This document shows positions 1-64,000 of a stretch of 64,000 bases of DNA, piece by piece. Origin of the DNA: Pseudoalteromonas undina (GTDB taxonomy: Bacteria > Pseudomonadota > Gammaproteobacteria > Enterobacterales > Alteromonadaceae); assembly GCF_000238275.3 (NCBI RefSeq), contig NZ_AHCF03000003.1:1116001-1180000 (forward strand), given 5' to 3'. The stretch's first letter is position 1, and each line of letters starts with the position of its first letter. The position numbers were made by a program, and so were the translations under genes. A model generated the notes under the pieces. The model did no database searches and was not told the DNA's origin. It saw only the letters and a program-made list of their open reading frames with translations.

Positions 1-1
1 A

Positions 2-1291
2 CCTAAAATATCTAAACTCGCTGAAAACGAAAAAGCTAAAATAAAATGGGTTGAAGGATGTTTTGAATCGCTTGCCAATGCTAAACCACAATATGCTAAA
101 GCACTGGTAAATTATATAAATAACACTCTTAATGACGTTAAAGGCGAGTTTAAATTTAGTCCTGCAAAGCCTAATCATATAGCGCTTTTAAAAGAGATAA
201 AATCTGGCGGTCATTTAACCAAGTTAGCTACCTTATTTAGCCAATTAATCAGCGTGTATAAAACCGCAAATATAACACTTGAGAGCGATTCAAAGCAGAT
301 ACAGCAAGCCTGGAAATTATTAAAGCCGTTGTTAGCCAACTATAACCATTATTTACGCACGCAGGGCGAAATAGACTTCGACGATATGATTATTAAAGCC
401 CTCGATTATGTAAACACTAAAAAGTTTACATCGCCTTGGCGTTATATCATGGTGGATGAATTTCAAGATATATCACCGCTGCGAGCTACACTTGTAAAAG
501 CACTGCGCGATAGTAAATCTAAAAGTTCACTGTTTGCAGTAGGAGACGATTGGCAAGCTATTTACCGTTTTAGTGGTGCAGATATGCGACTTACTACCGA
601 GTTTGCCGCACATTTTGGTTTTACAACACAAACTCTATTAGATAGGACCTTTCGCTTTAATAATAAAATTGGCGAGGTTGCCGCAGGTTTTATTATGAAA
701 AACCCAGCGCAGTTAGCTAAAGACATTCACTCAGTTGTAAAGGTAACTAAGCCCGCCGTTAGCATGCTAAAAACAGTGAAAAGTGGCTCAGCTAAAAACA
801 CCAAAATAGCGGAGCTAAACAATGGTGCAATTAAGCATTTACTACAGGGGATTAAGGGTCATTCAGGCAAGCCTGTTACTGTGTATTTACTTGCACGGTT
901 TCGATTTCAGTTACCTTCACCGGCCGATATAAATGCTTTACAGCAAGAGTTTTCAGCATTGCATTTTGAGTGTGATACGTTTCATGGCTCAAAAGGCAAA
1001 GAAGCCGAATATGTCATCATATTAGCAATGAATGGCGGAGCGTTTGGATTTCCAAGCACTAAGCCAACACCTCAGATTTTAGAAGCGTTATTACCCGCAA
1101 AAGATAATTACGCACACAGTGAAGAGCGTCGCTTATTTTATGTAGCGCTCACTCGCGCTAAACATAAAGTGTACATAATAGCTGATGATAACAACCGCAG
1201 CTGCTTTGTTGATGAACTTATAAACGAGCATAAAATTGAAGTATTTGAGTTAAAAAATAAAGCGGTTGCTAAAGAGGTTACTCAAGCGTAA
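2..1291 (+). CDS. helD: DNA helicase IV, 3' part (cut by window edge)
   Basis: This is the C-terminal part of a UvrD/Rep-type superfamily 1 helicase that best fits helicase IV, an ATP-driven 3'-5' DNA unwinding enzyme linked to recombination and repair. Visible motifs in order are VDEFQDISP (Walker B, motif II), GDDWQAIYRFSGAD (motif III), DRTFRF (motif IV), TFHGSKGKEAEYVII (motif V) and EERRLFYVALTRAK (motif VI). The GDDWQAIYRFSGA stretch and the ending match my memory of E. coli HelD closely. The reading frame is open from base 2, so the GTG at 254 is internal and the Walker A motif lies outside the window. A hairpin follows directly, and the next gene is convergent. Confidence 0.9.
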   Translation, partial: PKISKLAENEKAKIKWVEGCFESLANAKPQYAKALVNYINNTLNDVKGEFKFSPAKPNHIALLKEIKSGGHLTKLATLFSQLISVYKTANITLESDSKQIQQAWKLLKPLLANYNHYLRTQGEIDFDDMIIKALDYVNTKKFTSPWRYIMVDEFQDISPLRATLVKALRDSKSKSSLFAVGDDWQAIYRFSGADMRLTTEFAAHFGFTTQTLLDRTFRFNNKIGEVAAGFIMKNPAQLAKDIHSVVKVTKPAVSMLKTVKSGSAKNTKIAELNNGAIKHLLQGIKGHSGKPVTVYLLARFRFQLPSPADINALQQEFSALHFECDTFHGSKGKEAEYVIILAMNGGAFGFPSTKPTPQILEALLPAKDNYAHSEERRLFYVALTRAKHKVYIIADDNNRSCFVDELINEHKIEVFELKNKAVAKEVTQA

Positions 1292-1292
1292 A

Positions 1293-1327
1293 CCGCTTAA
1301 TACCGTAACCTGCATTAAGCGGCTTTT
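1293..1327 (+). terminator. intrinsic terminator after helD
   Basis: A 9-bp perfect stem (CCGCTTAAT at 1293-1301 with ATTAAGCGG at 1314-1322) begins two bases after the helD stop and is followed by CTTTT. The T tract is short, so efficiency is uncertain. It sits between two convergent genes. Confidence 0.6.
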
Positions 1328-1335
1328 AGCATTCG

Positions 1336-2505
1336 CTAGCCTGCAACGGGGGTGTTACCAGTTGGTATTTTTTTCATACTTTTTATAAGCATGTAAATAC
1401 AGGTAGTAATTAAGCAGCCACCTAAGTAAATAAGCACACCATGGCTTTTATCTGAAAAATAGGTAGCCATTAGCGGCCCAAAAACCGAGCCCACACTGTA
1501 ACTTAATAGCATTATTTCGGTAGCTGAGACTATTTTTGCCATGGGCAATGAGTCACACGCCAGAGTAATGGCAATCGGGTAAAGCGCAAAACTGCATGCA
1601 CCTAATATAAAATAACTACTTACTAGGGCCGCAAAGCTATTAGCATGTAAAATACCCACCACACTGGCGGTACCAATAAAGCAAAAAATAGCCATTAATA
1701 AGCTTTTAATAATGCGGGTTGATAAATAGCTCACTAAAGGCTGAACTAACATGCCACCTAAAATAATCACCGCCATAAGTAAGCCGGTATATTGAGCTTG
1801 TTCAGTTTGTGCGGCTATGTAGACCGGTAATAATCCATAAATAGGGCCTAGTAATAACCCCGATACTAAACAGCCTAAAATAGCAGGGCGGTTGAGAGTT
1901 TTTAGCTCTTTAAATGGTAGCTTTTGTAAGTTTTGCGTATCAGGTTGTCCTCGGGTAATTAAGAGCGGCGCTAAAATCGCAACAGCTAACAAAGTAATAA
2001 CAAATAAATAAGGCACAGCATCTGTCGTTCCTAATGGTTTAATGGCAAGTTGACCTACTGCGCTGCCACCGTATAAGGAGGTCATATATAACCCTAAGCG
2101 CTTAGCTCGCGCTTTTGCGGTGTTGGCCATTAATAACCATGACTCTACCACCACAAATACGCCAGCAACTGCCATACCAGCCACAAAGCGTGCTATTAAC
2201 CACATAGTGGCCGTTGGGCTGATCAGCTGGGCGATAACACTAATAATTAATAAAGCTAAAAACCCGATGAAAGCCAATCTATGACCGATTTTTACCACTA
2301 CGCGCTCTATACATAAAGCACCAATCAATAAGCCTAAATAAAAGACACTGGCAAGCCATGGAGCTAAATCAATATTGATGTTAAAAGCATTGAGTGATAA
2401 CGGGATCAAGCTCATTAAAAAGCCTGATGCAATAGCAAAAAACGATAAGCCAATAACCGGCGCTAGCGGGTTATTTGATTTACTATCAGCGGTAAGTTCC
2501 ACCAT
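1336..2505 (-). CDS. MFS transporter, YcaD-like
   Basis: A 389-residue inner-membrane protein with about twelve hydrophobic segments, as expected for a major facilitator. The start ATG is followed by a short cytoplasmic tail, then TM1 from about residue 15. The loop after TM2 has the form ERVVVKIGHR, a variant of the MFS loop 2-3 signature, and VESWLLMANTAKARAKRLGLYMTSLYGGSAVGQL around residues 120-155 resembles the YcaD family. The substrate cannot be told from sequence. It stands alone, convergent with helD, with no regulator next to it. An N-terminal start at 2505 is supported by the lack of in-frame alternatives upstream. Confidence 0.82.
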   Translation of the reverse strand: MVELTADSKSNNPLAPVIGLSFFAIASGFLMSLIPLSLNAFNINIDLAPWLASVFYLGLLIGALCIERVVVKIGHRLAFIGFLALLIISVIAQLISPTATMWLIARFVAGMAVAGVFVVVESWLLMANTAKARAKRLGLYMTSLYGGSAVGQLAIKPLGTTDAVPYLFVITLLAVAILAPLLITRGQPDTQNLQKLPFKELKTLNRPAILGCLVSGLLLGPIYGLLPVYIAAQTEQAQYTGLLMAVIILGGMLVQPLVSYLSTRIIKSLLMAIFCFIGTASVVGILHANSFAALVSSYFILGACSFALYPIAITLACDSLPMAKIVSATEIMLLSYSVGSVFGPLMATYFSDKSHGVLIYLGGCLITTCIYMLIKSMKKIPTGNTPVAG

Positions 2506-2784
2506 TAGATTGTTCCGAAAAAGAGGTTAAATAATTGCTGTTTTTAGGGGAGATTGATAAAGCAATTATCTTAAGGAGGTTAATTTTGCGGCGAATTTAG
2601 GCTGATTTGACAACGAAGTAAAGAGTTTTTTAATTGCTAAATGAAAATAGTATTCAAAATGTTTTTTTACGTAAATTAAACGCTTACATGCTATTTTTTT
2701 GTAGAAGTAAGTTAGCTTTATTGTTTTAAAATTGTTGTATTTTTAAGCGTTGTTTTAATTTAAATAATACTACTTATAAAACCA
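2506..2784. other. non-coding A+T-rich spacer
   Basis: About 280 bases between the start of the MFS gene and the terminator of the SbtA-like gene. It is strongly A+T rich and presumably contains the MFS promoter, but I see no convincing box, repeat or small gene. Confidence 0.5.
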
Positions 2785-2807
2785 AAAAAGCCCATTTTGG
2801 GCTTTTT
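2785..2807 (-). terminator. intrinsic terminator after sbtA-like gene
   Basis: Perfect 9-bp stem AAAAAGCCC (2785-2793) / GGGCTTTTT (2799-2807) with a 5-base loop. The T tract is on both strands, but only the minus-strand gene ending at 2820 points into it. Confidence 0.85.
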
Positions 2808-2819
2808 AGTGCGTTATAT

Positions 2820-3767
2820 TCAACTTATGGCAACGGCAAGTTGATGATACAAACCAATCCCAACAATAACATTAAATGGAAAGGTGACACCTAACGAGCT
2901 AAGCATGGCTAGGCCAATATCCGCTTTGGGAATAGCGGCTTTTACAGCAGCAGGTGCGGCAATGTAAGAAGCACTCGCTACTAAGCTCCCCAGAATAACC
3001 ACTGAGCCTAATTCTAAATTTAGCGAGGTGCCAACCACAACGCCAATGGTGCCTAAAAATAACGGCGTAATAATGGCGAAGGCAGCGAGTTTCCATTGCT
3101 GCCAAGGAAAAGGGCGAAGCGTTTGTGCAGCAACCAAGCCCATTTCGAGTAAAAATAGCGCCAGCACTACTTTAAAGCTACTGGTAAGTAAACTCGTAAC
3201 TTGGCTACCCTGTTGGGTGCCATACATCATACCGATAATTACACCGCCAACGAGCAAAATCACACTCTTATTGGTAAGCGTTTCGTGCCACAGTGCTTTT
3301 AACGATAAGTTGGTGTTTTCGCTGTGTGCTTTGTCGAGCTTACGATACAACAGTAAACCTACAATAATGGCTGGTAATTCAAGCATAACTAGGTACAAGG
3401 TAACTTCTGCGCCCACTTCTAATTTAGCCGATTCGGCATACGCTAATGCTACCGCAAATGTACCAGCACTAACCGAACCATAGTGGGCAGCAATGCTGGC
3501 GCTATTCGCTACGCTTAGCTTAACAACGTGTTTTAAAATAGGGTATAAAGTGAGTGGAATAAGCCCACCAAGTAACATAACCGTGGCCATTTCTGGGAGT
3601 AATTGCCAACTTAAATTGCCATGCAGAACCATGCCACCTTTTAGACCTATGGTAAGCATGAGTAGTAAGCTGAGAGTGTCATACGTCGCTTTGGGAATAG
3701 CTAAATCAGAGCGAAGGATACCCGCTGCTAATCCTAAAATAAAAAACATTACTACAATATCAGGCAC
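2820..3767 (-). CDS. SbtA-like sodium-dependent bicarbonate permease
   Basis: A 315-residue, very hydrophobic inner-membrane protein that matches the SbtA family (PF05982), whose cyanobacterial members import bicarbonate with sodium. Family-typical stretches are IPKATYDTLSLLLMLTIGLKGG near residue 25, HYGSVSAGTFAVALAYAE near 90-110, and SASYIAAPAAVKAAIPKAD near 265-283. It has about ten membrane segments. The start is GTG at 3767, supported by AGGAG six bases upstream. It is divergent from a LysR regulator 120 bases away, a common arrangement for a regulator and its target. No SbtB-type PII partner is present. In a heterotroph it probably feeds carboxylases; that is inference. Confidence 0.8.
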   Translation of the reverse strand: MPDIVVMFFILGLAAGILRSDLAIPKATYDTLSLLLMLTIGLKGGMVLHGNLSWQLLPEMATVMLLGGLIPLTLYPILKHVVKLSVANSASIAAHYGSVSAGTFAVALAYAESAKLEVGAEVTLYLVMLELPAIIVGLLLYRKLDKAHSENTNLSLKALWHETLTNKSVILLVGGVIIGMMYGTQQGSQVTSLLTSSFKVVLALFLLEMGLVAAQTLRPFPWQQWKLAAFAIITPLFLGTIGVVVGTSLNLELGSVVILGSLVASASYIAAPAAVKAAIPKADIGLAMLSSLGVTFPFNVIVGIGLYHQLAVAIS

Positions 3768-3887
3768 GCTGTTCTCCTCTTTATTACTAATTTGATTTGT
3801 TAAGCGGCGCTATTATAGGCAAATCTTTATATAGTAAATAATAAAATGAATGATAACATCCTATAGATAAAAACCTATGAGGTGCGT

Positions 3888-4832
3888 ATGAATATAAGGC
3901 AACTTTCCTTCCGACTACTTGAAGTATTTATGAGTGTAGTAAAAACCGGCTCTATAAGCGAAACCGCTCGTGGACTTCATTTGACTCAGCCTACGGTTTC
4001 TTTACAAATTAAACGCTTACAAGAAGCGGTAGGTGAACCGTTAATAATTATGCAGCAACAAAAGTTGCAAATAACCGAAGCTGGTATGGCCTTATTTAGG
4101 ACTTGCCAACAGGTTTTTGGTCATTTTGAAGATTACCAAGATTACTTAGCGGAGCTAAAAGGGGGTGAACGTGGACGATGTAAAATTGCTATGGTTAATA
4201 CTGCCCAATATATTTTACCTAAGTTGTTAGGCCCATACAGTAATGAACATCCGCATGTAGAGCTACCACTTGAAATAGGTAATCGTTCAGTCGTTTTAGC
4301 ACGCTTTGAACGCGGAGAAGACGATATTTATGTATTTAGTCACCCGCCATCTTTAGAGCATGCCCAGGCTGCTAGATTTCTACATAACCCTTTAGTGTTT
4401 ATAGTGCCACTAAATCATCCATTAGCCGATAAAACCGCACTTAAACTGGCTGATTTAGTTCCGTATCGTTTTTTATTGCGTGAAACAGGCTCCGCAACGC
4501 GCATGTTATTTGAAAGCGAGCTGCAAAGTAGAGGGTTGGTATTAAGTGACAGTGTGCAAATGGCCAGTAATGAAGCCATTAGAGTGGCGGTAGCTTCAGG
4601 TATGGGGATTGCGGTGCTTTCTCAGCATGTGCTGCCTAAAGGTGATAATAGCTTTAAAGTGCTTAATGTTACCGACACCACTTTAGCTAGCCATTGGTAT
4701 TTTGTGGTGCGTACAGACCGACATATATCACACGCTGCACGCAGCTTTTTAAAGTTTGCTGAGCAACACTTAGAGCTGTATTTAGATGAGAAGTGGGTGC
4801 GAAATGAGTTAAGAGGGCTTAATTTGAAATAA
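3888..4832 (+). CDS. LysR-family transcriptional regulator
   Basis: A 314-residue regulator with an N-terminal winged helix (FRLLEVFMSVVKTGSISETARGLHLTQPTVSLQIKRL, residues about 8-45) and a periplasmic-binding-protein-like effector domain from about residue 90. The ATG at 3888 is chosen over the in-frame GTG at 3882 because GAGG at 3879-3882 lies five bases before it and would be destroyed by the earlier start. The pattern LTQPTVSLQIKRL resembles CysB/CbbR-type members. It is divergent from the SbtA-like permease and is likely its regulator. The effector is unknown. Confidence 0.85.
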   Translation: MNIRQLSFRLLEVFMSVVKTGSISETARGLHLTQPTVSLQIKRLQEAVGEPLIIMQQQKLQITEAGMALFRTCQQVFGHFEDYQDYLAELKGGERGRCKIAMVNTAQYILPKLLGPYSNEHPHVELPLEIGNRSVVLARFERGEDDIYVFSHPPSLEHAQAARFLHNPLVFIVPLNHPLADKTALKLADLVPYRFLLRETGSATRMLFESELQSRGLVLSDSVQMASNEAIRVAVASGMGIAVLSQHVLPKGDNSFKVLNVTDTTLASHWYFVVRTDRHISHAARSFLKFAEQHLELYLDEKWVRNELRGLNLK

Positions 4833-4933
4833 AAATAAGCCTTAGAGACAATCAAATATTAACTGGTATCAAAGTTGCTTAAGTTATTTCAGTTAAAGAA
4901 TATAACGATTAAAGCAAAAATGGATTTGAGCCA

Positions 4934-5350
4934 ATGACTTCAATAACCTTTAAAAATCAATATAGTAGTTACAATAATCCCGTTAACAAAGTGGCAAAAA
5001 CGAGTGACGTTCTGCCAACATCTGCCGCTGCGGCAACAACAAGTACCGCTGAAAACCAAGCACCCCCTAATTTTATCGCTAAACCAGAAGACAAAAGCTT
5101 TTTAGAAAATGCCCAAGAGGCATTAATTTATCAACGTTTAGGTGTCGATAAAGAAACTATAGCTGAGTTAAAAGCAGCAATAGAAGCCTTGGCAGAAGAA
5201 CTAGGAGAGGAAGGGGTTGATGTAGATGCCATAAAAGAGCAGATTGCTGAATTACAAAAAATGTTAGAGCAAGAATTCGAAAAAGGCACGGAGCGAATGG
5301 CAATGCAACCAACACATGAAAAAGGCAAGCTAGTAACCGCATTAGCTTAG
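4934..5350 (+). CDS. hypothetical protein with helical C-terminal half
   Basis: A 138-residue soluble protein that I do not recognise. Residues 1-45 are polar and rich in Ser, Thr and Ala, likely disordered; residues 50-125 are dominated by heptad-compatible Leu/Glu/Ala/Lys (for example IAELKAAIEALAEELGEEG and IKEQIAELQKMLEQEFEKG) and probably form a coiled coil. There is no signal peptide or membrane segment. It is a single gene placed between the LysR gene and the 120-bp tandem repeats. Coding status is supported by an uninterrupted frame with ordinary amino-acid composition. Confidence 0.65.
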   Translation: MTSITFKNQYSSYNNPVNKVAKTSDVLPTSAAAATTSTAENQAPPNFIAKPEDKSFLENAQEALIYQRLGVDKETIAELKAAIEALAEELGEEGVDVDAIKEQIAELQKMLEQEFEKGTERMAMQPTHEKGKLVTALA

Positions 5351-5383
5351 ATAACGGCATGTTGAAAGCTTATTTATTTCTGA

Positions 5384-5828
5384 CTTTAAATAGATTTTAA
5401 GTGATTAACGCACAAAGAGGGTGAAGAGGCGCTGCGCTTTTAGAGAAGTGAACTACACCATAACTTTTTGTGGCTTCTCATTTACTCCTCATTCGCTTCT
5501 CTGTGTTCAAATAGGGTTTAGTGAATTATGCACAAAGAGGGCGAAGAGACGCTGCGCTTTTAGAGGAGTGTACTAGACCATAACTTTTTGTGGCTTTTCA
5601 TTTACTCCTCATTCGCTTCTCTGTGTTCAAATAGGGTTTAGTGAATTATGCACAAAGAGGGCAAAGAGGCGCTGCGCTTTTAGAGGAGTGTACTACACGA
5701 TAACTTTTTATGGCTTCTCATTTACTCCTCATTCGCTTCTCTGTGTTCAAATAGGGTTTAGTCAATTATGCACAAAGAGGGCGAAGAGACGCTTCGCTAT
5801 TAGAGGAGTGCTCTAAACCATAACTTTC
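5384..5828. repeat. 120-bp tandem repeat, about 3.6 copies
   Basis: Units begin at 5401, 5521, 5641 and 5761 with an exact 120-base period; the last stops after about 67 bases and a degenerate end of a preceding unit is visible from about 5384. Units 2 and 3 differ at only a handful of positions. Each unit is itself an imperfect inverted repeat: CACAAAGAGGGCGAAGAG at one end faces CTCATTCGCTTCTCTGTG at the other, and GAGGAGT faces ACTCCTC inside. No gene lies in the array except the last few codons of the minus-strand gene ending at 5813. Confidence 0.92.
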
Positions 5829-6211
5829 ATCTGTAACCAAAAAACCAAGCAGGGGCTTATAAAAAGTAATAGCATGCCCACACTCAGTAAGTTACCTCTA
5901 AAAAGGTTAAAATCATCAAGTATTTTCTGCCACTTATACTTAAATAAATATCTGCCCACAACAATATCTAAACTAAGCATTATTGTTAGCCAAACAAAAC
6001 CCACATTTAAACAATCTAAGTACGAAATAGGGTTAACCCATGGCAAGGTTAGCCAAGTAATGGCATAAATAATCGCAGTGCCCAAAAGTAAGCTGAGTGT
6101 TTTTGCGCGTTTTAGAGCGTAAAATCGATGTAAAACCCTTACTCTAATATTGCCATTAATTATCTCAGCTAAAGCGAGCAATAGGCCAACGGCGAGTGTT
6201 TTTAAAAGCAT
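5813..6211 (-). CDS. small integral membrane protein, unknown function
   Basis: A 132-residue protein with four predicted membrane helices (roughly residues 1-16, 38-58, 66-86 and 107-130) separated by basic loops such as RVRVLHRFYALKRAK. The start ATG is well supported by AGGAGG five bases upstream. I do not recognise the family. The last three codons and the stop lie inside the partial fourth unit of the 120-bp repeat, so the present C-terminus seems to have been set by the repeat. The gene is divergent from the Mpo1-like gene at 6390. Confidence 0.6.
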   Translation of the reverse strand: MLLKTLAVGLLLALAEIINGNIRVRVLHRFYALKRAKTLSLLLGTAIIYAITWLTLPWVNPISYLDCLNVGFVWLTIMLSLDIVVGRYLFKYKWQKILDDFNLFRGNLLSVGMLLLFISPCLVFWLQMKVMV

Positions 6212-6389
6212 GTAAACCTCCTGGTGCTGATCATGTTAATTATTAACGATGACCTTACCTAATTTATAGCTATAACGCATAAGGTGCTGTTCACCATTTT
6301 TACAGATTAACTATCGTTATCAGTTGTTATTATGTGTCATTTTTTATAAGGTGAATTTTGCTTATAAAAATAACAATAGGAACGCCGTC

Positions 6390-6893
6390 ATGAAAACCCT
6401 TGAACAACAGCTCGGCCAGTATGGTTTGTACCATCGCTCTAAACGAAATGTATTAACCCATTTTTTTGGTATTCCACTCATTGTGTTTGCCGTTTTATGC
6501 TTACTCGCCCGAATTGAAATTCCTATTGCTAATTTTAGCATTGATGGCGCGCAAATTTTTGTATTAGCCTCTGTGGTTTACTATTTTATGTTGAGCTTTT
6601 CGCTTGGTTTAATCATGGGAATTATTTTCACTTTATTACTGGTAGCTGCCCAGCCAATTGCCGCAATGGCATTAATACCTTGGTTGGTAATTGGAGTTGG
6701 GGTGTTCGTGTTTGGCTGGATATTACAGTTTATTGGTCATTATTTTGAAGGTAAAAAGCCCGCTTTTGTTGATGATTTAGTAGGCTTAATTATTGGCCCT
6801 TTGTATGTCACTGTTGAGCTACTATTTTTAATGGGCTTTTACAAAAACTTAGAACAGCAAGTGAATGAAATAGCGGGTCCAACTAAAGCATAA
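6390..6893 (+). CDS. Mpo1-like (DUF962) membrane protein
   Basis: A 167-residue protein of the Mpo1/YGL010w family; the yeast member is an iron-dependent dioxygenase that shortens 2-hydroxy fatty acids. Family features are the N-terminal YGLYHRSKRNVLTHFFGIP (residues about 12-30) and QFIGHYFEGKKPAFVDD (about 112-128), which carry conserved histidines, between four membrane segments. The ATG at 6390 is preferred to the upstream in-frame TTG/ATG region because AGGA lies eight bases before it and the family begins with a short amphipathic segment. It precedes an SDR gene by 25 bases and is probably co-transcribed, which would fit a lipid-related role. Confidence 0.8.
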   Translation: MKTLEQQLGQYGLYHRSKRNVLTHFFGIPLIVFAVLCLLARIEIPIANFSIDGAQIFVLASVVYYFMLSFSLGLIMGIIFTLLLVAAQPIAAMALIPWLVIGVGVFVFGWILQFIGHYFEGKKPAFVDDLVGLIIGPLYVTVELLFLMGFYKNLEQQVNEIAGPTKA

Positions 6894-6918
6894 CCAGTCA
6901 AAGAATATAAGGTAAACC

Positions 6919-7710
6919 ATGGATTATAATAATAAAACAGTGTGGATCACCGGCGCATCATCAGGTATTGGTGAAGAACTTGCAAAACAATTTGCAGAGC
7001 AAGGTGCAAAGGTTATTTTATCAGCGCGAAATATCGATAAACTCAACCAAGTAAAAGACGAGTTAAAAGGCGAGGGGCACCGTGTTATCCCGCTTGATTT
7101 ATCAAAGCCCGAAATGGTACTGCAGGATGTATCGGAGAAAATAGATAGCTTAGGCCCCATTGATATTTTAATTAATAACGGTGGCGTATCGCAGCGTAGT
7201 TTATTTTTAGAAAACGACTTTAAAGTGTACCGGCAACTTATGGAAGTAAATTACTTTGGCTTAATTGCACTCACTAAAGCGGTACTACCTTCAATGGTGG
7301 CACGTAAAAGCGGTTCAGTAGTGGCTATTAGTAGCGTGGCAGGCAAAGTAGGCTCAAAGTTTAGAACCGGATACTCAGGCAGTAAATACGCTGTGGTAGG
7401 CTTTATGGATTGCTTACGCGCCGAAGTGGCAGAGCACAACATACATTGCTTAACTATTTGCCCTGGCTCAATTAAAACGGCGATTGCCCATAACTCATTA
7501 AACGAGCAAGGGGAGGCGCAAAACAAATCTGAGCCTTCAATAGAAAATGGTATGAACGTAAATGTAGCCGCATCAAAAATGCTCACTGCAATCTACAATA
7601 AAAAGGATGAAGTAGTAATAGGTCAAGGGTTAAGTGGTTGGGCACCGTTTATAAAACGGTTTTCCCCAGGGTTATTTAATCGCTTAACCGCTAAGGTGGA
7701 ATATAAATAA
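6919..7710 (+). CDS. short-chain dehydrogenase/reductase
   Basis: A 263-residue classical SDR with the NAD(P)-binding TGASSGIGEEL at residues 11-21, NNGG at 86-89, N111, and the catalytic triad S139, Y152 and K156 in the order expected. Arg/Lys positions after the second strand (SARNIDKL) favour NADPH. The C-terminal part (VAASKMLTAIYNKKDEVVIGQG) resembles the DHRS7 type of membrane-associated lipid/steroid reductases. Overlapping no gene, it follows the Mpo1-like gene closely and the two likely form an operon. The substrate is unknown. Confidence 0.88.
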   Translation: MDYNNKTVWITGASSGIGEELAKQFAEQGAKVILSARNIDKLNQVKDELKGEGHRVIPLDLSKPEMVLQDVSEKIDSLGPIDILINNGGVSQRSLFLENDFKVYRQLMEVNYFGLIALTKAVLPSMVARKSGSVVAISSVAGKVGSKFRTGYSGSKYAVVGFMDCLRAEVAEHNIHCLTICPGSIKTAIAHNSLNEQGEAQNKSEPSIENGMNVNVAASKMLTAIYNKKDEVVIGQGLSGWAPFIKRFSPGLFNRLTAKVEYK

Positions 7711-7730
7711 CTAAGTACAGTACTTAAACG

Positions 7731-7760
7731 CCAGCATTTAGCTGCTTAGCGCAATGCTGG
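7731..7760 (+). terminator. hairpin after SDR gene
   Basis: Stem CCAGCATT (7731-7738) / AATGCTGG (7753-7760) with a 14-base loop, 20 bases past the stop. No clear T tract follows, so it may be a weak terminator or an mRNA-end stabiliser. Confidence 0.4.
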
Positions 7761-7773
7761 TTCGTGCTTAGCT

Positions 7774-8154
7774 TTAGGGCTGTTTTTGTACCTTCCAAGG
7801 TGGGTTTAATCGATTTTCTCCAGCTTTATAGAGTTTAATTTTATTTCCTGAAGGGTCTTTTAAAACCGCTTCCTTCCATAGATACCTTTGCTCTGTGGGT
7901 TGCTGTTCGAATACGATCCCCTTTTTGATTAATTGCTGGCACAATTGTTCAAGGTCATCGTTCTCAAAATAAATTACAGAATGATTTTCAAAAAATTCAC
8001 TCTCTAAAGACAATGAAAATGTAGAGTCACCTTCAGGGCAACTAAAACGTGCATAATGTGGTGTATCAACGATTTGGGTAAAGCCAAGTGTGCGATAAAA
8101 ACTCACCGCTTCATTCATATCTTTGACTGGCAAAGTTACTTGATTCAGTTTCAT
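7774..8154 (-). CDS. VOC-family (glyoxalase/bleomycin resistance-like) protein
   Basis: A 126-residue single VOC-fold protein: MKLNQVTLPVKDMNEAVSFYRTLGF is the typical first beta-alpha module and AVLKDPSGNKIKLYKAG the typical final one. Such proteins are metal enzymes or binding proteins with diverse substrates, so the function is open. It lies 41 bases downstream of the GFA-family gene in the same direction, and the two are probably one transcript with a detoxification theme. The start ATG is preceded by GGGAG. Confidence 0.82.
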   Translation of the reverse strand: MKLNQVTLPVKDMNEAVSFYRTLGFTQIVDTPHYARFSCPEGDSTFSLSLESEFFENHSVIYFENDDLEQLCQQLIKKGIVFEQQPTEQRYLWKEAVLKDPSGNKIKLYKAGENRLNPPWKVQKQP

Positions 8155-8195
8155 TCAAACTCCCACTTCAAAAAAATAGATAAATTTATATGGAT

Positions 8196-8603
8196 TTACT
8201 CTCGCCCTGGCTCATGTCCCTCATAACGAGGAAGCTGAGCATCTAAGTCTTCCCAATTAGCTTTTGAGGTGATGAAATTATGCGATATGGGTCGCTCTGT
8301 TATATCGCAGGTCAATGCACCTAATCGAAGGCGATATCTTTGAGGAGATTGAGCGTTAGCACTATAAATTGGAGCGCCGCAGGTTTTACAAAAGTACTTA
8401 CGTTTACCTTCATTACTTTGGTAAAAAGTAAGTGTGCCGTTGTAGTCAGTTAATGTCAGATCGCTGGCATTAATAAATCCATTAGTAGCAAAAGCACTGC
8501 CACTGGCCTTACGACAAAGCGAACAATGACAATGAATAATATCAGTAATTTTACCATTAATTGAAAAGTTGATTGAGCCGCATAAACAACTACCTGTGTA
8601 CAT
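8196..8603 (-). CDS. GFA/CENP-V family zinc protein
   Basis: A 135-residue protein of the glutathione-dependent formaldehyde-activating enzyme family (DUF636). It has the expected cysteine pattern: SCLCGSINF near the start, HCHCSLCRKASGSAF around residues 24-38 and YFCKTCGAPIYS around residues 67-78, which bind structural and catalytic zinc. The ATG at 8603 is chosen over the TTG at 8621 because AAGGA lies six bases upstream of it. It precedes the VOC gene. Real substrates of most family members are not known, so the formaldehyde name should not be taken literally. Confidence 0.85.
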   Translation of the reverse strand: MYTGSCLCGSINFSINGKITDIIHCHCSLCRKASGSAFATNGFINASDLTLTDYNGTLTFYQSNEGKRKYFCKTCGAPIYSANAQSPQRYRLRLGALTCDITERPISHNFITSKANWEDLDAQLPRYEGHEPGRE

Positions 8604-8984
8604 CTGTATTCCTTGATTCAATTATAACTTTTTCATTATATTGCATTTTCTCCAGAAAGTTGTTGATGCTTTATGGCTTAATTACACACTTTACTAAAAA
8701 TGCTTTCCTCGCACTCACAAAATCATCAGCGCTTTAATATTCTGCTACTTCAAACAATGCATCAACTATTTTGGACTAGATTAATAATTCCACTAATTAA
8801 CGTTAATGTAAATAATTGTTTATGCGAGGTTTTAGGTGGATTATGGGCATAAGTAAGAGAAGGCAATAATGCTATGAGTATAATCAGCTGTGCTCAATTA
8901 AAAGCTGGTTACGATGGAGGTTAAGTTGGGGAGTTATCTGGTTGGGCTTAAGTGAATTTAAAAAAGGATGTTTGTAAGTATTAA
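8604..8984. other. non-coding spacer
   Basis: About 380 bases between the GFA gene and the terminator of the DUF6435 gene. The sequence is A+T rich, without long open frames on either strand, repeats or tRNA-like folds that I could see. Confidence 0.5.
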
Positions 8985-9006
8985 AACCCCGCGTTTTTAA
9001 CGCGGG
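8985..9006 (-). terminator. intrinsic terminator after DUF6435 gene
   Basis: Stem CCCGCG (8988-8993) / CGCGGG (9001-9006), loop of seven bases; on the minus strand it is followed by GTTTTAA. It lies 27 bases past the stop of the small gene. Confidence 0.75.
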
Positions 9007-9033
9007 ATTGGTTTGGATTGATAGGCTATATGT

Positions 9034-9213
9034 TTACTTGGCTTTTTTGGCTTCGAGTGCTTCTATTTCATTCCAGATTTTTTCAGCCTCGTCAGTTAAC
9101 ATCGCATAGCTTTTAATATCGCCTTTTCTTTGTGCTTGCATGCCTTGCTCTAATTTTGCATCGTACTCTTTACGCAATTTTTTGATTGGATCTGGCTTTA
9201 AAAATGAAAACAT
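9034..9213 (-). CDS. small DUF6435-like protein
   Basis: A 59-residue charged, helical protein starting MFSFLKPDPIKKLRKEYDAKLE, a pattern I know from small DUF6435 proteins of Vibrio and Pseudoalteromonas. The ATG at 9213 is favoured over the in-frame GTG at 9219 because GAGGG sits five bases before it. A clear terminator follows, supporting a real monocistronic gene. The function is not known; the sequence suggests a soluble two-helix hairpin. Confidence 0.7.
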   Translation of the reverse strand: MFSFLKPDPIKKLRKEYDAKLEQGMQAQRKGDIKSYAMLTDEAEKIWNEIEALEAKKAK

Positions 9214-9306
9214 CAACACCCTCGTTGTTTATTAGCTAATTACAGTAACAGTACGCAGTTAAGCTGCAAAAAGTTTGCTGTTACTGTAATTAGATGTATT
9301 AAATGA

Positions 9307-10467
9307 CTACTTAGGATCTAGTCGCACAATGCCCTGGCCATCTAATCCAAGGTAAATAGTACCATCATCACCTTGGGCTAGGCTGCGAATACGGCCAATA
9401 CCTTCAAGTAATTTACTTTGTTTAACGACCTTGCCATCTGCTATTTCTAATACGCTAACAAAGGCGTATTTCATTGAAGCGAGTAAAAATTTACCTTTAA
9501 GTTCAGGGTATTTATCACCTTTTACTAGCAACATGTCTGAAGGAGCGATAGACGGTGTCCACTGTAATATGGGCGCTTGCATGCCCGGTTTTTCTGTTAA
9601 ATCGGTAAACGAGGTGCCGCTATAGTTAATACCGTAACTCACCACGGGCCAGCCGTAGTTAGTTTTAGGTTTAATCATATTAAGCTCATCGCCACCACGG
9701 GGGCCGTGTTCGTGTGCCCAAAATACACTATTGTCACCATCGAACCACATACCTTGTGGGTTACGATGCCCATAAGACCAAACCGCTGGTTTTGCACCTT
9801 TTTGGTTTACGAAGGGGTTGTCGGATGGAATTTTACCATCGTCGTGTAAACGATAAATTTTACCGCCATCACGGCCTAAATCTTGTGGGTTAATATCTCG
9901 CGAGCCGCGGTCGCCAATCGAAAAATACACATAGTTTTGGTTATCAAACACAATACGGCTGCCGTAATGCTGACCTTTTTTAGAGTTATGCTCACCTTTG
10001 TATAATTGTTGTGACTCAAGTAGTTGGCTGTGATCGTTACTTAGCTTTGCACGCATAAGTGCGGTGTTACTACCTGCGCCATCGCCTTCACTGCTTGAAT
10101 AAGTAATATATAGCCATTGATTATTAGCAAAATCAGGGTGTAGCTCTAAATCAAGAAGCCCGCCTTGGCCGTTGGCATCTATTTTTGGTAGCCCAGTGAT
10201 TTTAGTTAAGCTGGTGGAGTTATTACGAAGTAAATAAAGGATGCCGCTGCGCTCGGTTATTAATAAGTCACCGTTTGGCAGAGCCTCAATAGCCCACGGA
10301 ATTGAAATTCCTTGGGCAACAGTTACCGGTTTTACATTAAGCGCTAATTTATCCAATTCTTTAAAATCAACTGCATAAGCGCTGAGGCTGGTGAGCCCCG
10401 TAAGTGCAAATGCACAACTGATTTTGGCAAGTGTAGAAAATTTTTTACGCGTTGTTACTTTGTTCAT
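9307..10467 (-). CDS. PQQ-dependent sugar dehydrogenase (soluble aldose dehydrogenase type)
   Basis: A 386-residue secreted six-bladed beta-propeller of the glucose/sorbosone dehydrogenase family (YliI type), which oxidises aldoses with PQQ in the periplasm. It has a signal peptide (basic start, hydrophobic core, LSAYA cleavage motif near residue 32). Family motifs are IPWAIEALPNGDLLITER, GQGGLLDLELHPDF, YGHRNPQG and HEHGPRGGDELN, the last two supplying PQQ and calcium ligands. The ATG at 10467 has GGAAG five bases upstream and is preferred to the TTG at 10479. No pqq biosynthesis genes are in the window, so the cofactor may come from elsewhere. It is divergent from the desaturase operon. Confidence 0.88.
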   Translation of the reverse strand: MNKVTTRKKFSTLAKISCAFALTGLTSLSAYAVDFKELDKLALNVKPVTVAQGISIPWAIEALPNGDLLITERSGILYLLRNNSTSLTKITGLPKIDANGQGGLLDLELHPDFANNQWLYITYSSSEGDGAGSNTALMRAKLSNDHSQLLESQQLYKGEHNSKKGQHYGSRIVFDNQNYVYFSIGDRGSRDINPQDLGRDGGKIYRLHDDGKIPSDNPFVNQKGAKPAVWSYGHRNPQGMWFDGDNSVFWAHEHGPRGGDELNMIKPKTNYGWPVVSYGINYSGTSFTDLTEKPGMQAPILQWTPSIAPSDMLLVKGDKYPELKGKFLLASMKYAFVSVLEIADGKVVKQSKLLEGIGRIRSLAQGDDGTIYLGLDGQGIVRLDPK

Positions 10468-10538
10468 AATGGCTTCCAAAATTAACTAAATTTTAACTAC
10501 CTTAGCACGCTATTTATCATGGTGTTAAGTATTTGGGA

Positions 10539-10556
10539 TAAGTACAAGTGCACGCA
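10539..10556. promoter_or_regulatory. possible FabR/DesT-like half-degenerate operator (site 3)
   Basis: The sequence TAAGTACAAGTGCACGCA shares the core TACAAGTG-C-ACGC with the reverse complement of site 1 at 10659. It is less symmetric than the other two and lies nearer to the sugar dehydrogenase start. It may be a weak third site or chance. Confidence 0.4.
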
Positions 10557-10658
10557 ATTTAATCGTTCTCCATTGGGTACTTAAGCGTTGTTAACCTTTA
10601 AATACCGCTCTAGAAAAATTGAATAATTACTCTAATGGGGTTGAAATTTAAAAATTCG

Positions 10659-10676
10659 AGCGTACACTTGTGCGCT
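10659..10676. promoter_or_regulatory. FabR/DesT-like operator (site 1)
   Basis: AGCGTACACTTGTGCGCT is a near-perfect 18-bp palindrome. It closely resembles, from memory, the operator bound by the TetR-family unsaturated-fatty-acid regulators FabR and DesT (core GCGTACA-TGT-CGC). It lies 85 bases before the start of the ferredoxin-reductase/desaturase operon, whose relatives in Pseudomonas are DesT targets. Confidence 0.68.
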
Positions 10677-10684
10677 GAAGTTTG

Positions 10685-10702
10685 GGCTTACACGTGTATG
10701 CT
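10685..10702. promoter_or_regulatory. FabR/DesT-like operator (site 2)
   Basis: GGCTTACACGTGTATGCT is a second 18-bp palindrome, centred on ACGT, 26 bases downstream of site 1 and agreeing with it at 14 of 18 positions by eye. Two sites about two and a half helical turns apart suggest paired binding of one repressor. Confidence 0.65.
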
Positions 10703-10761
10703 CAAATATAAAACCCAGCAGAAACTAATGGGTAGTCGATTTAAATAGAGAATTTATAACC

Positions 10762-11805
10762 ATGTTAACTCCGGTATTAGACCAATTTTCAAAATGGTTT
10801 TTACACCATCAAAGCTTTGCAGCTTATATTGAGCCAATAATGCAAAAGTTTAAACCTGCGTGGCGCGCTGACCTTTTTCGAGCCAAGGTTGTTGATGTCC
10901 AAGCGCTAAGCGGGCGATTTTTAAGTATTTCACTTAAACCAAGTAAAAGGTGGCCTATACATATTGCTGGTCAACACATTAGCTTAACGGTGGAAGCTAA
11001 TGGACGTTTGCTTACTCGAGTGTTTACTTTGGCATGCAGCCCCGCACAATATAAGGCGACAGGTTTACTTCGTTTATTAGTAAAAACAGATCAGCAAGGT
11101 CATTTTACAAGCCAATTGCAAAATGCATTAGCGGTGCAGCCATGGTGTAATATTTCTCCACCAAGTGGCGACTTTGTATTTAAAAGCTGGCACAAACCCA
11201 GCACGTTTATTGCTGGTGGTTCGGGAATTACGCCTATGCTTGCTATGCTTGATCAGCAGCTAGGTAATACTGAGCATCAGATAAAATTAATTTACTTTGC
11301 TAAAGCAGGTGAGCATCAATGCACTAATGAGTTAAAAATGCTGACACAGCAATATAATCATTTTTCTTACGTACTGCTTACACGGGATCGAAGCCCATAT
11401 TTAACTACTCATATAAATACGGACGATAATCCTGATATATATTGCTGTGGTCCTGCAGGGTTTATGCAAGAAGTTGCAGATTTTACTCGTCTACTTAATT
11501 TAACCTATTACCAAGAATCGTTTGGCCTATCCTTGCCTAAATTGACTGACGACAATCATTTTTCAGTAATAATAAATAAAGACACGCATGTAGTGACTAG
11601 TAATGAGGTGCTATTAAACCAGTTTGAAGCAAAAAAACTCCCTGTGCAGCGTGGTTGCGGCATTGGTATTTGCCATCAATGCCAGTGCATTAAAAAGTCG
11701 GGAGTGGTGCGTAATTTAAAAACTAATCAATTATCAGACACTGGCGAGCAGTTAATTCAACTGTGTGTGAGCCAAGCCGTTAGCGATTTGGAGTTACAGC
11801 TATGA
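10762..11805 (+). CDS. ferredoxin reductase with 2Fe-2S domain, DesC-like
   Basis: A 347-residue electron-transfer protein: FAD-binding domain (residues about 35-135, with RVFTLACSP in place of the usual RxYS), NAD(P)-binding domain (GGSGITPMLAML near 153-164 and CCGPAGFM near 230), and a C-terminal plant-type 2Fe-2S ferredoxin domain with C299, C304, C307 and C335. It would pass electrons from NAD(P)H to the desaturase encoded next, with which it overlaps by four bases (ATGA). In Pseudomonas the equivalent pair is desC-desB. Two palindromic operators lie upstream. It lacks a membrane anchor and is probably peripheral. Confidence 0.88.
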   Translation: MLTPVLDQFSKWFLHHQSFAAYIEPIMQKFKPAWRADLFRAKVVDVQALSGRFLSISLKPSKRWPIHIAGQHISLTVEANGRLLTRVFTLACSPAQYKATGLLRLLVKTDQQGHFTSQLQNALAVQPWCNISPPSGDFVFKSWHKPSTFIAGGSGITPMLAMLDQQLGNTEHQIKLIYFAKAGEHQCTNELKMLTQQYNHFSYVLLTRDRSPYLTTHINTDDNPDIYCCGPAGFMQEVADFTRLLNLTYYQESFGLSLPKLTDDNHFSVIINKDTHVVTSNEVLLNQFEAKKLPVQRGCGIGICHQCQCIKKSGVVRNLKTNQLSDTGEQLIQLCVSQAVSDLELQL

Positions 11806-12854
11806 CAACCATTAATTATCAACAGTTAGCCGATGATTTAGATGAAATTAAAATGTCGACATTAGCTACAGTTGGGCAAAAGGATGCAAACTATATTCGT
11901 TCTATTGTGCGTAAGCAGCGGTTTTGCGAAATAGGTGGGCGGATTTTATTGATGCTTGGTTTTGTACAGCCATTATTGTGGGTAGCGGGTGTGTTGTTAC
12001 TTGGTTTGGCTAAAATTCTCGACAACATGGAAATTGGCCACAATGTAATGCATGGTCAATACGATTGGATGAACGACAAACAGCTTAACTCTAAAACTTA
12101 CGAGTGGGATATAGCCTGCGACGGCCAAAGCTGGAACCGCGTTCATAACTTTGAACACCATACTTACACTAACATTATCGGAAAAGATCGTGACTTTGGT
12201 TATGGCTTATTAAGATTGAGCAATGACTTTAAATGGCGACTAAAAAATACATGGCAGTTTATTACTTATTTAAATCTGAGCGTGCTGTTTCAGTGGGGCG
12301 TGTCGTATCACGAGCTCGCAGGCGAGCGAGTCTTTATAGGTAAAAAGAAACCAAACCGTGAAGGTGCTGTGGCGCATAGCACCTTAAAAAAGCGCTTTTT
12401 TAGTAAAGGGGCGCGCCAACTAATTAAAGACTATGTGTTATTTCCAGTTTTGGCGGGGCCATTATTTTTGTGGGTATTAAGCGGTAATTTGCTGGCAAAC
12501 TTAATTCGTAACCTATGGACCTCAACCATTATCTTTTGTGGCCATTTTACTGAGCAAACCCATACCTTTTATGAGCAAGAATGCAAAAACGAAAGCCAAG
12601 GGCAATGGTATTATCGCCAAGCGCTGGGGTCGTCAAACATTAAAGGGGCGCGTTGGTTTCATATTTTAACTGGGCATTTAAGCTTTCAAATAGAGCATCA
12701 TTTATTTCCTGATTTGCCATCGTCCCGTTATCAAGAAATTGCGCCTAAAGTACAAGCTGCATTACAAAAGCAGGGCATTGCTTATAATACTGGCGGATTT
12801 TTTCATCAATACACCTCAGTGTTAAAGCGTATATTGCGTTATTCATTTAAATAG
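11802..12854 (+). CDS. fatty acid desaturase, DesB-like
   Basis: A 350-residue membrane di-iron desaturase. The three histidine boxes are HNVMH at residues 80-84, HNFEHH at 115-120 and QIEHH at 296-300, with hydrophobic segments around residues 45-65, 150-170 and 215-240. The pattern fits acyl-CoA/acyl-lipid delta-9 type desaturases such as Pseudomonas DesB, which insert double bases into saturated acyl chains with oxygen; here double bonds in membrane lipids would help a cold marine bacterium. The start overlaps the stop of the reductase gene, so the two are translationally coupled. Regulation by a FabR/DesT-like repressor is likely from the upstream palindromes. Confidence 0.88.
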   Translation: MTTINYQQLADDLDEIKMSTLATVGQKDANYIRSIVRKQRFCEIGGRILLMLGFVQPLLWVAGVLLLGLAKILDNMEIGHNVMHGQYDWMNDKQLNSKTYEWDIACDGQSWNRVHNFEHHTYTNIIGKDRDFGYGLLRLSNDFKWRLKNTWQFITYLNLSVLFQWGVSYHELAGERVFIGKKKPNREGAVAHSTLKKRFFSKGARQLIKDYVLFPVLAGPLFLWVLSGNLLANLIRNLWTSTIIFCGHFTEQTHTFYEQECKNESQGQWYYRQALGSSNIKGARWFHILTGHLSFQIEHHLFPDLPSSRYQEIAPKVQAALQKQGIAYNTGGFFHQYTSVLKRILRYSFK

Positions 12855-12897
12855 AGGTTAATAAAATAACCGAAACTATAATGTATGCATTAAATAA

Positions 12898-12923
12898 TCA
12901 GCTAACCTTAAAATGTTAGCTGA
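12898..12923 (+). terminator. hairpin after desaturase gene
   Basis: Perfect 9-bp stem TCAGCTAAC (12898-12906) / GTTAGCTGA (12915-12923), 43 bases after the stop. There is no T tract, so termination is uncertain. Confidence 0.45.
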
Positions 12924-13085
12924 ATATTGCATTAAAGAGTTGGCAAGCGCTTTTTTGATTAAATAATCATCAGTACATGCAAAAAATTCTTCTAATTAAT
13001 TTAAAAACAGCTCGTTTTGCTATGGTTAAATAGTAGCTGGTTGTCATACAATGGAGAAAAATAGACCACACAAGAGAGAATAAAA

Positions 13086-14081
13086 ATGGCAGCATTTGGT
13101 ACTGTGTTTATGCCGCAGATGATTCAAGCTAAGTTTTCTGACAATCAGTGGGGCGAAAGCTCAATTGTTCCTTGCGATAAGCTTGAGTTGCATGCAGGTG
13201 CGCACGTTCTTCATTATTCAAGTACATGTTTTGAAGGGTTAAAAGCCTTTCGTCACGAAGATGGCTCGGTTAATATTTTTAGAATGGACGCTAATATTGC
13301 GCGCATGCAGCAAAGTTCTGAATTGTTGAGTTTACCTGCTGTTGATGGCGAGATGCTAAAAACAATGATCATCGATATTGTTCGTGAATACGCCGATGAA
13401 ACGCCGCTTCCTCCTGGTTCTATGTATATTCGCCCAACCCACATTGGTACAGAAGCTGCCATTGGTAAAGCGGCGGCACCGTCAATGAGTTCGTTGCTTT
13501 ACACGTTATTATCGCCAGTGGGTGATTATTTTTCAGGTGGTGCAACTGCGTTACGTGTTTTACTTGAAGAAGATGGTATGCGCTGTGCCCCGCACATGGG
13601 TATGATCAAAAGCGGTGGTAACTATGCCAGCGCACTTGGCCCAATTTCAGCAGCACGCACTAAATATAAAGCCGACCAAATTTTATTTTGCCCAGGCGGC
13701 GATGTACAAGAAACCGGTGCCGCAAACTTTATTTTAATTGATGGCAATGAAATCATTACAAAAGCACTCGACAGCACATTTTTACACGGTGTAACCCGTA
13801 ATAGCATTTTAACCATAGCTAAAGATTTAGGTATGACGGTTAGCGAGCGCAACTTTACTGTCACTGAGCTTTTAGAGCGTGCAGCAAAACCAGGTACTGA
13901 GGCAGCACTTTCAGGCACTGCGGCAGTATTGACTCCAGTAGGTACGTTTATTCATAACGATAAAGAATACAAAGTAGGTAACGGTGAACCAGGGCCAACA
14001 ACGGCACGCTTACGTCAAGCATTGAACGACATTCAATGGGGTAAGAGCGAAGATAAACACGGTTGGTTAACTAAAATCTAA
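13086..14081 (+). CDS. ilvE: branched-chain amino acid aminotransferase
   Basis: A 331-residue fold type IV PLP transaminase that interconverts Leu, Ile and Val with their 2-oxo acids in the cytoplasm. Recognisable parts are LHYSSTCFEGLKAFRHEDG (residues about 43-60), the PLP-lysine region MIKSGGNYASALGP (about 173-186, K near 175), the QETGAANFILI strand and GVTRNSILTIA that binds the cofactor phosphate, and SGTAAVLTPVG. The layout is that of the larger, eukaryote-like branched-chain aminotransferases rather than E. coli IlvE. A purine-rich AGAGAGAA precedes the ATG. It stands alone rather than in an ilv operon. Confidence 0.92.
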   Translation: MAAFGTVFMPQMIQAKFSDNQWGESSIVPCDKLELHAGAHVLHYSSTCFEGLKAFRHEDGSVNIFRMDANIARMQQSSELLSLPAVDGEMLKTMIIDIVREYADETPLPPGSMYIRPTHIGTEAAIGKAAAPSMSSLLYTLLSPVGDYFSGGATALRVLLEEDGMRCAPHMGMIKSGGNYASALGPISAARTKYKADQILFCPGGDVQETGAANFILIDGNEIITKALDSTFLHGVTRNSILTIAKDLGMTVSERNFTVTELLERAAKPGTEAALSGTAAVLTPVGTFIHNDKEYKVGNGEPGPTTARLRQALNDIQWGKSEDKHGWLTKI

Positions 14082-14090
14082 TCGGGTTCT

Positions 14091-14356
14091 AGGGTCTGTT
14101 GACCTTTGCGGATTAAAATTTGTTCAAACTAGGGGCGGTTTAATCGCGGCGCGAGGTTTGTAACCTAGTGGGCTAAGTAAAAACCGAGCAACAAAGAGTA
14201 AATCGTCCCTAGGCAGAACCCTTCGGGCAGCGCCTGTTTGGCATTGATGCTGCGTTATCGCCTATTTATGGGGAATAACCACACCACATAGGCTCTGCCT
14301 TGCCTAAATACCAAACAGACTGCTGCAAATTTAACCTTGAAAGATCAACAGACCCT
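14091..14356. mobile_element. 266-bp MITE-like element, copy 1
   Basis: A non-coding element bounded by inverted ends AGGGTCTGTTGACCTTT and its complement AAAGATCAACAGACCCT. It matches copy 2 at 25168 over its full 266 bases with about 20 substitutions and no gaps. Inside are nested inverted repeats, including CTAGGGGCGGTTTA facing TAAATCGTCCCTAG, CTGTTTGG facing CCAAACAG, and GCCTAT facing ATAGGC. No clear target duplication is visible. It lies between ilvE and the terminator, implying insertion into the ilvE 3' region. Confidence 0.8.
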
Positions 14357-14364
14357 AATCTATT

Positions 14365-14394
14365 AAAAAGCCACACTATTTAGTGTGGCTTTTT
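14365..14394. terminator. bidirectional intrinsic terminator
   Basis: Long perfect stem AAAAAGCCACACTA / TAGTGTGGCTTTTT at 14365-14378 and 14381-14394, with T tracts on both strands. It serves the TonB receptor gene on the minus strand and presumably served ilvE before the MITE-like element was inserted. Confidence 0.88.
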
Positions 14395-14409
14395 GGTTTA
14401 AGCTACAGC

Positions 14410-16965
14410 TTAAAACTTCATTTCAATTTTGCCGTATACATAACGGCCATTAAAACCAAATGGTGAAAAGCCCGAGTACGAGAACAAGCGAGAGAAAGTG
14501 GTTACATCGCTCACCAGCTCACGAGTTGGATCTGGGTATACATCAAACACATTATTAGCGCCTAAGCTAAGAGTAAGGTTATTATTAAGTGCATACGCCA
14601 CATCTAAATCGGTGATCCATTTAGGTTCTAACACTTCGTTACGCTCTGGATTTTCAGACGGGTCTTGTGTTTCACCATAACGAGTACTACGTAGTGTGGT
14701 GCGCCATTCGTTAAGTGTCCATGTTGCGCTAAGGTTGTATTTATTACGCGGTGTGCTCACTTCAAAACGACGTAGCTCGTTACCCGAGAACAAATTATCT
14801 TGCTCAACCCCAACACTTTGTAATTGTGCTGGTGGGTCAATAATATCGGTGACTTGGTTTTTACCGTAGTTGTAACCTAAATTAAACGCTACATCACCGT
14901 AATTGTCGGTGATTAAATTATAAGAAGCGACGACGTCAACGCCACGGGTTTTGCTATCGATCGCGTTTAAGAAAAATCGACCTTGGTTAGCGCCGGTGCC
15001 CTCAAGTAAGCTTGCAACGCCTGCGCCCGATAAGTTATTTGATAACACAATACGGTCATCAATTAATATTTGGTAGTAATCCACCGATAAGCTGAAGTTG
15101 AAGTCGGTTGACCACGTAAAGCCAACACCGTAGTTAGTAGCTTCTTCTGCGTCTAAACCTGGTGAACCCAATGCAACGGCAACATCGCTGCTTGGCGCAA
15201 AGGTACCTGTTTGTGTTGGTTCGCCATCTACAAATACAGTCGCTACCGAGGTAAAGTATTGCTGTTGTAAAGAGGGCGCTCTAAAGCCGGTTGATACAGA
15301 GCCGCGTAGTGCTAAGTCTTCTGTAAGTGTATAGCGGGTGGCAATTTTACCATTAAGCGTGTCGCCAAAATCAGAGTAGTCTTCGTAACGCGCGGCTACG
15401 GCAACATTCCAGTTATCTGTAATAAAGGCTTCTAAGTCAACGTAAAGGCTAACATTGTGGCGGCTGTTGTCACCCGCAGATTCAGGTGTGAACCCCGGGA
15501 ACACTTGTGAACCTGCAGAGCCGAATGGGCCATTAACCGGATCGGTCACGGCACCACCTGGGCCAAAATTACCACGCGCATAAGAGGCTTCTTCACCTGC
15601 TTGAATTTCATACCCTTCGCGGCGATACTCAGCGCCCACTGCCACGTTAATTCCGCTGGCTAAAAAGTCAGCATCAATCTCACGGCTAAAATCAAGATTA
15701 ATAGTCAGCTGATCGTAAGTTAGCGTGCCTGCATCAAAACTAGTTTGGCTACTTGGCCCATATGAAGTGTTTAAACTATTAATAACACCAAAGTTAAAGG
15801 CATCTTGGCCATATACCGCAGAAGCATCGTAGTTCCATTCATTAGCAAAGCCTTTCACACCTAAAGCAAATGAAAAGTCATCAATGTCTGAGGTGATCAC
15901 CGGCAAAAAGCCATCAGGATATATTTCTGTAACGTTACGGCTGTCTTGGGCGCGACGATAAAAACCACCGCCTTCCCCTTCACGTTTACTGTATGAGCCA
16001 AAAGAATAGAGCTCAGCATCGTTAGTTAATTGATAACCGGCATTGTAAAACAGCGCAAAGTCTTCAACAGTGCCGTTACCAAAGTTATGGTTGTAACGAT
16101 CCCATGTGAATTCGCGTGGGTCGAGAGAGCCATCAGGTAAACGAGCGTAGTTTTCGCGTTGGTCGTAATCAGAGCGGTTGGTTGAGCTGCGATCGCGATA
16201 TTCACTAGAAATACTCAAAAAGCCGTTATCGCCTAATTCAAACCCCATATTACCTTGCAGAGTTAAGGTTTGGCCGTCGGTAAGCGAGCGGTCGCTGCCC
16301 TCAGTAAAAGCTAAGTCACCATTTGCGTCCTCAGAGACCGATTGTAACTGCGCTACACCGTCCATATCGGTAATATTTGCACCATATACGGCACCTAAAC
16401 TACCGCCACTGCTATTGCTTTTAAGGACGATATTAATCACCCCGGCAATAGCGTCTGAGCCATATTGAGCTGCGGCGCCGTCGCGTAATACTTCAATGCG
16501 TTCAATCGCGTTTGCAGGAATAGCGTTTAAATCAACTGATGACGAGCCACGACCCGTTGAGCCGTTTAAATTAAGTAGCGCGTTACTGTGGCGACGTTTA
16601 CCATTTACGAGTACTAAGGTGTGATCAGGGGCTAAGCCACGCAGTTGAGCTGGGCGTACGTGGTCGCTGCCATCGGTAATTGATGGTTGGGGGAAATTAA
16701 AACTTGGTAATAACGTACTTAATAATGCATTGGTTTCTGTTTGCCCTGAACTTTTTAAGGCATCATTACTGATAATATCAATAGGCACTGGGCTATCTTC
16801 AACTGTGCGGCCTAGTCGGCGAGAGCCAATAACACTAATTTGTTCAATGTTTTCTTGCGCCTGAGTCTCTTGCTCAGCGGCATTAACCGTCCATGAGCCA
16901 ACAAGTGCAGCGGTGATACTTAAAGTGATGGTTTTTTTTGCTGTAAATAGCGGTGTAAGTTGCAT
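14410..16965 (-). CDS. TonB-dependent outer-membrane receptor
   Basis: An 851-residue TonB-dependent transporter. There is a signal peptide ending near residue 29 (SWTVNAAE), a plausible TonB box EQISVIGSR near 41-49, a plug domain (about 55-185) with LVNGKRRHSN, IERIEVLRDGAAAQYGSDAIAGVINIVLK, and then a beta-barrel ending in the aromatic YGKIEMKF. The plug carries long Ser/Gly-rich parts typical of Alteromonadales receptors with carbohydrate or peptide substrates, but the ligand cannot be named. No FecI/FecR regulators or catabolic genes adjoin it. It ends in a strong shared terminator. Confidence 0.9.
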   Translation of the reverse strand: MQLTPLFTAKKTITLSITAALVGSWTVNAAEQETQAQENIEQISVIGSRRLGRTVEDSPVPIDIISNDALKSSGQTETNALLSTLLPSFNFPQPSITDGSDHVRPAQLRGLAPDHTLVLVNGKRRHSNALLNLNGSTGRGSSSVDLNAIPANAIERIEVLRDGAAAQYGSDAIAGVINIVLKSNSSGGSLGAVYGANITDMDGVAQLQSVSEDANGDLAFTEGSDRSLTDGQTLTLQGNMGFELGDNGFLSISSEYRDRSSTNRSDYDQRENYARLPDGSLDPREFTWDRYNHNFGNGTVEDFALFYNAGYQLTNDAELYSFGSYSKREGEGGGFYRRAQDSRNVTEIYPDGFLPVITSDIDDFSFALGVKGFANEWNYDASAVYGQDAFNFGVINSLNTSYGPSSQTSFDAGTLTYDQLTINLDFSREIDADFLASGINVAVGAEYRREGYEIQAGEEASYARGNFGPGGAVTDPVNGPFGSAGSQVFPGFTPESAGDNSRHNVSLYVDLEAFITDNWNVAVAARYEDYSDFGDTLNGKIATRYTLTEDLALRGSVSTGFRAPSLQQQYFTSVATVFVDGEPTQTGTFAPSSDVAVALGSPGLDAEEATNYGVGFTWSTDFNFSLSVDYYQILIDDRIVLSNNLSGAGVASLLEGTGANQGRFFLNAIDSKTRGVDVVASYNLITDNYGDVAFNLGYNYGKNQVTDIIDPPAQLQSVGVEQDNLFSGNELRRFEVSTPRNKYNLSATWTLNEWRTTLRSTRYGETQDPSENPERNEVLEPKWITDLDVAYALNNNLTLSLGANNVFDVYPDPTRELVSDVTTFSRLFSYSGFSPFGFNGRYVYGKIEMKF

Positions 16966-17157
16966 AACTAATTTCCCTCATTCGATGCTCTACAGGTGGT
17001 TTCAATATAGTGTTTGTAAAAATAATGAACTAATTGAAATTACTGTTGTCAAGTTAGACCATTTTTACAATCGAGGTCAATTGAATTACATTCAATCTAC
17101 AACTTATTTACAGCGAGTAAGATGAGGTGTTTATGATACCGAAGCGTAAGTAGCCAT

Positions 17158-17469
17158 TTACCATTTAATTTTGCCCATCAGTATATCTTTAAACATGACC
17201 CAATCACCCCATAAACTGTATAACGGGTGCTTAAATGTGGCGGGGCGGTTTTTCTCAAAAAAGAAATGCCCAACCCATGCGAAGCCATAACCAATCACCG
17301 GTAATAACCATAACAATACGAATTGTGAGCTAATAAGCGCATAGCCGGTCAAAAGCAACACTAAACTACTGCCAATAAAATGCAGCCTGCGACAAGTTTT
17401 ATTACGATGCTCTTTTAGATAGTAAGGGTAAAAGCGCTTAAAGCTGGTAAAAGATTTAGTTTCTGTCAT
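17158..17469 (-). CDS. short DUF962/Mpo1-like protein
   Basis: A 103-residue two-helix membrane protein with the DUF962 signature: YPYYLKEHRNKTCRRLHFIGSSL (residues about 14-36) and GYGFAWVGHFFFEKNRPATFKHP (about 60-82), including conserved histidines likely to bind iron, and the ending SLWGDWVMFKDIL. It belongs to the same broad superfamily as the 167-residue protein at 6390 but to a shorter subfamily. A role in lipid hydroxy-acid oxidation is possible from the yeast Mpo1 precedent. It stands alone, divergent from the peptidase gene. Confidence 0.85.
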   Translation of the reverse strand: MTETKSFTSFKRFYPYYLKEHRNKTCRRLHFIGSSLVLLLTGYALISSQFVLLWLLPVIGYGFAWVGHFFFEKNRPATFKHPLYSLWGDWVMFKDILMGKIKW

Positions 17470-17621
17470 TACTCAACCTGTTAGTGTTTAAAAATCGTTC
17501 ATTTATTTAAGCGCAATTTAGCGCAGGTTAACAGCAATAAATGACGTTTACCGCAAGTTGATAGACAAACAAACAGAAAGTTAATAACTTAGGCTGACTA
17601 TAAAAAAATAATGGTAAAGCA

Positions 17622-19778
17622 ATGCTTAAAAAAACACTGACCTGTGCGGTTGTAATCGCACTTGCGGGTTGTTCACAACCTGCAGAAAACACCACTCAAA
17701 ATGAAGTAAAAACAGCTATGAAAGCAGTTAACTCACTAGATTACCCTGAAACTAAAAAAGGCGCTGTGGTTGACACTTACTTTGGTGAAACCGTGGCTGA
17801 TCCGTATCGCTGGTTAGAAGATGATATGAGTGATGAAACGGCTCAATGGGTTAAAACTCAAAACAAGCTTACCTTTTCGTATTTAGAGCAAGTGCCTTAC
17901 AGAGACACACTCAAACAGCGCCTTGAAAAACTCATGAACTACGAAAAAATCAGCGCGCCGTTTACTGAAGGTGATTACACTTATTTTTATAAAAATGATG
18001 GCCTGCAAAACCAGTACGTTTTATACCGCAGCAAAGACGGCGGTGAAGCTGAAGTGTTCTTAGATCCTAATACTTTTAGTGAAGATGGCACCACTTCAAT
18101 GTCGGGTTTATCATTTTCAGAAGATGGTTCATTGTTAGCGTACCAAATTTCAGAAGGTGGTAGTGATTGGCGTAAAATCATTGTTATAGACACCGAGACC
18201 AAAGAGCAGGTAGAACAAGCACTAGTTGATGTTAAATTTAGTGGCGTTAGCTGGCTAGCAAATGACGGTTTTTACTATTCAAGCTACGATAAGCCAGAGG
18301 GCAGTGAGCTTTCTGCAAAAACTGATCAACATAAAGTGTATTACCATAAGTTAGGTCAAGATCAAGGCGAAGATACTTTAGTATTTGGCGATACAGCAGA
18401 ACAAAAGCACCGCTATGTGGGCGCTAAAGCAACCAAAGATGGTCGTTTCTTGTTTATTAGTGCCAGCGTATCAACCTCTGGTAATAAGTTATTTATTAAA
18501 GATTTAACCAAGCCAGATAGCGAATTTGTGACTGTAGTGGGTAATACCGACTCTGATACCAGCGTAATTGACAACGAAGGCAGCAAGCTATTTTTGGTTA
18601 CTAACTTAAATGCACCAAATAAAAAAGTAGTGACGGTTGATGCAAGCAATCCACAGCCTGAAAACTGGCAAGATTTTATCCCAGAAACTGAAAACGTACT
18701 TAATGTAACCCTTGGCGGTAATACGTTTTTTGCCAACTACATGGTTGATGCTATTTCAAAAGTGAAACAGTACAACAAACAAGGCGAATTGATCCGCGAA
18801 ATTAGTTTACCAGGCGTCGGTACGGCGAGTGGCTTTGGCGGTAAAAAAGAGCAAACTACGCTTTATTACTCGTTTACTAACTACAAAACGCCAGGTACAA
18901 CTTACAGCTTTGACGTGCAAAGCGGTGAGTCAAAAGTATACCGTAAGTCAGGGATAGATTTTAATAGCGATAACTATACCTCTGAGCAAGTATTTTATAC
19001 CTCTAAAGATGGCACTAAAGTACCGATGATTATCACTTATAAAAGTGATATTAAATTAGATGGCAGCAACCCAACTATTTTATATGGCTATGGTGGCTTT
19101 AATATAAGCTTAACACCTCGCTTTAGCTCTACAACAGCAGCTTGGCTTGAGCAAGGCGGCGTATACGCAGTTGCTAATATTCGTGGTGGTGGTGAATACG
19201 GTAAAGAGTGGCATAAAGCAGGTACACAATTGCAAAAGCAAAACGTATTTGACGACTTTATTGCTGCAGCTGAATACTTACAAGATAAAAAATACACCTC
19301 TAAAAAACGCTTAGCACTGCGTGGTGGTTCAAACGGTGGGTTATTAGTGGGTGCTGTAATGACCCAGCGACCTGACTTGTTTCAAGTTGCGTTACCTGCG
19401 GTAGGCGTATTGGATATGCTTCGTTATCATACATTTACAGCTGGCGCTGGTTGGGCATACGATTACGGAACTAGCGACCAAAGTAAAGAAATGTTTGATT
19501 ACTTAAAAGGCTACTCGCCAATTCATAATGTAAAAGCAGGGGTTGAATATCCGGCGACTATGATCACTACAGGCGATCATGATGACCGCGTTGTACCGTC
19601 GCATTCATTTAAATTTGCAGCTGAGCTTCAAGCGAATCAAGCGGGTACAAATCCTACACTTATTCGTATTGAAACCAATGCAGGCCATGGTGCCGGTACA
19701 CCAACCAGTAAAATTATTGACCTTTATGCCGATATGTACGGTTTTACGCTTTACAACATGGGCATTAAATCACTGTAG
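17622..19778 (+). CDS. prolyl oligopeptidase family protein, lipoprotein (S9A)
   Basis: A 718-residue serine peptidase with a lipoprotein signal (hydrophobic core then LAGC, cleaved before C17), so it is probably anchored in the cell envelope. A seven-bladed propeller covers roughly residues 60-440, and the alpha/beta-hydrolase domain the rest. The catalytic serine is S570 in GGSNGG, the acid lies in GDHDDRVVP at D654/D655, and the histidine is H689 in NAGHGAG. The N-terminal [13 protein letters not shown] motif is typical of the family. It cleaves short proline-containing peptides, consistent with peptide scavenging in sea water. A terminator follows within 25 bases. Confidence 0.92.
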
Positions 19779-19798
19779 TGTGATTTTATAAACTAACG

Positions 19799-19832
19799 AA
19801 AAGCCGAGTTACGTAAGTGACTCGGCTTTTTT
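19799..19832. terminator. bidirectional intrinsic terminator
   Basis: Stem AAAAGCCGAGT (19799-19809) / ACTCGGCTTTT (19820-19830) with a ten-base loop and T tracts on both strands, between the convergent peptidase and dgt genes. Confidence 0.88.
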
Positions 19833-19864
19833 ATGTTGACTAACCTGAGTTCAGATTAGCTAAC

Positions 19865-21157
19865 TTATTGTATGGGGGAGAACAACCGTTGATAGGTTTT
19901 ATAAGCGTATTCGTCGCTCATACCGCTTAAATAGTCACAAATAATACGCATACCTTGATTGTGTTTTTCAGCTTCAAGGTACAGTGCCTGCGTGGTTTCG
20001 GGTAATAAGCGCAGCGGATCGCTGGCAAACGCAGTAAATAATTCTATGAGTAGGTTTTGCCCTTTAAATTCTATTTGCTGCATTTGTGGGTCGCGTATTA
20101 AACGCTGAAATACAAAGTGTTTGAGGATCTGTAGCACATTTTCGTATTGCTGATCTAATTTTGCGGTGTGCTTTAAAATAGGGCACTCAAATTCATCGTT
20201 TTGGGTATCTAAATGAATATGAATAATAAAGGTATTCACCAGTTCGCCTATGGCGTCTTTTCGCTCATGCTCATACTTTGAAAATAACCGCTTGGAGAGT
20301 GATTCCAGCAAAGTGTTTAACCAGTCATAGTCAAGTGCTTGTAAATGAGGTAATGCATGGGTTAGCCAATCGTCTAAACTGAGCACATCGGTAGCTATGG
20401 CATCTTCAAGGTCGTGAACGGCATATGCAATGTCATCAGCCAGTTCCATAATGGCACTGTCGAGTGATTTATAAAGGGTTTTAGCGCGATAAGCATCTGC
20501 GTGTTCTTGGCTAGATAATAACGCTTTATCACTTGCGCTAAGAGGCTCAATAATCCAATTAAATATCGCGGCATCGTCATTGTAAATACCTTTGGCTGGT
20601 CGCCAGTCATCGGCTTTTATAAACGCACGCTGTTTATTTTCTTGTGGGATGTTATGCCAAAGGTTATCAATAAAAGCTGGGTACTTAATAAATCCTAACA
20701 AGGTGCGTCTAGTTAAGTTCATGCCGTAGCCGTTACTATAGGGCTCTAGCTTTGCCACAATGCGCAGTGTTTGTGCGTTACCCTCAAAACCACCATGATC
20801 ACGCATCATATAGTTAAGTGCAATTTCGCCACCATGCCCAAACGGTGGATGGCCTATATCGTGGGCTAAACATAAGGTTTCGAGCAATCCAGTAGATGGA
20901 AAATGTTCAAAGCTTGGATGTTGGACCTTTAAATGGCGTAATATGCCGGTGCCTATTTGCGAGACTTCTAATGAATGGGTAAGGCGTGTACGGTAAAAGT
21001 CGTTTAAGCCAATACCCATTATTTGGGTTTTAGCTTGAAGGCGCCTAAATGCAGCAGCATGAATGATTCGTGAGCGGTCGATTTGCCAAGGAGAGCGGTT
21101 ATCGTTAGGGCGGTGCTTATATTGTTCAATTATTCTATTTTGCCACTGTTTATCCAT
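19865..21157 (-). CDS. dgt: dGTP triphosphohydrolase
   Basis: A 430-residue HD-domain enzyme that splits dGTP (or other dNTPs) to the nucleoside and triphosphate. Metal ligands are H61 in THSLEVSQIG, H99 and D100 in LAHDIGHPPFGHGGE, with a further aspartate in MELADDIAYAVHDLEDA. The N-terminal RSPWQIDRSRIIHAAAFRRLQAKTQI is diagnostic for the dGTPase family. It is monocistronic, convergent with the peptidase and divergent from bax, an arrangement I associate with housekeeping rather than defence. Some family members do restrict phages by depleting dNTPs, but nothing around it suggests that here. Confidence 0.9.
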   Translation of the reverse strand: MDKQWQNRIIEQYKHRPNDNRSPWQIDRSRIIHAAAFRRLQAKTQIMGIGLNDFYRTRLTHSLEVSQIGTGILRHLKVQHPSFEHFPSTGLLETLCLAHDIGHPPFGHGGEIALNYMMRDHGGFEGNAQTLRIVAKLEPYSNGYGMNLTRRTLLGFIKYPAFIDNLWHNIPQENKQRAFIKADDWRPAKGIYNDDAAIFNWIIEPLSASDKALLSSQEHADAYRAKTLYKSLDSAIMELADDIAYAVHDLEDAIATDVLSLDDWLTHALPHLQALDYDWLNTLLESLSKRLFSKYEHERKDAIGELVNTFIIHIHLDTQNDEFECPILKHTAKLDQQYENVLQILKHFVFQRLIRDPQMQQIEFKGQNLLIELFTAFASDPLRLLPETTQALYLEAEKHNQGMRIICDYLSGMSDEYAYKTYQRLFSPIQ

Positions 21158-21338
21158 GTCTCAACCTATCAATTCGTCTTCGGTTTTAGCACTTAGTATA
21201 TTATAAATTGTAAGCAATAGGTGTATGAATTTTATTCGGTTGTTCAGTATTCGCGTTTATAAAGTGGCTTAGGTATAATGATGTTTCGTATGTATGTGAC
21301 TACACCATACATAACTTAGAGTTAAATTGAGATAATAC

Positions 21339-22148
21339 ATGTTAAAAACTATTTTTCAGTTGTTGTTAGCCGCCATTGTTATTTGGGCGTTGACCCTTCC
21401 GTTTATTGATGCTGATGAACTAGTATCAGACGAGCAAACCAGCTCTAACGACATTAAAAAAGAGAAGAAAAAAGAAAAACCATTGCACAACGTTAAGTTG
21501 CCAAAGTTCTCAGAATTCACTGATGTGAAAGAGAAAAAACATGCGTTTTTTAACTTTATTAAGCCTCATGTAGAAGCCGAAAACAAAAAGATTTTACAGC
21601 AACGTGCAAACCTTGAAATTGCACGCATGATGATAGAGCACAGTGAACCGCTTAGTAAAAAACAAGCGGGCGACATAAAAAAAATACTTAAGTCGTACGG
21701 ATTACCTGAAACGTTAGATACCATCACCTTAAGCCAAGCACTGCGCCGAGTAGACATCATTCCTAAAGAGATGGCCTTAATGCAGGCAGCCAATGAGTCT
21801 GCATGGGGCACTTCACGTTTTGCACGAATCGGCTTAAACTTTTTTGGCCAATGGTGCTACAAAAAAGGCTGTGGCATGGTACCAAGAAGACGTAATAGTG
21901 AAGCCGAGCATGAAGTGGCTGCATTCAAATCGGTACGTGCAGCAGTAAGCTCTTATTTTAAAAATATTAATACCCACAATGCTTACAAAGAGCTACGTAC
22001 TATCCGCGAAGACTTACGCGCACAACAAAAACCAATTTTAGCGACTAAATTAACGTATGGTTTAATGTCTTACTCTGAACGTGGTGAAGCGTACATTGAA
22101 GAGCTTAATACCATGATTAATCAAAACCGAGCGTACTTTAATGAATAA
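21339..22148 (+). CDS. bax: Bax-like glucosaminidase-domain protein
   Basis: A 269-residue envelope protein: hydrophobic N-terminal anchor or signal (residues 3-22), a charged Lys/Glu linker (about 35-60), then a glucosaminidase domain (PF01832) with QAANESAWGTSRFARIGLNFFGQWC at about 145-170, where the glutamate in NESAWG is the likely catalytic residue, and the ending SYSERGEAYIEELNTMI. Homologues in enterobacteria are called Bax and probably trim peptidoglycan. The gene overlaps the following DUF2987 gene by eight bases, indicating translational coupling. Confidence 0.87.
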   Translation: MLKTIFQLLLAAIVIWALTLPFIDADELVSDEQTSSNDIKKEKKKEKPLHNVKLPKFSEFTDVKEKKHAFFNFIKPHVEAENKKILQQRANLEIARMMIEHSEPLSKKQAGDIKKILKSYGLPETLDTITLSQALRRVDIIPKEMALMQAANESAWGTSRFARIGLNFFGQWCYKKGCGMVPRRRNSEAEHEVAAFKSVRAAVSSYFKNINTHNAYKELRTIREDLRAQQKPILATKLTYGLMSYSERGEAYIEELNTMINQNRAYFNE

Positions 22149-22800
22149 GCCGTTATTAAAATTAGTTACAGCCAGCTTTTTAGCAGTAGCAGCTAGTAGT
22201 GCCGTTGCTAAAGAATTTGTGATGTCGTATGACGGTTTTTACGACCGTTTAAAAGTGGTAAACAAAGGGGACTTTCAGTACGCCCGCGTAAACTTTTATA
22301 TTAGCGATATTGGTACTAACGAAGTTTGTAGTATTAAAAACGGTACTATTTTAACTGAAAAAAATGAGTACCCGCTTAATTATACCGACAAAGCGCAATT
22401 GCTATTACCGTTCGATAAACAGCTAGATACCGACAAAGCGGTGATTGTAGTTCAGCCAAAAAACCCGGTTCACGACTGTCAGTTAAAGCTACAAATAGAA
22501 GCTAAGGAACTAGATGGACTGGCGTTATCAAAGCAATCGTTATTGGTTATTAATAATGAGCTTGAAGAGCTATTAACAGACCTATCTGGCTTTTTTGTTA
22601 GCAAACTAATGTGGTTTTTATTACCTGAACAAAAAGGCGTGGTTGTTACCTTTAAAACTCCTAAGCAATTTGATGATGAGCGCATAACGTGCGAAAAGTC
22701 AGTGTGTTATTTTGAAGTAACCGATAGCTGGGAAGAAAATACAACCGTATTAGCTGATATTAACGAGGTTGTTAAAGTAACGCCTTGGATAAGTAAGTAA
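22141..22800 (+). CDS. DUF2987 secreted protein
   Basis: A 219-residue periplasmic protein with a clear signal peptide (ATASFLAVAASSAVAKE-like, cleaved after about residue 23). The mature part begins FVMSYDGFYDRLKVVNKGDFQYARVNFYI, which I recognise as the DUF2987 family of Vibrio, Shewanella and Pseudoalteromonas. Function is not known. The overlap with bax suggests the two proteins act together at the cell wall, but that is inference from position only. A strong terminator follows 25 bases after the stop. Confidence 0.8.
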   Translation: MNKPLLKLVTASFLAVAASSAVAKEFVMSYDGFYDRLKVVNKGDFQYARVNFYISDIGTNEVCSIKNGTILTEKNEYPLNYTDKAQLLLPFDKQLDTDKAVIVVQPKNPVHDCQLKLQIEAKELDGLALSKQSLLVINNELEELLTDLSGFFVSKLMWFLLPEQKGVVVTFKTPKQFDDERITCEKSVCYFEVTDSWEENTTVLADINEVVKVTPWISK

Positions 22801-22825
22801 TTATATAATTTGTAAACGTATCAAG

Positions 22826-22852
22826 CGGCATCAACTATGATGCCGTTTTTTT
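22826..22852 (+). terminator. intrinsic terminator after bax operon
   Basis: Stem CGGCATCA (22826-22833) / TGATGCCG (22838-22845), loop ACTA, followed by seven T residues. Confidence 0.9.
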
Positions 22853-22861
22853 ATGGCTAAA

Positions 22862-24040
22862 TTAAATGATGGCAGTGGGAGCTTTGGTTAATAAGCTTTT
22901 TTCATCATGGGTGACCACTTTATTTCGGCCTGTTTCTTTGGCAAGATAAAGGCGTTTGTCGGCTTGTAACAACAGTGCTTGCATATTTAGCTCGCGCACT
23001 AACATGCTACTTATTCCAGCACTTACAGACAGTGCAATGCTATTACCATTAAAATAAAACGGGTATTCATTAATACTACTGCAAAGCTTTTGAGCTAACA
23101 GCCTAGCTTGCGCTAAGTTCTGTTGATTAAGAAAAATAGCAAACTCTTCTCCACCAATCCGAGCAGTAACTCCAAGCTCAAAAAACAATTCGTTAATATG
23201 TTGTGCAATCCACTTTATCGCTTCATCCCCGGTTTCATGACCGTATTGGTCGTTCACTTGTTTAAATAGGTCTATATCGAGCATGATCAACGATACTCTG
23301 CTGTTAAGAGGCGCGGTTTTAGTTATTTTTTTACATAAACGGAAAAATCCACGCCTGTTTAAAAGCTGCGTTAACGGATCGTGATTCGCTAGATTGATCA
23401 GTCTAGACTCAGCATTAGCAAACTTAATAAACGGTAAAATTAGCGCAGTAGCGGTAGTTAAAAATAAATGCGTTACCAATAACAGCTGTAATCCAAAAGC
23501 TAAGCTGGCTTGACTGATTTGGCTTGAGTAGAGCAAAACAAGGAGTACAACTTGCAACAGCATCACCACACTGTGGATTGTAAAACAGGCAACGAGTAAG
23601 CGTTGTTGGACTACTGCAACACTTGGAGTTTTAATCATTAAATACGCAGCGTAACTAAATAATACAGCAGTAATAATGCTGGTAATAATTTGCCCTGCAT
23701 CTATAAGGTACACTGCAAGTAAAAGCGTACAGCACATGGCACAAGCATAGTATAAAGGTGTTAATTTTATCGCGGGTGCTTGGCTTTGTGGTATTAACCC
23801 TAAAATAACGAGTAATGGACTTAAAATAATAAAAACGTAAGCAAAAAAGTGGGTTAATAATGGAAACTCAATAAAATCTCTTAAACCAATTAGTGCAATT
23901 GCGGTAATAAACGAGCAACAGGCGGTAGCAAAAAATAAATAGCAAGGTTGTTTTTTGTATCTATAAACAGAAAAAAAGAACACAGCAATAAACAAGTTAA
24001 GAATAAAACAGAGGCTAATTAATGTAGGTAAATGAAGCAT
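22862..24040 (-). CDS. membrane diguanylate cyclase (GGDEF)
   Basis: A 392-residue inner-membrane protein with about seven hydrophobic helices in residues 1-207 and a cytoplasmic GGDEF domain from about 212. The domain has DPLTQLLNRRGF, MLDIDLFKQVND and the active signature GGEEF at 296-300, so it should make cyclic di-GMP from two GTP. The inhibitory I-site (RxxD, R nine residues before the signature) is missing: F287 stands where Arg is expected and G290 where Asp is. No EAL domain is present. The membrane part resembles no named sensor domain that I can assign. It is monocistronic. Confidence 0.9.
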   Translation of the reverse strand: MLHLPTLISLCFILNLFIAVFFFSVYRYKKQPCYLFFATACCSFITAIALIGLRDFIEFPLLTHFFAYVFIILSPLLVILGLIPQSQAPAIKLTPLYYACAMCCTLLLAVYLIDAGQIITSIITAVLFSYAAYLMIKTPSVAVVQQRLLVACFTIHSVVMLLQVVLLVLLYSSQISQASLAFGLQLLLVTHLFLTTATALILPFIKFANAESRLINLANHDPLTQLLNRRGFFRLCKKITKTAPLNSRVSLIMLDIDLFKQVNDQYGHETGDEAIKWIAQHINELFFELGVTARIGGEEFAIFLNQQNLAQARLLAQKLCSSINEYPFYFNGNSIALSVSAGISSMLVRELNMQALLLQADKRLYLAKETGRNKVVTHDEKSLLTKAPTAII

Positions 24041-24115
24041 GTTTAAGGGGCTCTTTTAGCTAATTGAAGGCGTTTATACAGCTATAAGTATTAGGTAGTA
24101 ACACAAAAATAGCAA

Positions 24116-24144
24116 GGGGGTAAAAAGTATTAACTTTTACCCCC
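24116..24144 (-). terminator. hairpin after yfcH
   Basis: Strong inverted repeat GGGGGTAAAA (24116-24125) / TTTTACCCCC (24135-24144), 32 bases beyond the yfcH stop on the minus strand. Only a weak T-rich stretch follows, so it may terminate imperfectly. Confidence 0.5.
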
Positions 24145-24175
24145 TGCTACAAACTTAACCCGTTAAGGCCAGTAG

Positions 24176-25066
24176 CTAGACTAAACTTTCTAATGCAGCG
24201 TCAATTTTAGTAAAGTGAAAACGATAGTTATGGTCTAATGCTTTTTTAGGTACCACATACTGGCCGGTAGTAAGTAAGTCGGCCATTTCACCCATTAATA
24301 TATTAAGCACCCCAGCAGGCATAGGCATAAACGCAGGGCGTGACAATGCTTTTGCGAGTGATTGGCTAAACTGCTTATTGCTTAGGGGCTCAGGAGCTGT
24401 GGCATTAACAGCTCCTGATATTTCTTTATTGCGAATTAAAAATAAAATGAGCTGAACCATGTCATCTATATGGATCCACGACATACCTTGCTCACCATTG
24501 CCAATTGGACCACCTACGCAAAGCTTAAATGCTGGTAACATTTTACCAAGCGCGCCGCCTTTTTTAGCCAATACAATACCGGTACGTAATAAGCACACTC
24601 GAGTTTCGTCAGACTCAGCCTTTAAAGCTGCTTGCTCCCAATCTTTGCACAGTTGGTGGCTAAATTCATCATGAGGCTCTGTATTGTTTTCATCAACCAG
24701 AGTGTCGCCTTGTCGACCATAATAACCAATTGCACTGCCAGATATAAAGGTATGTGGTGGGGTATGGCACTGCTTAATAGCATCACTAATCGCTTGCGTA
24801 ACAATGATTCGGCTATCGCGAATGACTGCCTTTTGTTTGTCGCTCCAACGTTTATTTACAATAGGCTCACCGGCTAAGTTAATAACAACGTCAACGGTAT
24901 TAAAATCAACATCTTCAAGGCTATCAACTGCATTTATCTGGTGCCCTAACAATACTTTTGCTTTGGTTGGGTTTCTGCTCAGTACAGTAACATCGTGGTG
25001 GTGCAACAAGAAAGGGCAAAGGTGCCTACCAATTAAGCCTGTGGCGCCAGTAAAAAATATATGCAT
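24176..25066 (-). CDS. yfcH: TIGR01777-type SDR epimerase, YfcH-like
   Basis: A 296-residue extended SDR of the YfcH/SDR39U1 family. The NAD(P)-binding motif is ITGATGLIGRHL-like at residues 5-16 (FTGATGLIGRHLC), followed by VVINLAGEPIVNKRWSDKQK, a family hallmark, FISGSAIGYYGRQGD with the active-site Tyr, and GPIGNGEQGMSWIHIDDMV. The C-terminal DUF1731 segment (PMPAGVLNILMGEMADLLTTGQYVVPKKA) is present. Biochemical substrate is not known. The gene is single, with a MITE-like element about 100 bases upstream of its start, which may affect its promoter. Confidence 0.9.
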   Translation of the reverse strand: MHIFFTGATGLIGRHLCPFLLHHHDVTVLSRNPTKAKVLLGHQINAVDSLEDVDFNTVDVVINLAGEPIVNKRWSDKQKAVIRDSRIIVTQAISDAIKQCHTPPHTFISGSAIGYYGRQGDTLVDENNTEPHDEFSHQLCKDWEQAALKAESDETRVCLLRTGIVLAKKGGALGKMLPAFKLCVGGPIGNGEQGMSWIHIDDMVQLILFLIRNKEISGAVNATAPEPLSNKQFSQSLAKALSRPAFMPMPAGVLNILMGEMADLLTTGQYVVPKKALDHNYRFHFTKIDAALESLV

Positions 25067-25167
25067 TGCAACTCCAAAATTATAAATAAAGCAGGATGTT
25101 TAAAATTTATACTCCCCAGCTCAACGATTTGCAAATTTATACGTACCAATAATTTTTATGATCACCT

Positions 25168-25433
25168 AGGGTCTGTTGGTCTTTGCGGATTAATATTTGT
25201 TCAAACTAGGGGCGATTTAATCGCGGCGCGAGGTTTGTAACCTAGTGGGCTAAGTCAAAACCGAGCAACAAAGAGTAAATTGCCCCTAGACAGAACCCGA
25301 AGGGCAGCGCCTGTTTGGCATTAATGCTGCGTTATCGCCTATTTATGGGGAACAACCACACCACATAGGCTCTGCCTTGCCTTAATACCAAAAAGACGGC
25401 TGCAAATCTAATCTTGAAAGGCCAACAGACCCT
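25168..25433. mobile_element. 266-bp MITE-like element, copy 2
   Basis: Same length and orientation as copy 1 at 14091, about 92 percent identical by eye. Ends are AGGGTCTGTTGGTCTTT and AAAGGCCAACAGACCCT. One difference is instructive: the central nine-base hairpin reads CCCTTCGGG in copy 1 and CCCGAAGGG here, exact reverse complements of each other. No coding frame fits inside, so mobility would need a transposase from elsewhere. Confidence 0.8.
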
Positions 25434-25499
25434 TTAACATTTCATTCTATTAGCTTTTGCCTTACACTAAAGCCAAATAACAGTAATAGGATAAGAGTA

Positions 25500-26543
25500 T
25501 TGGCAAGTTTAACTGGGGTAAATAAAAGCTTAATAATTTTTGCCGCTTTGGTCATTGTGCTAGCGGGTATTAAAGCCGCAAGCGCTATTGTTATTCCGTT
25601 TATTTTGGCAGCATTTATAGCCATAATTTGTAGCCCACTTATTAACTTTTTTGCTCGTTACCGTATTCCAAAAGGCATAGCGGTAGTGCTTGTGGTGCTT
25701 ATTATTATGGGCTTAGGCGTTAGCTTAGGCGGTTTAGTAGGGCAGTCGGTTAACGATTTTTCAAAACAGTTACCTGAATATAAAGCACAATTAAAAGAAG
25801 AATTTGTATGGTTGGTTGATGTGGCCTCGCAATACAATATCTTAATTAATAAAGAACAAATTTTGTCTATGTTTGACCCTGGCAAAATGGTTGATGTTGC
25901 CACCAATATGCTAACGGGTTTAGGTAGCGTAATGGCCAATATGTTTTTAATTATTTTAACGGTTGTTTTTATGCTGTTTGAAGGGCCGATACTTGGAAAA
26001 AAAATTCATTTAGCACTGGACGATCCCGACAGCAAAATCAAGCAAATTGACCGTTTTTTAGACTCTATTAACTCTTATTTAGCTATTAAAACCTTAGTGA
26101 GTTTAGCCACTGGTGTAATTGCTGGTTTTTACCTGTGGATACTCGATGTTGATTATTTTGTACTATGGGGCGTATTGGCATTTATGCTTAATTACATTCC
26201 TAACATTGGTTCAATCATAGCGGCTGTGCCAGCACTGTTACTGGCGCTTATTACTCAAGGCCCTTTAGTGGCAGGGCTTGTTGGCGCGGGTTATTTAACT
26301 ATAAACACCGTAATGGGTAATATTGTTGAGCCAAAATACATGGGCAAAGGCCTCGGGCTTTCTACCTTAGTGGTGTTTTTATCGTTAATATTTTGGGGCT
26401 GGTTATTAGGCTCTGTAGGTATGTTGTTGTCAGTGCCGCTAACCATGATTGTAAAAATAGCGCTAGAAGCCAGTGACGAAGGGCGTTGGTTAGCCACTAT
26501 GCTTGGCACAGGTGAAGAAACCGTTATCAAATCAGAAGACTAA
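25500..26543 (+). CDS. AI-2E family transporter (PF01594)
   Basis: A 347-residue inner-membrane protein of the AI-2E/TqsA/YdiK/PerM family, with paired helices at residues about 10-50, 65-85, 150-175 and a C-terminal bundle with IPNIGSIIAAVPALLLALI and the family motif GNIVEPKYMGKGLGLSTLVVFLSLIFWGWLLG split across about 272-304. Family members include exporters of autoinducer-2 but also sodium/proton antiporters, so the substrate is open. The start is TTG at 25500, supported by AGGA eight bases upstream; no ATG or GTG fits. A MITE-like element ends 66 bases upstream. Confidence 0.87.
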   Translation: MASLTGVNKSLIIFAALVIVLAGIKAASAIVIPFILAAFIAIICSPLINFFARYRIPKGIAVVLVVLIIMGLGVSLGGLVGQSVNDFSKQLPEYKAQLKEEFVWLVDVASQYNILINKEQILSMFDPGKMVDVATNMLTGLGSVMANMFLIILTVVFMLFEGPILGKKIHLALDDPDSKIKQIDRFLDSINSYLAIKTLVSLATGVIAGFYLWILDVDYFVLWGVLAFMLNYIPNIGSIIAAVPALLLALITQGPLVAGLVGAGYLTINTVMGNIVEPKYMGKGLGLSTLVVFLSLIFWGWLLGSVGMLLSVPLTMIVKIALEASDEGRWLATMLGTGEETVIKSED

Positions 26544-26551
26544 TACCTTAC

Positions 26552-26578
26552 AAAGGCGTGGCTACATAGCACGCCTTT
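26552..26578 (+). terminator. intrinsic terminator between convergent genes
   Basis: Stem AAAGGCGTG (26552-26560) / CACGCCTTT (26570-26578), with inner pairing GCTA/TAGC. Short T run on the plus side. It sits between the AI-2E transporter gene and the convergent oxidoreductase gene. Confidence 0.7.
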
Positions 26579-26585
26579 TAAAAAG

Positions 26586-27668
26586 CTAAGCATCTATTAA
26601 ATTAGCTAAGGCGCTATCTACAGCGTTTATAGCCCCCTCTAAATAGCCAGCTTCTTGCTGTGCAAACTCACTTCCCACAAAATGCACTTGTAACTGTTTA
26701 AGCTGCTCGCTAAGCCCTGAAAAATTGAATTCAGGATGCTGCGACATACCTATTTGGTCATCTTTGTTGGCAACAAATTCATCCTCAGCCCAATCCTTTA
26801 TAATGCAGCTTTTCGCTGTATAGGCTTGCTCACCGTAAAAATAGCTGAGCTGATCAAGGCAAGCTTGGGTTAATTGTTCTCTCGTCACTTTACTGCGCTG
26901 CAAGTAAGGCACGCCAACAAAGCCAAACAAAGCAGGGTGAGAATGCTCACTTGCGGACGCATCATGAACTTCTACCAATGGGCCTACACGGCTAAAACAT
27001 TGCCCCGATAAATTTTTATCTCGCCAAAAGGCGTTTTCAAAGGTGGCAACAAACTTTGCTTGGCCTGCCATCCACGTAGGCACCGACGCTAAACGCTGTG
27101 TTAAAACATTATTAGCCCATAAATGCGGGGTTAAATGCTGGCTGATCATTCTAGGGGGTAACGCCAACAGTAACTGATCGCAAGTATAGTGTTGCGTACT
27201 CCCTTGGTAATTAGCGCATATATGCCAGCCATCGGAGAGCTTTTTTACTTCGCTAACAGCGTGCTCTAATTTAACGGTATTTGGCTCAAGCTGCTGATAA
27301 AGCGCATTGATAAGCTCATCCATGCCGTTTTGTATTCTAAATAACTGCATTTCGCCAGCCCCTGCAATTTGCTGTGCAGGAGCGATTTGTGATGCTTGAT
27401 ACAGCACATCGCCACGGGTGTATTGCTCAAACACAGGGATGTTTAAAGCGGCAACTAACTGTTGAATATTAGACTGATGCGGAAATATCCAGGTAGGGCC
27501 TAAATCGTGGCCAATGGTGTTGTTGGTCGGTAAATAATGAGACGCAATTCTGCCACCTAAACTGGCTTTGGCCTCTAATAATAAAAACGGAATATCACGT
27601 TTTTTAAGGCTGTAAGCAGCATATAAGCCCGCTAAGCCACCACCAATAATAACTACAGGTTTATGCAT
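26586..27668 (-). CDS. flavin-containing amine oxidase family protein
   Basis: A 360-residue FAD protein. The dinucleotide-binding motif VVIIGGGLAGLYAAYSL is at residues 5-21, LLLEAKASLGGRI at 30-42 gives the second FAD contact (Glu then GGR), and the C-terminal FVGSEFAQQEAGYLEGAINAV supplies the last. The family (PF01593) includes monoamine oxidases and related desaturases; this member is shorter than typical amine oxidases, and its substrate cannot be predicted. No signal peptide is seen, so it is probably cytoplasmic. It is convergent with the transporter gene. Confidence 0.85.
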   Translation of the reverse strand: MHKPVVIIGGGLAGLYAAYSLKKRDIPFLLLEAKASLGGRIASHYLPTNNTIGHDLGPTWIFPHQSNIQQLVAALNIPVFEQYTRGDVLYQASQIAPAQQIAGAGEMQLFRIQNGMDELINALYQQLEPNTVKLEHAVSEVKKLSDGWHICANYQGSTQHYTCDQLLLALPPRMISQHLTPHLWANNVLTQRLASVPTWMAGQAKFVATFENAFWRDKNLSGQCFSRVGPLVEVHDASASEHSHPALFGFVGVPYLQRSKVTREQLTQACLDQLSYFYGEQAYTAKSCIIKDWAEDEFVANKDDQIGMSQHPEFNFSGLSEQLKQLQVHFVGSEFAQQEAGYLEGAINAVDSALANLIDA

Positions 27669-28004
27669 TTTAAAATCACTTCAGCTAAGTCAATCTACTG
27701 GTAGGTAGTTTGTGGTTTTTGTGCAGTTTTGTCAAAACGTTTTATGGACTAAGTGAATAATCTGAGTACGCCTCTATATTCAGGAAAATGAGCGAAGCGG
27801 GAACAGAGTGTTAATTAATTACGCTTTAAAATAATAAAAACTTAATGATAGTAATATGTTAGCTAATTTGTTAAAACTATATCTAGTAGAAAAATTAAAC
27901 GTAGCGCTGGTATAGATTTGTGCGGATGGCGCAGTGTTAAATTGTAAAGTTGCTAGGCAAAGTTTGCTACTCTACTTAAATCATCACAAAAGGAAACTGT
28001 TCAA
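27669..28004. other. A+T-rich spacer before orphan genes
   Basis: About 336 bases without a gene, markedly A+T rich, between the amine oxidase and the coiled-coil gene. It must carry promoters for both divergent genes. AAAGGAAACTGTTCAA just before 28005 contains the ribosome site of the latter. I see no attachment site or tRNA remnant. Confidence 0.5.
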
Positions 28005-29384
28005 ATGGACAAAAATTTATCTCTATTTATAAAGTCTCTTGAATCTCTAAAGGAAACAATTGATGAAGCCTCGATCAGTGAAGCGGGTTTTCAAGCCCAT
28101 GGATGGAATCAAGTCCACTTAACAAAAGAACAAGTTTCATATGTTATATCGAATCAAATCTCAAAATTAAAATCCTACGGTGACAAAGAAGTTACAAAGG
28201 GGTTTAGTACCGCAATAAATAGCCATATAGAAAAAATAGATCTTTTAAATACAAATTCTAAATCTTATTTTAATAATAACGCTTCACATTTGTTGCATTC
28301 GGTACCTGGAATATTGCTTACCTTACAAGTTATATTTAGTGATATAGATTATGAACTTTTTTCATATGAGAATATTAAAGATAAAAAGCTTTTACCTAGA
28401 GGTTTAGCGGTTCGCTTGAGAAGCACTAAAGCTAATTTAGACAAAATAGATGAATCAAGTGGTAGCCTAAAAGAAAAAATAGATATTATAAATGAAGCGC
28501 ACGAAGCCGCAGAATCTTTACCAACTGATTTAGCAAGTTTACAAGAAGCTAAAAGAGAACTCACAGCTATGATATCGGCTGCAAACACTGAACTAAATAT
28601 CACGAAAAAAGAGCTTTCCTCCTTAAAAGAAGAAACTCTTGTATTACAAAGTGAAGCTAAAAAAGCTTGTGAAGAAGTTGAGTTATTAAAAGAAAAGGCA
28701 ACTTCTTCAGCAAAGGAGGCTTCAAAATTAGTAGAAGAGTGTGATGATGCTCTACAGATTACTACAACTCAAGGTTTAGCTGCTGGCTTTGATCAAAAAG
28801 CAAACGAACTTAAAAAATCAATTTGGATCTGGATTGTTGGGTTGCTTATTGCTTTAGGAGCTGGTGCATGGGTAGGAGCAGAGAGAGTTAATGCGTTTAC
28901 TGAAGTATTAACAAATGAATTAACTGCGGGGCAAGCTATCTTGCATACCATAATGTCTATTTTTTCAATAGGCGGTCCACTTTGGTTAGCTTGGATATCG
29001 ACTCAACAAATAAATCAAAGATTTAAATTATCAGAAGATTACTCTTATAAAGCAACTGTCGCAAAATCATTTACAGGTTTTAAAAAGTTCGCTGAACGAT
29101 TTGACCCATCGACTGAGGAGCGACTATTTAATTCAACGTTAGATAGACTTGATGAAATGCCTCTTAGGCTAATCGAGGGAAAAGATTATAATAGTCCATG
29201 GCATGAATTCACAGATTCTGATTCTTTTAAAACAGCCATTACAACGTTCCCAAACCTAGCTAAAGAAGCTGGTAGATTTGCAAATAGAACAGATCTTAAA
29301 AATAAATCCAAGCAGTCTAAAAAAACTATTAAGCAATCTGAGCCTAAAATAAAGAATTCAGAATCTGAGCCAGAAACAGAGTAA
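28005..29384 (+). CDS. coiled-coil protein with two membrane helices, unknown
   Basis: A 459-residue protein that I cannot assign. Residues 1-130 are a soluble helical part with HGWNQVHLTKEQVSYVI; 137-250 form a long predicted coiled coil; membrane helices lie at about 272-292 and 312-331, separated by a short loop; residues 340-395 hold the best conserved-looking block (SEDYSYKATVAKSFTGFKKF, then ERLFNSTLDRLDEMPLRLIE); the last 30 residues are a Lys/Ser/Glu-rich tail. I recall similar C-terminal blocks in orphan accessory proteins. It is visibly more A+T rich than neighbouring genes, suggesting transfer. AAAGGA precedes the ATG. A secreted protein gene follows 53 bases on. Confidence 0.7.
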   Translation: MDKNLSLFIKSLESLKETIDEASISEAGFQAHGWNQVHLTKEQVSYVISNQISKLKSYGDKEVTKGFSTAINSHIEKIDLLNTNSKSYFNNNASHLLHSVPGILLTLQVIFSDIDYELFSYENIKDKKLLPRGLAVRLRSTKANLDKIDESSGSLKEKIDIINEAHEAAESLPTDLASLQEAKRELTAMISAANTELNITKKELSSLKEETLVLQSEAKKACEEVELLKEKATSSAKEASKLVEECDDALQITTTQGLAAGFDQKANELKKSIWIWIVGLLIALGAGAWVGAERVNAFTEVLTNELTAGQAILHTIMSIFSIGGPLWLAWISTQQINQRFKLSEDYSYKATVAKSFTGFKKFAERFDPSTEERLFNSTLDRLDEMPLRLIEGKDYNSPWHEFTDSDSFKTAITTFPNLAKEAGRFANRTDLKNKSKQSKKTIKQSEPKIKNSESEPETE

Positions 29385-29437
29385 TATCCACTTAAAAATC
29401 CACTCAAGCGGGATGTGATTAAACAAGGAAGTAGATT

Positions 29438-30097
29438 ATGAAAAATAAGTTTATGGTTATTGTGTGTTCTTTTTTATTAACGTTATCTTTGAATGCGTTT
29501 GCTCAAGAAGATAGCTCAGCAAAAGTAGCCCAGATATTAGGTGATACAATACACGAGGCTGATCTAGAAATAGATTTGAGGTTTTTAAAAGGATATAAGC
29601 GCTCTTATCCTGGTTTATCAGAAGATGATGTGCTTGATAAAATGCGAGCAAATAAATTAACATCAATAATTTGGAAACGAATTATCCAAAAGCTATCTGA
29701 TGAACATAATTTAGAACCAACAGCCGAAGAAGTAGGAAGTTTTACTGAAGCTATTCATCGATTTAGAGCAAAGTCATTAACTGAGACGTTAACTTCTGAA
29801 ATGAAAGAAGCTTCATTTAGAGCAAATAGAGATGTCGTTAAAACTTACAAAATTAGTAAGTATCTTTATGAAACGTATGGAGGCACAGTTATTTTCCAAC
29901 AGGGAAACCCTCATGAACCTGTAGGTGCCTATCGTAAACTTTTAGAAGAGTATCAAGCCCAAGGGAATTTTAAAATTTATCACCCAAAATATGAAAAAGC
30001 TTTCTGGGCGTATTATTTGAGAAAACACCCAATGGTTATTCCAGAGGATAAAGTCGATTTTTCCAAACCATGGTGGGAAAAAGCACAGGTTGAGTAG
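29438..30097 (+). CDS. secreted helical protein, weakly SurA-N-like
   Basis: A 219-residue protein with a signal peptide ending LNAFAQ (cleavage near residue 22). The mature N-terminus, KVAQILGDTIHEADLEID, and the following helices are reminiscent of the N-terminal chaperone domain of SurA/PpiD-type proteins, but there is no parvulin domain, so the likeness is weak. The C-terminus is rich in aromatic residues (KAFWAYYLRKHPM and DFSKPWWEKA). It follows the coiled-coil gene in the same direction and shares its A+T-rich character, so the two may have arrived together. Function is unknown. Confidence 0.7.
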   Translation: MKNKFMVIVCSFLLTLSLNAFAQEDSSAKVAQILGDTIHEADLEIDLRFLKGYKRSYPGLSEDDVLDKMRANKLTSIIWKRIIQKLSDEHNLEPTAEEVGSFTEAIHRFRAKSLTETLTSEMKEASFRANRDVVKTYKISKYLYETYGGTVIFQQGNPHEPVGAYRKLLEEYQAQGNFKIYHPKYEKAFWAYYLRKHPMVIPEDKVDFSKPWWEKAQVE

Positions 30098-30210
30098 TGC
30101 AATTCAAATACCTGATGTTTGCTTATGATTATTGAGCATTGCTGCTATCTTTATTTATTACCAGTTCAAATCGCAAATAATATAAACAAGAATAAGGGCA
30201 AAAAACTAAA

Positions 30211-30561
30211 ATGACTCAAAATAATAAAATTAACTATATTGAAATTCCTGCACAAAATATTGCAGCTACTAAGGCCTTTTTTAGTGACGTGTTTGGCTGG
30301 TCATTTGTAGATTATGGCCCAGAATACTGTAGCTTTGCCGCACAAGGGGTTGATGGTGGTTTCTTTAAATCTGACTTGGTTGTTGCTACTAAAAACGGAA
30401 GCCCGTTAATTGTGTTATACAGTAATGACCTTGAAGCGACTCAAAATAAAATTGAGCAAGCTGGAGGCAAAATAATTAAGCCTACATTTTCATTTCCAGG
30501 TGGTAGACGATTTCACTTTAACGACCCAAATGGAAATGAATTTGCGGTATGGTCACAGTAG
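30211..30561 (+). CDS. VOC-family protein
   Basis: A 116-residue single VOC-fold protein: KINYIEIPAQNIAATKAFFSDVFGW at the start, CSFAAQGVDGGFF in the middle and GGRRFHFNDPNGNEFAVWS at the end, where the last Glu is a usual metal ligand. It resembles the glyoxalase-like group near lactoylglutathione lyase but the substrate is unknown. It is monocistronic. It is unlike the other VOC protein at 7774 beyond the common fold. Confidence 0.87.
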   Translation: MTQNNKINYIEIPAQNIAATKAFFSDVFGWSFVDYGPEYCSFAAQGVDGGFFKSDLVVATKNGSPLIVLYSNDLEATQNKIEQAGGKIIKPTFSFPGGRRFHFNDPNGNEFAVWSQ

Positions 30562-30590
30562 TCACATTGCAAACTATATAAATACAAAAA

Positions 30591-30609
30591 TGCAGCCTTT
30601 AAGGCTGCA
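30591..30609 (-). terminator. intrinsic terminator after the PhoPQ-like operon
   Basis: Stem TGCAGCC (30591-30597) / GGCTGCA (30603-30609). On the minus strand it is followed by TTTTTG, so it ends the operon whose last gene stops at 30672; the plus-strand VOC gene may also use it less well. Confidence 0.72.
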
Positions 30610-30671
30610 CTTCCAAAACACTAACCACTAAATTAGCAAGCTTCAACACATAATGTTTAATTAGGAGCTGG

Positions 30672-31085
30672 TTAAAGCCCCATTTTAAGCTGCTGAATGA
30701 ATTGCTCTATCATTGCTATTTCACACTCTTTATAAGTTACTACAGCTTCTGGTGAATTAGGCTGTTTTAACATATAACGCCACTGGCAACTTTTTTGAAT
30801 GTACTTGTCTTTGGCGTTAAGACTTTGCTTAAACAATGATAAAATGTAGGTGTTACCAGTTTCGCTTTCTAATTCGGCCAGTTCAAAGGTACGCTTTTGG
30901 ATCCAACTGTCTTGTTGCTGTTGCACTTTATTTAATTTGGCGTCTAAACATTGTGTGTAATCTTTAATTTGCTCGGGTAGGGCATTGTTTTGCAATGTAC
31001 ACTCTTGCGCTGCAGCCATACTTTGCTGCGCCCATAAAAATAAAAGGCTTAAGCTAAAACCAAAGATGTAGTTACTTTTTTTCAT
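30672..31085 (-). CDS. LprI/DUF1311-like secreted protein
   Basis: A 137-residue periplasmic protein with a signal peptide ending SMAAAQ (near residue 26) and four cysteines. The layout ECTLQNNA...DYTQCLDAKLNKVQQQQDSWI resembles DUF1311/LprI proteins, some of which inhibit lysozyme. The ATG at 31085 lies within the end of the upstream kinase gene (14-base overlap), so it is the last gene of the PepSY-regulator-kinase operon. Its place suggests an envelope-stress function linked with that system; the lysozyme inhibitor idea is unproved. Confidence 0.68.
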   Translation of the reverse strand: MKKSNYIFGFSLSLLFLWAQQSMAAAQECTLQNNALPEQIKDYTQCLDAKLNKVQQQQDSWIQKRTFELAELESETGNTYILSLFKQSLNAKDKYIQKSCQWRYMLKQPNSPEAVVTYKECEIAMIEQFIQQLKMGL

Positions 31086-32409
31086 GGTAATTAAACTCGA
31101 GAATAAATTTTGCACCGCCTAAACGTTGCGACTGAGATATAGTTAACAGCCCGTGATACGACTTAACCAAGTCAGATACAATAGCCATACCAACACCGTG
31201 GCCGCTTTCGTAGGTATCTAGGCGCGTACCGCGTTGTAACAATGATTCGCGTTTATCTGGCTTAATGCCTGGGCCGTCATCACAAATGCTTATACTGAGC
31301 GTTTTAGCTTGTGAAACATTAATACTGACTTGGGAGCGACAGGCTTTACAGGCATTATCTATTAAGTTGCCTAATAACTCCATTAAATCGGTTTTATCAC
31401 CTAAAAAGTAATCTTTATCGCTCACTTGGCAGTTAAATATAATGTCTTTATCGCGGTATACTTTACTCATTGCGCTTAAGATAGAATCGATAACCGGCTT
31501 GATGGGGGTTTGTTTTTTCCATGTATCGGAAGCCCCCGTGGCGGCACGTTTTAATTGGTGCTCGATCATCACATTAATTCTGTCGAGTTGTTCTTGTGCA
31601 TCTGCATCGTTAGCGAGTGGGCTTGATTTTAAAACAGCTAACGGCGTTTTAAGTGCATGGGCTAAATCGCTAAGAGAGGCGCGGTATCGTTCTTTTTGAC
31701 GTTGCTGCGACTCTAACAGTAAATTTAGGTCGGCTTTAATCGTTTGCAGTTCAACGGGGTATAAGCCTTTAATTTCTTGAATATCGCCTGATTCAATGGC
31801 TTTTATTTCTTTATCTAAACGCTGCAGTGGCCTTGCACTCCAAATAAAACCAATGGCCATCAACCCTGCAATGGCAATTCCCATTATAAACATCCAATCA
31901 ACTAGGGTCTGTTTAAAGCCATCCATTAAGCGCAGTAGGGCATCGTTGCGTTTTAATAAAATAAAGCGTGCTTGCTCTGATTGGTCAATATTATTAAGTA
32001 TTACCGTTAAACTTAATTGCCAATAAGCAGTGTTATTATACACCACACGTCTAAAGTCGGCAGCGCCTGCTTTGGGCTCTATATATTGGGGAACAAAGTT
32101 AACGTTAACCGCCGACTCAGAATGCCAAATAGGCACGTCGTCACGGTATATCATGGCGTAGGTGTCTGAGTTTAGATTGTTGAGTTCAGGGGTTAATATA
32201 GAGCTGGGCATAATAATGCCGCGCTCGGTAAAATCAACTTCGGAAATAAGTGAATACAGGTGTGCTTCGAGGTTTTTTTCGGTGGCATCAACAAGTGACG
32301 CATAATACGCTTTACCTATGGAGTAAAACAAAATGGGTAGGGCGACTAACAAAACAAAGACAAGGATAAATCCTTGCCTTATTTTTAACGAAACTTGCGG
32401 TCCTACCAC
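31072..32409 (-). CDS. sensor histidine kinase, PhoQ-like
   Basis: A 445-residue inner-membrane kinase: TM1 about residues 12-32, a periplasmic sensor domain of about 135 residues, TM2 about 169-190, HAMP-like linker, and dimerisation domain with phospho-acceptor H251 in SDLAHALKTPLAVL, a form typical of PhoQ relatives. The ATP domain has NLIDNACKAC (N box), DDGPGIKP (G1) and GHGVGMAIV (G2). The acidic patch known for PhoQ metal sensing is not obvious. The start is GTG at 32409, inside the stop region of the regulator gene (seven-base overlap), showing coupled synthesis of the pair. Confidence 0.88.
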   Translation of the reverse strand: MVGPQVSLKIRQGFILVFVLLVALPILFYSIGKAYYASLVDATEKNLEAHLYSLISEVDFTERGIIMPSSILTPELNNLNSDTYAMIYRDDVPIWHSESAVNVNFVPQYIEPKAGAADFRRVVYNNTAYWQLSLTVILNNIDQSEQARFILLKRNDALLRLMDGFKQTLVDWMFIMGIAIAGLMAIGFIWSARPLQRLDKEIKAIESGDIQEIKGLYPVELQTIKADLNLLLESQQRQKERYRASLSDLAHALKTPLAVLKSSPLANDADAQEQLDRINVMIEHQLKRAATGASDTWKKQTPIKPVIDSILSAMSKVYRDKDIIFNCQVSDKDYFLGDKTDLMELLGNLIDNACKACRSQVSINVSQAKTLSISICDDGPGIKPDKRESLLQRGTRLDTYESGHGVGMAIVSDLVKSYHGLLTISQSQRLGGAKFILEFNYHEKK

Positions 32410-33077
32410 TGGCTTTTAAGCCTGTAACCACGCCCACGCAGTGTCTCTACTGGGTTAAGCACGCCATCTGGGTCGAGTTTTTTACGTAAACGTAGTACAA
32501 ACACTTCAATTACATTCGAATCAAGGTCAAAGTCTTGGTCGTAAATATGCTCTGTAAGCTCAGACTTTGAAATTACTTTTTGTGGGTTAACCATTAAGTA
32601 TTCGAGTACTTTGTACTCATACGCAGTTAAGCTCAGTTCTTTGTCGTTTACCCATACTTGTTGTGAACGCGTATGAATTTTAATAGGGCCGGCTGTCATT
32701 TCTGGATTTGCTTTACCTGCACTACGACGAATAAGCGCATTACAACGAGCAATCAGTTCTTCAACATGAAATGGTTTAGTTAGGTAGTCGTCAGCACCGG
32801 CATCTAAGCCTTCTACTTTGTCTTGCCAGCGATCGCGCGCGGTTAAAATCAAAATAGGAATAGTCACCCCTTGGGCGCGCGCTTTATTTATTAGCTCAAT
32901 ACCGTCTATTTTAGGTAAGCCTAAATCAACTACAGCCATATCTAAAGGGTATTCAGTGATGTGAAAAAGGCCAGCTTCACCGTCGTGACATAAATCAACA
33001 CTGTAACGCTCTTTTTCTAATGCATTGCGCAGATTGTCTGCCAAATGTAAATCATCTTCTATTACTAAAATTCGCAT
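32403..33077 (-). CDS. OmpR/PhoP-type response regulator
   Basis: A 224-residue regulator. The receiver domain has D8/D9, phospho-acceptor D51 in VVDLGLPKIDG, and K101 in YLTKPFHVEEL; the C-terminal winged helix (about 128-222) contains LTAYEYKVLEYLMVNPQ and DSNVIEVFVLRLRKKL with RGRGYRL at the end. It pairs with the overlapping kinase gene and follows the PepSY gene by three bases. The PhoP likeness rests on the kinase type and on RGRGYRL; its regulon is not visible here. Confidence 0.9.
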   Translation of the reverse strand: MRILVIEDDLHLADNLRNALEKERYSVDLCHDGEAGLFHITEYPLDMAVVDLGLPKIDGIELINKARAQGVTIPILILTARDRWQDKVEGLDAGADDYLTKPFHVEELIARCNALIRRSAGKANPEMTAGPIKIHTRSQQVWVNDKELSLTAYEYKVLEYLMVNPQKVISKSELTEHIYDQDFDLDSNVIEVFVLRLRKKLDPDGVLNPVETLRGRGYRLKSQW

Positions 33078-33080
33078 TGG

Positions 33081-33341
33081 TTAATCCTTTTTCACTTCGC
33101 CAGTTTTTTTGTTTATTTTCAAATCGACGACGTGGCCGTCAGCTTTTAAAATTCGTACAGTAAAAAAAAGTGTTTCTTCAGAAATCTTTAACGTTGTACC
33201 GTCTGTAGTTTGTTTTGCAAGTATTACTGCTTTTTTTTTGCTTACCTCAACTTTATCGGTTTTGCTTTTGGTATTGTTTGCGTGGGCAAAATTAGCCAAA
33301 CACACTACCGCGATTAAATTGAGTATTAATAATACACGCAT
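33081..33341 (-). CDS. small secreted PepSY-domain-like protein
   Basis: An 86-residue protein with a signal peptide (cleaved after AHA near residue 21) and one PepSY-like module: KKAVILAKQTTDGTTLKISEE then VRILKADGHVVDLKINKKTGEVKKD. PepSY proteins inhibit peptidases or bind ligands in the periplasm. It is the first gene of the operon and abuts the response regulator, so it may feed a periplasmic signal to the PhoQ-like kinase or be a regulated product; position is the only evidence. Confidence 0.8.
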   Translation of the reverse strand: MRVLLILNLIAVVCLANFAHANNTKSKTDKVEVSKKKAVILAKQTTDGTTLKISEETLFFTVRILKADGHVVDLKINKKTGEVKKD

Positions 33342-33502
33342 TACGGAACTCCTAGAACAGACCTGCTTAGCTTAAAAACTAAGCCACTAAAACTTTAATA
33401 CCTTGCGGTGTATTTAAGTTTTTATTAAGCAAAGTTTAATTAAAAATGAGTGAACAAACCCTGAATTGCTGGTTGCAGTTAAACAGGGTGGTCATAGTTT
33501 AA

Positions 33503-33805
33503 TTAAGCAGGGAACACTTTTTTAAATGGTTTAACAATAGAGTTTTCATATACGCCACCGGCAACATAAGGATCATCTGCCGCCCACTCTCTGGCGTCTT
33601 CTAAAGAATTAAATTGAGCAATCACTAAAGAACCCGTAAAGCCTGCACCTTGAGGGTCTTCACTATCAATGGCTGGAAGTGGACCAGCGGTTAATAGTCT
33701 GCCTTCGTCTTCTAGCGTTTGTAAGCGTGCTAAATGAGCTGGGCGAGCCGCTTTACGGTGCTCTAAACTATTTTGGACGTCTGTTGAATAAATCATATAC
33801 AACAT
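33503..33805 (-). CDS. yciI: YciI family protein
   Basis: A 100-residue protein nearly identical in layout to E. coli Yci[29 protein letters not shown], then [24 protein letters not shown] and the ending [17 protein letters not shown] ([15 protein letters not shown]). The conserved His and Asp of the ferredoxin-like alpha+beta barrel are present. The cellular role is unclear; related YCII proteins are small enzymes of dehalogenation or sugar-ring pathways. It is monocistronic and is not in its enterobacterial position beside the trp/yciO region, which lies about 11 kb away. Confidence 0.9.
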
Positions 33806-33993
33806 ATAAATACTCTCAAAACTTGTTAAATTTAATTAACTGCATACTAGCATAGCGTTGATAAATGGTGAATTAAAAGTGTTTATGGCGATGTTTACAG
33901 CAAGAATGTTTTTTTACACGGTAATTGCTTGAAAAGCGTTGCGTAACACTGGTAGAGTCCCTTGGATAAGATAAATAATAACAAGGTTATTAC

Positions 33994-35418
33994 ATGAGTG
34001 AAAATAGAGAGCACTTTAGCTCCCGCTTAGGATTTATATTGGCAGCGGCAGGCTCTGCTGTGGGTATTGGTAACTTAGTAGGCTTTCCAGTTTCTGCGAC
34101 TAAGAATGGCGGTGGTGCATTTTTGCTCGTCTATGCTTTGTTTGTCGCATTCATTTGTTTACCGGTAATGATGGCTGAAATGGCCATGGGTCGTCATGCA
34201 CAAAAAGACCCGCTTGGTGCATACAAAAAATTAGCTAATAACGACAAAAAATGGAAATTTGCTGGCTTTTTAGCGGTATTAACGCCATTTATGATTGCTG
34301 TTTTTTATATGGTGATCACGGTGTGGATTTTTGGTTACTTGAGCCAAACCGCGCTGGGTAATTTAGATATGCTGGCAAACCCTGGACACTTTGGTGAGTT
34401 TATAAATAGCTATACCGTGTTTGGTTATATGGCGCTGGTAGTAGTTATTGTTAACCTAATTTTGGTCGGTGGCGTAAAAGACGGCATAGAAAAAGCAGCT
34501 AAATTTTTAATGCCAGCTTTATTTGTCATGCTTATTATATTGGTGGGTTACGTACTCACTCTTGATAACGCCATGGCCGGTGTTAAGTACTACATTATTC
34601 CTGATTTCAGTAAAATGAATGCCAGCGTGCTGAATGGCGCATTGAGCCAAGCGTTTTTCTCATTGTCGTTAGGTATGGGTATTTTAATTACCTATGCATC
34701 TTATATCTCAAAAAAAGATGACATTGTAGGCAGTGCTAAAATGGTCGCTATTACCGACTCACTGGTTGCGTTTGTAGCAGGCTTAATGGTGTTACCGGCT
34801 ATTTTTAGCTTTGACCCAAATACCGATCCGGCTAAGTTATCTGACTCGTCAGTTTCAATGATTTTTGTCTACCTTCCAAAAATTTTATTAGCGTTACAAA
34901 ATGATATTGGCTATTTTGGCGCATCAGCCGTGGCATTTATTTTCTTCTTATTGGTATTTTTTGCTGCTATTACATCACTGGTATCTATTGTTGAAGTACC
35001 AACAGCAACACTAAGCGATCGTAAAGGCATTAGCCGTAAAAAAGCGCTGGGCATACTCACTTTATCAACCGGTATATTAACTATTTTGTGTATTATGTCG
35101 TTTGGTATGATTGACAGCCTAACTACTTTTACTAGCTACGGTAGTGGTAATAAGAGCTTTTTTGATGTTGTTTATGACGTATTTTACGACACAATATTGC
35201 CTTTAAATGGTTTAATGGTGTGTTTGTTTGTAATGTATAAGTGGAAAAAAGTTCGCTTAAGCGAAGAGCTAAGACAAGGCTCTCCTAATTATGCTAATAG
35301 CTTTATGGAAAAGTACGTTAATTTTTCACTGCAAACCTTTATTCCAGCGATATTATTAATCATTTTTGTAAATACCGTTGCAACGAAGTTTTTTGATATC
35401 AGTATTTTTGGTTTTTAA
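33994..35418 (+). CDS. sodium-dependent transporter, NSS/SNF family
   Basis: A 474-residue inner-membrane transporter of the neurotransmitter:sodium symporter family. The first helix is diagnostic: SSRLGFILAAAGSAVGIGNL followed by GFPVSATKNGGGAFLLVY, which form the sodium and substrate sites. About eleven to twelve membrane segments follow, with FFSLSLGMGILITYASYI near residue 225 matching TM6 region. Bacterial members import amino acids such as tryptophan, leucine or alanine; the substrate here is not predictable. Single gene ending in a strong terminator. Confidence 0.9.
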   Translation: MSENREHFSSRLGFILAAAGSAVGIGNLVGFPVSATKNGGGAFLLVYALFVAFICLPVMMAEMAMGRHAQKDPLGAYKKLANNDKKWKFAGFLAVLTPFMIAVFYMVITVWIFGYLSQTALGNLDMLANPGHFGEFINSYTVFGYMALVVVIVNLILVGGVKDGIEKAAKFLMPALFVMLIILVGYVLTLDNAMAGVKYYIIPDFSKMNASVLNGALSQAFFSLSLGMGILITYASYISKKDDIVGSAKMVAITDSLVAFVAGLMVLPAIFSFDPNTDPAKLSDSSVSMIFVYLPKILLALQNDIGYFGASAVAFIFFLLVFFAAITSLVSIVEVPTATLSDRKGISRKKALGILTLSTGILTILCIMSFGMIDSLTTFTSYGSGNKSFFDVVYDVFYDTILPLNGLMVCLFVMYKWKKVRLSEELRQGSPNYANSFMEKYVNFSLQTFIPAILLIIFVNTVATKFFDISIFGF

Positions 35419-35436
35419 TTTAAACTAAATCTAAAT

Positions 35437-35463
35437 AAGCCGCGCCTGTCGCGGCTTTTTTAT
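35437..35463. terminator. bidirectional intrinsic terminator
   Basis: Stem AAGCCGCG (35437-35444) / CGCGGCTT (35450-35457), loop CCTGT, followed by TTTTT on the plus side; it lies between the convergent transporter and CPBP genes. Confidence 0.88.
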
Positions 35464-35472
35464 TGCTGTTTG

Positions 35473-36114
35473 TTAACTCAGTGCACCAGAGTCTAAATAG
35501 TCACCCATCCCTAGGGTAAACATCCATATGCCCCATAAGCTGTGCTCAAGAACACAGGCAAAGGTTGAGCGGCTTTGTGCGTAGGTATATGCAAATAGTA
35601 ATCCGCCTATAAACGCTAAACTTACAGCAACCCAATTAGCGTAAACAATATGTGCCAGTGCAAATACACTCGCACTGATAATAATGCGTAGCCATTTACT
35701 GGGCATAATGCGCTTGTAACGATGAAAAAAGTAGGTTCTAAATATTAATTCTTGCGGGATCACTGACAATAAAGGGTAGAGCAGTAATAGCATTAGCCAG
35801 TCGGTGAGATTTTCACGAGGTAAAGTAAACCAGTGTCCTTGGTAAAGTAAGTTGTAAAATACCCCCGAAAATAACGCGCCAATAAAGAAAAAGCTAAACA
35901 TGCGGCGCTTCACAGCAGAAAACTGCCCCAAGCTAGTTAATCTAAAACGTTTAAAGTGGCTGTCGTTTAATAATAACATACAGCACACACTCATGAGGAT
36001 GATCAGTGCTGGAATAAGCCAGTTAGATAAATATTGGCGAATATTAAAGCCAATTAAAGGCAGAATGATAAAAATAAAGGTAAATTCAAACCAGCGGTAT
36101 TGATTAGCGTTCAC
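35473..36114 (-). CDS. CPBP family intramembrane protease-like protein
   Basis: A 213-residue protein with six to seven membrane helices, of the CPBP (CaaX protease and bacteriocin-processing, Abi) family. Motif 1 reads PQELIFRTYFFHRY (about residues 123-136), motif 2 SVFALAHIVYANW (about 149-161) with the histidine, and motif 3 LEHSLWG near 191. In motif 1 the first Glu of the usual EExxxR is Gln; I recall a proteobacterial subgroup with PQE, so it may still be active. Role unknown; relatives act in prenyl-protein processing or bacteriocin immunity. Confidence 0.82.
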   Translation of the reverse strand: MNANQYRWFEFTFIFIILPLIGFNIRQYLSNWLIPALIILMSVCCMLLLNDSHFKRFRLTSLGQFSAVKRRMFSFFFIGALFSGVFYNLLYQGHWFTLPRENLTDWLMLLLLYPLLSVIPQELIFRTYFFHRYKRIMPSKWLRIIISASVFALAHIVYANWVAVSLAFIGGLLFAYTYAQSRSTFACVLEHSLWGIWMFTLGMGDYLDSGALS

Positions 36115-36345
36115 GTTTGCTCACGGTGATTTTTATTTCACCTTAGCAAACGATTAAGTCATATTTATGACTATAAAACAGTCAAGCTGATTATATTTAA
36201 ACCCAATGAGTCTTACTAAGGCACTTGGCTTCCGGTTAAGGTTGACTTACCCCCTTGCAACCCTTAGCCTGCCTGCTTTTATTTTTACATCATTGTATTG
36301 CCACGTTAATAGTTTTAAGCCTAGGCGTGTATTTAGGAGCAAAAA

Positions 36346-36615
36346 ATGAATAAAGCAGAATTGGTTGCAGCTATTGCGGATGCGAGTGAATTAACAAAAA
36401 AAGACGCACAAGCTGCGTTAACCAGCTTACAAAAAGTGATTACAAAGTCGCTGTCTGAAGGCGATCAGGTACAAATTTCAGGCTTTGGTACTTTTGCACT
36501 TAGTTACTACCCAGCGCGTACTGGTCGTAATCCACAAACTGGTGCAGCGATTGAAATACAAGGGGCTAATAAAGCCGTATTTAAACCAGCAAAAGCGTTA
36601 AAAGAGCGCCTTTAA
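36346..36615 (+). CDS. HU family DNA-binding protein
   Basis: An 89-residue nucleoid protein of standard HU length. The helical body (MNKAELVAAIADASELTKKDAQ) and the beta-arm region (FGTFALSYYPARTGRNPQTG, with the usual GRNPQTG) are intact; the tip residues IEIQGANKAVFKPAKALK complete the family pattern. It bends DNA non-specifically. Alpha and beta subunits cannot be told apart here, so no symbol is given. It is monocistronic, preceded by GGAGC, and has a branched hairpin region after it. Confidence 0.92.
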   Translation: MNKAELVAAIADASELTKKDAQAALTSLQKVITKSLSEGDQVQISGFGTFALSYYPARTGRNPQTGAAIEIQGANKAVFKPAKALKERL

Positions 36616-36837
36616 TGTATAACTTTAGTGCCTGTAAGTTCGCTTTTCCCCCAAAAGCTACTACGTAGCTTACAGGCTCTTTGCATTATTACCTTTGCCT
36701 GTAGTATCTGCAATCAGTGTAAATAATTTACATTACTTGTTTATTACCTTTTATAAAATCTTATTATATTCAGCGTGTTATGTTTGGTATGTGATATGCA
36801 AATACTGTTATGTATTGAATGAAATAAGGAGTATTTA

Positions 36838-37416
36838 ATGAGTAACTTACATAACAGTAATCGTTTAAAAGGTAAAAAAATTGCCATTTTAGCCACCGAT
36901 GGATTTGAGCAAAGCGAGTTACTCTCGCCACAGGCTGCATTAATTGAGGCGGGCGCCGATATAGATGTTGTTTCTATTAAAGAAGGGCAGATCACCGCAT
37001 GGGATGAAGACAAGTGGGGTGAAAAAGTTGCTGTTGATAAATTAGCAGCCAATGCAAATGCCGGTGATTACGATGCGCTTTTACTGCCTGGTGGCTTGTT
37101 CAATCCCGATAGCTTACGCCAAGACTCGGGTGCTAAGGCATTTGTAGATGGTTTTTTTGGAGCAAAGAAAAACAAACCTGTTGCCGCTATTTGCCATGCG
37201 CCGTGGTTACTCGCAGAGATTAACAAGCTCAGAGACAAAAAGGTCACCTCATATCCGAGTATTAAAAGTGATTTAATTAATGCCGGTGCTAACTGGGTCG
37301 ACCAAGAGGTGTGTGTTGATCAAGGCTTAGTGACTAGTCGCAGTCCTGCAGATTTAGACGCGTTTAATGCTAAGTTTATAGAAGAGATTCTTGAGGGTAA
37401 GCATCAAGCGCATTAA
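36838..37416 (+). CDS. DJ-1/PfpI family protein
   Basis: A 192-residue cytoplasmic protein of the PfpI/YhbO type. The nucleophile elbow is AAICHAPWLLAEI with the conserved Cys followed by His (about residues 118-130), and the helper Glu is in FEQSELLSP near the start. Such proteins act as glyoxalase III/deglycase-like stress enzymes, though the exact activity is debated. The longer GTKGVTSYPSIKSDLINAGANW-type stretch (here KKVTSYPSIKSDLINAGANW) is typical. AAGGAG precedes the ATG. It ends at a bidirectional terminator shared with the trp operon. Confidence 0.9.
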   Translation: MSNLHNSNRLKGKKIAILATDGFEQSELLSPQAALIEAGADIDVVSIKEGQITAWDEDKWGEKVAVDKLAANANAGDYDALLLPGGLFNPDSLRQDSGAKAFVDGFFGAKKNKPVAAICHAPWLLAEINKLRDKKVTSYPSIKSDLINAGANWVDQEVCVDQGLVTSRSPADLDAFNAKFIEEILEGKHQAH

Positions 37417-37431
37417 GTTTGCAGTTTAAAT

Positions 37432-37460
37432 AAAAAAGGGCATGTTACATGCCCTTTTTT
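37432..37460. terminator. bidirectional terminator (end of trp operon)
   Basis: Perfect 13-bp stem AAAAAAGGGCATG (37432-37444) / CATGCCCTTTTTT (37448-37460) with a three-base loop. It lies 21 bases past the trpA stop and 15 bases past the PfpI-family stop. Confidence 0.92.
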
Positions 37461-37481
37461 AGTGATTAAAAACGCCGTTGA

Positions 37482-38303
37482 TTAAAGCGCTGTTGCGGCT
37501 TTCATCTCGGTTACAAATGTTTTTAATTGTGTGGTCATTGCATTTAAATCATTTAGGTTTGCTTCAATGATTTTTACTACTGCAGAACCTGAAATAGCAC
37601 CCGCAGCACCGGCTTTAAGCGCAGCTTTTACATCATCAGGTGTTGAAATACCAAAGCCTAATAACGCAGGCGCACTGTGGTACTCTTGTAAGCGCGAAAC
37701 CACGTGTGTTGCAGGCATTTGTGCTTTAGTATCGGTGCCTGTTACCCCTGCACGAGACAGTAAGTAAGTGTAACCGCGACCGTACGATGCGCACTCACGC
37801 AACGTATCGTCACTGGCGTTCGGCGTAGCGATAAATATCGGGTCAATACCGTTTGCCATGGCGGCTTTTCTAAACATTTTAGACTCGTGTAATGGCACAT
37901 CAGCCACTAAAATAGAGTCAACGCCTACTGCTTTTGCATCAGTGTAAAACTTTTCTAAGCCACGTTTAAATATTAAGTTTGAATACAATAATAAACCAAT
38001 TGGGATATCGGCATTGTACTGGCGTATTTCTTTAATAATATCAAAACAATCTTGTGTATTAATGTGCTCATCTAAAGCACGAATATTGGCCTTTTGAATA
38101 ACAGGGCCGTCGGCAATCGGATCTGAAAACGGAATACCTAGCTCTAGTCCATCTGCGCCGCCATCGATTAAGCTTTTAATAATTTCAATGCTTTGCGCTT
38201 TACCCGGATCGCCAATAGTCACAAACGGTACAAATGCGCCTTGGTTTTGCTCTTTTAGTGCTGCAAACATTTGTCCGTAACGGTCAGTTTTTACTTGGCT
38301 CAT
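37482..38303 (-). CDS. trpA: tryptophan synthase alpha subunit
   Basis: A 273-residue TIM-barrel enzyme that splits indole-3-glycerol phosphate to indole and glyceraldehyde 3-phosphate and hands indole to TrpB. The catalytic pair is E54 in [10 protein letters not shown] and D65 in IADGP. The phosphate site GFGIS and GAISGSAVV are present. The ATG overlaps the trpB stop by four bases (ATGA), coupling the two subunits. It is the last gene of the trp operon and a strong terminator follows. Length and motifs are normal. Confidence 0.96.
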
Positions 38304-39484
38304 AATTGACCTTCCTCTGATAATACCTTGTGTACGTGGGCTAAATCTTTATCGCCACGACCACTTAAATTAATAACAATAATACTGTCCTGCGTTTGCT
38401 CTTCTGCATATTCGAGGGCGTAGGCTAGCGCATGACTTGATTCTAGTGCCGGAATAATACCTTCGTGCTTTGCCAGTGCTTGAAAGGCATCAAGTGCTTT
38501 GGTGTCGGTAATGCCTACATATTGAGCACGGCCAGTTTCGTGCAAAAAGGCATGTTGAGGGCCAACTGCGGGATAATCTAATCCCGCCGATACAGAGTAA
38601 GACTCTTCAATTTGGCCATCTGTATTTTGCATAATATAAGTGTAAGTACCGTGTAAAATACCTTTAGTGCCTTTACAGATGGTTGCGCCATGTTCGTGCG
38701 TGTCTAACCCTTTACCTGCAGGTTCAACGCCAATAAGCTTAACGCTTGGCTCGTCAATAAAATCAGTAAACATACCAATAGCATTGGAGCCACCACCTAC
38801 ACACGCAATAACCGCATCAGGCAAACGGCCTTCGGCTTTAAGTACTTGTTGTTTTGCTTCTTCACCAATTATTTTTTGATATTCACGTACAATTGTTGGA
38901 AAAGGGTGAGGGCCCGCGGCTGTACCTAAAAGGTAATGAGCCTCTTGATAATTTGCTGACCAGTCACGCAATGCCTCATTAACCGCATCTTTTAGTGTGC
39001 CCGAGCCTGCCGTTACTGGAATAACTTCAGCGCCCATGAGTTTCATTCTGAATACATTTGGCTGTTGGCGTTCAACATCTTTTGCACCCATGTAAATACG
39101 GCATTTTAAGCCAAGTAATGCACAGGCAAGTGCAGTGGCTACACCATGTTGGCCGGCGCCGGTTTCTGCTATGACTTCTTTTTTACCCATGCGTTTGGTA
39201 AGCAGTGCTTGGCCTAATACTTGGTTTGTTTTGTGCGCACCACCGTGGAGTAAATCTTCACGCTTTAAGTACAGTTTTACTTTTGGGTTTTTAACTAAGT
39301 TACGCGTTAACGTAAGCGGCGTAGGGCGACCCGCATACTCGTTAAGTAATTTACTTAGCTCTGCCTGAAACTCAGGATCTTTTTGTGCTTTATTAAATTC
39401 GTTTTCTAACTGCTTAAGCGCAGGGACAAGCAGTTCCGGTACAAACATACCGCCAAACTCGCCAAAATAAGCTGGATTTTGCAT
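38300..39484 (-). CDS. trpB: tryptophan synthase beta subunit
   Basis: A 394-residue PLP enzyme that joins indole and serine to tryptophan. The cofactor lysine is K85 in HGGAHKTNQ, the glutamate in AETGAGQHG is the catalytic acid, and [10 protein letters not shown] binds the PLP phosphate. The ATG at 39484 ([12 protein letters not shown]) is chosen because GAGG lies six bases upstream and homologues start here; an in-frame TTG-type extension to 39520 would run into trpCF. Seven bases separate it from trpCF and it overlaps trpA by four. Confidence 0.96.
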
Positions 39485-39491
39485 TTTAACC

Positions 39492-40856
39492 TCAATAATT
39501 TCTGATACTTGTAAAAGCATGATGTAGTTTGTTTGCGCACTTTTTACCAGGAGACTGCTCTACACCTGAATTTAAATCAAGTCCTAAAGCTCCGTGATAG
39601 AGGGCATCGCTAATATTGTCTGGGTTTAAGCCGCCAGCAAGCATAAATGGGGTGGTCGCATCACGCAGTACCGACCAATCAAATGTTTTACCTGTGCCAC
39701 CCGCGTGTGAATCACTGTGGGTGTCGTATAAATGGCGATCTGCGCCTGCTACGGGTTGTGGTAAAACATCTTTTATTGCCTGTGCTTTCCAAATTTGGCA
39801 ATTACGTGGTAATTCACTACGTAATGACGCAATGTATTGTTCATCTTCTTGGCCATGTAATTGAACGGCTGATAATTTAAGTTGTTTAGCGTGTTCAGCC
39901 ACATCAGGTATAGCAGCGTTAACAAATACGCCAACAAATTTTAAAGGCGCACTTTGACTGATTTCTTTAGCGCAATCTAAATCAACAAAGCGGGGTGATT
40001 TAGGGTAAAAAATCAACCCGCCATACACAGCGCCATTGCTATAGGCTGCAATAGCATCTTGATTGCGGGTTAAGCCGCACACTTTGTTTTCGCCTAATAT
40101 AACGCGACGACATGCTTGTATTAGATCAGCTTCAGCCATTAATGAGCTGCCAATTAAAAAGCCATTACATAAAGGGGCTAAGCGTTTTACATCTTGATGG
40201 GTGTAAATACCTGACTCAGAAATAACCACTTTATTTTCAGGAATAAGTTTACGTAGTCGTTCTGTGGTGGCTAAGTCGGTGCTTAAATCACGCAAATCTC
40301 GATTATTAATTCCAATTATTTGTGCATTGAGTGCCAGCGCACGGTGAACTTCTTCTTCGTTACTTACCTCAGTTAATACTGACATATTTAATGAGTCGGC
40401 CACTTCATGCAGTGTTTTATATTGCTGATCGTCAAGCACAGATAGCATCAGTAAAATAGCGTCGCCGCCATAAAGACGTGCCATATAAACTTGGTACTCA
40501 TCAATAAAAAAGTCTTTACAAATAAGCGGCTGTTCAACTTGGCTACGTACAAATTCAAGGTAATCAAAGCTGCCTTGAAAGTACTTTTCGTCAGTTAACA
40601 CACTCATACAAGTGGCATACTGCTTATACGCTTGGGTGATTTCTGTTAAATCAAATGGCTGACGAATCAACCCCTTAGAGGGCGATGCTTTTTTGCATTC
40701 TAAAATAAACTGCGTACCAGATGCTGCCAGTGCTTTGTAAAAACTACGCTCAGTCGGTTTGGCTTGGTGCTTAAAGCTATCTAGTGGGCGTGCAGCCTTA
40801 CGCTCGATTAGTTCTATTTTTTTATCAGCAATAATTTTGTCTAATACATTAGCCAT
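39492..40856 (-). CDS. trpCF: bifunctional indole-3-glycerol-phosphate synthase / phosphoribosylanthranilate isomerase
   Basis: A 454-residue fusion of two TIM barrels. Residues 1-255 are TrpC, with [14 protein letters not shown] and [31 protein letters not shown] strands, [14 protein letters not shown] and [13 protein letters not shown]. Residues about 258-454 are TrpF, with [13 protein letters not shown] in place of the usual KICG start, FVGVFVN and GGLNPDN. It catalyses two successive steps between phosphoribosyl anthranilate and indoleglycerol phosphate. The fusion is usual in gammaproteobacteria. The ATG overlaps the trpD stop by eight bases. Confidence 0.95.
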
Positions 40857-41886
40857 GACTTACCTCAATAATTGCATTTAATGTGTCCATGGCCTTGCCT
40901 GAACGTAATAAAGAGTGTGTTATTTGTGCACCTTGTTTTAACGACTCTGCTTGGCCGGTTAAGTACAGCAATGCGGCCACATTAACAACAATTGCGGCGT
41001 TGTGTGCCTCAGTGCCTTTACCTTGTAAAATAGCAAGGCTGGCGTTTGCATTGTATTGTGGGCCTTCACCGGCTAATTGTTCAAGTGAATAGTTTGCAAG
41101 GTCAAAATCACTTGGACTGAGTGTGTACTGAGTAATTTTACCATTATTAAGCTCTACAACCTGTGTTGGGCCATGTAAGGCAATTTCGTCAGTACCAGAG
41201 CCGTGCACTATCATAGCGCGTTTAGTCCCTAGAGTATTAAGCGTTTGTGCCATTGGCAGACATAAAGACTCATCGTACACGCCGAGTAATTGCACCTCAG
41301 GAGCGGCTGGATTAGCCAGTGGCCCAAGAATATTAAAAATGGTTCGGGTTTTTAAACTGGTACGCACGTTCATCGCATGGCGTACCCCGCTGTGGTAGTG
41401 CGGTGCAAATAAAAAGGTAAAATTTGTGCTGTCTAAACAACGAGCAGCGACCTCTGGGGTCATATCGATATTGATCCCCAGTGCTTTGAGCAAGTCAGCA
41501 GAGCCAGAATTACTCGACACGCTTCGATTGCCATGTTTTACCATATTAATACCTGCCGCGGCCGCCACAATCGCGGCCGTGGTACTAATATTTATAGTGT
41601 TTGAACCATCGCCACCGGTGCCACAGCTATCAGCAAGTAGTGTTTTATTAGTGGTAAAGGCAACGGCATTTTCACGCATTGAAGCGGCAGCACCGGCAAT
41701 CTCATCGCTTACTTCACCTTTCATTTTAAGGCCAATAAGTAACGCAGAGAGTTCAATGTCGCTCATATTACCTTGCATAATTTGATCAAATAGCGATTTT
41801 GCTTGCACGTAACTAAGTGACTGCTTTGTGATGATGTGCTCAATGGCGTGTTGAACATTAAGCGGGCTGTGTAATTGATTAGTCAT
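40849..41886 (-). CDS. trpD: anthranilate phosphoribosyltransferase
   Basis: A 345-residue enzyme that couples anthranilate with phosphoribosyl pyrophosphate. The PRPP-binding DSCGTGGDGSNTINIST (residues about 86-102), KHGNRSVSSNSGSADLLKALG and NILGPLANPA motifs are complete. The ATG at 41886 has AGGA six bases upstream and is preferred to the GTG at 41907 that would lie inside trpG. Unlike in E. coli, it is separate from trpG, the ten-base gap between them holding the ribosome site. Confidence 0.95.
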   Translation of the reverse strand: MTNQLHSPLNVQHAIEHIITKQSLSYVQAKSLFDQIMQGNMSDIELSALLIGLKMKGEVSDEIAGAAASMRENAVAFTTNKTLLADSCGTGGDGSNTINISTTAAIVAAAAGINMVKHGNRSVSSNSGSADLLKALGINIDMTPEVAARCLDSTNFTFLFAPHYHSGVRHAMNVRTSLKTRTIFNILGPLANPAAPEVQLLGVYDESLCLPMAQTLNTLGTKRAMIVHGSGTDEIALHGPTQVVELNNGKITQYTLSPSDFDLANYSLEQLAGEGPQYNANASLAILQGKGTEAHNAAIVVNVAALLYLTGQAESLKQGAQITHSLLRSGKAMDTLNAIIEVSHG

Positions 41887-41896
41887 AATGTTCCTT

Positions 41897-42499
41897 TTAT
41901 TTGGCACGTGTTAAATAAGCAACGCTTTGCTGTAGTAGCATTGCGCCATTGGGCGTTAAAATTGACTCTGGGTGGAATTGATAGCCCAGTACATTGTCTT
42001 GATGATGATAAATAGCCATTGGTATATCTTGGTATTTGGCAATAACGGCTAAGTTATCAGGTACTTTTGTTGCCATTAAAGAATGATAACGTGCCACTGG
42101 CATGGTGCTTCCCATACCGTAAAATACAGGGTGATCATTTAAATTTATAATTGATGACTTACCATGTACGGTTTCACCAGCGTGACCGACTACTCCGCCA
42201 TAGCTTTGTGTTAGCGCTTGTTGGCCTAAACAAATACCTAGCATTGGAAATTGGCCCTTACACAGGTTAATTAACTCCATAAGGCAGCCTGCATCGCTAG
42301 GTGCACCAGGGCCTGGTGATAATACCAGCAGTACTTGTCCACGCTCTGCCTGCATTTTTTCGAATATGATCTCTGCGCTAATGTTGTTTCGGTAAACTAC
42401 TAACTCAGCACCTAGCATTGTTAGCTCATCAACAAGGTTGTAGCTAAATGAGTCAAAGTTATCTAAAAAGTAAATTTTAATAGGGTGTGCTTCACTCAT
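41897..42499 (-). CDS. trpG: anthranilate synthase glutamine amidotransferase subunit
   Basis: A 200-residue class I glutamine amidotransferase giving ammonia to TrpE. The triad is C90 in GICLGQQAL, H176 and E178 in GYQFHPESI; the oxyanion part SPGPGAPSDAG is intact. It begins one base after the trpE stop, and its ribosome site lies inside trpE, so the two subunits are made together. Confidence 0.95.
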   Translation of the reverse strand: MSEAHPIKIYFLDNFDSFSYNLVDELTMLGAELVVYRNNISAEIIFEKMQAERGQVLLVLSPGPGAPSDAGCLMELINLCKGQFPMLGICLGQQALTQSYGGVVGHAGETVHGKSSIINLNDHPVFYGMGSTMPVARYHSLMATKVPDNLAVIAKYQDIPMAIYHHQDNVLGYQFHPESILTPNGAMLLQQSVAYLTRAK

Positions 42500-42500
42500 T

Positions 42501-44069
42501 TTATACTGCCTTATACGTCGATTTAATCGCGGTGATCACCGCTTGGGCTTTAGCGCGCGTTTCGTTTGCCTCTGACATTGGATCTGAATCGAATACAACC
42601 CCAGCACCAGCCTGCACATAAGCAATATTATTTTTAACAAAGGCGGCACGAATAACAATACAGCTGTCCATGGCACCGTCACCGGTTAAATAGCCAACTG
42701 CGCCACCATAGCTACCGCGACGTTTGCCTTCAGTTTTGCGCACTAATTCTGCCGCACGCACTTTGGGTGCCCCCACTAAGGTACCCATATTCATACAGGC
42801 TTGATAAGCATGCAGGGCATCTAGTTCGGGTTTTAATTTTCCAACTACGCGTGATACTAAATGCATTACTTGTGAATAACGGTCTACTTTTAATAGCTCT
42901 TTGGCATGGCGAGTACCAGGCACGCTAATACGAGCAACGTCGTTACGTGCTAAATCAACCAGCATTAAGTGCTCGGCACGTTCTTTTTGATCGTTTCTGA
43001 GCTCAAGTTCAATACGGCTATCTAAATCGGGATTAATTTGTCCATTTGCAAACTTACCCCGTGAACGTGTACCTGCAATCGGATAAACCTCAACTTGTTG
43101 AGACTTAACCTCATACTTAAGCGCAGACTCTGGAGAAGCGCCAAATAATGAGAAATCTTCATCACGCATGTAAAACATGTACGGGCTTGGATTTTGCTTT
43201 TTAAGCTGGCTATAAGCATGTAATGAGTCAGGGCACGGCAATGAGAAAGTACGAGAGGGCACCACTTGAAAAATATCGCCATCAACTATGTGTTGCTTAA
43301 GTTTTATCACTTGTTGGCAATATTGCTCATCACTAATATCAACATTTACAGGGCAGTCACCTGCTTGGCTTGGGGCACTAAAGTCTGCGGCGTGGTCGCA
43401 TAATGTATTCAGGCGCTCTAATTGTTTGCCCACTTCAAAACAGTTTGCGTGAACATCTGGGCCATTAAACACATTACCAATTAACTCGGTTGTTTGTTTT
43501 TGGTGATCAATAACAACCAGTGTTTCGGCTAAATAAAATACGTAGTCTGGGCAGGTATTTTCACCGTCAGGTACATCGGATAGTTGTTCAAAGTTAGCCA
43601 CCATGTCGTAGGCAAATACACCGCCTAAAAACACTGAGAACGGATTGTCAGTGGTGCTTCTAATACTATTTAAACAAGTGTGTAGTGCACTAAAAGCGTT
43701 ATCGGCAATCAGTTTGCTAGCTTGGTCAATGGTGTCATCGACTGGGTGATACTCAAGTGTGAGTGTGGTATCGGTTAACTGTGAAGCGCAGTTTTGTACA
43801 TTAGCCTGCAAATAGTTAAGTAGTTGTTGGCCGTTGTTTGATTGTGCACTGATGCTCACTTGGTTGCCTTGGCAAACAATACGCAATGCACAATCAACCA
43901 GTATTAAGCTTTTTACGCTATCTTTTGAATCTATTTCTGCAGATTCAAGCAATAGTGAGTTAGGTTTATCAAGTGCCGCATACAAGGCAAGTGGGCTACT
44001 TATGTAGTCTCGTACTTGCGTTATGCTTGTCACTTCACCTGGTGTTGTTGTTATATGACTAAAAATCAA
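42501..44069 (-). CDS. trpE: anthranilate synthase component I
   Basis: A 522-residue chorismate-utilising enzyme, first step of tryptophan synthesis. The feedback-inhibition motif LLES is present at residues 40-43, so the enzyme is expected to be inhibited by tryptophan. Catalytic-domain landmarks are YPIAGTRSRGK, DLARNDVARI and GSYGGAVGYLTGDG. The only possible start in frame is TTG at 44069; a stop lies just upstream, and AGGGG seven bases before the TTG is a plausible ribosome site. It is the first structural gene after the double attenuator. Confidence 0.94.
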   Translation of the reverse strand: MIFSHITTTPGEVTSITQVRDYISSPLALYAALDKPNSLLLESAEIDSKDSVKSLILVDCALRIVCQGNQVSISAQSNNGQQLLNYLQANVQNCASQLTDTTLTLEYHPVDDTIDQASKLIADNAFSALHTCLNSIRSTTDNPFSVFLGGVFAYDMVANFEQLSDVPDGENTCPDYVFYLAETLVVIDHQKQTTELIGNVFNGPDVHANCFEVGKQLERLNTLCDHAADFSAPSQAGDCPVNVDISDEQYCQQVIKLKQHIVDGDIFQVVPSRTFSLPCPDSLHAYSQLKKQNPSPYMFYMRDEDFSLFGASPESALKYEVKSQQVEVYPIAGTRSRGKFANGQINPDLDSRIELELRNDQKERAEHLMLVDLARNDVARISVPGTRHAKELLKVDRYSQVMHLVSRVVGKLKPELDALHAYQACMNMGTLVGAPKVRAAELVRKTEGKRRGSYGGAVGYLTGDGAMDSCIVIRAAFVKNNIAYVQAGAGVVFDSDPMSEANETRAKAQAVITAIKSTYKAV

Positions 44070-44082
44070 ACCTCATCCCCTA

Positions 44083-44120
44083 AAAAATAAAACCCCGCAA
44101 TGCTAAGCAGTGCGGGGTTT
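44083..44120 (-). terminator. trp attenuator terminator 2 (proximal to trpE)
   Basis: Stem AAACCCCGCA (44090-44099) / TGCGGGGTTT (44111-44120) with inner TGC/GCA pairing, followed on the minus strand by TTTTATTTTTT. It lies 43 bases after the second leader peptide and about 14 bases before trpE. The segment AGCGGG just after the leader stop can pair with CCCGC of this stem, a plausible antiterminator. Confidence 0.9.
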
Positions 44121-44162
44121 GAATAACGATGTCTAAATTATAGATAGACCATTACCGTCCCG

Positions 44163-44213
44163 CTATGCCAAGCGCCACCACCAATGATGTGTAAGAGTGT
44201 TTACGTTATTCAT
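44163..44213 (-). CDS. trpL: trp leader peptide 2
   Basis: A 16-codon open frame reading MNNVNTLTHHWWWRLA, with three consecutive Trp codons, preceded by AGGAATT about eight bases upstream. A terminator follows at 44120. This is the textbook arrangement of ribosome-mediated attenuation: stalling at the Trp codons should favour the antiterminator. Codons 2-4 (GAATAACG) are exactly complementary to CGTTATTC just before the terminator (44121-44128), giving another competing structure. Confidence 0.9.
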   Translation of the reverse strand: MNNVNTLTHHWWWRLA

Positions 44214-44253
44214 GTTTTTAATTCCTGTTAATCTTGTATTGCAAAATTTAGTG

Positions 44254-44280
44254 ATAAAAAAACCCGCATGGTAGCGGGTT
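44254..44280 (-). terminator. trp attenuator terminator 1 (promoter-proximal)
   Basis: Stem AACCCGC (44261-44267) / GCGGGTT (44274-44280), loop of six bases, followed on the minus strand by a run of seven T. It lies 41 bases after the first leader peptide stop and 40 bases before the second leader start, so it would stop transcripts before the second attenuator. Confidence 0.9.
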
Positions 44281-44321
44281 AGAATTTTTTGTTTAGACAC
44301 GACAATTCATCACCCTTTGTT

Positions 44322-44366
44322 TTAAGAGTGCCACCACCAGATGATGTTTTGAATTGTATTTTTCAT
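44322..44366 (-). CDS. trp leader peptide 1
   Basis: A 14-codon frame reading MKNTIQNIIWWWHS, again with three Trp codons in a row. Its ribosome site is weak (AAGAATAA). The sequence ACAATTCA inside it (44350-44357) is exactly complementary to TGAATTGT after its stop (44302-44309), a likely 1:2 pairing of an attenuator. The peptide and its terminator differ in sequence from the second set, so this is an old duplication or independent unit, not a copy error. Confidence 0.88.
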   Translation of the reverse strand: MKNTIQNIIWWWHS

Positions 44367-44400
44367 TGTTATTTATTCTTTAATGTCTAAAAGTGGCTAC

Positions 44401-44430
44401 AGTAAAACGTATCAACTGCTTTTGTGTCAA
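44401..44430 (-). promoter_or_regulatory. probable trp operon promoter
   Basis: On the minus strand a perfect -35 TTGACA (44430-44425) is followed after 18 bases by TTTACT, a fair -10. Transcription would start about 30 bases before leader peptide 1. I see no CTAG-type palindrome resembling a TrpR operator in or around it. Confidence 0.6.
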
Positions 44431-44512
44431 GTGTTTATTTAAAACAATTTCGTTAAAAAACTTGTTATACTGTGTGAAACACCATTAAACCATTAATTAA
44501 AGTAGTTTTCAT

Positions 44513-45367
44513 TTGATAAAATACGACTTACATAGCCATACAACACACTCAGACGGACATTTAACCGTTGAGGAACTATTAGCGCGAGCAGTCGATAAAA
44601 ACATTGATGTATTTGCCATTACCGATCACGATACTGTGGCCGCAATTGAGCCTGCGCAGGCTTTTATCAAACGTGAAAACTTGCCGCTTAAACTGATTAA
44701 TGGGGTTGAAATATCAACCAAATGGGAGAGTTTTGAAATACATATTGTTGGGCTTAACATTGATACCAATGATAGCACTTTGCATACATTACTTAGCGAG
44801 CAACAGCAAAAGCGCGAAACCCGTGCAATTGAAATAGGCCACCGATTAACTAAAAATGGCTTTGAGGGTATTTATCAACAAGCCCGCGAGCTGGCTGAAA
44901 ATGCGCAAATTACTCGCGCTCACTTTGCCAGAGCTTTAATTGAGCGAGGTGTGGCTAAAAACTTTCCTGGGGTATTTAAAAAGTACTTAGGGCGAGGAAA
45001 AACCGGTTACGTACCGAGTAACTGGTGTGATATGCAAACGGCAATTTCAGCGATTCATGCCGCCGGTGGGGTGGCTGTTTTGGCGCACCCAAGTAGCTAT
45101 AAAATGTCGAATAAGTGGTTGCGTAAACTACTCGTAGAGTTTAAATCAGTGGGCGGTGATGCAATGGAAGTTGCCCAACCGCAACAGGCCCCGAGTGAGC
45201 GTCAGTTTTTAGGCTTATTGAGTCAAGAATACGATTTGCTTTGCTCTCAAGGCTCTGATTTTCATTTTCCGACTAGTTATTTAGAACTTGGAAAAAATTT
45301 ATACTTACCTAAAGATTGCCAAGGGGTTTGGCAAACATGGGAAAAGCACGAAGGAGTTGCATTATGA
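44513..45367 (+). CDS. rnm: RNase AM, PHP-domain 5'-3' exonuclease
   Basis: A 284-residue PHP phosphoesterase, formerly YciV/TrpH, which trims 5' ends of RNA such as 5S and 23S rRNA precursors and hydrolyses 3',5'-bisphosphates. The metal motifs are DLHSHTTHSDG (residues 4-14), ITDHDT (about 38-43), GVEIST, LAHPSSY and GSDFHFP. It is divergent from the trp operon, as in E. coli. The start is TTG at 44513 with no good alternative and a weak ribosome site. It overlaps yciO by four bases (ATGA). Confidence 0.92.
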   Translation: MIKYDLHSHTTHSDGHLTVEELLARAVDKNIDVFAITDHDTVAAIEPAQAFIKRENLPLKLINGVEISTKWESFEIHIVGLNIDTNDSTLHTLLSEQQQKRETRAIEIGHRLTKNGFEGIYQQARELAENAQITRAHFARALIERGVAKNFPGVFKKYLGRGKTGYVPSNWCDMQTAISAIHAAGGVAVLAHPSSYKMSNKWLRKLLVEFKSVGGDAMEVAQPQQAPSERQFLGLLSQEYDLLCSQGSDFHFPTSYLELGKNLYLPKDCQGVWQTWEKHEGVAL

Positions 45368-45984
45368 GTCAATTATTTCATATACATCCGGATAACCCAC
45401 AGCCTAGACTAATTTCTCAAGCTGTTGATATTATTAAACAGGGCGGCGTAGTTGTGTACCCAACAGATTCGGGATATGCGATTGGCTGTAATTTAGGTAA
45501 CAAACAAGCAAAAGAGCGCATAGAGCGTATTCGTGGTATTGAAAAACACCATAATTTTACTTTAGTGTGCCGCGATTTATCTGAGCTTTCTACTTATGCT
45601 CGGGTAGATAACCAAATGTTCAGGCTGATCAAAAATAATACCCCAGGGCCTTATACGTTTATTTTTAAAGGCACGAAAGAAGTACCTAAACGCTTATTAA
45701 ACGATAAGAAAAAAACCATAGGCATTCGTGTTATTGAACACCCAATTGCTTGTGCGTTACTTGCTGAATTGGGGGAGCCATTAATGTCATGCTCACTTAT
45801 TTTACCGGGTGATGAATACACGCAAGCGGACCCCGATGACATTTTGGATCGTCTAGATAAGCATGTCGATTTAATTATTCATGGCGGATACCTCACAGAG
45901 CAAGCAACCACGGTAATTGATTTATCAGAGGACGATATTCAAATTTTACGTGTAGGCTGCGGTGATACGGCTCCATTTGAATAA
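45364..45984 (+). CDS. yciO: YciO, TsaC/Sua5-family protein
   Basis: A 206-residue paralogue of the threonylcarbamoyl-AMP synthase TsaC. The start MSQLFHIHPDNPQPRLISQA is nearly that of E. coli YciO and AAGGAG lies upstream, so ATG 45364 is chosen. Core motifs are GGVVVYPTDSGYAIGC, RDLSELSTYA, NNTPGPYTFIFKGT and IIHGGYL. It binds RNA and nucleotides in the family; a tRNA-modification role is inferred. Coupled to rnm by overlap and followed by scpA two bases later. Confidence 0.93.
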   Translation: MSQLFHIHPDNPQPRLISQAVDIIKQGGVVVYPTDSGYAIGCNLGNKQAKERIERIRGIEKHHNFTLVCRDLSELSTYARVDNQMFRLIKNNTPGPYTFIFKGTKEVPKRLLNDKKKTIGIRVIEHPIACALLAELGEPLMSCSLILPGDEYTQADPDDILDRLDKHVDLIIHGGYLTEQATTVIDLSEDDIQILRVGCGDTAPFE

Positions 45985-45986
45985 CA

Positions 45987-46826
45987 ATGAAAAAGCCTGA
46001 CACGGTTTCGTTAACACCTACAGATATGCCAGTGCAGCAAAAGCTGCCACTGGCATTTTTGCATGGGAAAGCCGTTGTTGAAAAGCCTGAAGATTTATAT
46101 ATTCCGCCTGATGCGCTTGAAGTTATTTTAGAAACCTTTGAAGGTCCGTTAGATCTGTTGCTTTATTTAATTAAAAAGCACAAGTTAGATGTTCTCGAAT
46201 TATCTATATTTAGCATTACTGAGCAGTATGTAAAATATGTAGAAATGATGAGTGAGTTTCAGTTAGAACTCGCCGGCGAATATCTCGTAATGGCAGCATT
46301 GCTGGCGCAGATTAAGTCGCGGTTGTTACTGCCAGTGCATGAGGAATTAGAAGAAGAGGAAGATCCCCGCGCCGAACTTATAAAACGTCTACAAGAGTAC
46401 GAACAATTTAAAAAAGCGGCCGAAAATATCGATTCTTTGCCCCGCGTTGGTCGCGATATATTTATCGCCAATGCAACTTTCCCAGAGTTAGAAGAAAAAA
46501 ACCAACCCTTACCTGAACTGGCAATCAAAGATCTATTGTTAGCGCTAAGCGACGTAATGGCGCGTGCTAAAACATTTGAGCATCATTTAATTAGCGCAGA
46601 AACCCTGTCAACTCGTGAACGTATGAGTTTAATTTTACACACACTATCCCAAGCAAAAGCACCTGTTGCGTTTACCCAACTGTTTACCTTTGAAGAGGGC
46701 CGCAGTGGAGTAGTTGTTAGTTTTATTGCCATGTTAGAACTAATCAAAGAGGGCTTAATTGCTTGCTTACAAGTTGAGTCTGATAGCCAAATATATGTAT
46801 CTCTTAATGAGCCTGCCGAAAGTTAA
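45987..46826 (+). CDS. scpA: segregation and condensation protein A
   Basis: A 279-residue kleisin of the Smc-ScpAB condensin. The N-terminal FEGPLDLLLYLIKKHKLDVLE (residues about 52-72) that binds Smc, the acidic LLLPVHEELEEEEDPRAELIKRLQEYE and the C-terminal winged-helix part (HTLSQAKAPVAFTQLFTF) are all present. The first 45 residues are an extra polar extension. It follows yciO by two bases, so the rnm-yciO-scpA operon is clear. The usual partner gene scpB is not next: a 146-base gap and cytochrome b561 follow. Confidence 0.92.
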   Translation: MKKPDTVSLTPTDMPVQQKLPLAFLHGKAVVEKPEDLYIPPDALEVILETFEGPLDLLLYLIKKHKLDVLELSIFSITEQYVKYVEMMSEFQLELAGEYLVMAALLAQIKSRLLLPVHEELEEEEDPRAELIKRLQEYEQFKKAAENIDSLPRVGRDIFIANATFPELEEKNQPLPELAIKDLLLALSDVMARAKTFEHHLISAETLSTRERMSLILHTLSQAKAPVAFTQLFTFEEGRSGVVVSFIAMLELIKEGLIACLQVESDSQIYVSLNEPAES

Positions 46827-46972
46827 CCTCCCATAAAGTTTTTTGCAATTATACTAAATTAATAGACTTTACTGTGCGTATACGCACGATAAGTGTTTGC
46901 ATATGCTATTTTAATCGCCACTCATCCATTATATCGTAGTGTTATTACTAGATTAGAGATTGGCGATAAGCA

Positions 46973-47524
46973 ATGTTTAAAAACTCAAAAACCGGTTATG
47001 GCCTGATGGCTATATTTTTACACTGGTTAATGGCGTTGACTGTCTTTGGTTTGTTTGGTTTAGGCTTATACATGGTTGAGCTAACTTACTATGATAGCTG
47101 GTACAAAGGCTCATTAGATTTGCATAAAAGCATAGGGCTGAGTTTAGCGGCTGTATTTGTTTTTAGACTGTTATGGCGTCGATTTAATGTAAAACCTAGC
47201 CCTATTGGGACCAACACTCAATTAAATCAGCTGGCCCAAACCGCACATATTTTAATGTATCTGTTTTTAGTGATTATTATGGTGTCTGGGTATCTAATCT
47301 CTACTGCTGATGGGCGACCAATCGAAGTGTTTGGCTTGTTTTATGTCAAAGCCATCGACTTTACCTTTGATTCTCAGGCAGATATAGCAGGGCAGATCCA
47401 TTATTACAGCGCATGCTTACTGATTGGGTTTGTGGTGCTGCATATTTTAGGTGCGTTAAAACACCACTTTATAGATAAAGATAAAACATTAATTAGAATG
47501 ATCAAATTACAAAAGGAAGCTTAA
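46973..47524 (+). CDS. cytochrome b561
   Basis: A 183-residue four-helix membrane cytochrome of the prokaryotic b561/YceJ type. Haem-ligand histidines lie in AIFLHWLMAL (residue about 17), DLHKSIG (about 50), and further ones in GQIHYYSAC and VVLHILGALKHHF. It transfers electrons, probably from ubiquinol, in the inner membrane. yceI starts one base after its stop, so the pair is an operon as in E. coli (yceJ-yceI). Confidence 0.9.
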   Translation: MFKNSKTGYGLMAIFLHWLMALTVFGLFGLGLYMVELTYYDSWYKGSLDLHKSIGLSLAAVFVFRLLWRRFNVKPSPIGTNTQLNQLAQTAHILMYLFLVIIMVSGYLISTADGRPIEVFGLFYVKAIDFTFDSQADIAGQIHYYSACLLIGFVVLHILGALKHHFIDKDKTLIRMIKLQKEA

Positions 47525-47525
47525 A

Positions 47526-48107
47526 ATGAAAAAGTTACTATTAACTTCAGCGTTATCAGCAGCGATGTTTATGACAGCTACCGATGCTAGTGCTGCAGAC
47601 TATGTTATTGATACCAAAGGAGCACATGCCTTTGTTAATTTTAAAATTAAACATTTAGGTTACAGCTGGTTGCACGGGCGTTTTAACACCTTTGATGGGC
47701 AGTTTAACTACGACGCTAAAAACCCAAACGCATCTCAAATTAGTGTAAATATCGACACAGCAAGCCTAGATTCAAACCATGCTGAACGAGATAAACACTT
47801 ACGCGGTAGCGACTTTTTAAATGTAAGCAAATACCCACAGGCTAGCTTTAAAAGTACAGCAATTAAGTTTGATCAAGACGGTGAAGAAGCCACAGTAACC
47901 GGTGAGTTTACCCTTCATGGTATTACTAAAACAATTAGTTTTGAAATTGATAAGATTGGTGAAGGTAAAGATCCATGGGGTGGTTACCGTGTTGGTTTTG
48001 AAGGTGAAACCAGCTTAAAACTAGCTGATTACGGTATTGATTACGATTTAGGCCCAGCGTCAACGCACGTTGATATTGGTTTATTTATTGAAGGTATTCG
48101 TCAATAA
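47526..48107 (+). CDS. yceI: YceI family periplasmic lipid-binding protein
   Basis: A 193-residue secreted lipocalin-like protein with signal peptide ending DASAAD (cleavage near residue 23). The family pattern YVIDTKGAHAFVNFKIKHLGYSWLHGRF, then SLDSNHAERDKHLRGSDFL and GEFTLHGITKTI, and the C-terminal GIDYDLGPAST are all seen. Members bind polyisoprenoids in the periplasm and are induced by base or osmotic stress. Translation is likely coupled to the b561 gene. A strong terminator follows. Confidence 0.93.
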   Translation: MKKLLLTSALSAAMFMTATDASAADYVIDTKGAHAFVNFKIKHLGYSWLHGRFNTFDGQFNYDAKNPNASQISVNIDTASLDSNHAERDKHLRGSDFLNVSKYPQASFKSTAIKFDQDGEEATVTGEFTLHGITKTISFEIDKIGEGKDPWGGYRVGFEGETSLKLADYGIDYDLGPASTHVDIGLFIEGIRQ

Positions 48108-48122
48108 TACCGTTTTATAGTT

Positions 48123-48153
48123 AAAGCTAAGCGTTATCACGCTTAGCTTTTTT
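48123..48153. terminator. bidirectional intrinsic terminator
   Basis: Stem AAAGCTAAGCG (48123-48133) / CGCTTAGCTTT (48140-48150), followed by TTT; shared by yceI and the convergent periplasmic binding protein gene whose stop lies at its edge. Confidence 0.9.
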
Positions 48154-48991
48154 ATTGTAAATGCGCTTCTAATTTTGATTTTAAGTGACTTGGTAACCAC
48201 CGAGTTAATACTTGTTTATAGTCTTCAGTTTGCTTAATTAGTTTGAGTTGCTGATTGAGTGTGGCAATATCTTCTGCGCCTTGCTCGTTTTTAGTACAGC
48301 CAATGTAACCGTAACTAATTTTTGGTGCCTCAGTCAGCATGCGCTGCGTTAAATTGTCACTAAACCCCATCGTTTTTGCTAAATAATAATGCTCACTGGG
48401 GTAGCCTAATAAAATATCAATTCGCTCTAAGTTAAGCATATAGGTTAATGTACTGAGGGTATCGCGAGTAGGTCTAATGACAATATTTGTATTAGGTGTG
48501 GTATTAATTACCTTATCAATTTCACTGCCGTATGAGCGATTCATCGATACACCCAAGGTGAGCTTTTTATTTACTAATAAATTAGTTAACGACACTGATT
48601 TACTGCTTTCAATACCTAGCGCAATGCTCAGCTTTTGATGCATGGCAATAGATGGAGAAAGACCAGCTGTAGAGCTTTGGTGCGTGAAATAAACACGTTC
48701 TTCTCGATATTTGTTTTTATAAAGTGATAATGCGCATGCATTTGATTGCAGGTTAGCGAGTTCCTGAATAACTTTACCAGAGGGAATAATGATACGTTCA
48801 AAGTTAATATGCGGAAGTTGTTGCTCTAACAGTGAAATAATACTTTCATCACGGCCCTGAGATTTATCCGGACCGTTTAAAATATAATAGGGCGCAAAGT
48901 CATGCGTTATCCATTTTATTGTTCTGGCATCACACTTTGTGCTTAAAAATACACAGACGAACAGTATTAACCACGAAAACCGCATTTTCAC
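48152..48991 (-). CDS. periplasmic solute-binding-like protein (TIGR02285 type)
   Basis: A 279-residue exported protein with a signal peptide (residues 1-22, ending CDA) and the bilobed fold of family 3 solute-binding proteins: IKWITHDFAPYYILNGPDKSQG at the start, LQSNACALSLYKNKYREERVYFT in lobe one and TLTYMLNLERIDILLGYPSEHYYLA in lobe two. Two or three cysteines (ACAL, IGCTK) may pair. No ABC transporter genes adjoin it, so it may be a sensory or orphan binding protein. The ligand is unknown. Confidence 0.78.
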   Translation of the reverse strand: MKMRFSWLILFVCVFLSTKCDARTIKWITHDFAPYYILNGPDKSQGRDESIISLLEQQLPHINFERIIIPSGKVIQELANLQSNACALSLYKNKYREERVYFTHQSSTAGLSPSIAMHQKLSIALGIESSKSVSLTNLLVNKKLTLGVSMNRSYGSEIDKVINTTPNTNIVIRPTRDTLSTLTYMLNLERIDILLGYPSEHYYLAKTMGFSDNLTQRMLTEAPKISYGYIGCTKNEQGAEDIATLNQQLKLIKQTEDYKQVLTRWLPSHLKSKLEAHLQ

Positions 48992-49045
48992 TACAACAAA
49001 TAAATAAACATGGATTTAAGTGTAGTCAGTAATACACCAAAAAGT

Positions 49046-49072
49046 AAAATGCCAGCATAAAGCTGGCATTTT
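49046..49072 (-). terminator. intrinsic terminator after small gene
   Basis: Perfect 11-bp stem AAAATGCCAGC (49046-49056) / GCTGGCATTTT (49062-49072), loop ATAAA. It lies 36 bases past the stop at 49108 on the minus strand. Confidence 0.85.
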
Positions 49073-49107
49073 AATTTATTTATAAGTTAAACACTTATAA
49101 ATAATAA

Positions 49108-49275
49108 TTAACTGGCTTTCAGCCATTTTACAAATTGACGTGCATCACTTGCTTTTTGAAACAATGCATTTTTCAAACCTTGTGTATCGCTGAAGATTAC
49201 ACGATGTTTGTTAACCGAAATTGATTGCACTGGATGTGCTATTTGGATCATAGATCCGTTATATTTGTATGACAT
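49108..49275 (-). CDS. small hypothetical protein (55 aa)
   Basis: A short frame reading MSYKYNGSMIQIAHPVQSI and ending ARQFVKWLKAS, with balanced composition suggesting a small beta-alpha fold. The ATG at 49275 is chosen over the codon at 49329 because the extra 18 residues are an unlikely basic stretch and AGTGAG lies before 49275. Its own strong terminator supports a real transcript. I do not recognise the family. Confidence 0.6.
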   Translation of the reverse strand: MSYKYNGSMIQIAHPVQSISVNKHRVIFSDTQGLKNALFQKASDARQFVKWLKAS

Positions 49276-49616
49276 AATAAAACTCACTTTATTTTTGTTA
49301 TTTATTCTGGGCTTTTTCTTAAAGCACATTACAGATGATAAATAATCTAATTGTGTTTAGCTTCATTACAGTGTTGACGATCTTTATGACACTTTTACGA
49401 TGATATTAAAAATAAATCATCAAGGTATTAATAGGGGTTCTCGCCGTACAATAACTTAGCTTTTGAATATACGTTTTGCGGGGCTTACTGGATCAGGGTA
49501 AAGAGGTTAACCGCTAGGGCTTTTTATAGCCAAGCAGCGATATTACGTCACAATATTTTTCTTTGCAAGCAATTTATTAAAATACTTTGAATTGAGTGGA
49601 ATTCACATATAGCCAT
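49276..49616. other. non-coding spacer
   Basis: About 340 bases upstream of the 49689 cluster. It is A+T rich, with one G+C-richer stretch near 49470-49520. I see no gene or clear promoter; the MITE-end remnant begins at its right edge. Confidence 0.45.
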
Positions 49617-49646
49617 AAATATTAATTCGTAAAGGTCAACAGACCC
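49617..49646 (-). mobile_element. remnant of a MITE-like element end
   Basis: Thirty bases that match, in inverse orientation, the left end of the 266-bp elements at 14091 and 25168, including AAAGGTCAACAGACCC and the adjoining AAATATTAAT. The likeness stops abruptly inside, so this is a truncated copy or a solitary end. Confidence 0.7.
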
Positions 49647-49663
49647 AAATATATCTGACTATA

Positions 49664-49685
49664 CTCAGTTTTTAACTGAGGGGGT
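49664..49685 (+). promoter_or_regulatory. hairpin abutting the ribosome site of the 49689 gene
   Basis: CTCAGTT (49664-49670) pairs with AACTGAG (49674-49680) around a three-base loop; the next bases GGGG with the stem's GAG form the ribosome site for the ATG at 49689. It may sequester part of that site. TATACT at 49660-49665 could alternatively be a -10 box. Confidence 0.4.
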
Positions 49686-49688
49686 CAA

Positions 49689-50624
49689 ATGAACTCACTA
49701 TCTGCGCCATATCAACATTTTTTATCTAATCCAATAGCAAAGCCGCCTTGTCGTATGCACAATGCAAATATGTATGGTTTTTTTGCTGAAATAGAATCTA
49801 ATAAAGCACAAAAGTATATTGATTCAACGTTAAACATAGGGGAGGAGGGTAATATTTATTTTAAAATACTTGGCGAGTTTGCACTTATTACATTTACAGA
49901 TATTGAAAAAATAGCCTCGATGACCCCGCCATTCGATCAGCATGGTTGGATGCAAGAAACAGATATTATCATTTGGTTGCCTGTCGCTAAGGTTGAGGAT
50001 GAAGATATAACCTACTTATATTGGTATCCAGCGTTTATCTGTGTTAACAACATTTATGCACTTATTAATGGTCGCGAAACATGGGGCTATAATAAGTATT
50101 TGTGTGACTACACCATGCCCAGCTGTGTATCTGAGCTATCGAATTTTTCAATATCTTTAGAGTGCTTTGAACATTTCTCCCCTGAATCAAAGCTACAAAT
50201 GCATGAGCTATTTTCAATTACTATAAATTCTAAACACCAAGATAGCGATTTCTTATCTATTATTGATAACTTTGGCGATCAAGTAGCAAATTTGTTTTCT
50301 CGCAAACATTTAGATATTGATTTTTCATTATTAAAGCAGTTATTGAGTGGCTTTGTTAATCCACAAATGGATCAAATTTTGTTAAAACAATTTCCTGATG
50401 GCAGTGGCGATTCAGCGGTATACCAGAGCGTAATGCACTCACCTTCAATGATTAAAAAAATACATAGCTTTAAATTTTTGAAACCTGAGTTTACTTTGCA
50501 TCTTAATAAATTAGATAGTTTTCCACTTGCCGATATGTTTGGTCTAAAGTTAGGTAGTCAAGCGCTGCACTTACCTTTTTATGTGCAAATGGATTTCGAC
50601 CAGTTAGCCGCAACTAAAATTTAA
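49689..50624 (+). CDS. acetoacetate decarboxylase-like protein
   Basis: A 311-residue soluble protein whose central INGRETWGYNKYLCDY (about residues 124-139) matches the acetoacetate decarboxylase family pattern GRExxGxxK, the lysine being the Schiff-base candidate. YLYWYPAFICVNN before it fits the same beta-barrel. The 60-residue C-terminal part (FKFLKPEFTLHLNKLDSFPLADMFGLK) also resembles the family's end. Enzymes of this fold decarboxylate or add to keto acids by imine chemistry. It starts a co-directional cluster; the FAD oxidoreductase gene follows in 20 bases. Substrate unknown. Confidence 0.7.
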   Translation: MNSLSAPYQHFLSNPIAKPPCRMHNANMYGFFAEIESNKAQKYIDSTLNIGEEGNIYFKILGEFALITFTDIEKIASMTPPFDQHGWMQETDIIIWLPVAKVEDEDITYLYWYPAFICVNNIYALINGRETWGYNKYLCDYTMPSCVSELSNFSISLECFEHFSPESKLQMHELFSITINSKHQDSDFLSIIDNFGDQVANLFSRKHLDIDFSLLKQLLSGFVNPQMDQILLKQFPDGSGDSAVYQSVMHSPSMIKKIHSFKFLKPEFTLHLNKLDSFPLADMFGLKLGSQALHLPFYVQMDFDQLAATKI

Positions 50625-50644
50625 ATTGCTTAGAAGGATTTACC

Positions 50645-52894
50645 ATGAACCAAGAAAAAATCGTGATAATTGGTGGCGGTGTATCGGCTATGACTGCTGC
50701 ACTGTATTTAACTGAGCAACCTGACTGGCAACAGCATCGAACTATCACAGTATACCAACAAGGCTGGCGTTTGGGTGGTAAAGGAGCAAGTGGTCGAAAT
50801 GCGGCTAGCGGGCAGCGTATTGAAGAGCATGGCTTACATGTTTGGTTTGGTGCTTATGTAAATAGCTTTAAAACAATAGAAACGGTTTACACTAAGTTAC
50901 AACGGCCAGCCGATTCACCTTTATCTACATGGCAGCAAGCATTAAAACCGCATAGCTTTATAGCCTTAGAAGAATATATTGATGACCAATGGCAAACATG
51001 GCCAATTGATTTCCCATTACTTGCAGGGAATCCTGTTGATGGAAGTTTAGATATAACGCCATGGGATTTTATTAAAATGACCCTAGCTTGGCTAAAAAAG
51101 TGGATATTTGATTTACAGTCAGCAGCAAAAAAAGCTAATAAAAATATACAATTAAGTACAAAAAAAACACGAGACCAATCTTTATTACGGCACTTGCACC
51201 AACAAATAACAGATTTGGTTGATGATACCGAAGATGCTTGGCGAGATTTTGCTGATGATATAAAACAATATTCGAGTGAAGTTGCTTCTACTCCAAGCTT
51301 ATTAATCAATACATTAAATAAGTTTGCCCACGCCGACAATACATTAAACCCCCAAGTACATGAGAAAAAAGATGGCCTTGTTATTTGGTATATAGTTAGA
51401 AAGCTAAAGCGCTGGCTTAATAGCGAAATGATTGAGTTGTTAGACAATAATGCGCAGCTTAGACGATTATATATTTGCGCAGACCTTGCTATCGCAATGC
51501 TAGTTGGTTTGGTAAAAGACAAAGTATATCGAGAAGGGTTTGAGGTTATAAATAAATTTGATTTTAGGCAATGGCTTATAAGAAATGGGGCAAATGAGCA
51601 ATACAGTGCTAATTCGGCGCCTATACGAGGGTTTTATGATTTGGTGTTTGCGCACCCTGCGGGTGACCTAAGTAAGCCGAATGTTGAGGCTGGTGTCGCA
51701 TCACTGGCTATGTTACGCATCGCGCTGTGTTACCGCGGAGGGGTCATGTGGAAAATGCAAGCGGGGATGGGCGATGTCATCTTTGCTCCCTTATACGAAC
51801 TACTAAAAAAAAGAGGGGTTAAGTTTGAGTATTTTCATCAATTGCAAAACCTGACTCCCAGCCTAAGTGAGCAAGGAGAGAGTTTTGTCGAGACCGTTGA
51901 ACTTCAGCAACAAGTTTCTTTTCTCGCAGACGCAGAGTATCAACCACTGGTTAATGTTAAAAAACTACCTTGTTGGCCAAGTGAACCACTTTATGCGCAA
52001 ATTAATAGTGAACAAGCCGCACTATTAAAGCAGCATGATATTAATTTAGAATCTTTTTGGTCAGACTGGCCGTCTCAATACGAAAACCATTTTGGGCAGC
52101 CACTGCCAATAAAAAAATTAAACTACAAAGAAGATTTTGACAGAATTGTGTTGGGTGTATCTGTGGCGTCACTTGAGCACGTATGCCCTTCATTATTAGC
52201 GTGGGATACTAAATTTGCAGCGCAAGCAAAGCAAGTCAAAACGGTGGCAACCCAAGCTGCCCAACTATGGCTTAATAAAACAGACGAGCAATTAGGCTGG
52301 CAATATATTCCAAAGAGTAAAGAAGGCCCAATTCTAAGTGGCTTTAGCGAACCATTTGATACGTGGGCGGCAATGATGAATTTAGTCGACAAAGAGCAGT
52401 GGCCTACTGATTGCCCTCCTAAAAACATTGCTTATTTTTGCAGTGTTTTTCCTTGTGAGTACTATCCACCAAAAAGTGAATATCAATTTCCTCTACAGGC
52501 TAAATCGCAAGTAAAGGTAAATCTAGAAGCAATACTAGAAAAAAACATGCAGTCCTTATGGCCGCTTGCATATCAAAATAATGAGTTCGACTGGTCTGTA
52601 TTATATGAAATATCGTCATCAGGGGATGAACGATTAAATGCTCAATACTGGCGAGTAAACGTTGACCCAAGTGAGCGTTATGTTTTGTCAGTTGCGGGTT
52701 CAAGTAAGTATCGACTGGCGACAGATGAAACAAAATTTACAAACCTTTTTATTACCGGTGACTGGATTAAAACGGGTGTTAATGCCGGTTGTGTTGAAGC
52801 GGCTGTTATGGCAGGTATGCAAACAGCCAGAGCAATGGTGGGTTACCCACAACACATTAGTGGCGAAAATGCATTTGCAGTTATCAAAAATTAA
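50645..52894 (+). CDS. FAD-dependent oxidoreductase, CrtP/CrtQ-like
   Basis: A 749-residue flavoprotein with VIIGGGVSAMTAALYL at residues 6-21, GWRLGGKGASGRN at about 40-52, EEHGLHVWFGAYVNSF at about 60-75 (very like the phytoene/zeta-carotene desaturases CrtP and CrtQ), and a C-terminal FITGDWIKTGVNAGCVEAAVMAG that closes the FAD site. It is larger than those desaturases because of an insert at about 125-260 rich in charged helices. No carotenoid genes are nearby, so it probably dehydrogenates another hydrophobic molecule. AAGGA precedes the start. Operonic with the decarboxylase-like gene. Confidence 0.8.
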   Translation: MNQEKIVIIGGGVSAMTAALYLTEQPDWQQHRTITVYQQGWRLGGKGASGRNAASGQRIEEHGLHVWFGAYVNSFKTIETVYTKLQRPADSPLSTWQQALKPHSFIALEEYIDDQWQTWPIDFPLLAGNPVDGSLDITPWDFIKMTLAWLKKWIFDLQSAAKKANKNIQLSTKKTRDQSLLRHLHQQITDLVDDTEDAWRDFADDIKQYSSEVASTPSLLINTLNKFAHADNTLNPQVHEKKDGLVIWYIVRKLKRWLNSEMIELLDNNAQLRRLYICADLAIAMLVGLVKDKVYREGFEVINKFDFRQWLIRNGANEQYSANSAPIRGFYDLVFAHPAGDLSKPNVEAGVASLAMLRIALCYRGGVMWKMQAGMGDVIFAPLYELLKKRGVKFEYFHQLQNLTPSLSEQGESFVETVELQQQVSFLADAEYQPLVNVKKLPCWPSEPLYAQINSEQAALLKQHDINLESFWSDWPSQYENHFGQPLPIKKLNYKEDFDRIVLGVSVASLEHVCPSLLAWDTKFAAQAKQVKTVATQAAQLWLNKTDEQLGWQYIPKSKEGPILSGFSEPFDTWAAMMNLVDKEQWPTDCPPKNIAYFCSVFPCEYYPPKSEYQFPLQAKSQVKVNLEAILEKNMQSLWPLAYQNNEFDWSVLYEISSSGDERLNAQYWRVNVDPSERYVLSVAGSSKYRLATDETKFTNLFITGDWIKTGVNAGCVEAAVMAGMQTARAMVGYPQHISGENAFAVIKN

Positions 52895-52981
52895 AATACT
52901 CTTCCAGCACAGCTTTAATCGGTTGATTAGTATATAGTTAAACATGTTGTTTACATTTATTTAGCGCAAAGGTCACGTGAA

Positions 52982-55252
52982 ATGAAAAATAAAGGCAAGC
53001 TTCTCAATAAAAATATATGGTTGGTATGCTTACTAGGCTTTTTACTGCCACTGCAGGCGAAAGTAGTGGTAGAGGGTAAAAGTGATGACCAACCGAACAT
53101 GGAAATCATTGAGGTTTATGCGCAAAAAAGAGCCCAAAAAATTGAAGAAGTCGGCATTTCTGTAAGCACAATAAAAGGGGACGATCTCAAAGCGCAACAG
53201 GTTAAAGACTCAACAGAGTTATCTGTATTTGCCCCAAATTTAAAAATTAGTCAAAACGCAGCGGAAGGCACACCACCAGCAGTTAATATTCGTGGCGTAG
53301 GGCTAGTTGATTATAACACCGCTAATACATCGCCGGTAGCGATGTATGTGGATGATATAGCTGTGGGCTCTGCCAGTAACCAAATTGTAAACTTATTTGA
53401 TATCGAGCAAATTGATATTTTGCGTGGCCCTCAAGGAACTTTATTTGGTCGTAACTCTACTGGCGGGGCTATTTTAATCCGTTCTAAACGCCCTGAGTTT
53501 GAACAAAGTGGTTATTTAAGTGCTGGTATTGCTAATAACAACGCGACCAGTGTAGATGCTATGTTTAATTCAGCTATTGGAGACAACACAGCCGTTCGTG
53601 TTGCGCTAAACCATAAAAATTATGATTATTCTACAAACAATATTTTCGCTGATTCACCAACAGCGGGCATGCGGCAAACAAATGGCCGAGTGTCCTTTTT
53701 AGCTGACTTTGACACTGTGCAGTTGTTGATAAAAGGGCATATTTCTGATTGGGATGGCATAGTTCAGCCTGTTGGCAGTATTGGGGTTATTGCAAACCCA
53801 TTAACAGGAGAGCGATGCTCGCCAGCACAAGCAGGTTCAACCACCTGTTTTGATAACTTTGGATTTAATGATGGCAGTGATGATTTTTATACAGTAAGCG
53901 TTAATAATAATTCGCCACATAAAACCGATGGTAAGGGGGTTAGTGCCCATGTTAATTGGCAATTGGATACACACAATGAGCTTATTTCACTAACTAGCTA
54001 TAACAAGTTAAAGCGTGATCATGCCTTTAACTGTGATGGCTCTCCAGCACGGTTATGTGAAGGCAATTTAGGTTTAAATACTGATTTAGTAACGCAAGAG
54101 TTTCGGTTGCAATCTCAGCTCGCAGAGCATTTTCTTACAACGGGAATTTATTATGCTGATGAGTCTATTATTCAAGACAATGTAAATGATATTTTGCGAG
54201 ATTATCGAGGCATTTTAGAGACAGATTTAACCGCTACTTTTTTCTATGATAATAGGATAAAAACAAAGAGCATTGCAGCGTTTACCCAACTTGACTATCA
54301 ATTAAACCAAGATTGGCTAATTACCGCTGGGCTTCGTTATTCTTATGAGTATTTAGATTACGACTCAACATCCCAGCTTAATATTATTTTAGACCCTAAC
54401 GATTTAACCGGAGTTAAGGTGCCATTTTATCGTGTTCAGGGAGAGCAATCAGATAATGGCATTTCTGGTCAGTTGGCTGTGAACGTTAAGCTAGATGATG
54501 CAACCTATGCCTATTATCGATTTGCTAATGGCGCAAAAAGCGGAGGCTATAACGGTGGGTTTTTATCATCGGTTGAACAAGCACAGCTTGCTGATTATCA
54601 AAAAGAACGATTGAACTCACATGAAATTGGCTCAAAGTCTTGGTGGCCACAGTTGGGCATGCGATTTAATTGGGCTGCATTTTATTATGATTATAATGAC
54701 CAACAGGTGTTTATGAATCAGCCTTCAGTATCTGATCAGAGCCCGCCTATTCAATTATTAGAAAATGTGGCAGATTCGACTATATATGGCCTAGAGGCTG
54801 ATTTTGAGTATTGGCTGACCGATGATTTGAATGTTAAGTTTGCTATGGGTTATATACCCCATGCAGAGTTTGAAGAATATGTTGATCCTTTAGGTAACGC
54901 ATTAACAGATAATCGTTTGCCGTTTACCTCAAAATGGAATCTCAGTGCAGGCATTGAATACACGCTCGTGCTGGCTAATCACCCACTAACAACGCAATTA
55001 TTAGTTGATTATCAATCCGACTATTATTTTGATCAGAATCAAAACCCTTATGCTATGCAAGATGGCTATAGTATTTTTAACGCAAACATACATTATCAAC
55101 ATGATAACTGGGCGATTGCTATTTGGGGGAAAAATCTCTTTGGTACGCAATATAGTCATTTAAAATTTGATTTAAGCTCTTTCCTTGGCATGCTTGAAGA
55201 CTTTAAAGGTGAAGGCAGGCGTTTTGGTTTAGATGTTAGTTATCAGTTTTAA
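52982..55252 (+). CDS. TonB-dependent outer-membrane receptor
   Basis: A 756-residue receptor: signal peptide to about residue 26 (LPLQAK), TonB-box-like MEIIEVYAQKR at about 40-50, plug domain (about 55-165) with NIRGVGLVDYN, VAMYVDDIAVGS and IDILRGPQGTLFGRNSTGGAI, then a beta-barrel ending in FGLDVSYQF. The plug style is common among receptors of sphingomonads and Alteromonadales that import lipophilic or aromatic compounds. It is 87 bases after the FAD oxidoreductase and 28 before the hybrid kinase, so import, sensing and oxidation of one ligand is an attractive inference. Confidence 0.9.
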   Translation: MKNKGKLLNKNIWLVCLLGFLLPLQAKVVVEGKSDDQPNMEIIEVYAQKRAQKIEEVGISVSTIKGDDLKAQQVKDSTELSVFAPNLKISQNAAEGTPPAVNIRGVGLVDYNTANTSPVAMYVDDIAVGSASNQIVNLFDIEQIDILRGPQGTLFGRNSTGGAILIRSKRPEFEQSGYLSAGIANNNATSVDAMFNSAIGDNTAVRVALNHKNYDYSTNNIFADSPTAGMRQTNGRVSFLADFDTVQLLIKGHISDWDGIVQPVGSIGVIANPLTGERCSPAQAGSTTCFDNFGFNDGSDDFYTVSVNNNSPHKTDGKGVSAHVNWQLDTHNELISLTSYNKLKRDHAFNCDGSPARLCEGNLGLNTDLVTQEFRLQSQLAEHFLTTGIYYADESIIQDNVNDILRDYRGILETDLTATFFYDNRIKTKSIAAFTQLDYQLNQDWLITAGLRYSYEYLDYDSTSQLNIILDPNDLTGVKVPFYRVQGEQSDNGISGQLAVNVKLDDATYAYYRFANGAKSGGYNGGFLSSVEQAQLADYQKERLNSHEIGSKSWWPQLGMRFNWAAFYYDYNDQQVFMNQPSVSDQSPPIQLLENVADSTIYGLEADFEYWLTDDLNVKFAMGYIPHAEFEEYVDPLGNALTDNRLPFTSKWNLSAGIEYTLVLANHPLTTQLLVDYQSDYYFDQNQNPYAMQDGYSIFNANIHYQHDNWAIAIWGKNLFGTQYSHLKFDLSSFLGMLEDFKGEGRRFGLDVSYQF

Positions 55253-55280
55253 TTTTAGTCTTTAAATTAAGGTGCGAAGT

Positions 55281-57977
55281 ATGCCAATGAAGGCAGTTCT
55301 AAAGCTATTTTTATATTGTGTATTTTTGTGCTTTAGCAATTTAGCGCCGGCAGATACACTCGCTCCTATTGTTTATACTTTAAAACAACAAGATACTGAT
55401 TTGCTCGGTCAGGGTCATGTATTTCAGGTAACGAGTGGTACTTTTCCCCGTAACCACAGTGAAATAGAAATGTGGCTTGAAGATAAACAACCACAATCAA
55501 GAACATCGTTTTTTGGTGGTAGTTTTTGGTTTGTCATAGCACTTGAAAATAAAACAGACTTAGATGAACTGGTGCTCTATCCGTATAACACGTTACTTTC
55601 AAAAATCGAAACCCGGATTTATGATATATCGAACTTTGATGAACCAATAAAGCAGTATGTCACTGGGGGGCTTTACCCAAATGAGTTTGCATTTCACTAT
55701 GGAAATAAAGTTAAGCTGGCGCCTAATCGTTCTTACGTATTAATTGCAAAATTTCAAAGTGAATATTTTTATACTCCACCAAAATTAGTGCTTTCATCTT
55801 ATGACGATTTTTTTGTAAGAAAAACCTCAGACAACATGATTATGTTGCTGTGCTTTGGGGTTGGTATTGCGTTAGGTTTATACAATTTTCTTATTTACTT
55901 GGGGGATAGAGATAAAACCCATTTGTACTATGCCATGTTCACAGCATGCTGGGTGTTGGCTTGGAGTCAGTTTTTTCATATACCGGATCAAATTTTTGGT
56001 TTTTACAATGCCCATTTTCATTGGTTAGGTTTTACTTTAATTCCCATCACAAATATTTTATTTTTTAACAGCTTACTTAAATTAAAAGACACGTCTCCTA
56101 AGTTATCTCGATTATCAATCTACTTAGGCATTGTTGCCACCGCAGGCGCACCTTTTGCAATGGTTTGGCCTGGTTTTGGCTTTATTTGGGCCACTTTAGT
56201 GACAGGGGCAACTTTATCTTTAGGTATGGTTGTTGGTATACGAAGCTGGATCAGTGGCTTTAAGCCGGCTCGCTATTTTGTTCTCGCCTATTTGGCTATG
56301 GCCATTCCTAATATGGTTGGCAATTTAACTAATCTAGGAATTATTGAGCCAATAAAAATGGATCTCTATTTACTTGGGCTTATTGGCACAGCGCTCGATG
56401 CGGTATTACTTGCTTTTGCTGTCGCAAATAAATTCAGTATTTTGCATCATCAGAATGTTGAATTGACTAAAAATTTGGAACACAAGGTTAAGCTGCGTAC
56501 CCAAGAGTTACAACAATTGGCGGAGGAGCTTCGTGATGCAAGTGAAGCTAAAAGTCGATTTTTAGCCAATATGAGCCATGAGATCCGCACCCCAATGACA
56601 TCCATTATTGGTTATGCTGATGGGATAATTTTAGGTGATATACAGCCTCATGAAAGAAATCATGGGATCAGGGTGATTTTGCAAAACAGTCGTCATGTAC
56701 TTGGGCTAATTAACGATATTTTGGATATGTCGAAAATTGAGGCTAACCGTTTAGAGATAGAATTAGTTGAAACGGATTTGTTTGCCACTATTGCTGAAAT
56801 TGAATCATTACTAGGAAAGCAAATCCGCGATAAAGGCTTAAAATTCAAAGTTGATTATCAATTTCCATTACCAGATTGGATAGTCTCAGATCCAACTCGA
56901 CTTAGGCAAATATTATTAAATTTAGCAACCAATGCACTTAAATTTACTACCCAGGGCTACATAATGCTGACGGTGAGTTGCAATCAAAAGCAACTAATAA
57001 TTAAAGTTAAAGACACCGGTATTGGTATGACCGAAAGCGAGCAAAAAGACCTATTTACTCCCTTTCACCAAGCTGACTCGTCAATTTCTCGTAAATACGG
57101 TGGTACTGGACTTGGCTTAAATATATCAAAAAGCTTAGCAAATAAACTAAATGGCGATATTACTGTATTTTCTGTGGTAGGTAAGGGTAGCGAGTTTTGC
57201 TTTACTATGGAGTTAAATACAACCGAACATACACAATGGGTTAACGCATTTGACGATATACGTAAACCACAAACCAAAGAGCTACTTTTAAATAATAGTC
57301 AGCGAAATTTAGTGGGTAGAGTACTTGTGGCTGAAGACCATCCAGAAAATCGTCAGCTTATTAAGCGAATTTTAGAGCGGATGGGGTTAACCGTTGTCGC
57401 TGTTGAAAATGGTCGAGATGCAGCGCAAGCAGCGATGGATGAAAGCTTTGACTTAATTTTATTAGATATTCAAATGCCAATTATGGATGGTGAGCAAGCA
57501 ATTAAGATTATACAAGCAACAGGGGTAACAACACCCATTGTGGCGCTCACTGCTAACACGATGAAGCATGAAATTGATCGCTATTTAAAACAAGGTTTTA
57601 CTGATCATATTGCCAAACCTATAGATAGAAGCTGTTTTAGTAGTAAAATTGCAAGTTATCTTGATATTGATATATGCGAGAACATTAAGCTACCCGATGA
57701 GGAGTTTGCACTACTCAAGCAAGAATATATTAAAGGGTTAAATAAACAAAAAGACACGTTAGTGTCTCAATTTAAGCAGGGTGATATAACGAGTTTTGCA
57801 CGCAGCGTGCATATGATCAAAGGAACGGCTGGAATGTTTGAATGCAAAGCGTTGTATAAACAGGCTGTTGATTTTGAAACAAACTTAAAGTCTTCACCTG
57901 ACGCTTTCGACATACAACAAGTTGAGGCTCTACTCAATGCGATTGACGTTATTTTAACCGTTAAAAAAGCACCTTAA
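55281..57977 (+). CDS. hybrid sensor kinase: 7TMR-DISM, HisKA, HATPase, REC, Hpt
   Basis: An 898-residue membrane protein. After a signal peptide (to about 26) comes a periplasmic 7TMR-DISMED2-type beta domain (about 30-165), seven membrane helices (about 185-385), a coiled coil, and HisKA with H433 in NMSHEIRTPMTSIIGYADG. HATPase motifs are LLNLATNALKFT, VKDTGIGMTE and GGTGLGLNIS; the receiver has D729 in LILLDIQMPIMDG; the Hpt domain has H844 in SVHMIKGTAG. A full phosphorelay, but no output domain, so it needs a separate regulator. ATG 55281 is taken because AAGGTG lies six bases before it. It follows the TonB receptor closely. Confidence 0.9.
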   Translation: MPMKAVLKLFLYCVFLCFSNLAPADTLAPIVYTLKQQDTDLLGQGHVFQVTSGTFPRNHSEIEMWLEDKQPQSRTSFFGGSFWFVIALENKTDLDELVLYPYNTLLSKIETRIYDISNFDEPIKQYVTGGLYPNEFAFHYGNKVKLAPNRSYVLIAKFQSEYFYTPPKLVLSSYDDFFVRKTSDNMIMLLCFGVGIALGLYNFLIYLGDRDKTHLYYAMFTACWVLAWSQFFHIPDQIFGFYNAHFHWLGFTLIPITNILFFNSLLKLKDTSPKLSRLSIYLGIVATAGAPFAMVWPGFGFIWATLVTGATLSLGMVVGIRSWISGFKPARYFVLAYLAMAIPNMVGNLTNLGIIEPIKMDLYLLGLIGTALDAVLLAFAVANKFSILHHQNVELTKNLEHKVKLRTQELQQLAEELRDASEAKSRFLANMSHEIRTPMTSIIGYADGIILGDIQPHERNHGIRVILQNSRHVLGLINDILDMSKIEANRLEIELVETDLFATIAEIESLLGKQIRDKGLKFKVDYQFPLPDWIVSDPTRLRQILLNLATNALKFTTQGYIMLTVSCNQKQLIIKVKDTGIGMTESEQKDLFTPFHQADSSISRKYGGTGLGLNISKSLANKLNGDITVFSVVGKGSEFCFTMELNTTEHTQWVNAFDDIRKPQTKELLLNNSQRNLVGRVLVAEDHPENRQLIKRILERMGLTVVAVENGRDAAQAAMDESFDLILLDIQMPIMDGEQAIKIIQATGVTTPIVALTANTMKHEIDRYLKQGFTDHIAKPIDRSCFSSKIASYLDIDICENIKLPDEEFALLKQEYIKGLNKQKDTLVSQFKQGDITSFARSVHMIKGTAGMFECKALYKQAVDFETNLKSSPDAFDIQQVEALLNAIDVILTVKKAP

Positions 57978-58062
57978 ATTTTACATTTTATCGTTGAATA
58001 ACCGCTATACGCTTTGTTATGAAGACAACTAGGGTTATGCATGCTTAAATATATTCTCTTGT

Positions 58063-58068
58063 AGGAGG
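58063..58068 (+). promoter_or_regulatory. strong ribosome-binding site of icd
   Basis: AGGAGG, a perfect Shine-Dalgarno core, ends four bases before the ATG at 58073. It fixes the start and implies high translation. Confidence 0.85.
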
Positions 58069-58072
58069 ACGT

Positions 58073-59323
58073 ATGCAGTATCAACATATTAAGGTGCCAG
58101 ACAATGGCGACAATATTCACATTGATGATCAAGGACAGTGGCATATACCCGAACAACCTATTATTGCCTATATTGACGGTGATGGTGTTGGCTTAGATGT
58201 GATGCCAGTAATGCGTCAAGTAGTGGATGCTGCCATAGAACATTGTTATGGCAAGGAACGTAAGATACATTGGATGCAGGTGTATAATGGTGAACAAGCG
58301 GCTAAGCTTTATGATGGCGACTGGTTCCCTCAAGAAACCATTAATGCAGTACGTGAATGCAAAATTGCTATAAAAGGGCCGCTAACCACACCTTTAGGCG
58401 GTGGCTTTCGCTCTCTTAATGTTGCGCTTCGCCATGAAATGGATTTATTTGTTAATATGCGTACTATAAAAGGCTTTAGTGCTTTACCCTCGCCATTAAA
58501 AAACCCCTTTACCACTAACATTACCGTGTTGCGCGATAGTAGTGAAGATGTTTATTCAGGAATTGAATGGCAGGCGGGGAGTGTTGAAAGTGAAAAAGTG
58601 CTCGATTTTTTGTGTGAAGAAATGGGCGTAACCCGTCTTCGTTTCGCTCAAGAGTGTGGTATAGGGATTAAAAATATATCTAAAGAAGGGTCAGAGCGAT
58701 TAATACGCTTTGCCATTAATTATTCCCTTAAAAATGAGAGAGAGTCACTTACGTTAGTGCATAAAGGTAATGTTCTTAAATTTACCGATGGGGCGTTTAA
58801 ACGCTGGGGCTTTGCGCTCGCAAAACAAGAATATAATGCCAAAGAACATGAAAATGGGCGTTGGCTTGAAATACAACGAACCAATTTACCCCCCTTGATT
58901 ATTAAAGAAGTGATTGCCGATAATATGTTGCAGCAATGCTTGATGGATCCTGCGCAATTTGATGTGGTGGCTACTACAAATCAAAATGGTGACTTTTTAG
59001 CCGATATGCTCAGTGCACAGGTTGGGGGGGTAGGGATTATGCCTGCCGCCAATTTAAATACAGAGGTTGCTTTTTTTGAGCCGACACATGGCACATTCGA
59101 GCGAATAGCTGGTCAAGATAAGGCAAACCCAAGTAGTAGCTTATTAAGCGCGGTGCTAATGCTAAAATTTATGGGATGGGTTGAAGCGGCATGTTTAATC
59201 GAAAACGCCTTAGAAACTACATTTGCCAGTGGGCAGGTAACTTTTGATTTGGCTCATTCAAATCATAACTCGACAACCTTAAGCTGCAAACAATTTGCTA
59301 GTAAGGTTATCGAGCACTTTTAA
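58073..59323 (+). CDS. icd: isocitrate dehydrogenase, E. coli Icd type with altered coenzyme residues
   Basis: A 416-residue dimeric isocitrate dehydrogenase of the TCA cycle. The substrate site is intact: S114 and N116 in GGGFRSLNVALRHE, arginines in that motif and in LRDSSEDVYSG, K in LVHKGNVLKFT and the metal aspartates in NQNGDFLADMLSAQVGG. The AceK target serine (S114, E. coli S113) is kept. The four NADP-specificity positions differ from E. coli: R344 and I345 (K, Y), F391 and H395 (Y, R). It may therefore prefer NAD or use NADP poorly. aceK lies 1.6 kb downstream. It could be a divergent paralogue with another Icd elsewhere. Confidence 0.88.
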   Translation: MQYQHIKVPDNGDNIHIDDQGQWHIPEQPIIAYIDGDGVGLDVMPVMRQVVDAAIEHCYGKERKIHWMQVYNGEQAAKLYDGDWFPQETINAVRECKIAIKGPLTTPLGGGFRSLNVALRHEMDLFVNMRTIKGFSALPSPLKNPFTTNITVLRDSSEDVYSGIEWQAGSVESEKVLDFLCEEMGVTRLRFAQECGIGIKNISKEGSERLIRFAINYSLKNERESLTLVHKGNVLKFTDGAFKRWGFALAKQEYNAKEHENGRWLEIQRTNLPPLIIKEVIADNMLQQCLMDPAQFDVVATTNQNGDFLADMLSAQVGGVGIMPAANLNTEVAFFEPTHGTFERIAGQDKANPSSSLLSAVLMLKFMGWVEAACLIENALETTFASGQVTFDLAHSNHNSTTLSCKQFASKVIEHF

Positions 59324-59334
59324 ACGACTGCATG

Positions 59335-59781
59335 TTAAGCTGCTGAAGCGTTAGTGGTTGCTTGACGATGAACACATGGACGCTCTGTTAGCTCTGCTGC
59401 TCTGTGATAAAGCTCATGTGCACTTTGCTCGTCACATACAGTGCCACTGAGCGTGTCCATTAACGCAACTACAATAATGGCAGGTACTTGACAGCAGTAT
59501 TCATCTAATACAGCTTCGGTTGTTTGTGCATCAACATGGCAATGAGGGTGGCTTTTACGTTGATAGGCACTTAATAAAGTGTTTACGTCAAGAGTATCGT
59601 TTTCTTGATGTTTATTTTTACGACATTTACAGCCGAATTCATCAACTAATGTGGCAAGTGACTGGTAAACGTGACCCGTCTCAAGCGGCGTATTTGGGCA
59701 TAATTGTTGTTCAATGAAGTGATGTAAATTTGCATCAATGAATAACCCGTCTTGTTGTGTGAAGCTTGCTGATGTTTGCAT
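59335..59781 (-). CDS. Cys/His-rich hypothetical protein
   Basis: A 148-residue soluble protein with eight cysteines and many histidines, in FGCKCRKNKH, SHPHCHVDAQ, EYCCQV, VCDE and RPCVH, a composition that suggests metal or Fe-S binding. There is no signal peptide. I do not recognise the family. It is convergent with icd (11-base gap) and lies downstream of the LysR gene in the same direction with 109 bases between, so it may be part of that regulator's transcript. AAGAG precedes the ATG. Confidence 0.65.
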   Translation of the reverse strand: MQTSASFTQQDGLFIDANLHHFIEQQLCPNTPLETGHVYQSLATLVDEFGCKCRKNKHQENDTLDVNTLLSAYQRKSHPHCHVDAQTTEAVLDEYCCQVPAIIVVALMDTLSGTVCDEQSAHELYHRAAELTERPCVHRQATTNASAA

Positions 59782-59890
59782 AATTATTACTCTTAGTTTG
59801 TTGGCTTAACTTCACTGTAGCGCTAAGTGTAATATTAATGAAATTGTTGTTTTCAATAATTGATATTGATTTAATCAATATTTTAATGTG

Positions 59891-60838
59891 TTACCTATCA
59901 ACCACTGTATTTGCGAACGCTAATAACTCACGTCTAAGCCATTGATGCGCTGGTGTGTGGTGTAATAACGGGCTCCAAATCATTTTTACTTCTATAGGGA
60001 CGACTTGAAATGGTACTGGGCTAATCACTAAATTAGTATGACTGGTTAATAGCTTTGCTTGACGACGGGGTAGCGTAGCTATGAGTTGCTCAGATTGACA
60101 CAGTAAGCTGGCAATCATGTAATGGCGAGTAAATACGCGTATTTTACGGGTTTGTTCTAATTGCCACAAAGCTTCATCTACCCAGCCTAATTTTTGTTTT
60201 CCTGACTTATTGGTCACTGCGGGCTCTGGCCCCCAGCCTGCGCGGTTAACCCATATATGTTCGCTTTGTAGGTATTGATTTAAGTTAGCATGCGTTAAAA
60301 AATCATTTTTTGGGTGGGTTAAACAACAATAATTATCTCGCCATACAGTCGCTTGATGAAAAGAGCGCGGCAGACCATTAAAACGATTTATTGCCAAATC
60401 GATAGTGCCTTTTTCCATATCTTGTAAATTTACATCACTGGGACTGAGCACATCAAAGTCAATGCCCGGGTTTTTAGCTAGTTGCTCGCAAATAAAGGGG
60501 GCAATTAGAGTCGATTCTAAATAATCGTTTGCCATAATACGAAATGTAACTTGCGCAGTTGCTGGGTTAAATTGCTCGCTTGGTTGAGTGATCTCCTCTG
60601 CCATTTTAAGCAGCGCTTCAATTTCAGGTTTGAGCGACAGTGCTTTGGCTGTGGGAGTCATAGAGCCCGCAGCTCGTACCAGCAAAGGATCATCAAATAA
60701 ATCTCTTAAACGTTTTAACGCATTACTCATCGCTGGTTGAGTTAAAGCAAGCTTATTAGCTGCTTTTGATACGCTTTTTTCATCTATTAATACATTTAAA
60801 TAGACGAGTAAATTGAGATCGACATTTCTTATATTCAT
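59891..60838 (-). CDS. LysR-family transcriptional regulator
   Basis: A 315-residue regulator: N-terminal winged helix MNIRNVDLNLLVYLNVLIDEKSVSKAANKLALTQPAMSNALKRLRDLFDDPLLVRA, split here as the recognition region at residues about 20-48, and an effector domain from about 95. The N-terminus resembles the NodD/NahR-like group (LxxLNVLIDEKSVSKAA). It is divergent from aceK and precedes the Cys/His-rich gene, so those are the likely targets. The inducer is not known. Confidence 0.9.
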   Translation of the reverse strand: MNIRNVDLNLLVYLNVLIDEKSVSKAANKLALTQPAMSNALKRLRDLFDDPLLVRAAGSMTPTAKALSLKPEIEALLKMAEEITQPSEQFNPATAQVTFRIMANDYLESTLIAPFICEQLAKNPGIDFDVLSPSDVNLQDMEKGTIDLAINRFNGLPRSFHQATVWRDNYCCLTHPKNDFLTHANLNQYLQSEHIWVNRAGWGPEPAVTNKSGKQKLGWVDEALWQLEQTRKIRVFTRHYMIASLLCQSEQLIATLPRRQAKLLTSHTNLVISPVPFQVVPIEVKMIWSPLLHHTPAHQWLRRELLAFANTVVDR

Positions 60839-60955
60839 ATGATCAATTTTATTTATTTGCTGTATTAATTACCTAAATTAAAGTGTGCTTGCTAAGGTGT
60901 AAACCTCTAATAAAAAATAATCAGCATAATTGCTAAAAATAGAAGCGCCTAAATC

Positions 60956-62746
60956 ATGCCAAGCACGCCATTAACCTCTCAACATAATCCGGTACAAACC
61001 GTGGTCGCCACTAAGTTAGCCCGAGCGATATTTGCAGGCTTTGAGGCTATGTTTGCACAATTTTTAAATATCACCTTAGGGGCACAAAGTCGCTTTGAAC
61101 AACGCCAGTATCATGAGGTGCAAGCAGCAATGCGAGAGCGCTTACAAGTGTATGAACGCTTAGTAAAGCAAGTAAGTGAAGCCGTTAGAGTGATTGCTTA
61201 TGATGAATTGGATTGTCCTCAAACATGGCAGCGGGCAAAAAATATTTATGGTGAGATGGTAAAAGAGCATGAAAACCAACCCATTGCGCATACATTTTTT
61301 AATTCTACTTTTGGCGCTATTTGGGATGATAAAAAAATTCGCACAGTTCACTTATTTGTATTAAAAGCAAAATACCGAGGACAGCCGCGTTCCTATGAAG
61401 GACTTGTAAGTCGTATCTCCTTAAAAGAAGGTTTTGATCAAGCAATTAAAGCCTTATTAAATGAGCAAGTGTTTAGAGTCCCCTTTGAAGATTTAAGTAG
61501 TGATTTAACTAAGTTACAAGCAACGTTAACGCAAGGTGCTCAGCAGCAATGTCGACAAGTATACGAATTAATAAACTTAAATGACGGTTATATTGAATAC
61601 GCTAATTCGCATTTTTATCGTAATAAGGCCTGTTATGTCATAGGGCGATGTATTGCCAAAAATGGCGATAACATGCCCTTTGCAATTGCTATTTTAAATA
61701 CCCCCGATGGGCTTACAATTGATGCTGTAATGATGGGGGCTGATCAACTTAGTTTATTATTTGGCTTTGCACGTACCTATTTTATGGTAGATACCGACCA
61801 ACCTGCTCGTTATGTTGACTACCTCAGTGTATTAATGCCTCACAAACAACGTTTTGAATTATTTAATGCGATTGGTTTTATTAAACATGCAAAAACCGAA
61901 TTTTATCGTTATAAAGTAGATACGACTAAAAGTAGTCCCGCAGAATACACGTACCATCTAGCGCCAGGGACTCCGGGTATGGTGATGCTAGTTTTTACCA
62001 TTGACGGCCTAGATTATGTATACAAGGTAATAAAAGATAAGTTTAGTGCCCCAAAAACAGCAACTAAACAACAAGTAAAAGATAAATATAACTTTGTAAA
62101 ACAAGCTGACAGAGTAGGGCGATTAGTTGACACTCATGAGTTTAGATACCTTGCATTTGACTTAAGCCGTTTTAGTGATGAACTGCTAATACAAATGAAA
62201 AAACACATTGGCGATAGCTTAGTCATTTCCGGCAAAGCCTTAATACTAAAGCATGTTTACGTTGAGCGAAAAATGACACCGCTCAACCTGTATATCAATC
62301 AATGTAATAGTCAATCACTTCAGCAAGTGATGCTTGATTATGGTAAAGCGATAAAAGAGCTTGCCAGTGCAAATATTTTTGCTGGTGACATGCTGATGAA
62401 AAACTTCGGCGTCACACGTTGGGGGCGAATAGTATTTTATGATTATGATGAAATTTGCCCTCTCACCGATTGCAATTTTAGAGACGTGCCAAATACACAA
62501 AACGCGTTAGAAGAATTAAGCTCACACAGCTATTTTGATATTGACCAAAATGATATATTTCCCAGTCAATTTAAAGTGTTTTTTAGTGCCAGTAACAGTG
62601 CGTTTAACCACTTTAACCATTACCATAGTGATTTATTTACGGCAAAGTACTGGCAAATGATCCAGCAAGGAATTGAGCAAGGCCAGCTTCCAGATGTATA
62701 CCCTTATAAGCAAAGTTGGCGTTTTAATACTATGTCAGTAAATTAA
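60956..62746 (+). CDS. aceK: isocitrate dehydrogenase kinase/phosphatase
   Basis: A 596-residue bifunctional enzyme that phosphorylates and dephosphorylates isocitrate dehydrogenase to divide carbon between the TCA cycle and the glyoxylate shunt. Family landmarks are FGAIWDDKKIRTVHLFV (about 118-134), APGTPGMVMLVFTIDGLDYVYKVIKDKF (kinase nucleotide region, about 337-364) and FGVTRWGRIVFYDYDEICPLTDCNFRDVP (about 482-510) with the catalytic aspartates. Length is usual. It lies close to an icd gene rather than in an aceBA operon; no aceA or aceB is in the window. The ribosome site is weak, fitting low expression. Confidence 0.93.
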   Translation: MPSTPLTSQHNPVQTVVATKLARAIFAGFEAMFAQFLNITLGAQSRFEQRQYHEVQAAMRERLQVYERLVKQVSEAVRVIAYDELDCPQTWQRAKNIYGEMVKEHENQPIAHTFFNSTFGAIWDDKKIRTVHLFVLKAKYRGQPRSYEGLVSRISLKEGFDQAIKALLNEQVFRVPFEDLSSDLTKLQATLTQGAQQQCRQVYELINLNDGYIEYANSHFYRNKACYVIGRCIAKNGDNMPFAIAILNTPDGLTIDAVMMGADQLSLLFGFARTYFMVDTDQPARYVDYLSVLMPHKQRFELFNAIGFIKHAKTEFYRYKVDTTKSSPAEYTYHLAPGTPGMVMLVFTIDGLDYVYKVIKDKFSAPKTATKQQVKDKYNFVKQADRVGRLVDTHEFRYLAFDLSRFSDELLIQMKKHIGDSLVISGKALILKHVYVERKMTPLNLYINQCNSQSLQQVMLDYGKAIKELASANIFAGDMLMKNFGVTRWGRIVFYDYDEICPLTDCNFRDVPNTQNALEELSSHSYFDIDQNDIFPSQFKVFFSASNSAFNHFNHYHSDLFTAKYWQMIQQGIEQGQLPDVYPYKQSWRFNTMSVN

Positions 62747-62792
62747 CGCTGAGTTGGTTTCTTCAGGCACAGTTAACACGATAAGGATTATG

Positions 62793-63185
62793 ATGAAATT
62801 TACTATATTCGCTTGCTTAGTTTTATTGCCATACTCTGTATTTGCCAATCCCCTATTAGGTACGTGGGAGTTTGTTCAAGGAAAATACGCGGTAGAAGAT
62901 GGGTTTGTCAGCGCTAAAGCCCCAGAGATAACTTCAATCAAATTAGTAACAGCAACACACTTTAGCTATATCACAGAAAAAAATGGCCAATTTAGTTATG
63001 CTGGTGGTGGCCAGTACCAATTAACCGATGGGCAATTTATTGAAACCTTTGAGTATGGCAATATTGCATCATTGATGGGTAAAACCATGGCTTTTGATTA
63101 TAAAGTTGAAGGGAATTTGTGGCATCATTCTCTTACAGAAAATGGCCAGCTAGTTGAAGCCGAAGTGTGGCGAAAAATCAAATAA
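62793..63185 (+). CDS. secreted lipocalin-like hypothetical protein
   Basis: A 130-residue protein with a signal peptide (MKFTIFACLVLLPYSVFAN, cleaved near residue 18) and a mature part beginning PLLGTWEFVQGKY, the G-T-W start of lipocalin-like barrels, and ending EAEVWRKIK. It is predicted to be periplasmic and may bind a small hydrophobic molecule. ATG 62793 is preferred to 62790 because AAGGA is five bases upstream of it. It is followed at 19 bases by the quinone oxidoreductase gene in the same direction. Confidence 0.72.
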   Translation: MKFTIFACLVLLPYSVFANPLLGTWEFVQGKYAVEDGFVSAKAPEITSIKLVTATHFSYITEKNGQFSYAGGGQYQLTDGQFIETFEYGNIASLMGKTMAFDYKVEGNLWHHSLTENGQLVEAEVWRKIK

Positions 63186-63204
63186 ACCCAATACAAGGAG
63201 ACTT

Positions 63205-64000
63205 ATGCGGTACATTTCACATCATGAGCAGCAGTTAGCGTTTTCGAAAACCGATAAACCGAAGGTAAACAATAATGAAGTGCTGGTAAAAGTGGCAGCG
63301 ATTGGGGTTAACCGCGCTGATTGTATGCAGCGTCAAGGTAAGTATCCTGCCCCTGAAGGGGATAGCCCTATTTTAGGACTTGAGTGTGCAGGCACCGTGT
63401 GTGAGCTTGGCAGTGAGGTAGACCCTAAATGGCTCGGTAAGCGTATTTTTACTTTATGTGCTGGTGGCGCTTACAGTGAATACGTCGCAGTAGATTCGCA
63501 GCAGTTAATGATATTGCCCGATCATATCTCTATGGCGCAAGGTGCCGCTATAAGCGAAGTGTATTTAACAGCCTTTGGTGCGCTATTTGAATTAGGCAAG
63601 TTACAATCAGGGCAAACGGCGCTTATTCATGCCGGTGCCAGTGGTGTTGGTGGGGCTGCTATTCAAATGGCAAAAAGTGCTGGTGCACAAGTAGTGATTA
63701 CCGCGGGTTCGGATGAAAAGTGTGAACATGCTAAAAGGTTGGGTGCTGACCACGTAATTAATTATAAAACCACTGATTTTGTTGAGTATATGAAATCAAA
63801 TGAGCTAACTGCAAACGCAATTGTTGACCCTGTTTCTGGTAGCTATTTAAATAAAAATGCCATAGTGGCCGCAGTGGATTGTCAGATTATTATGCTGGCA
63901 TTTTTAGACGGGCGCTTTGCAGAGGTAGACTTTGCACGTTTATTACAAAAGCGGATTTCGTTTCATGCATCAACGCTACGTAATCGCAGTATTGAGTTTA
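63205..64000 (+). CDS. NAD(P)H:quinone oxidoreductase, PIG3-like, 5' part (cut by window edge)
   Basis: The first 265 codons of a medium-chain dehydrogenase of the quinone oxidoreductase type. The N-terminal catalytic domain reads MRYISHHEQQLAFSKTDKP, with GVNRADCMQRQGKYP typical of the PIG3/TP53I3 family, and lacks zinc ligands; the Rossmann part has HAGASGVGGAAIQMAKSAGA near residues 145-165. It reduces quinones with NADPH in relatives. AAGGAG lies four bases before the ATG. The frame remains open to the end of the window. Confidence 0.88.
   Translation, partial: MRYISHHEQQLAFSKTDKPKVNNNEVLVKVAAIGVNRADCMQRQGKYPAPEGDSPILGLECAGTVCELGSEVDPKWLGKRIFTLCAGGAYSEYVAVDSQQLMILPDHISMAQGAAISEVYLTAFGALFELGKLQSGQTALIHAGASGVGGAAIQMAKSAGAQVVITAGSDEKCEHAKRLGADHVINYKTTDFVEYMKSNELTANAIVDPVSGSYLNKNAIVAAVDCQIIMLAFLDGRFAEVDFARLLQKRISFHASTLRNRSIEF

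Follow-up and report, generated by a model that had tools for sequence, protein, structure and literature searches.

The leader of the trp operon in Pseudoalteromonas undina most likely comprises two ribosome-mediated transcription attenuators arranged in series, both of which would read charged tRNA-Trp; we put the probability of this reading at roughly 85%. All positions below refer to the window, i.e. the whole 64,000-nucleotide stretch of DNA that was analyzed, in which the complete array is confined to 44430-44069 of the minus strand. Its order is promoter P1, leader 1, terminator 1, leader 2, terminator 2 and trpEGD(CF)BA, the array ending at the TTG start codon of trpE at 44069. P1 (44401..44430), recognized from the sequence together with a genus-wide pattern, consists of TTGACA (44430-44425) and TTTACT (44406-44401) separated by 18 nt. 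Leader peptide 1, MKNTIQNIIWWWHS (44322..44366, stop codon TAA), has its Trp codons at 44339-44331 and is followed by terminator 1 (44254..44280), a hairpin at 44280-44261 with a T run reaching 44254 (-11.7 kcal/mol by RNAfold). The sequence AGGAA (44222..44226) is the likely ribosome-binding site of leader peptide 2, MNNVNTLTHHWWWRLA (44163..44213, stop codon TAG), whose Trp codons lie at 44183-44175. Behind it stands terminator 2 (44082..44120), with a hairpin at 44120-44090 and a T run to 44082 (-19.5 kcal/mol); a simple scan for terminators detected terminator 1 and missed terminator 2 because the stem of the latter has a mismatch. The first gene of the operon, trpE (42501..44069), was identified by a match to anthranilate synthase component 1 of 772 bits. 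Closely spaced behind it on the same strand (37482..42499) are trpG (41897-42499, which passes only the trpG/pabA subfamily cut-off), trpD (40849-41907), trpCF (39492-40856), trpB (38300-39520) and trpA (37482-38303), while a divergent gene for RNase RNM lies upstream of the locus. Both units are thus placed before genes of Trp biosynthesis, and each has a leader ORF with a Trp run and an intrinsic terminator soon after its stop codon.

Each element of the original prediction, which had proposed two attenuators before trpE with three consecutive Trp codons per leader, was recovered base by base at its place. The two 8-base complementarities that it had noted are likewise exact, namely acaattca/tgaattgt in unit 1 (44357-44350 with 44309-44302) and gaataacg/cgttattc in unit 2 (44211-44204 with 44128-44121). 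The antiterminator pairings proper, which it did not contain, emerged from RNAfold. Antiterminator 1 (44276..44315) pairs GGGT at 44315-44312 with ACCC at 44279-44276, and GAATT at 44308-44304 with AATTC at 44286-44282. Antiterminator 2 (44112..44163) has a basal helix of GCGGG at 44163-44159 with CCCGC at 44116-44112, and an apical helix formed by TAATG/CGTTA (44154-44150 with 44128-44124) and GTCTA/TAGAC (44149-44145 with 44135-44131). Two further features of the locus were observed in passing. The stretch after the T run of terminator 1 (44224-44253) contains TATATCTAAATTTT, which with variants is fairly conserved across Pseudoalteromonas and is perhaps an AU-rich aid to the translation of leader 2. 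The TTG start of trpE sits behind a conserved GGAATGAGG (44069-44080), the start being GTG in four relatives (L023, L032, L035 and L038) and ATG in two (L039 and L041); a weak trpE start may constitute a further brake.

As a sequence, TGGTGGTGG occurs five times in the window against 0.26 expected from shuffles, with three of the five occurrences lying elsewhere. A covariance model built from 48 units, including both units of the window, returned two matches of about 63 bits in the P. undina genome, both at the trp leader, with the next match at 33.7 bits. The six next-best matches contained neither TGGTGG nor a short Trp-rich ORF on either strand, and further trp-type leaders in this genome were accordingly rejected. 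The Rfam Trp_leader family (RF00513) scored 32.0 bits at unit 1 (E 1.4e-4), below its gathering score of 41 bits, and 22.1 bits at unit 2, no better than the unrelated rnk_pseudo (25.3 bits); no Rfam family, the T-box included, reached its gathering score anywhere in the window. By score, neither unit counts as a member of RF00513, and both are predicted to work like one.

Strong evidence that the arrangement goes beyond chance comes from its conservation across the genus. A scan confirmed 578 relatives of this TrpE, the best 80 of which were kept; 44 of the 80 are named Pseudoalteromonas, and a comparison of their leaders found the order of two leaders and two terminators in 43 of these 44 loci, or 44 of 45 counting the window; terminator 1 of L024 and L027, missed by one automated tally, was counted from direct reading of the leader. 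The two units differ in sequence, and the pair is present in 43 other assemblies, in agreement with the earlier view that it is not an assembly duplication; an assembly artefact was thus rejected. In all 44 tandem loci leader 1 contains WWW, and in 42 of them leader 2 has WWW or WWWW (the others being WGW in L008 and WW in L013), the Trp run of unit 2 being slightly decayed in these two and in G098 (MNNGLTHTHCWWRLH). The one exception in the genus, Pseudoalteromonas sp. NBT06-2 (L036, 2838-2959), has a single Trp leader, behind which two terminators stand 9 nt from each other. In a trpE tree it branches inside the tandem strains, and it therefore looks like a loss of the part between the terminators. 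In this tree "tandem" denotes any second Trp leader, a label that covers six Rheinheimera-type loci whose second terminator is not clear, and the tandem L046 is labelled single; its count of 6 changes was not used.

The two units look to be carried by one transcript from P1, judging from the sequence of the leaders. The pattern TTGAC[AT]-17/18-TTTACT precedes leader 1 in 43 of the 44 tandem loci and was located by alignment in the remaining one (L039); a sigma-70 scan did not list P1 because it demands an A at position 2 of the -10 element. A promoter between the units, such that each transcript would carry only one attenuator, had been named beforehand as an observation that would tell against the serial arrangement. 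If two promoters served one attenuator each, the units would be alternatives rather than successive switches, and a weak promoter-like site does lie between them in L002 and L018. These are the only two such sites between the stop codon of leader 1 and the start codon of leader 2 in the 44 loci, against 8.4 expected from mononucleotide shuffles. Moreover, the gap from the stem of terminator 1 to the second start codon is short and variable in length (median 28 nt), and P1 is conserved. An internal promoter was hence rejected, and the two-promoter arrangement is scarcely credible.

The composition of the leaders bears on what the two units sense. It could be supposed that they answer different signals, for instance charged tRNA-Trp in one and translation initiation, or the His and Arg codons of leader 2 (HHWWWR), in the other, and the leaders do differ outside WWW while the terminators of unit 2 are the stronger (median -19.2 against -12.9 kcal/mol for unit 1). 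However, the genus does not preserve these His and Arg codons, as is apparent from variants such as HSWWWRLN, SSWWWCLA, TIWWWWMP and IQWWWFL. The Trp run alone is common to both leaders, which makes a single signal likelier and two signals very improbable. The same alignments show wide variation of the leader residues within the genus, the Trp run and the positions immediately following it excepted. This speaks against a function of the peptides themselves, and thereby against the idea that the second copy is kept for short attenuated RNAs or peptides acting in trans. Such an action has a precedent in peTrpL of Sinorhizobium (PMC7298713) and is nevertheless highly improbable here. Sensing of charged tRNA-Trp by both units thus remains the reading that we favor.

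To model the switching, a ribosome was placed on the first Trp codon, and the RNA that it leaves exposed, down to the last base of the terminator's 5' arm, was folded; the folding was repeated with the ribosome at the stop codon, using an admittedly crude ribosome mask. In the window, antiterminator 1 (RNA free from Trp1 +15) folds at -10.2 kcal/mol against a shuffle mean of -4.5, with 3 of 100 shuffles as stable; only its energy stands out, the count of paired terminator bases being unremarkable and reached by 48 of 100 shuffles. Antiterminator 2 folds at -18.9 kcal/mol against a shuffle mean of -9.8, with 1 of 100 as stable. With the ribosome at the stop codon no pairs to the terminator arm remain in either unit. 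In silico, therefore, both units of the window possess an antiterminator that is exclusive with the terminator and is freed by a stalled ribosome. Across the genus (42 unit-1 and 43 unit-2 cases, with L046 left out altogether and unit 1 of L022 dropped because the script picked a wrong hairpin), no more than 5 of 100 shuffles matched the stability of the antiterminator in 39/42 unit-1 and 29/43 unit-2 cases. With the ribosome at the stop codon, at most one pair to the terminator arm was left in 41/42 and 29/43 cases, respectively. The other 14 unit-2 cases retained 3 to 6 such pairs, so that unit 2 switches less cleanly in silico. A copy-length test reached 0.05 in 33/43 unit-1 and only 8/44 unit-2 cases. 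In 134 of 220 units the post-stop segment fits the 3' arm of the unit's own terminator more closely than it fits the arms from other genomes, a figure that includes kinship and comes from a set in which terminator 2 is missing for much of Pseudoalteromonas.

Comparative support for an antiterminator was obtained for unit 2. Among its 17 closest sequences (16 distinct), 99.2% of the cells of antiterminator 2 pair, compared with 98.0% for terminator 2. The pairing percentage and the covariation score of antiterminator 2 exceed those of all 500 shuffles, the score being inflated by kinship, and its doubly changed pairs and pair types do not exceed shuffles. In its apical helix 98.8% of cells pair, and as this helix plays no part in the terminator, its upkeep speaks for antiterminator 2 itself. 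These results bear on the possibility that only one unit regulates, the other being a vestige or an ordinary terminator behind a nonfunctional leader. The weaker fold test of unit 2, the erosion of its Trp run in the three genomes mentioned above and the retention of both terminators in L036, which lacks one leader, would fit such a condition. A dead unit should decay, however, whereas leader, Trp run and terminator of both units have been kept over 44 loci, together with the apical helix in the sequences compared. Hence, we regard regulation by one unit as unlikely, and anatomy, conservation and folding jointly give good support to a serial pair of complete trp attenuators.

In the classical form of attenuation, stalling of the ribosome exposes a post-stop segment, and this segment then pairs with the terminator's 5' arm. 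Applied to this locus, RNA polymerase would start at P1 and make leader 1. Under shortage of Trp-tRNA the ribosome would stall on WWW, so that the post-stop segment could base-pair with terminator 1 at its 5' arm and the polymerase would read on. With Trp-tRNA plentiful it would reach the stop codon and cover the segment, terminator 1 would form and the RNA would end near 44254. Transcripts passing terminator 1 would meet the same test at leader 2 and terminator 2, where those that are stopped would end near 44083. A full-length trp mRNA would thus require the passage of both switches, which would both be open at low Trp. Since both must be passed, the leak at high Trp would approximate the product of the two leaks, so that a leak fraction b per switch would become about b squared. 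On this arithmetic, the multiplicative and steeper response that had been proposed is plausible.

Beyond the genus, the 36 non-Pseudoalteromonas loci among the best 80 included 2 with a complete second unit (Algicola, L045, and Rheinheimera mesophila, L071), 2 with a second Trp leader and a weak hairpin (L060, L062), 4 with a second Trp leader and no terminator (L047, L050, L063, L070) and 28 with a single attenuator; the distant upstream Trp ORFs of L055 and L079, put down to chance, were left out of this count. The covariance model was also run on 394 genomes of the order, where most matches at E up to 1 were chance terminators, and 60 stretches were hand-picked from the strongest matches listed, which do not form an even sample. 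Further loci came from searches with TrpE or DAHP synthase (family codes such as f1 and f7 are labels of this analysis). From 40 genomes of f7 we recovered 30 loci, in 6 of which the script found no gene start; the remaining 24 comprise 17 with two Trp leaders each followed by a terminator, 6 partial cases and 1 single attenuator. Complete pairs were also seen in f14 (L255, L260) and f15 (L156, L171, L257, L259), and a less certain one in f13 (L170), where the frame of the second leader runs on through the terminator. In f7, f13, f14 and f15 the first gene is DAHP-synthase-like by its N-terminus, one f7 example having been checked by NCBIfam.

The original prediction had further suggested that the tandem pair may replace TrpR. 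No match to PF01371 was found in the P. undina genome, with E. coli as positive control, and in the family none of 196 genomes exceeded the Pfam cut-off (10 gave weak partial matches), whereas 177 of the 394 genomes of the order did, the matches listed lying in f2, f5, f6, f8, f10, f11 (in part), f18, f21, f26 and f27. Reading upstream of trpE in 30 TrpR-positive genomes, we found a single attenuator in 21, an attenuator together with a second WRW leader in 2 (f11), no leader in 7 and not one complete pair. Among 30 genomes from families without a TrpR match, 29 had a TrpE match. These divide into 5 with complete pairs (the one of f13 being whole only in L170), 8 whose second Trp ORF is not accompanied by a second terminator (L253 judged by eye via L108 of the same genome), 12 with single attenuators (the terminator of L256 is doubtful) and 4 unresolved. 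In these sequences, pairs appear to go with the lack of TrpR, yet genomes lacking TrpR often have just one attenuator, and the families are few and related. The single-attenuator relatives of the Alteromonas type belong to the same TrpR-less family as Pseudoalteromonas; hence a second attenuator was no necessary consequence of lacking TrpR, and what stands of the proposed replacement is a correlation. TrpR loss as the specific cause was rejected on the same ground. A published regulon survey (PMC5343134) reconstructs TrpR regulons in eight gammaproteobacterial lineages and places the trp operon of Shewanella outside them, under control of an attenuator.

Some indication of how the pair arose is provided by the early-branching L039 (T1lg88) and L041 (T1lg75), in which the two units agree at 52 and 49 of roughly 65 aligned positions, respectively, against a genus median of 44 (lowest 40). 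Both have WWWHS in both leaders, and the units of L039 have 30 identical bases surrounding the Trp codons. This similarity, a modest signal, hints at an old tandem duplication. The pair probably arose in TrpR-less lineages through duplication of an older single attenuator, or through addition of a second one beside it. In a tree of 82 TrpE proteins the Pseudoalteromonas pair stands far from f7, f13, f14 and f15, with at least five label changes forced by the starred branches; f4, f13 and f14 have long branches in this tree and f7 falls in two places. Given these distant positions, the pair is either old and often lost or arose more than once.

Second Trp leaders that lack a terminator were observed in further families. 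In 30 loci of f1 (L276-L305, e.g. L290), DAHP synthase or trpE is preceded by a short ORF for KVKSWFIWWLQPIYAG or a peptide closely similar to it. Its WFIWWLQP pattern gave matches in 12 of the 52 f1 genera (g2, g9, g13, g21, g25, g27, g30, g34, g39, g40, g41 and g52), or 31 of 196 genomes. Outside this pattern Lys, Tyr, Ala and Gly are constant across the 30 loci and Val is kept in 29; the codons for Tyr, Ala, Gly and Val vary synonymously, whereas in ordinary attenuator peptides the residues themselves vary. A Trp leader lies upstream in 27 of the 30 loci (21 with a terminator by a strict scan), a DAHP-synthase-like start lies 28 to 81 nt downstream in 19, and no terminator follows the peptide in any. 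The peptide has no NCBIfam or Pfam match and is possibly a Trp-reading peptide that arrests the ribosome. In the four f12 genomes (L238, L241, L244, L306) a second leader with Trp-Arg-Trp at or near its end (TGGCGATGG) lies upstream of trpE. In RNAfold models of L238 and its near copy L306 the WRW stretch pairs with the region of the trpE ribosome-binding site, and the same pairing is predicted in L241 despite several changed letters on both sides, while L244 folds otherwise. Of 300 mononucleotide shuffles, 4 were as stable as the hairpin of L241, 28 as those of L238 and L306, and 69 as that of L244, so that L241 alone stands out. The f12 leader may mask the trpE ribosome-binding site, which would make it a possible translational attenuator in series with the transcriptional one.

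Comparable WRW ORFs without a clear second terminator lie between the attenuator and trpE in f25 (L092, L101, L157, L248, L250, L252), and similar ones were seen in f11 (L215, L216) and in Rheinheimera and one MAG (L047, L050, L060, L062, L063, L070). The pairing with the ribosome-binding site was not seen in the f11 and f25 folds. In f25 genus g76 the second ORF has about 44 residues with a conserved C-terminal half and ends next to the trpE start.

Taken together, these observations allow a wider reading, which we hold tentatively and at somewhat less than even odds. Serial Trp sensing would be a general design of the TrpR-less lineages of the order, a second Trp leader having been added repeatedly before the first gene. 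The addition would be either an attenuator, as in Pseudoalteromonas, f7, f14 and f15, or a terminator-less device, such as the WRW leader of f12 and KVKSWFIWWLQPIYAG of f1, and the two elements together would rebuild the range and steepness that E. coli obtains from TrpR plus one attenuator.

Control of the E. coli trp operon combines one repressor with one attenuator. The Pseudoalteromonas locus resembles E. coli trpL (RF00513) in having a leader with a run of Trp codons and an antiterminator competing with a terminator before trpE; it differs in having two complete units and in that TrpR was not found. What we describe is the same RNA switch twice in a row, kept over a genus and recurring in distant families in which TrpR was not found. 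Should the locus behave as its parts suggest, repetition of one RNA switch can supply range and steepness, as in tandem riboswitches and T-boxes. T-boxes bind uncharged tRNA directly, whereas here a translating ribosome would read charged tRNA-Trp. Several switches reading Trp-tRNA in series before trp genes are nonetheless a shared feature, since PMC12452182 describes tandem T-box riboswitches in the trp operons of Firmicutes, with three in Streptococcus macedonicus. The mgtCBR leader of Salmonella, in which attenuation of one operon depends on two successive leader ORFs, is presented in PMC3641672 as a singular example of tandem attenuators that respond to different signals, ATP and proline; in the P. 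undina leader, by comparison, both ORFs have Trp runs and each unit ends in a U-tailed terminator of its own. Two terminators in series, one of them with a potential antiterminator, are also found in the rimP leader of several Gammaproteobacteria; the sections of PMC2965389 at hand do not describe it as an amino-acid leader-peptide system. In E. coli without TrpR the trp burst size falls gradually with tryptophan, while TrpR and attenuation together give switch-like transitions, as reported in a 2026 study (PMC13178558). Tandem units in TrpR-less bacteria offer a natural test of how steepness is regained. Among the open-licence papers listed by our searches, none reported tandem leader-peptide trp attenuators. 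Within those listings, trp attenuation, tandem T-boxes and the mgtCBR pair are the known elements, and repetition of a leader-peptide attenuator for a single amino acid did not appear.
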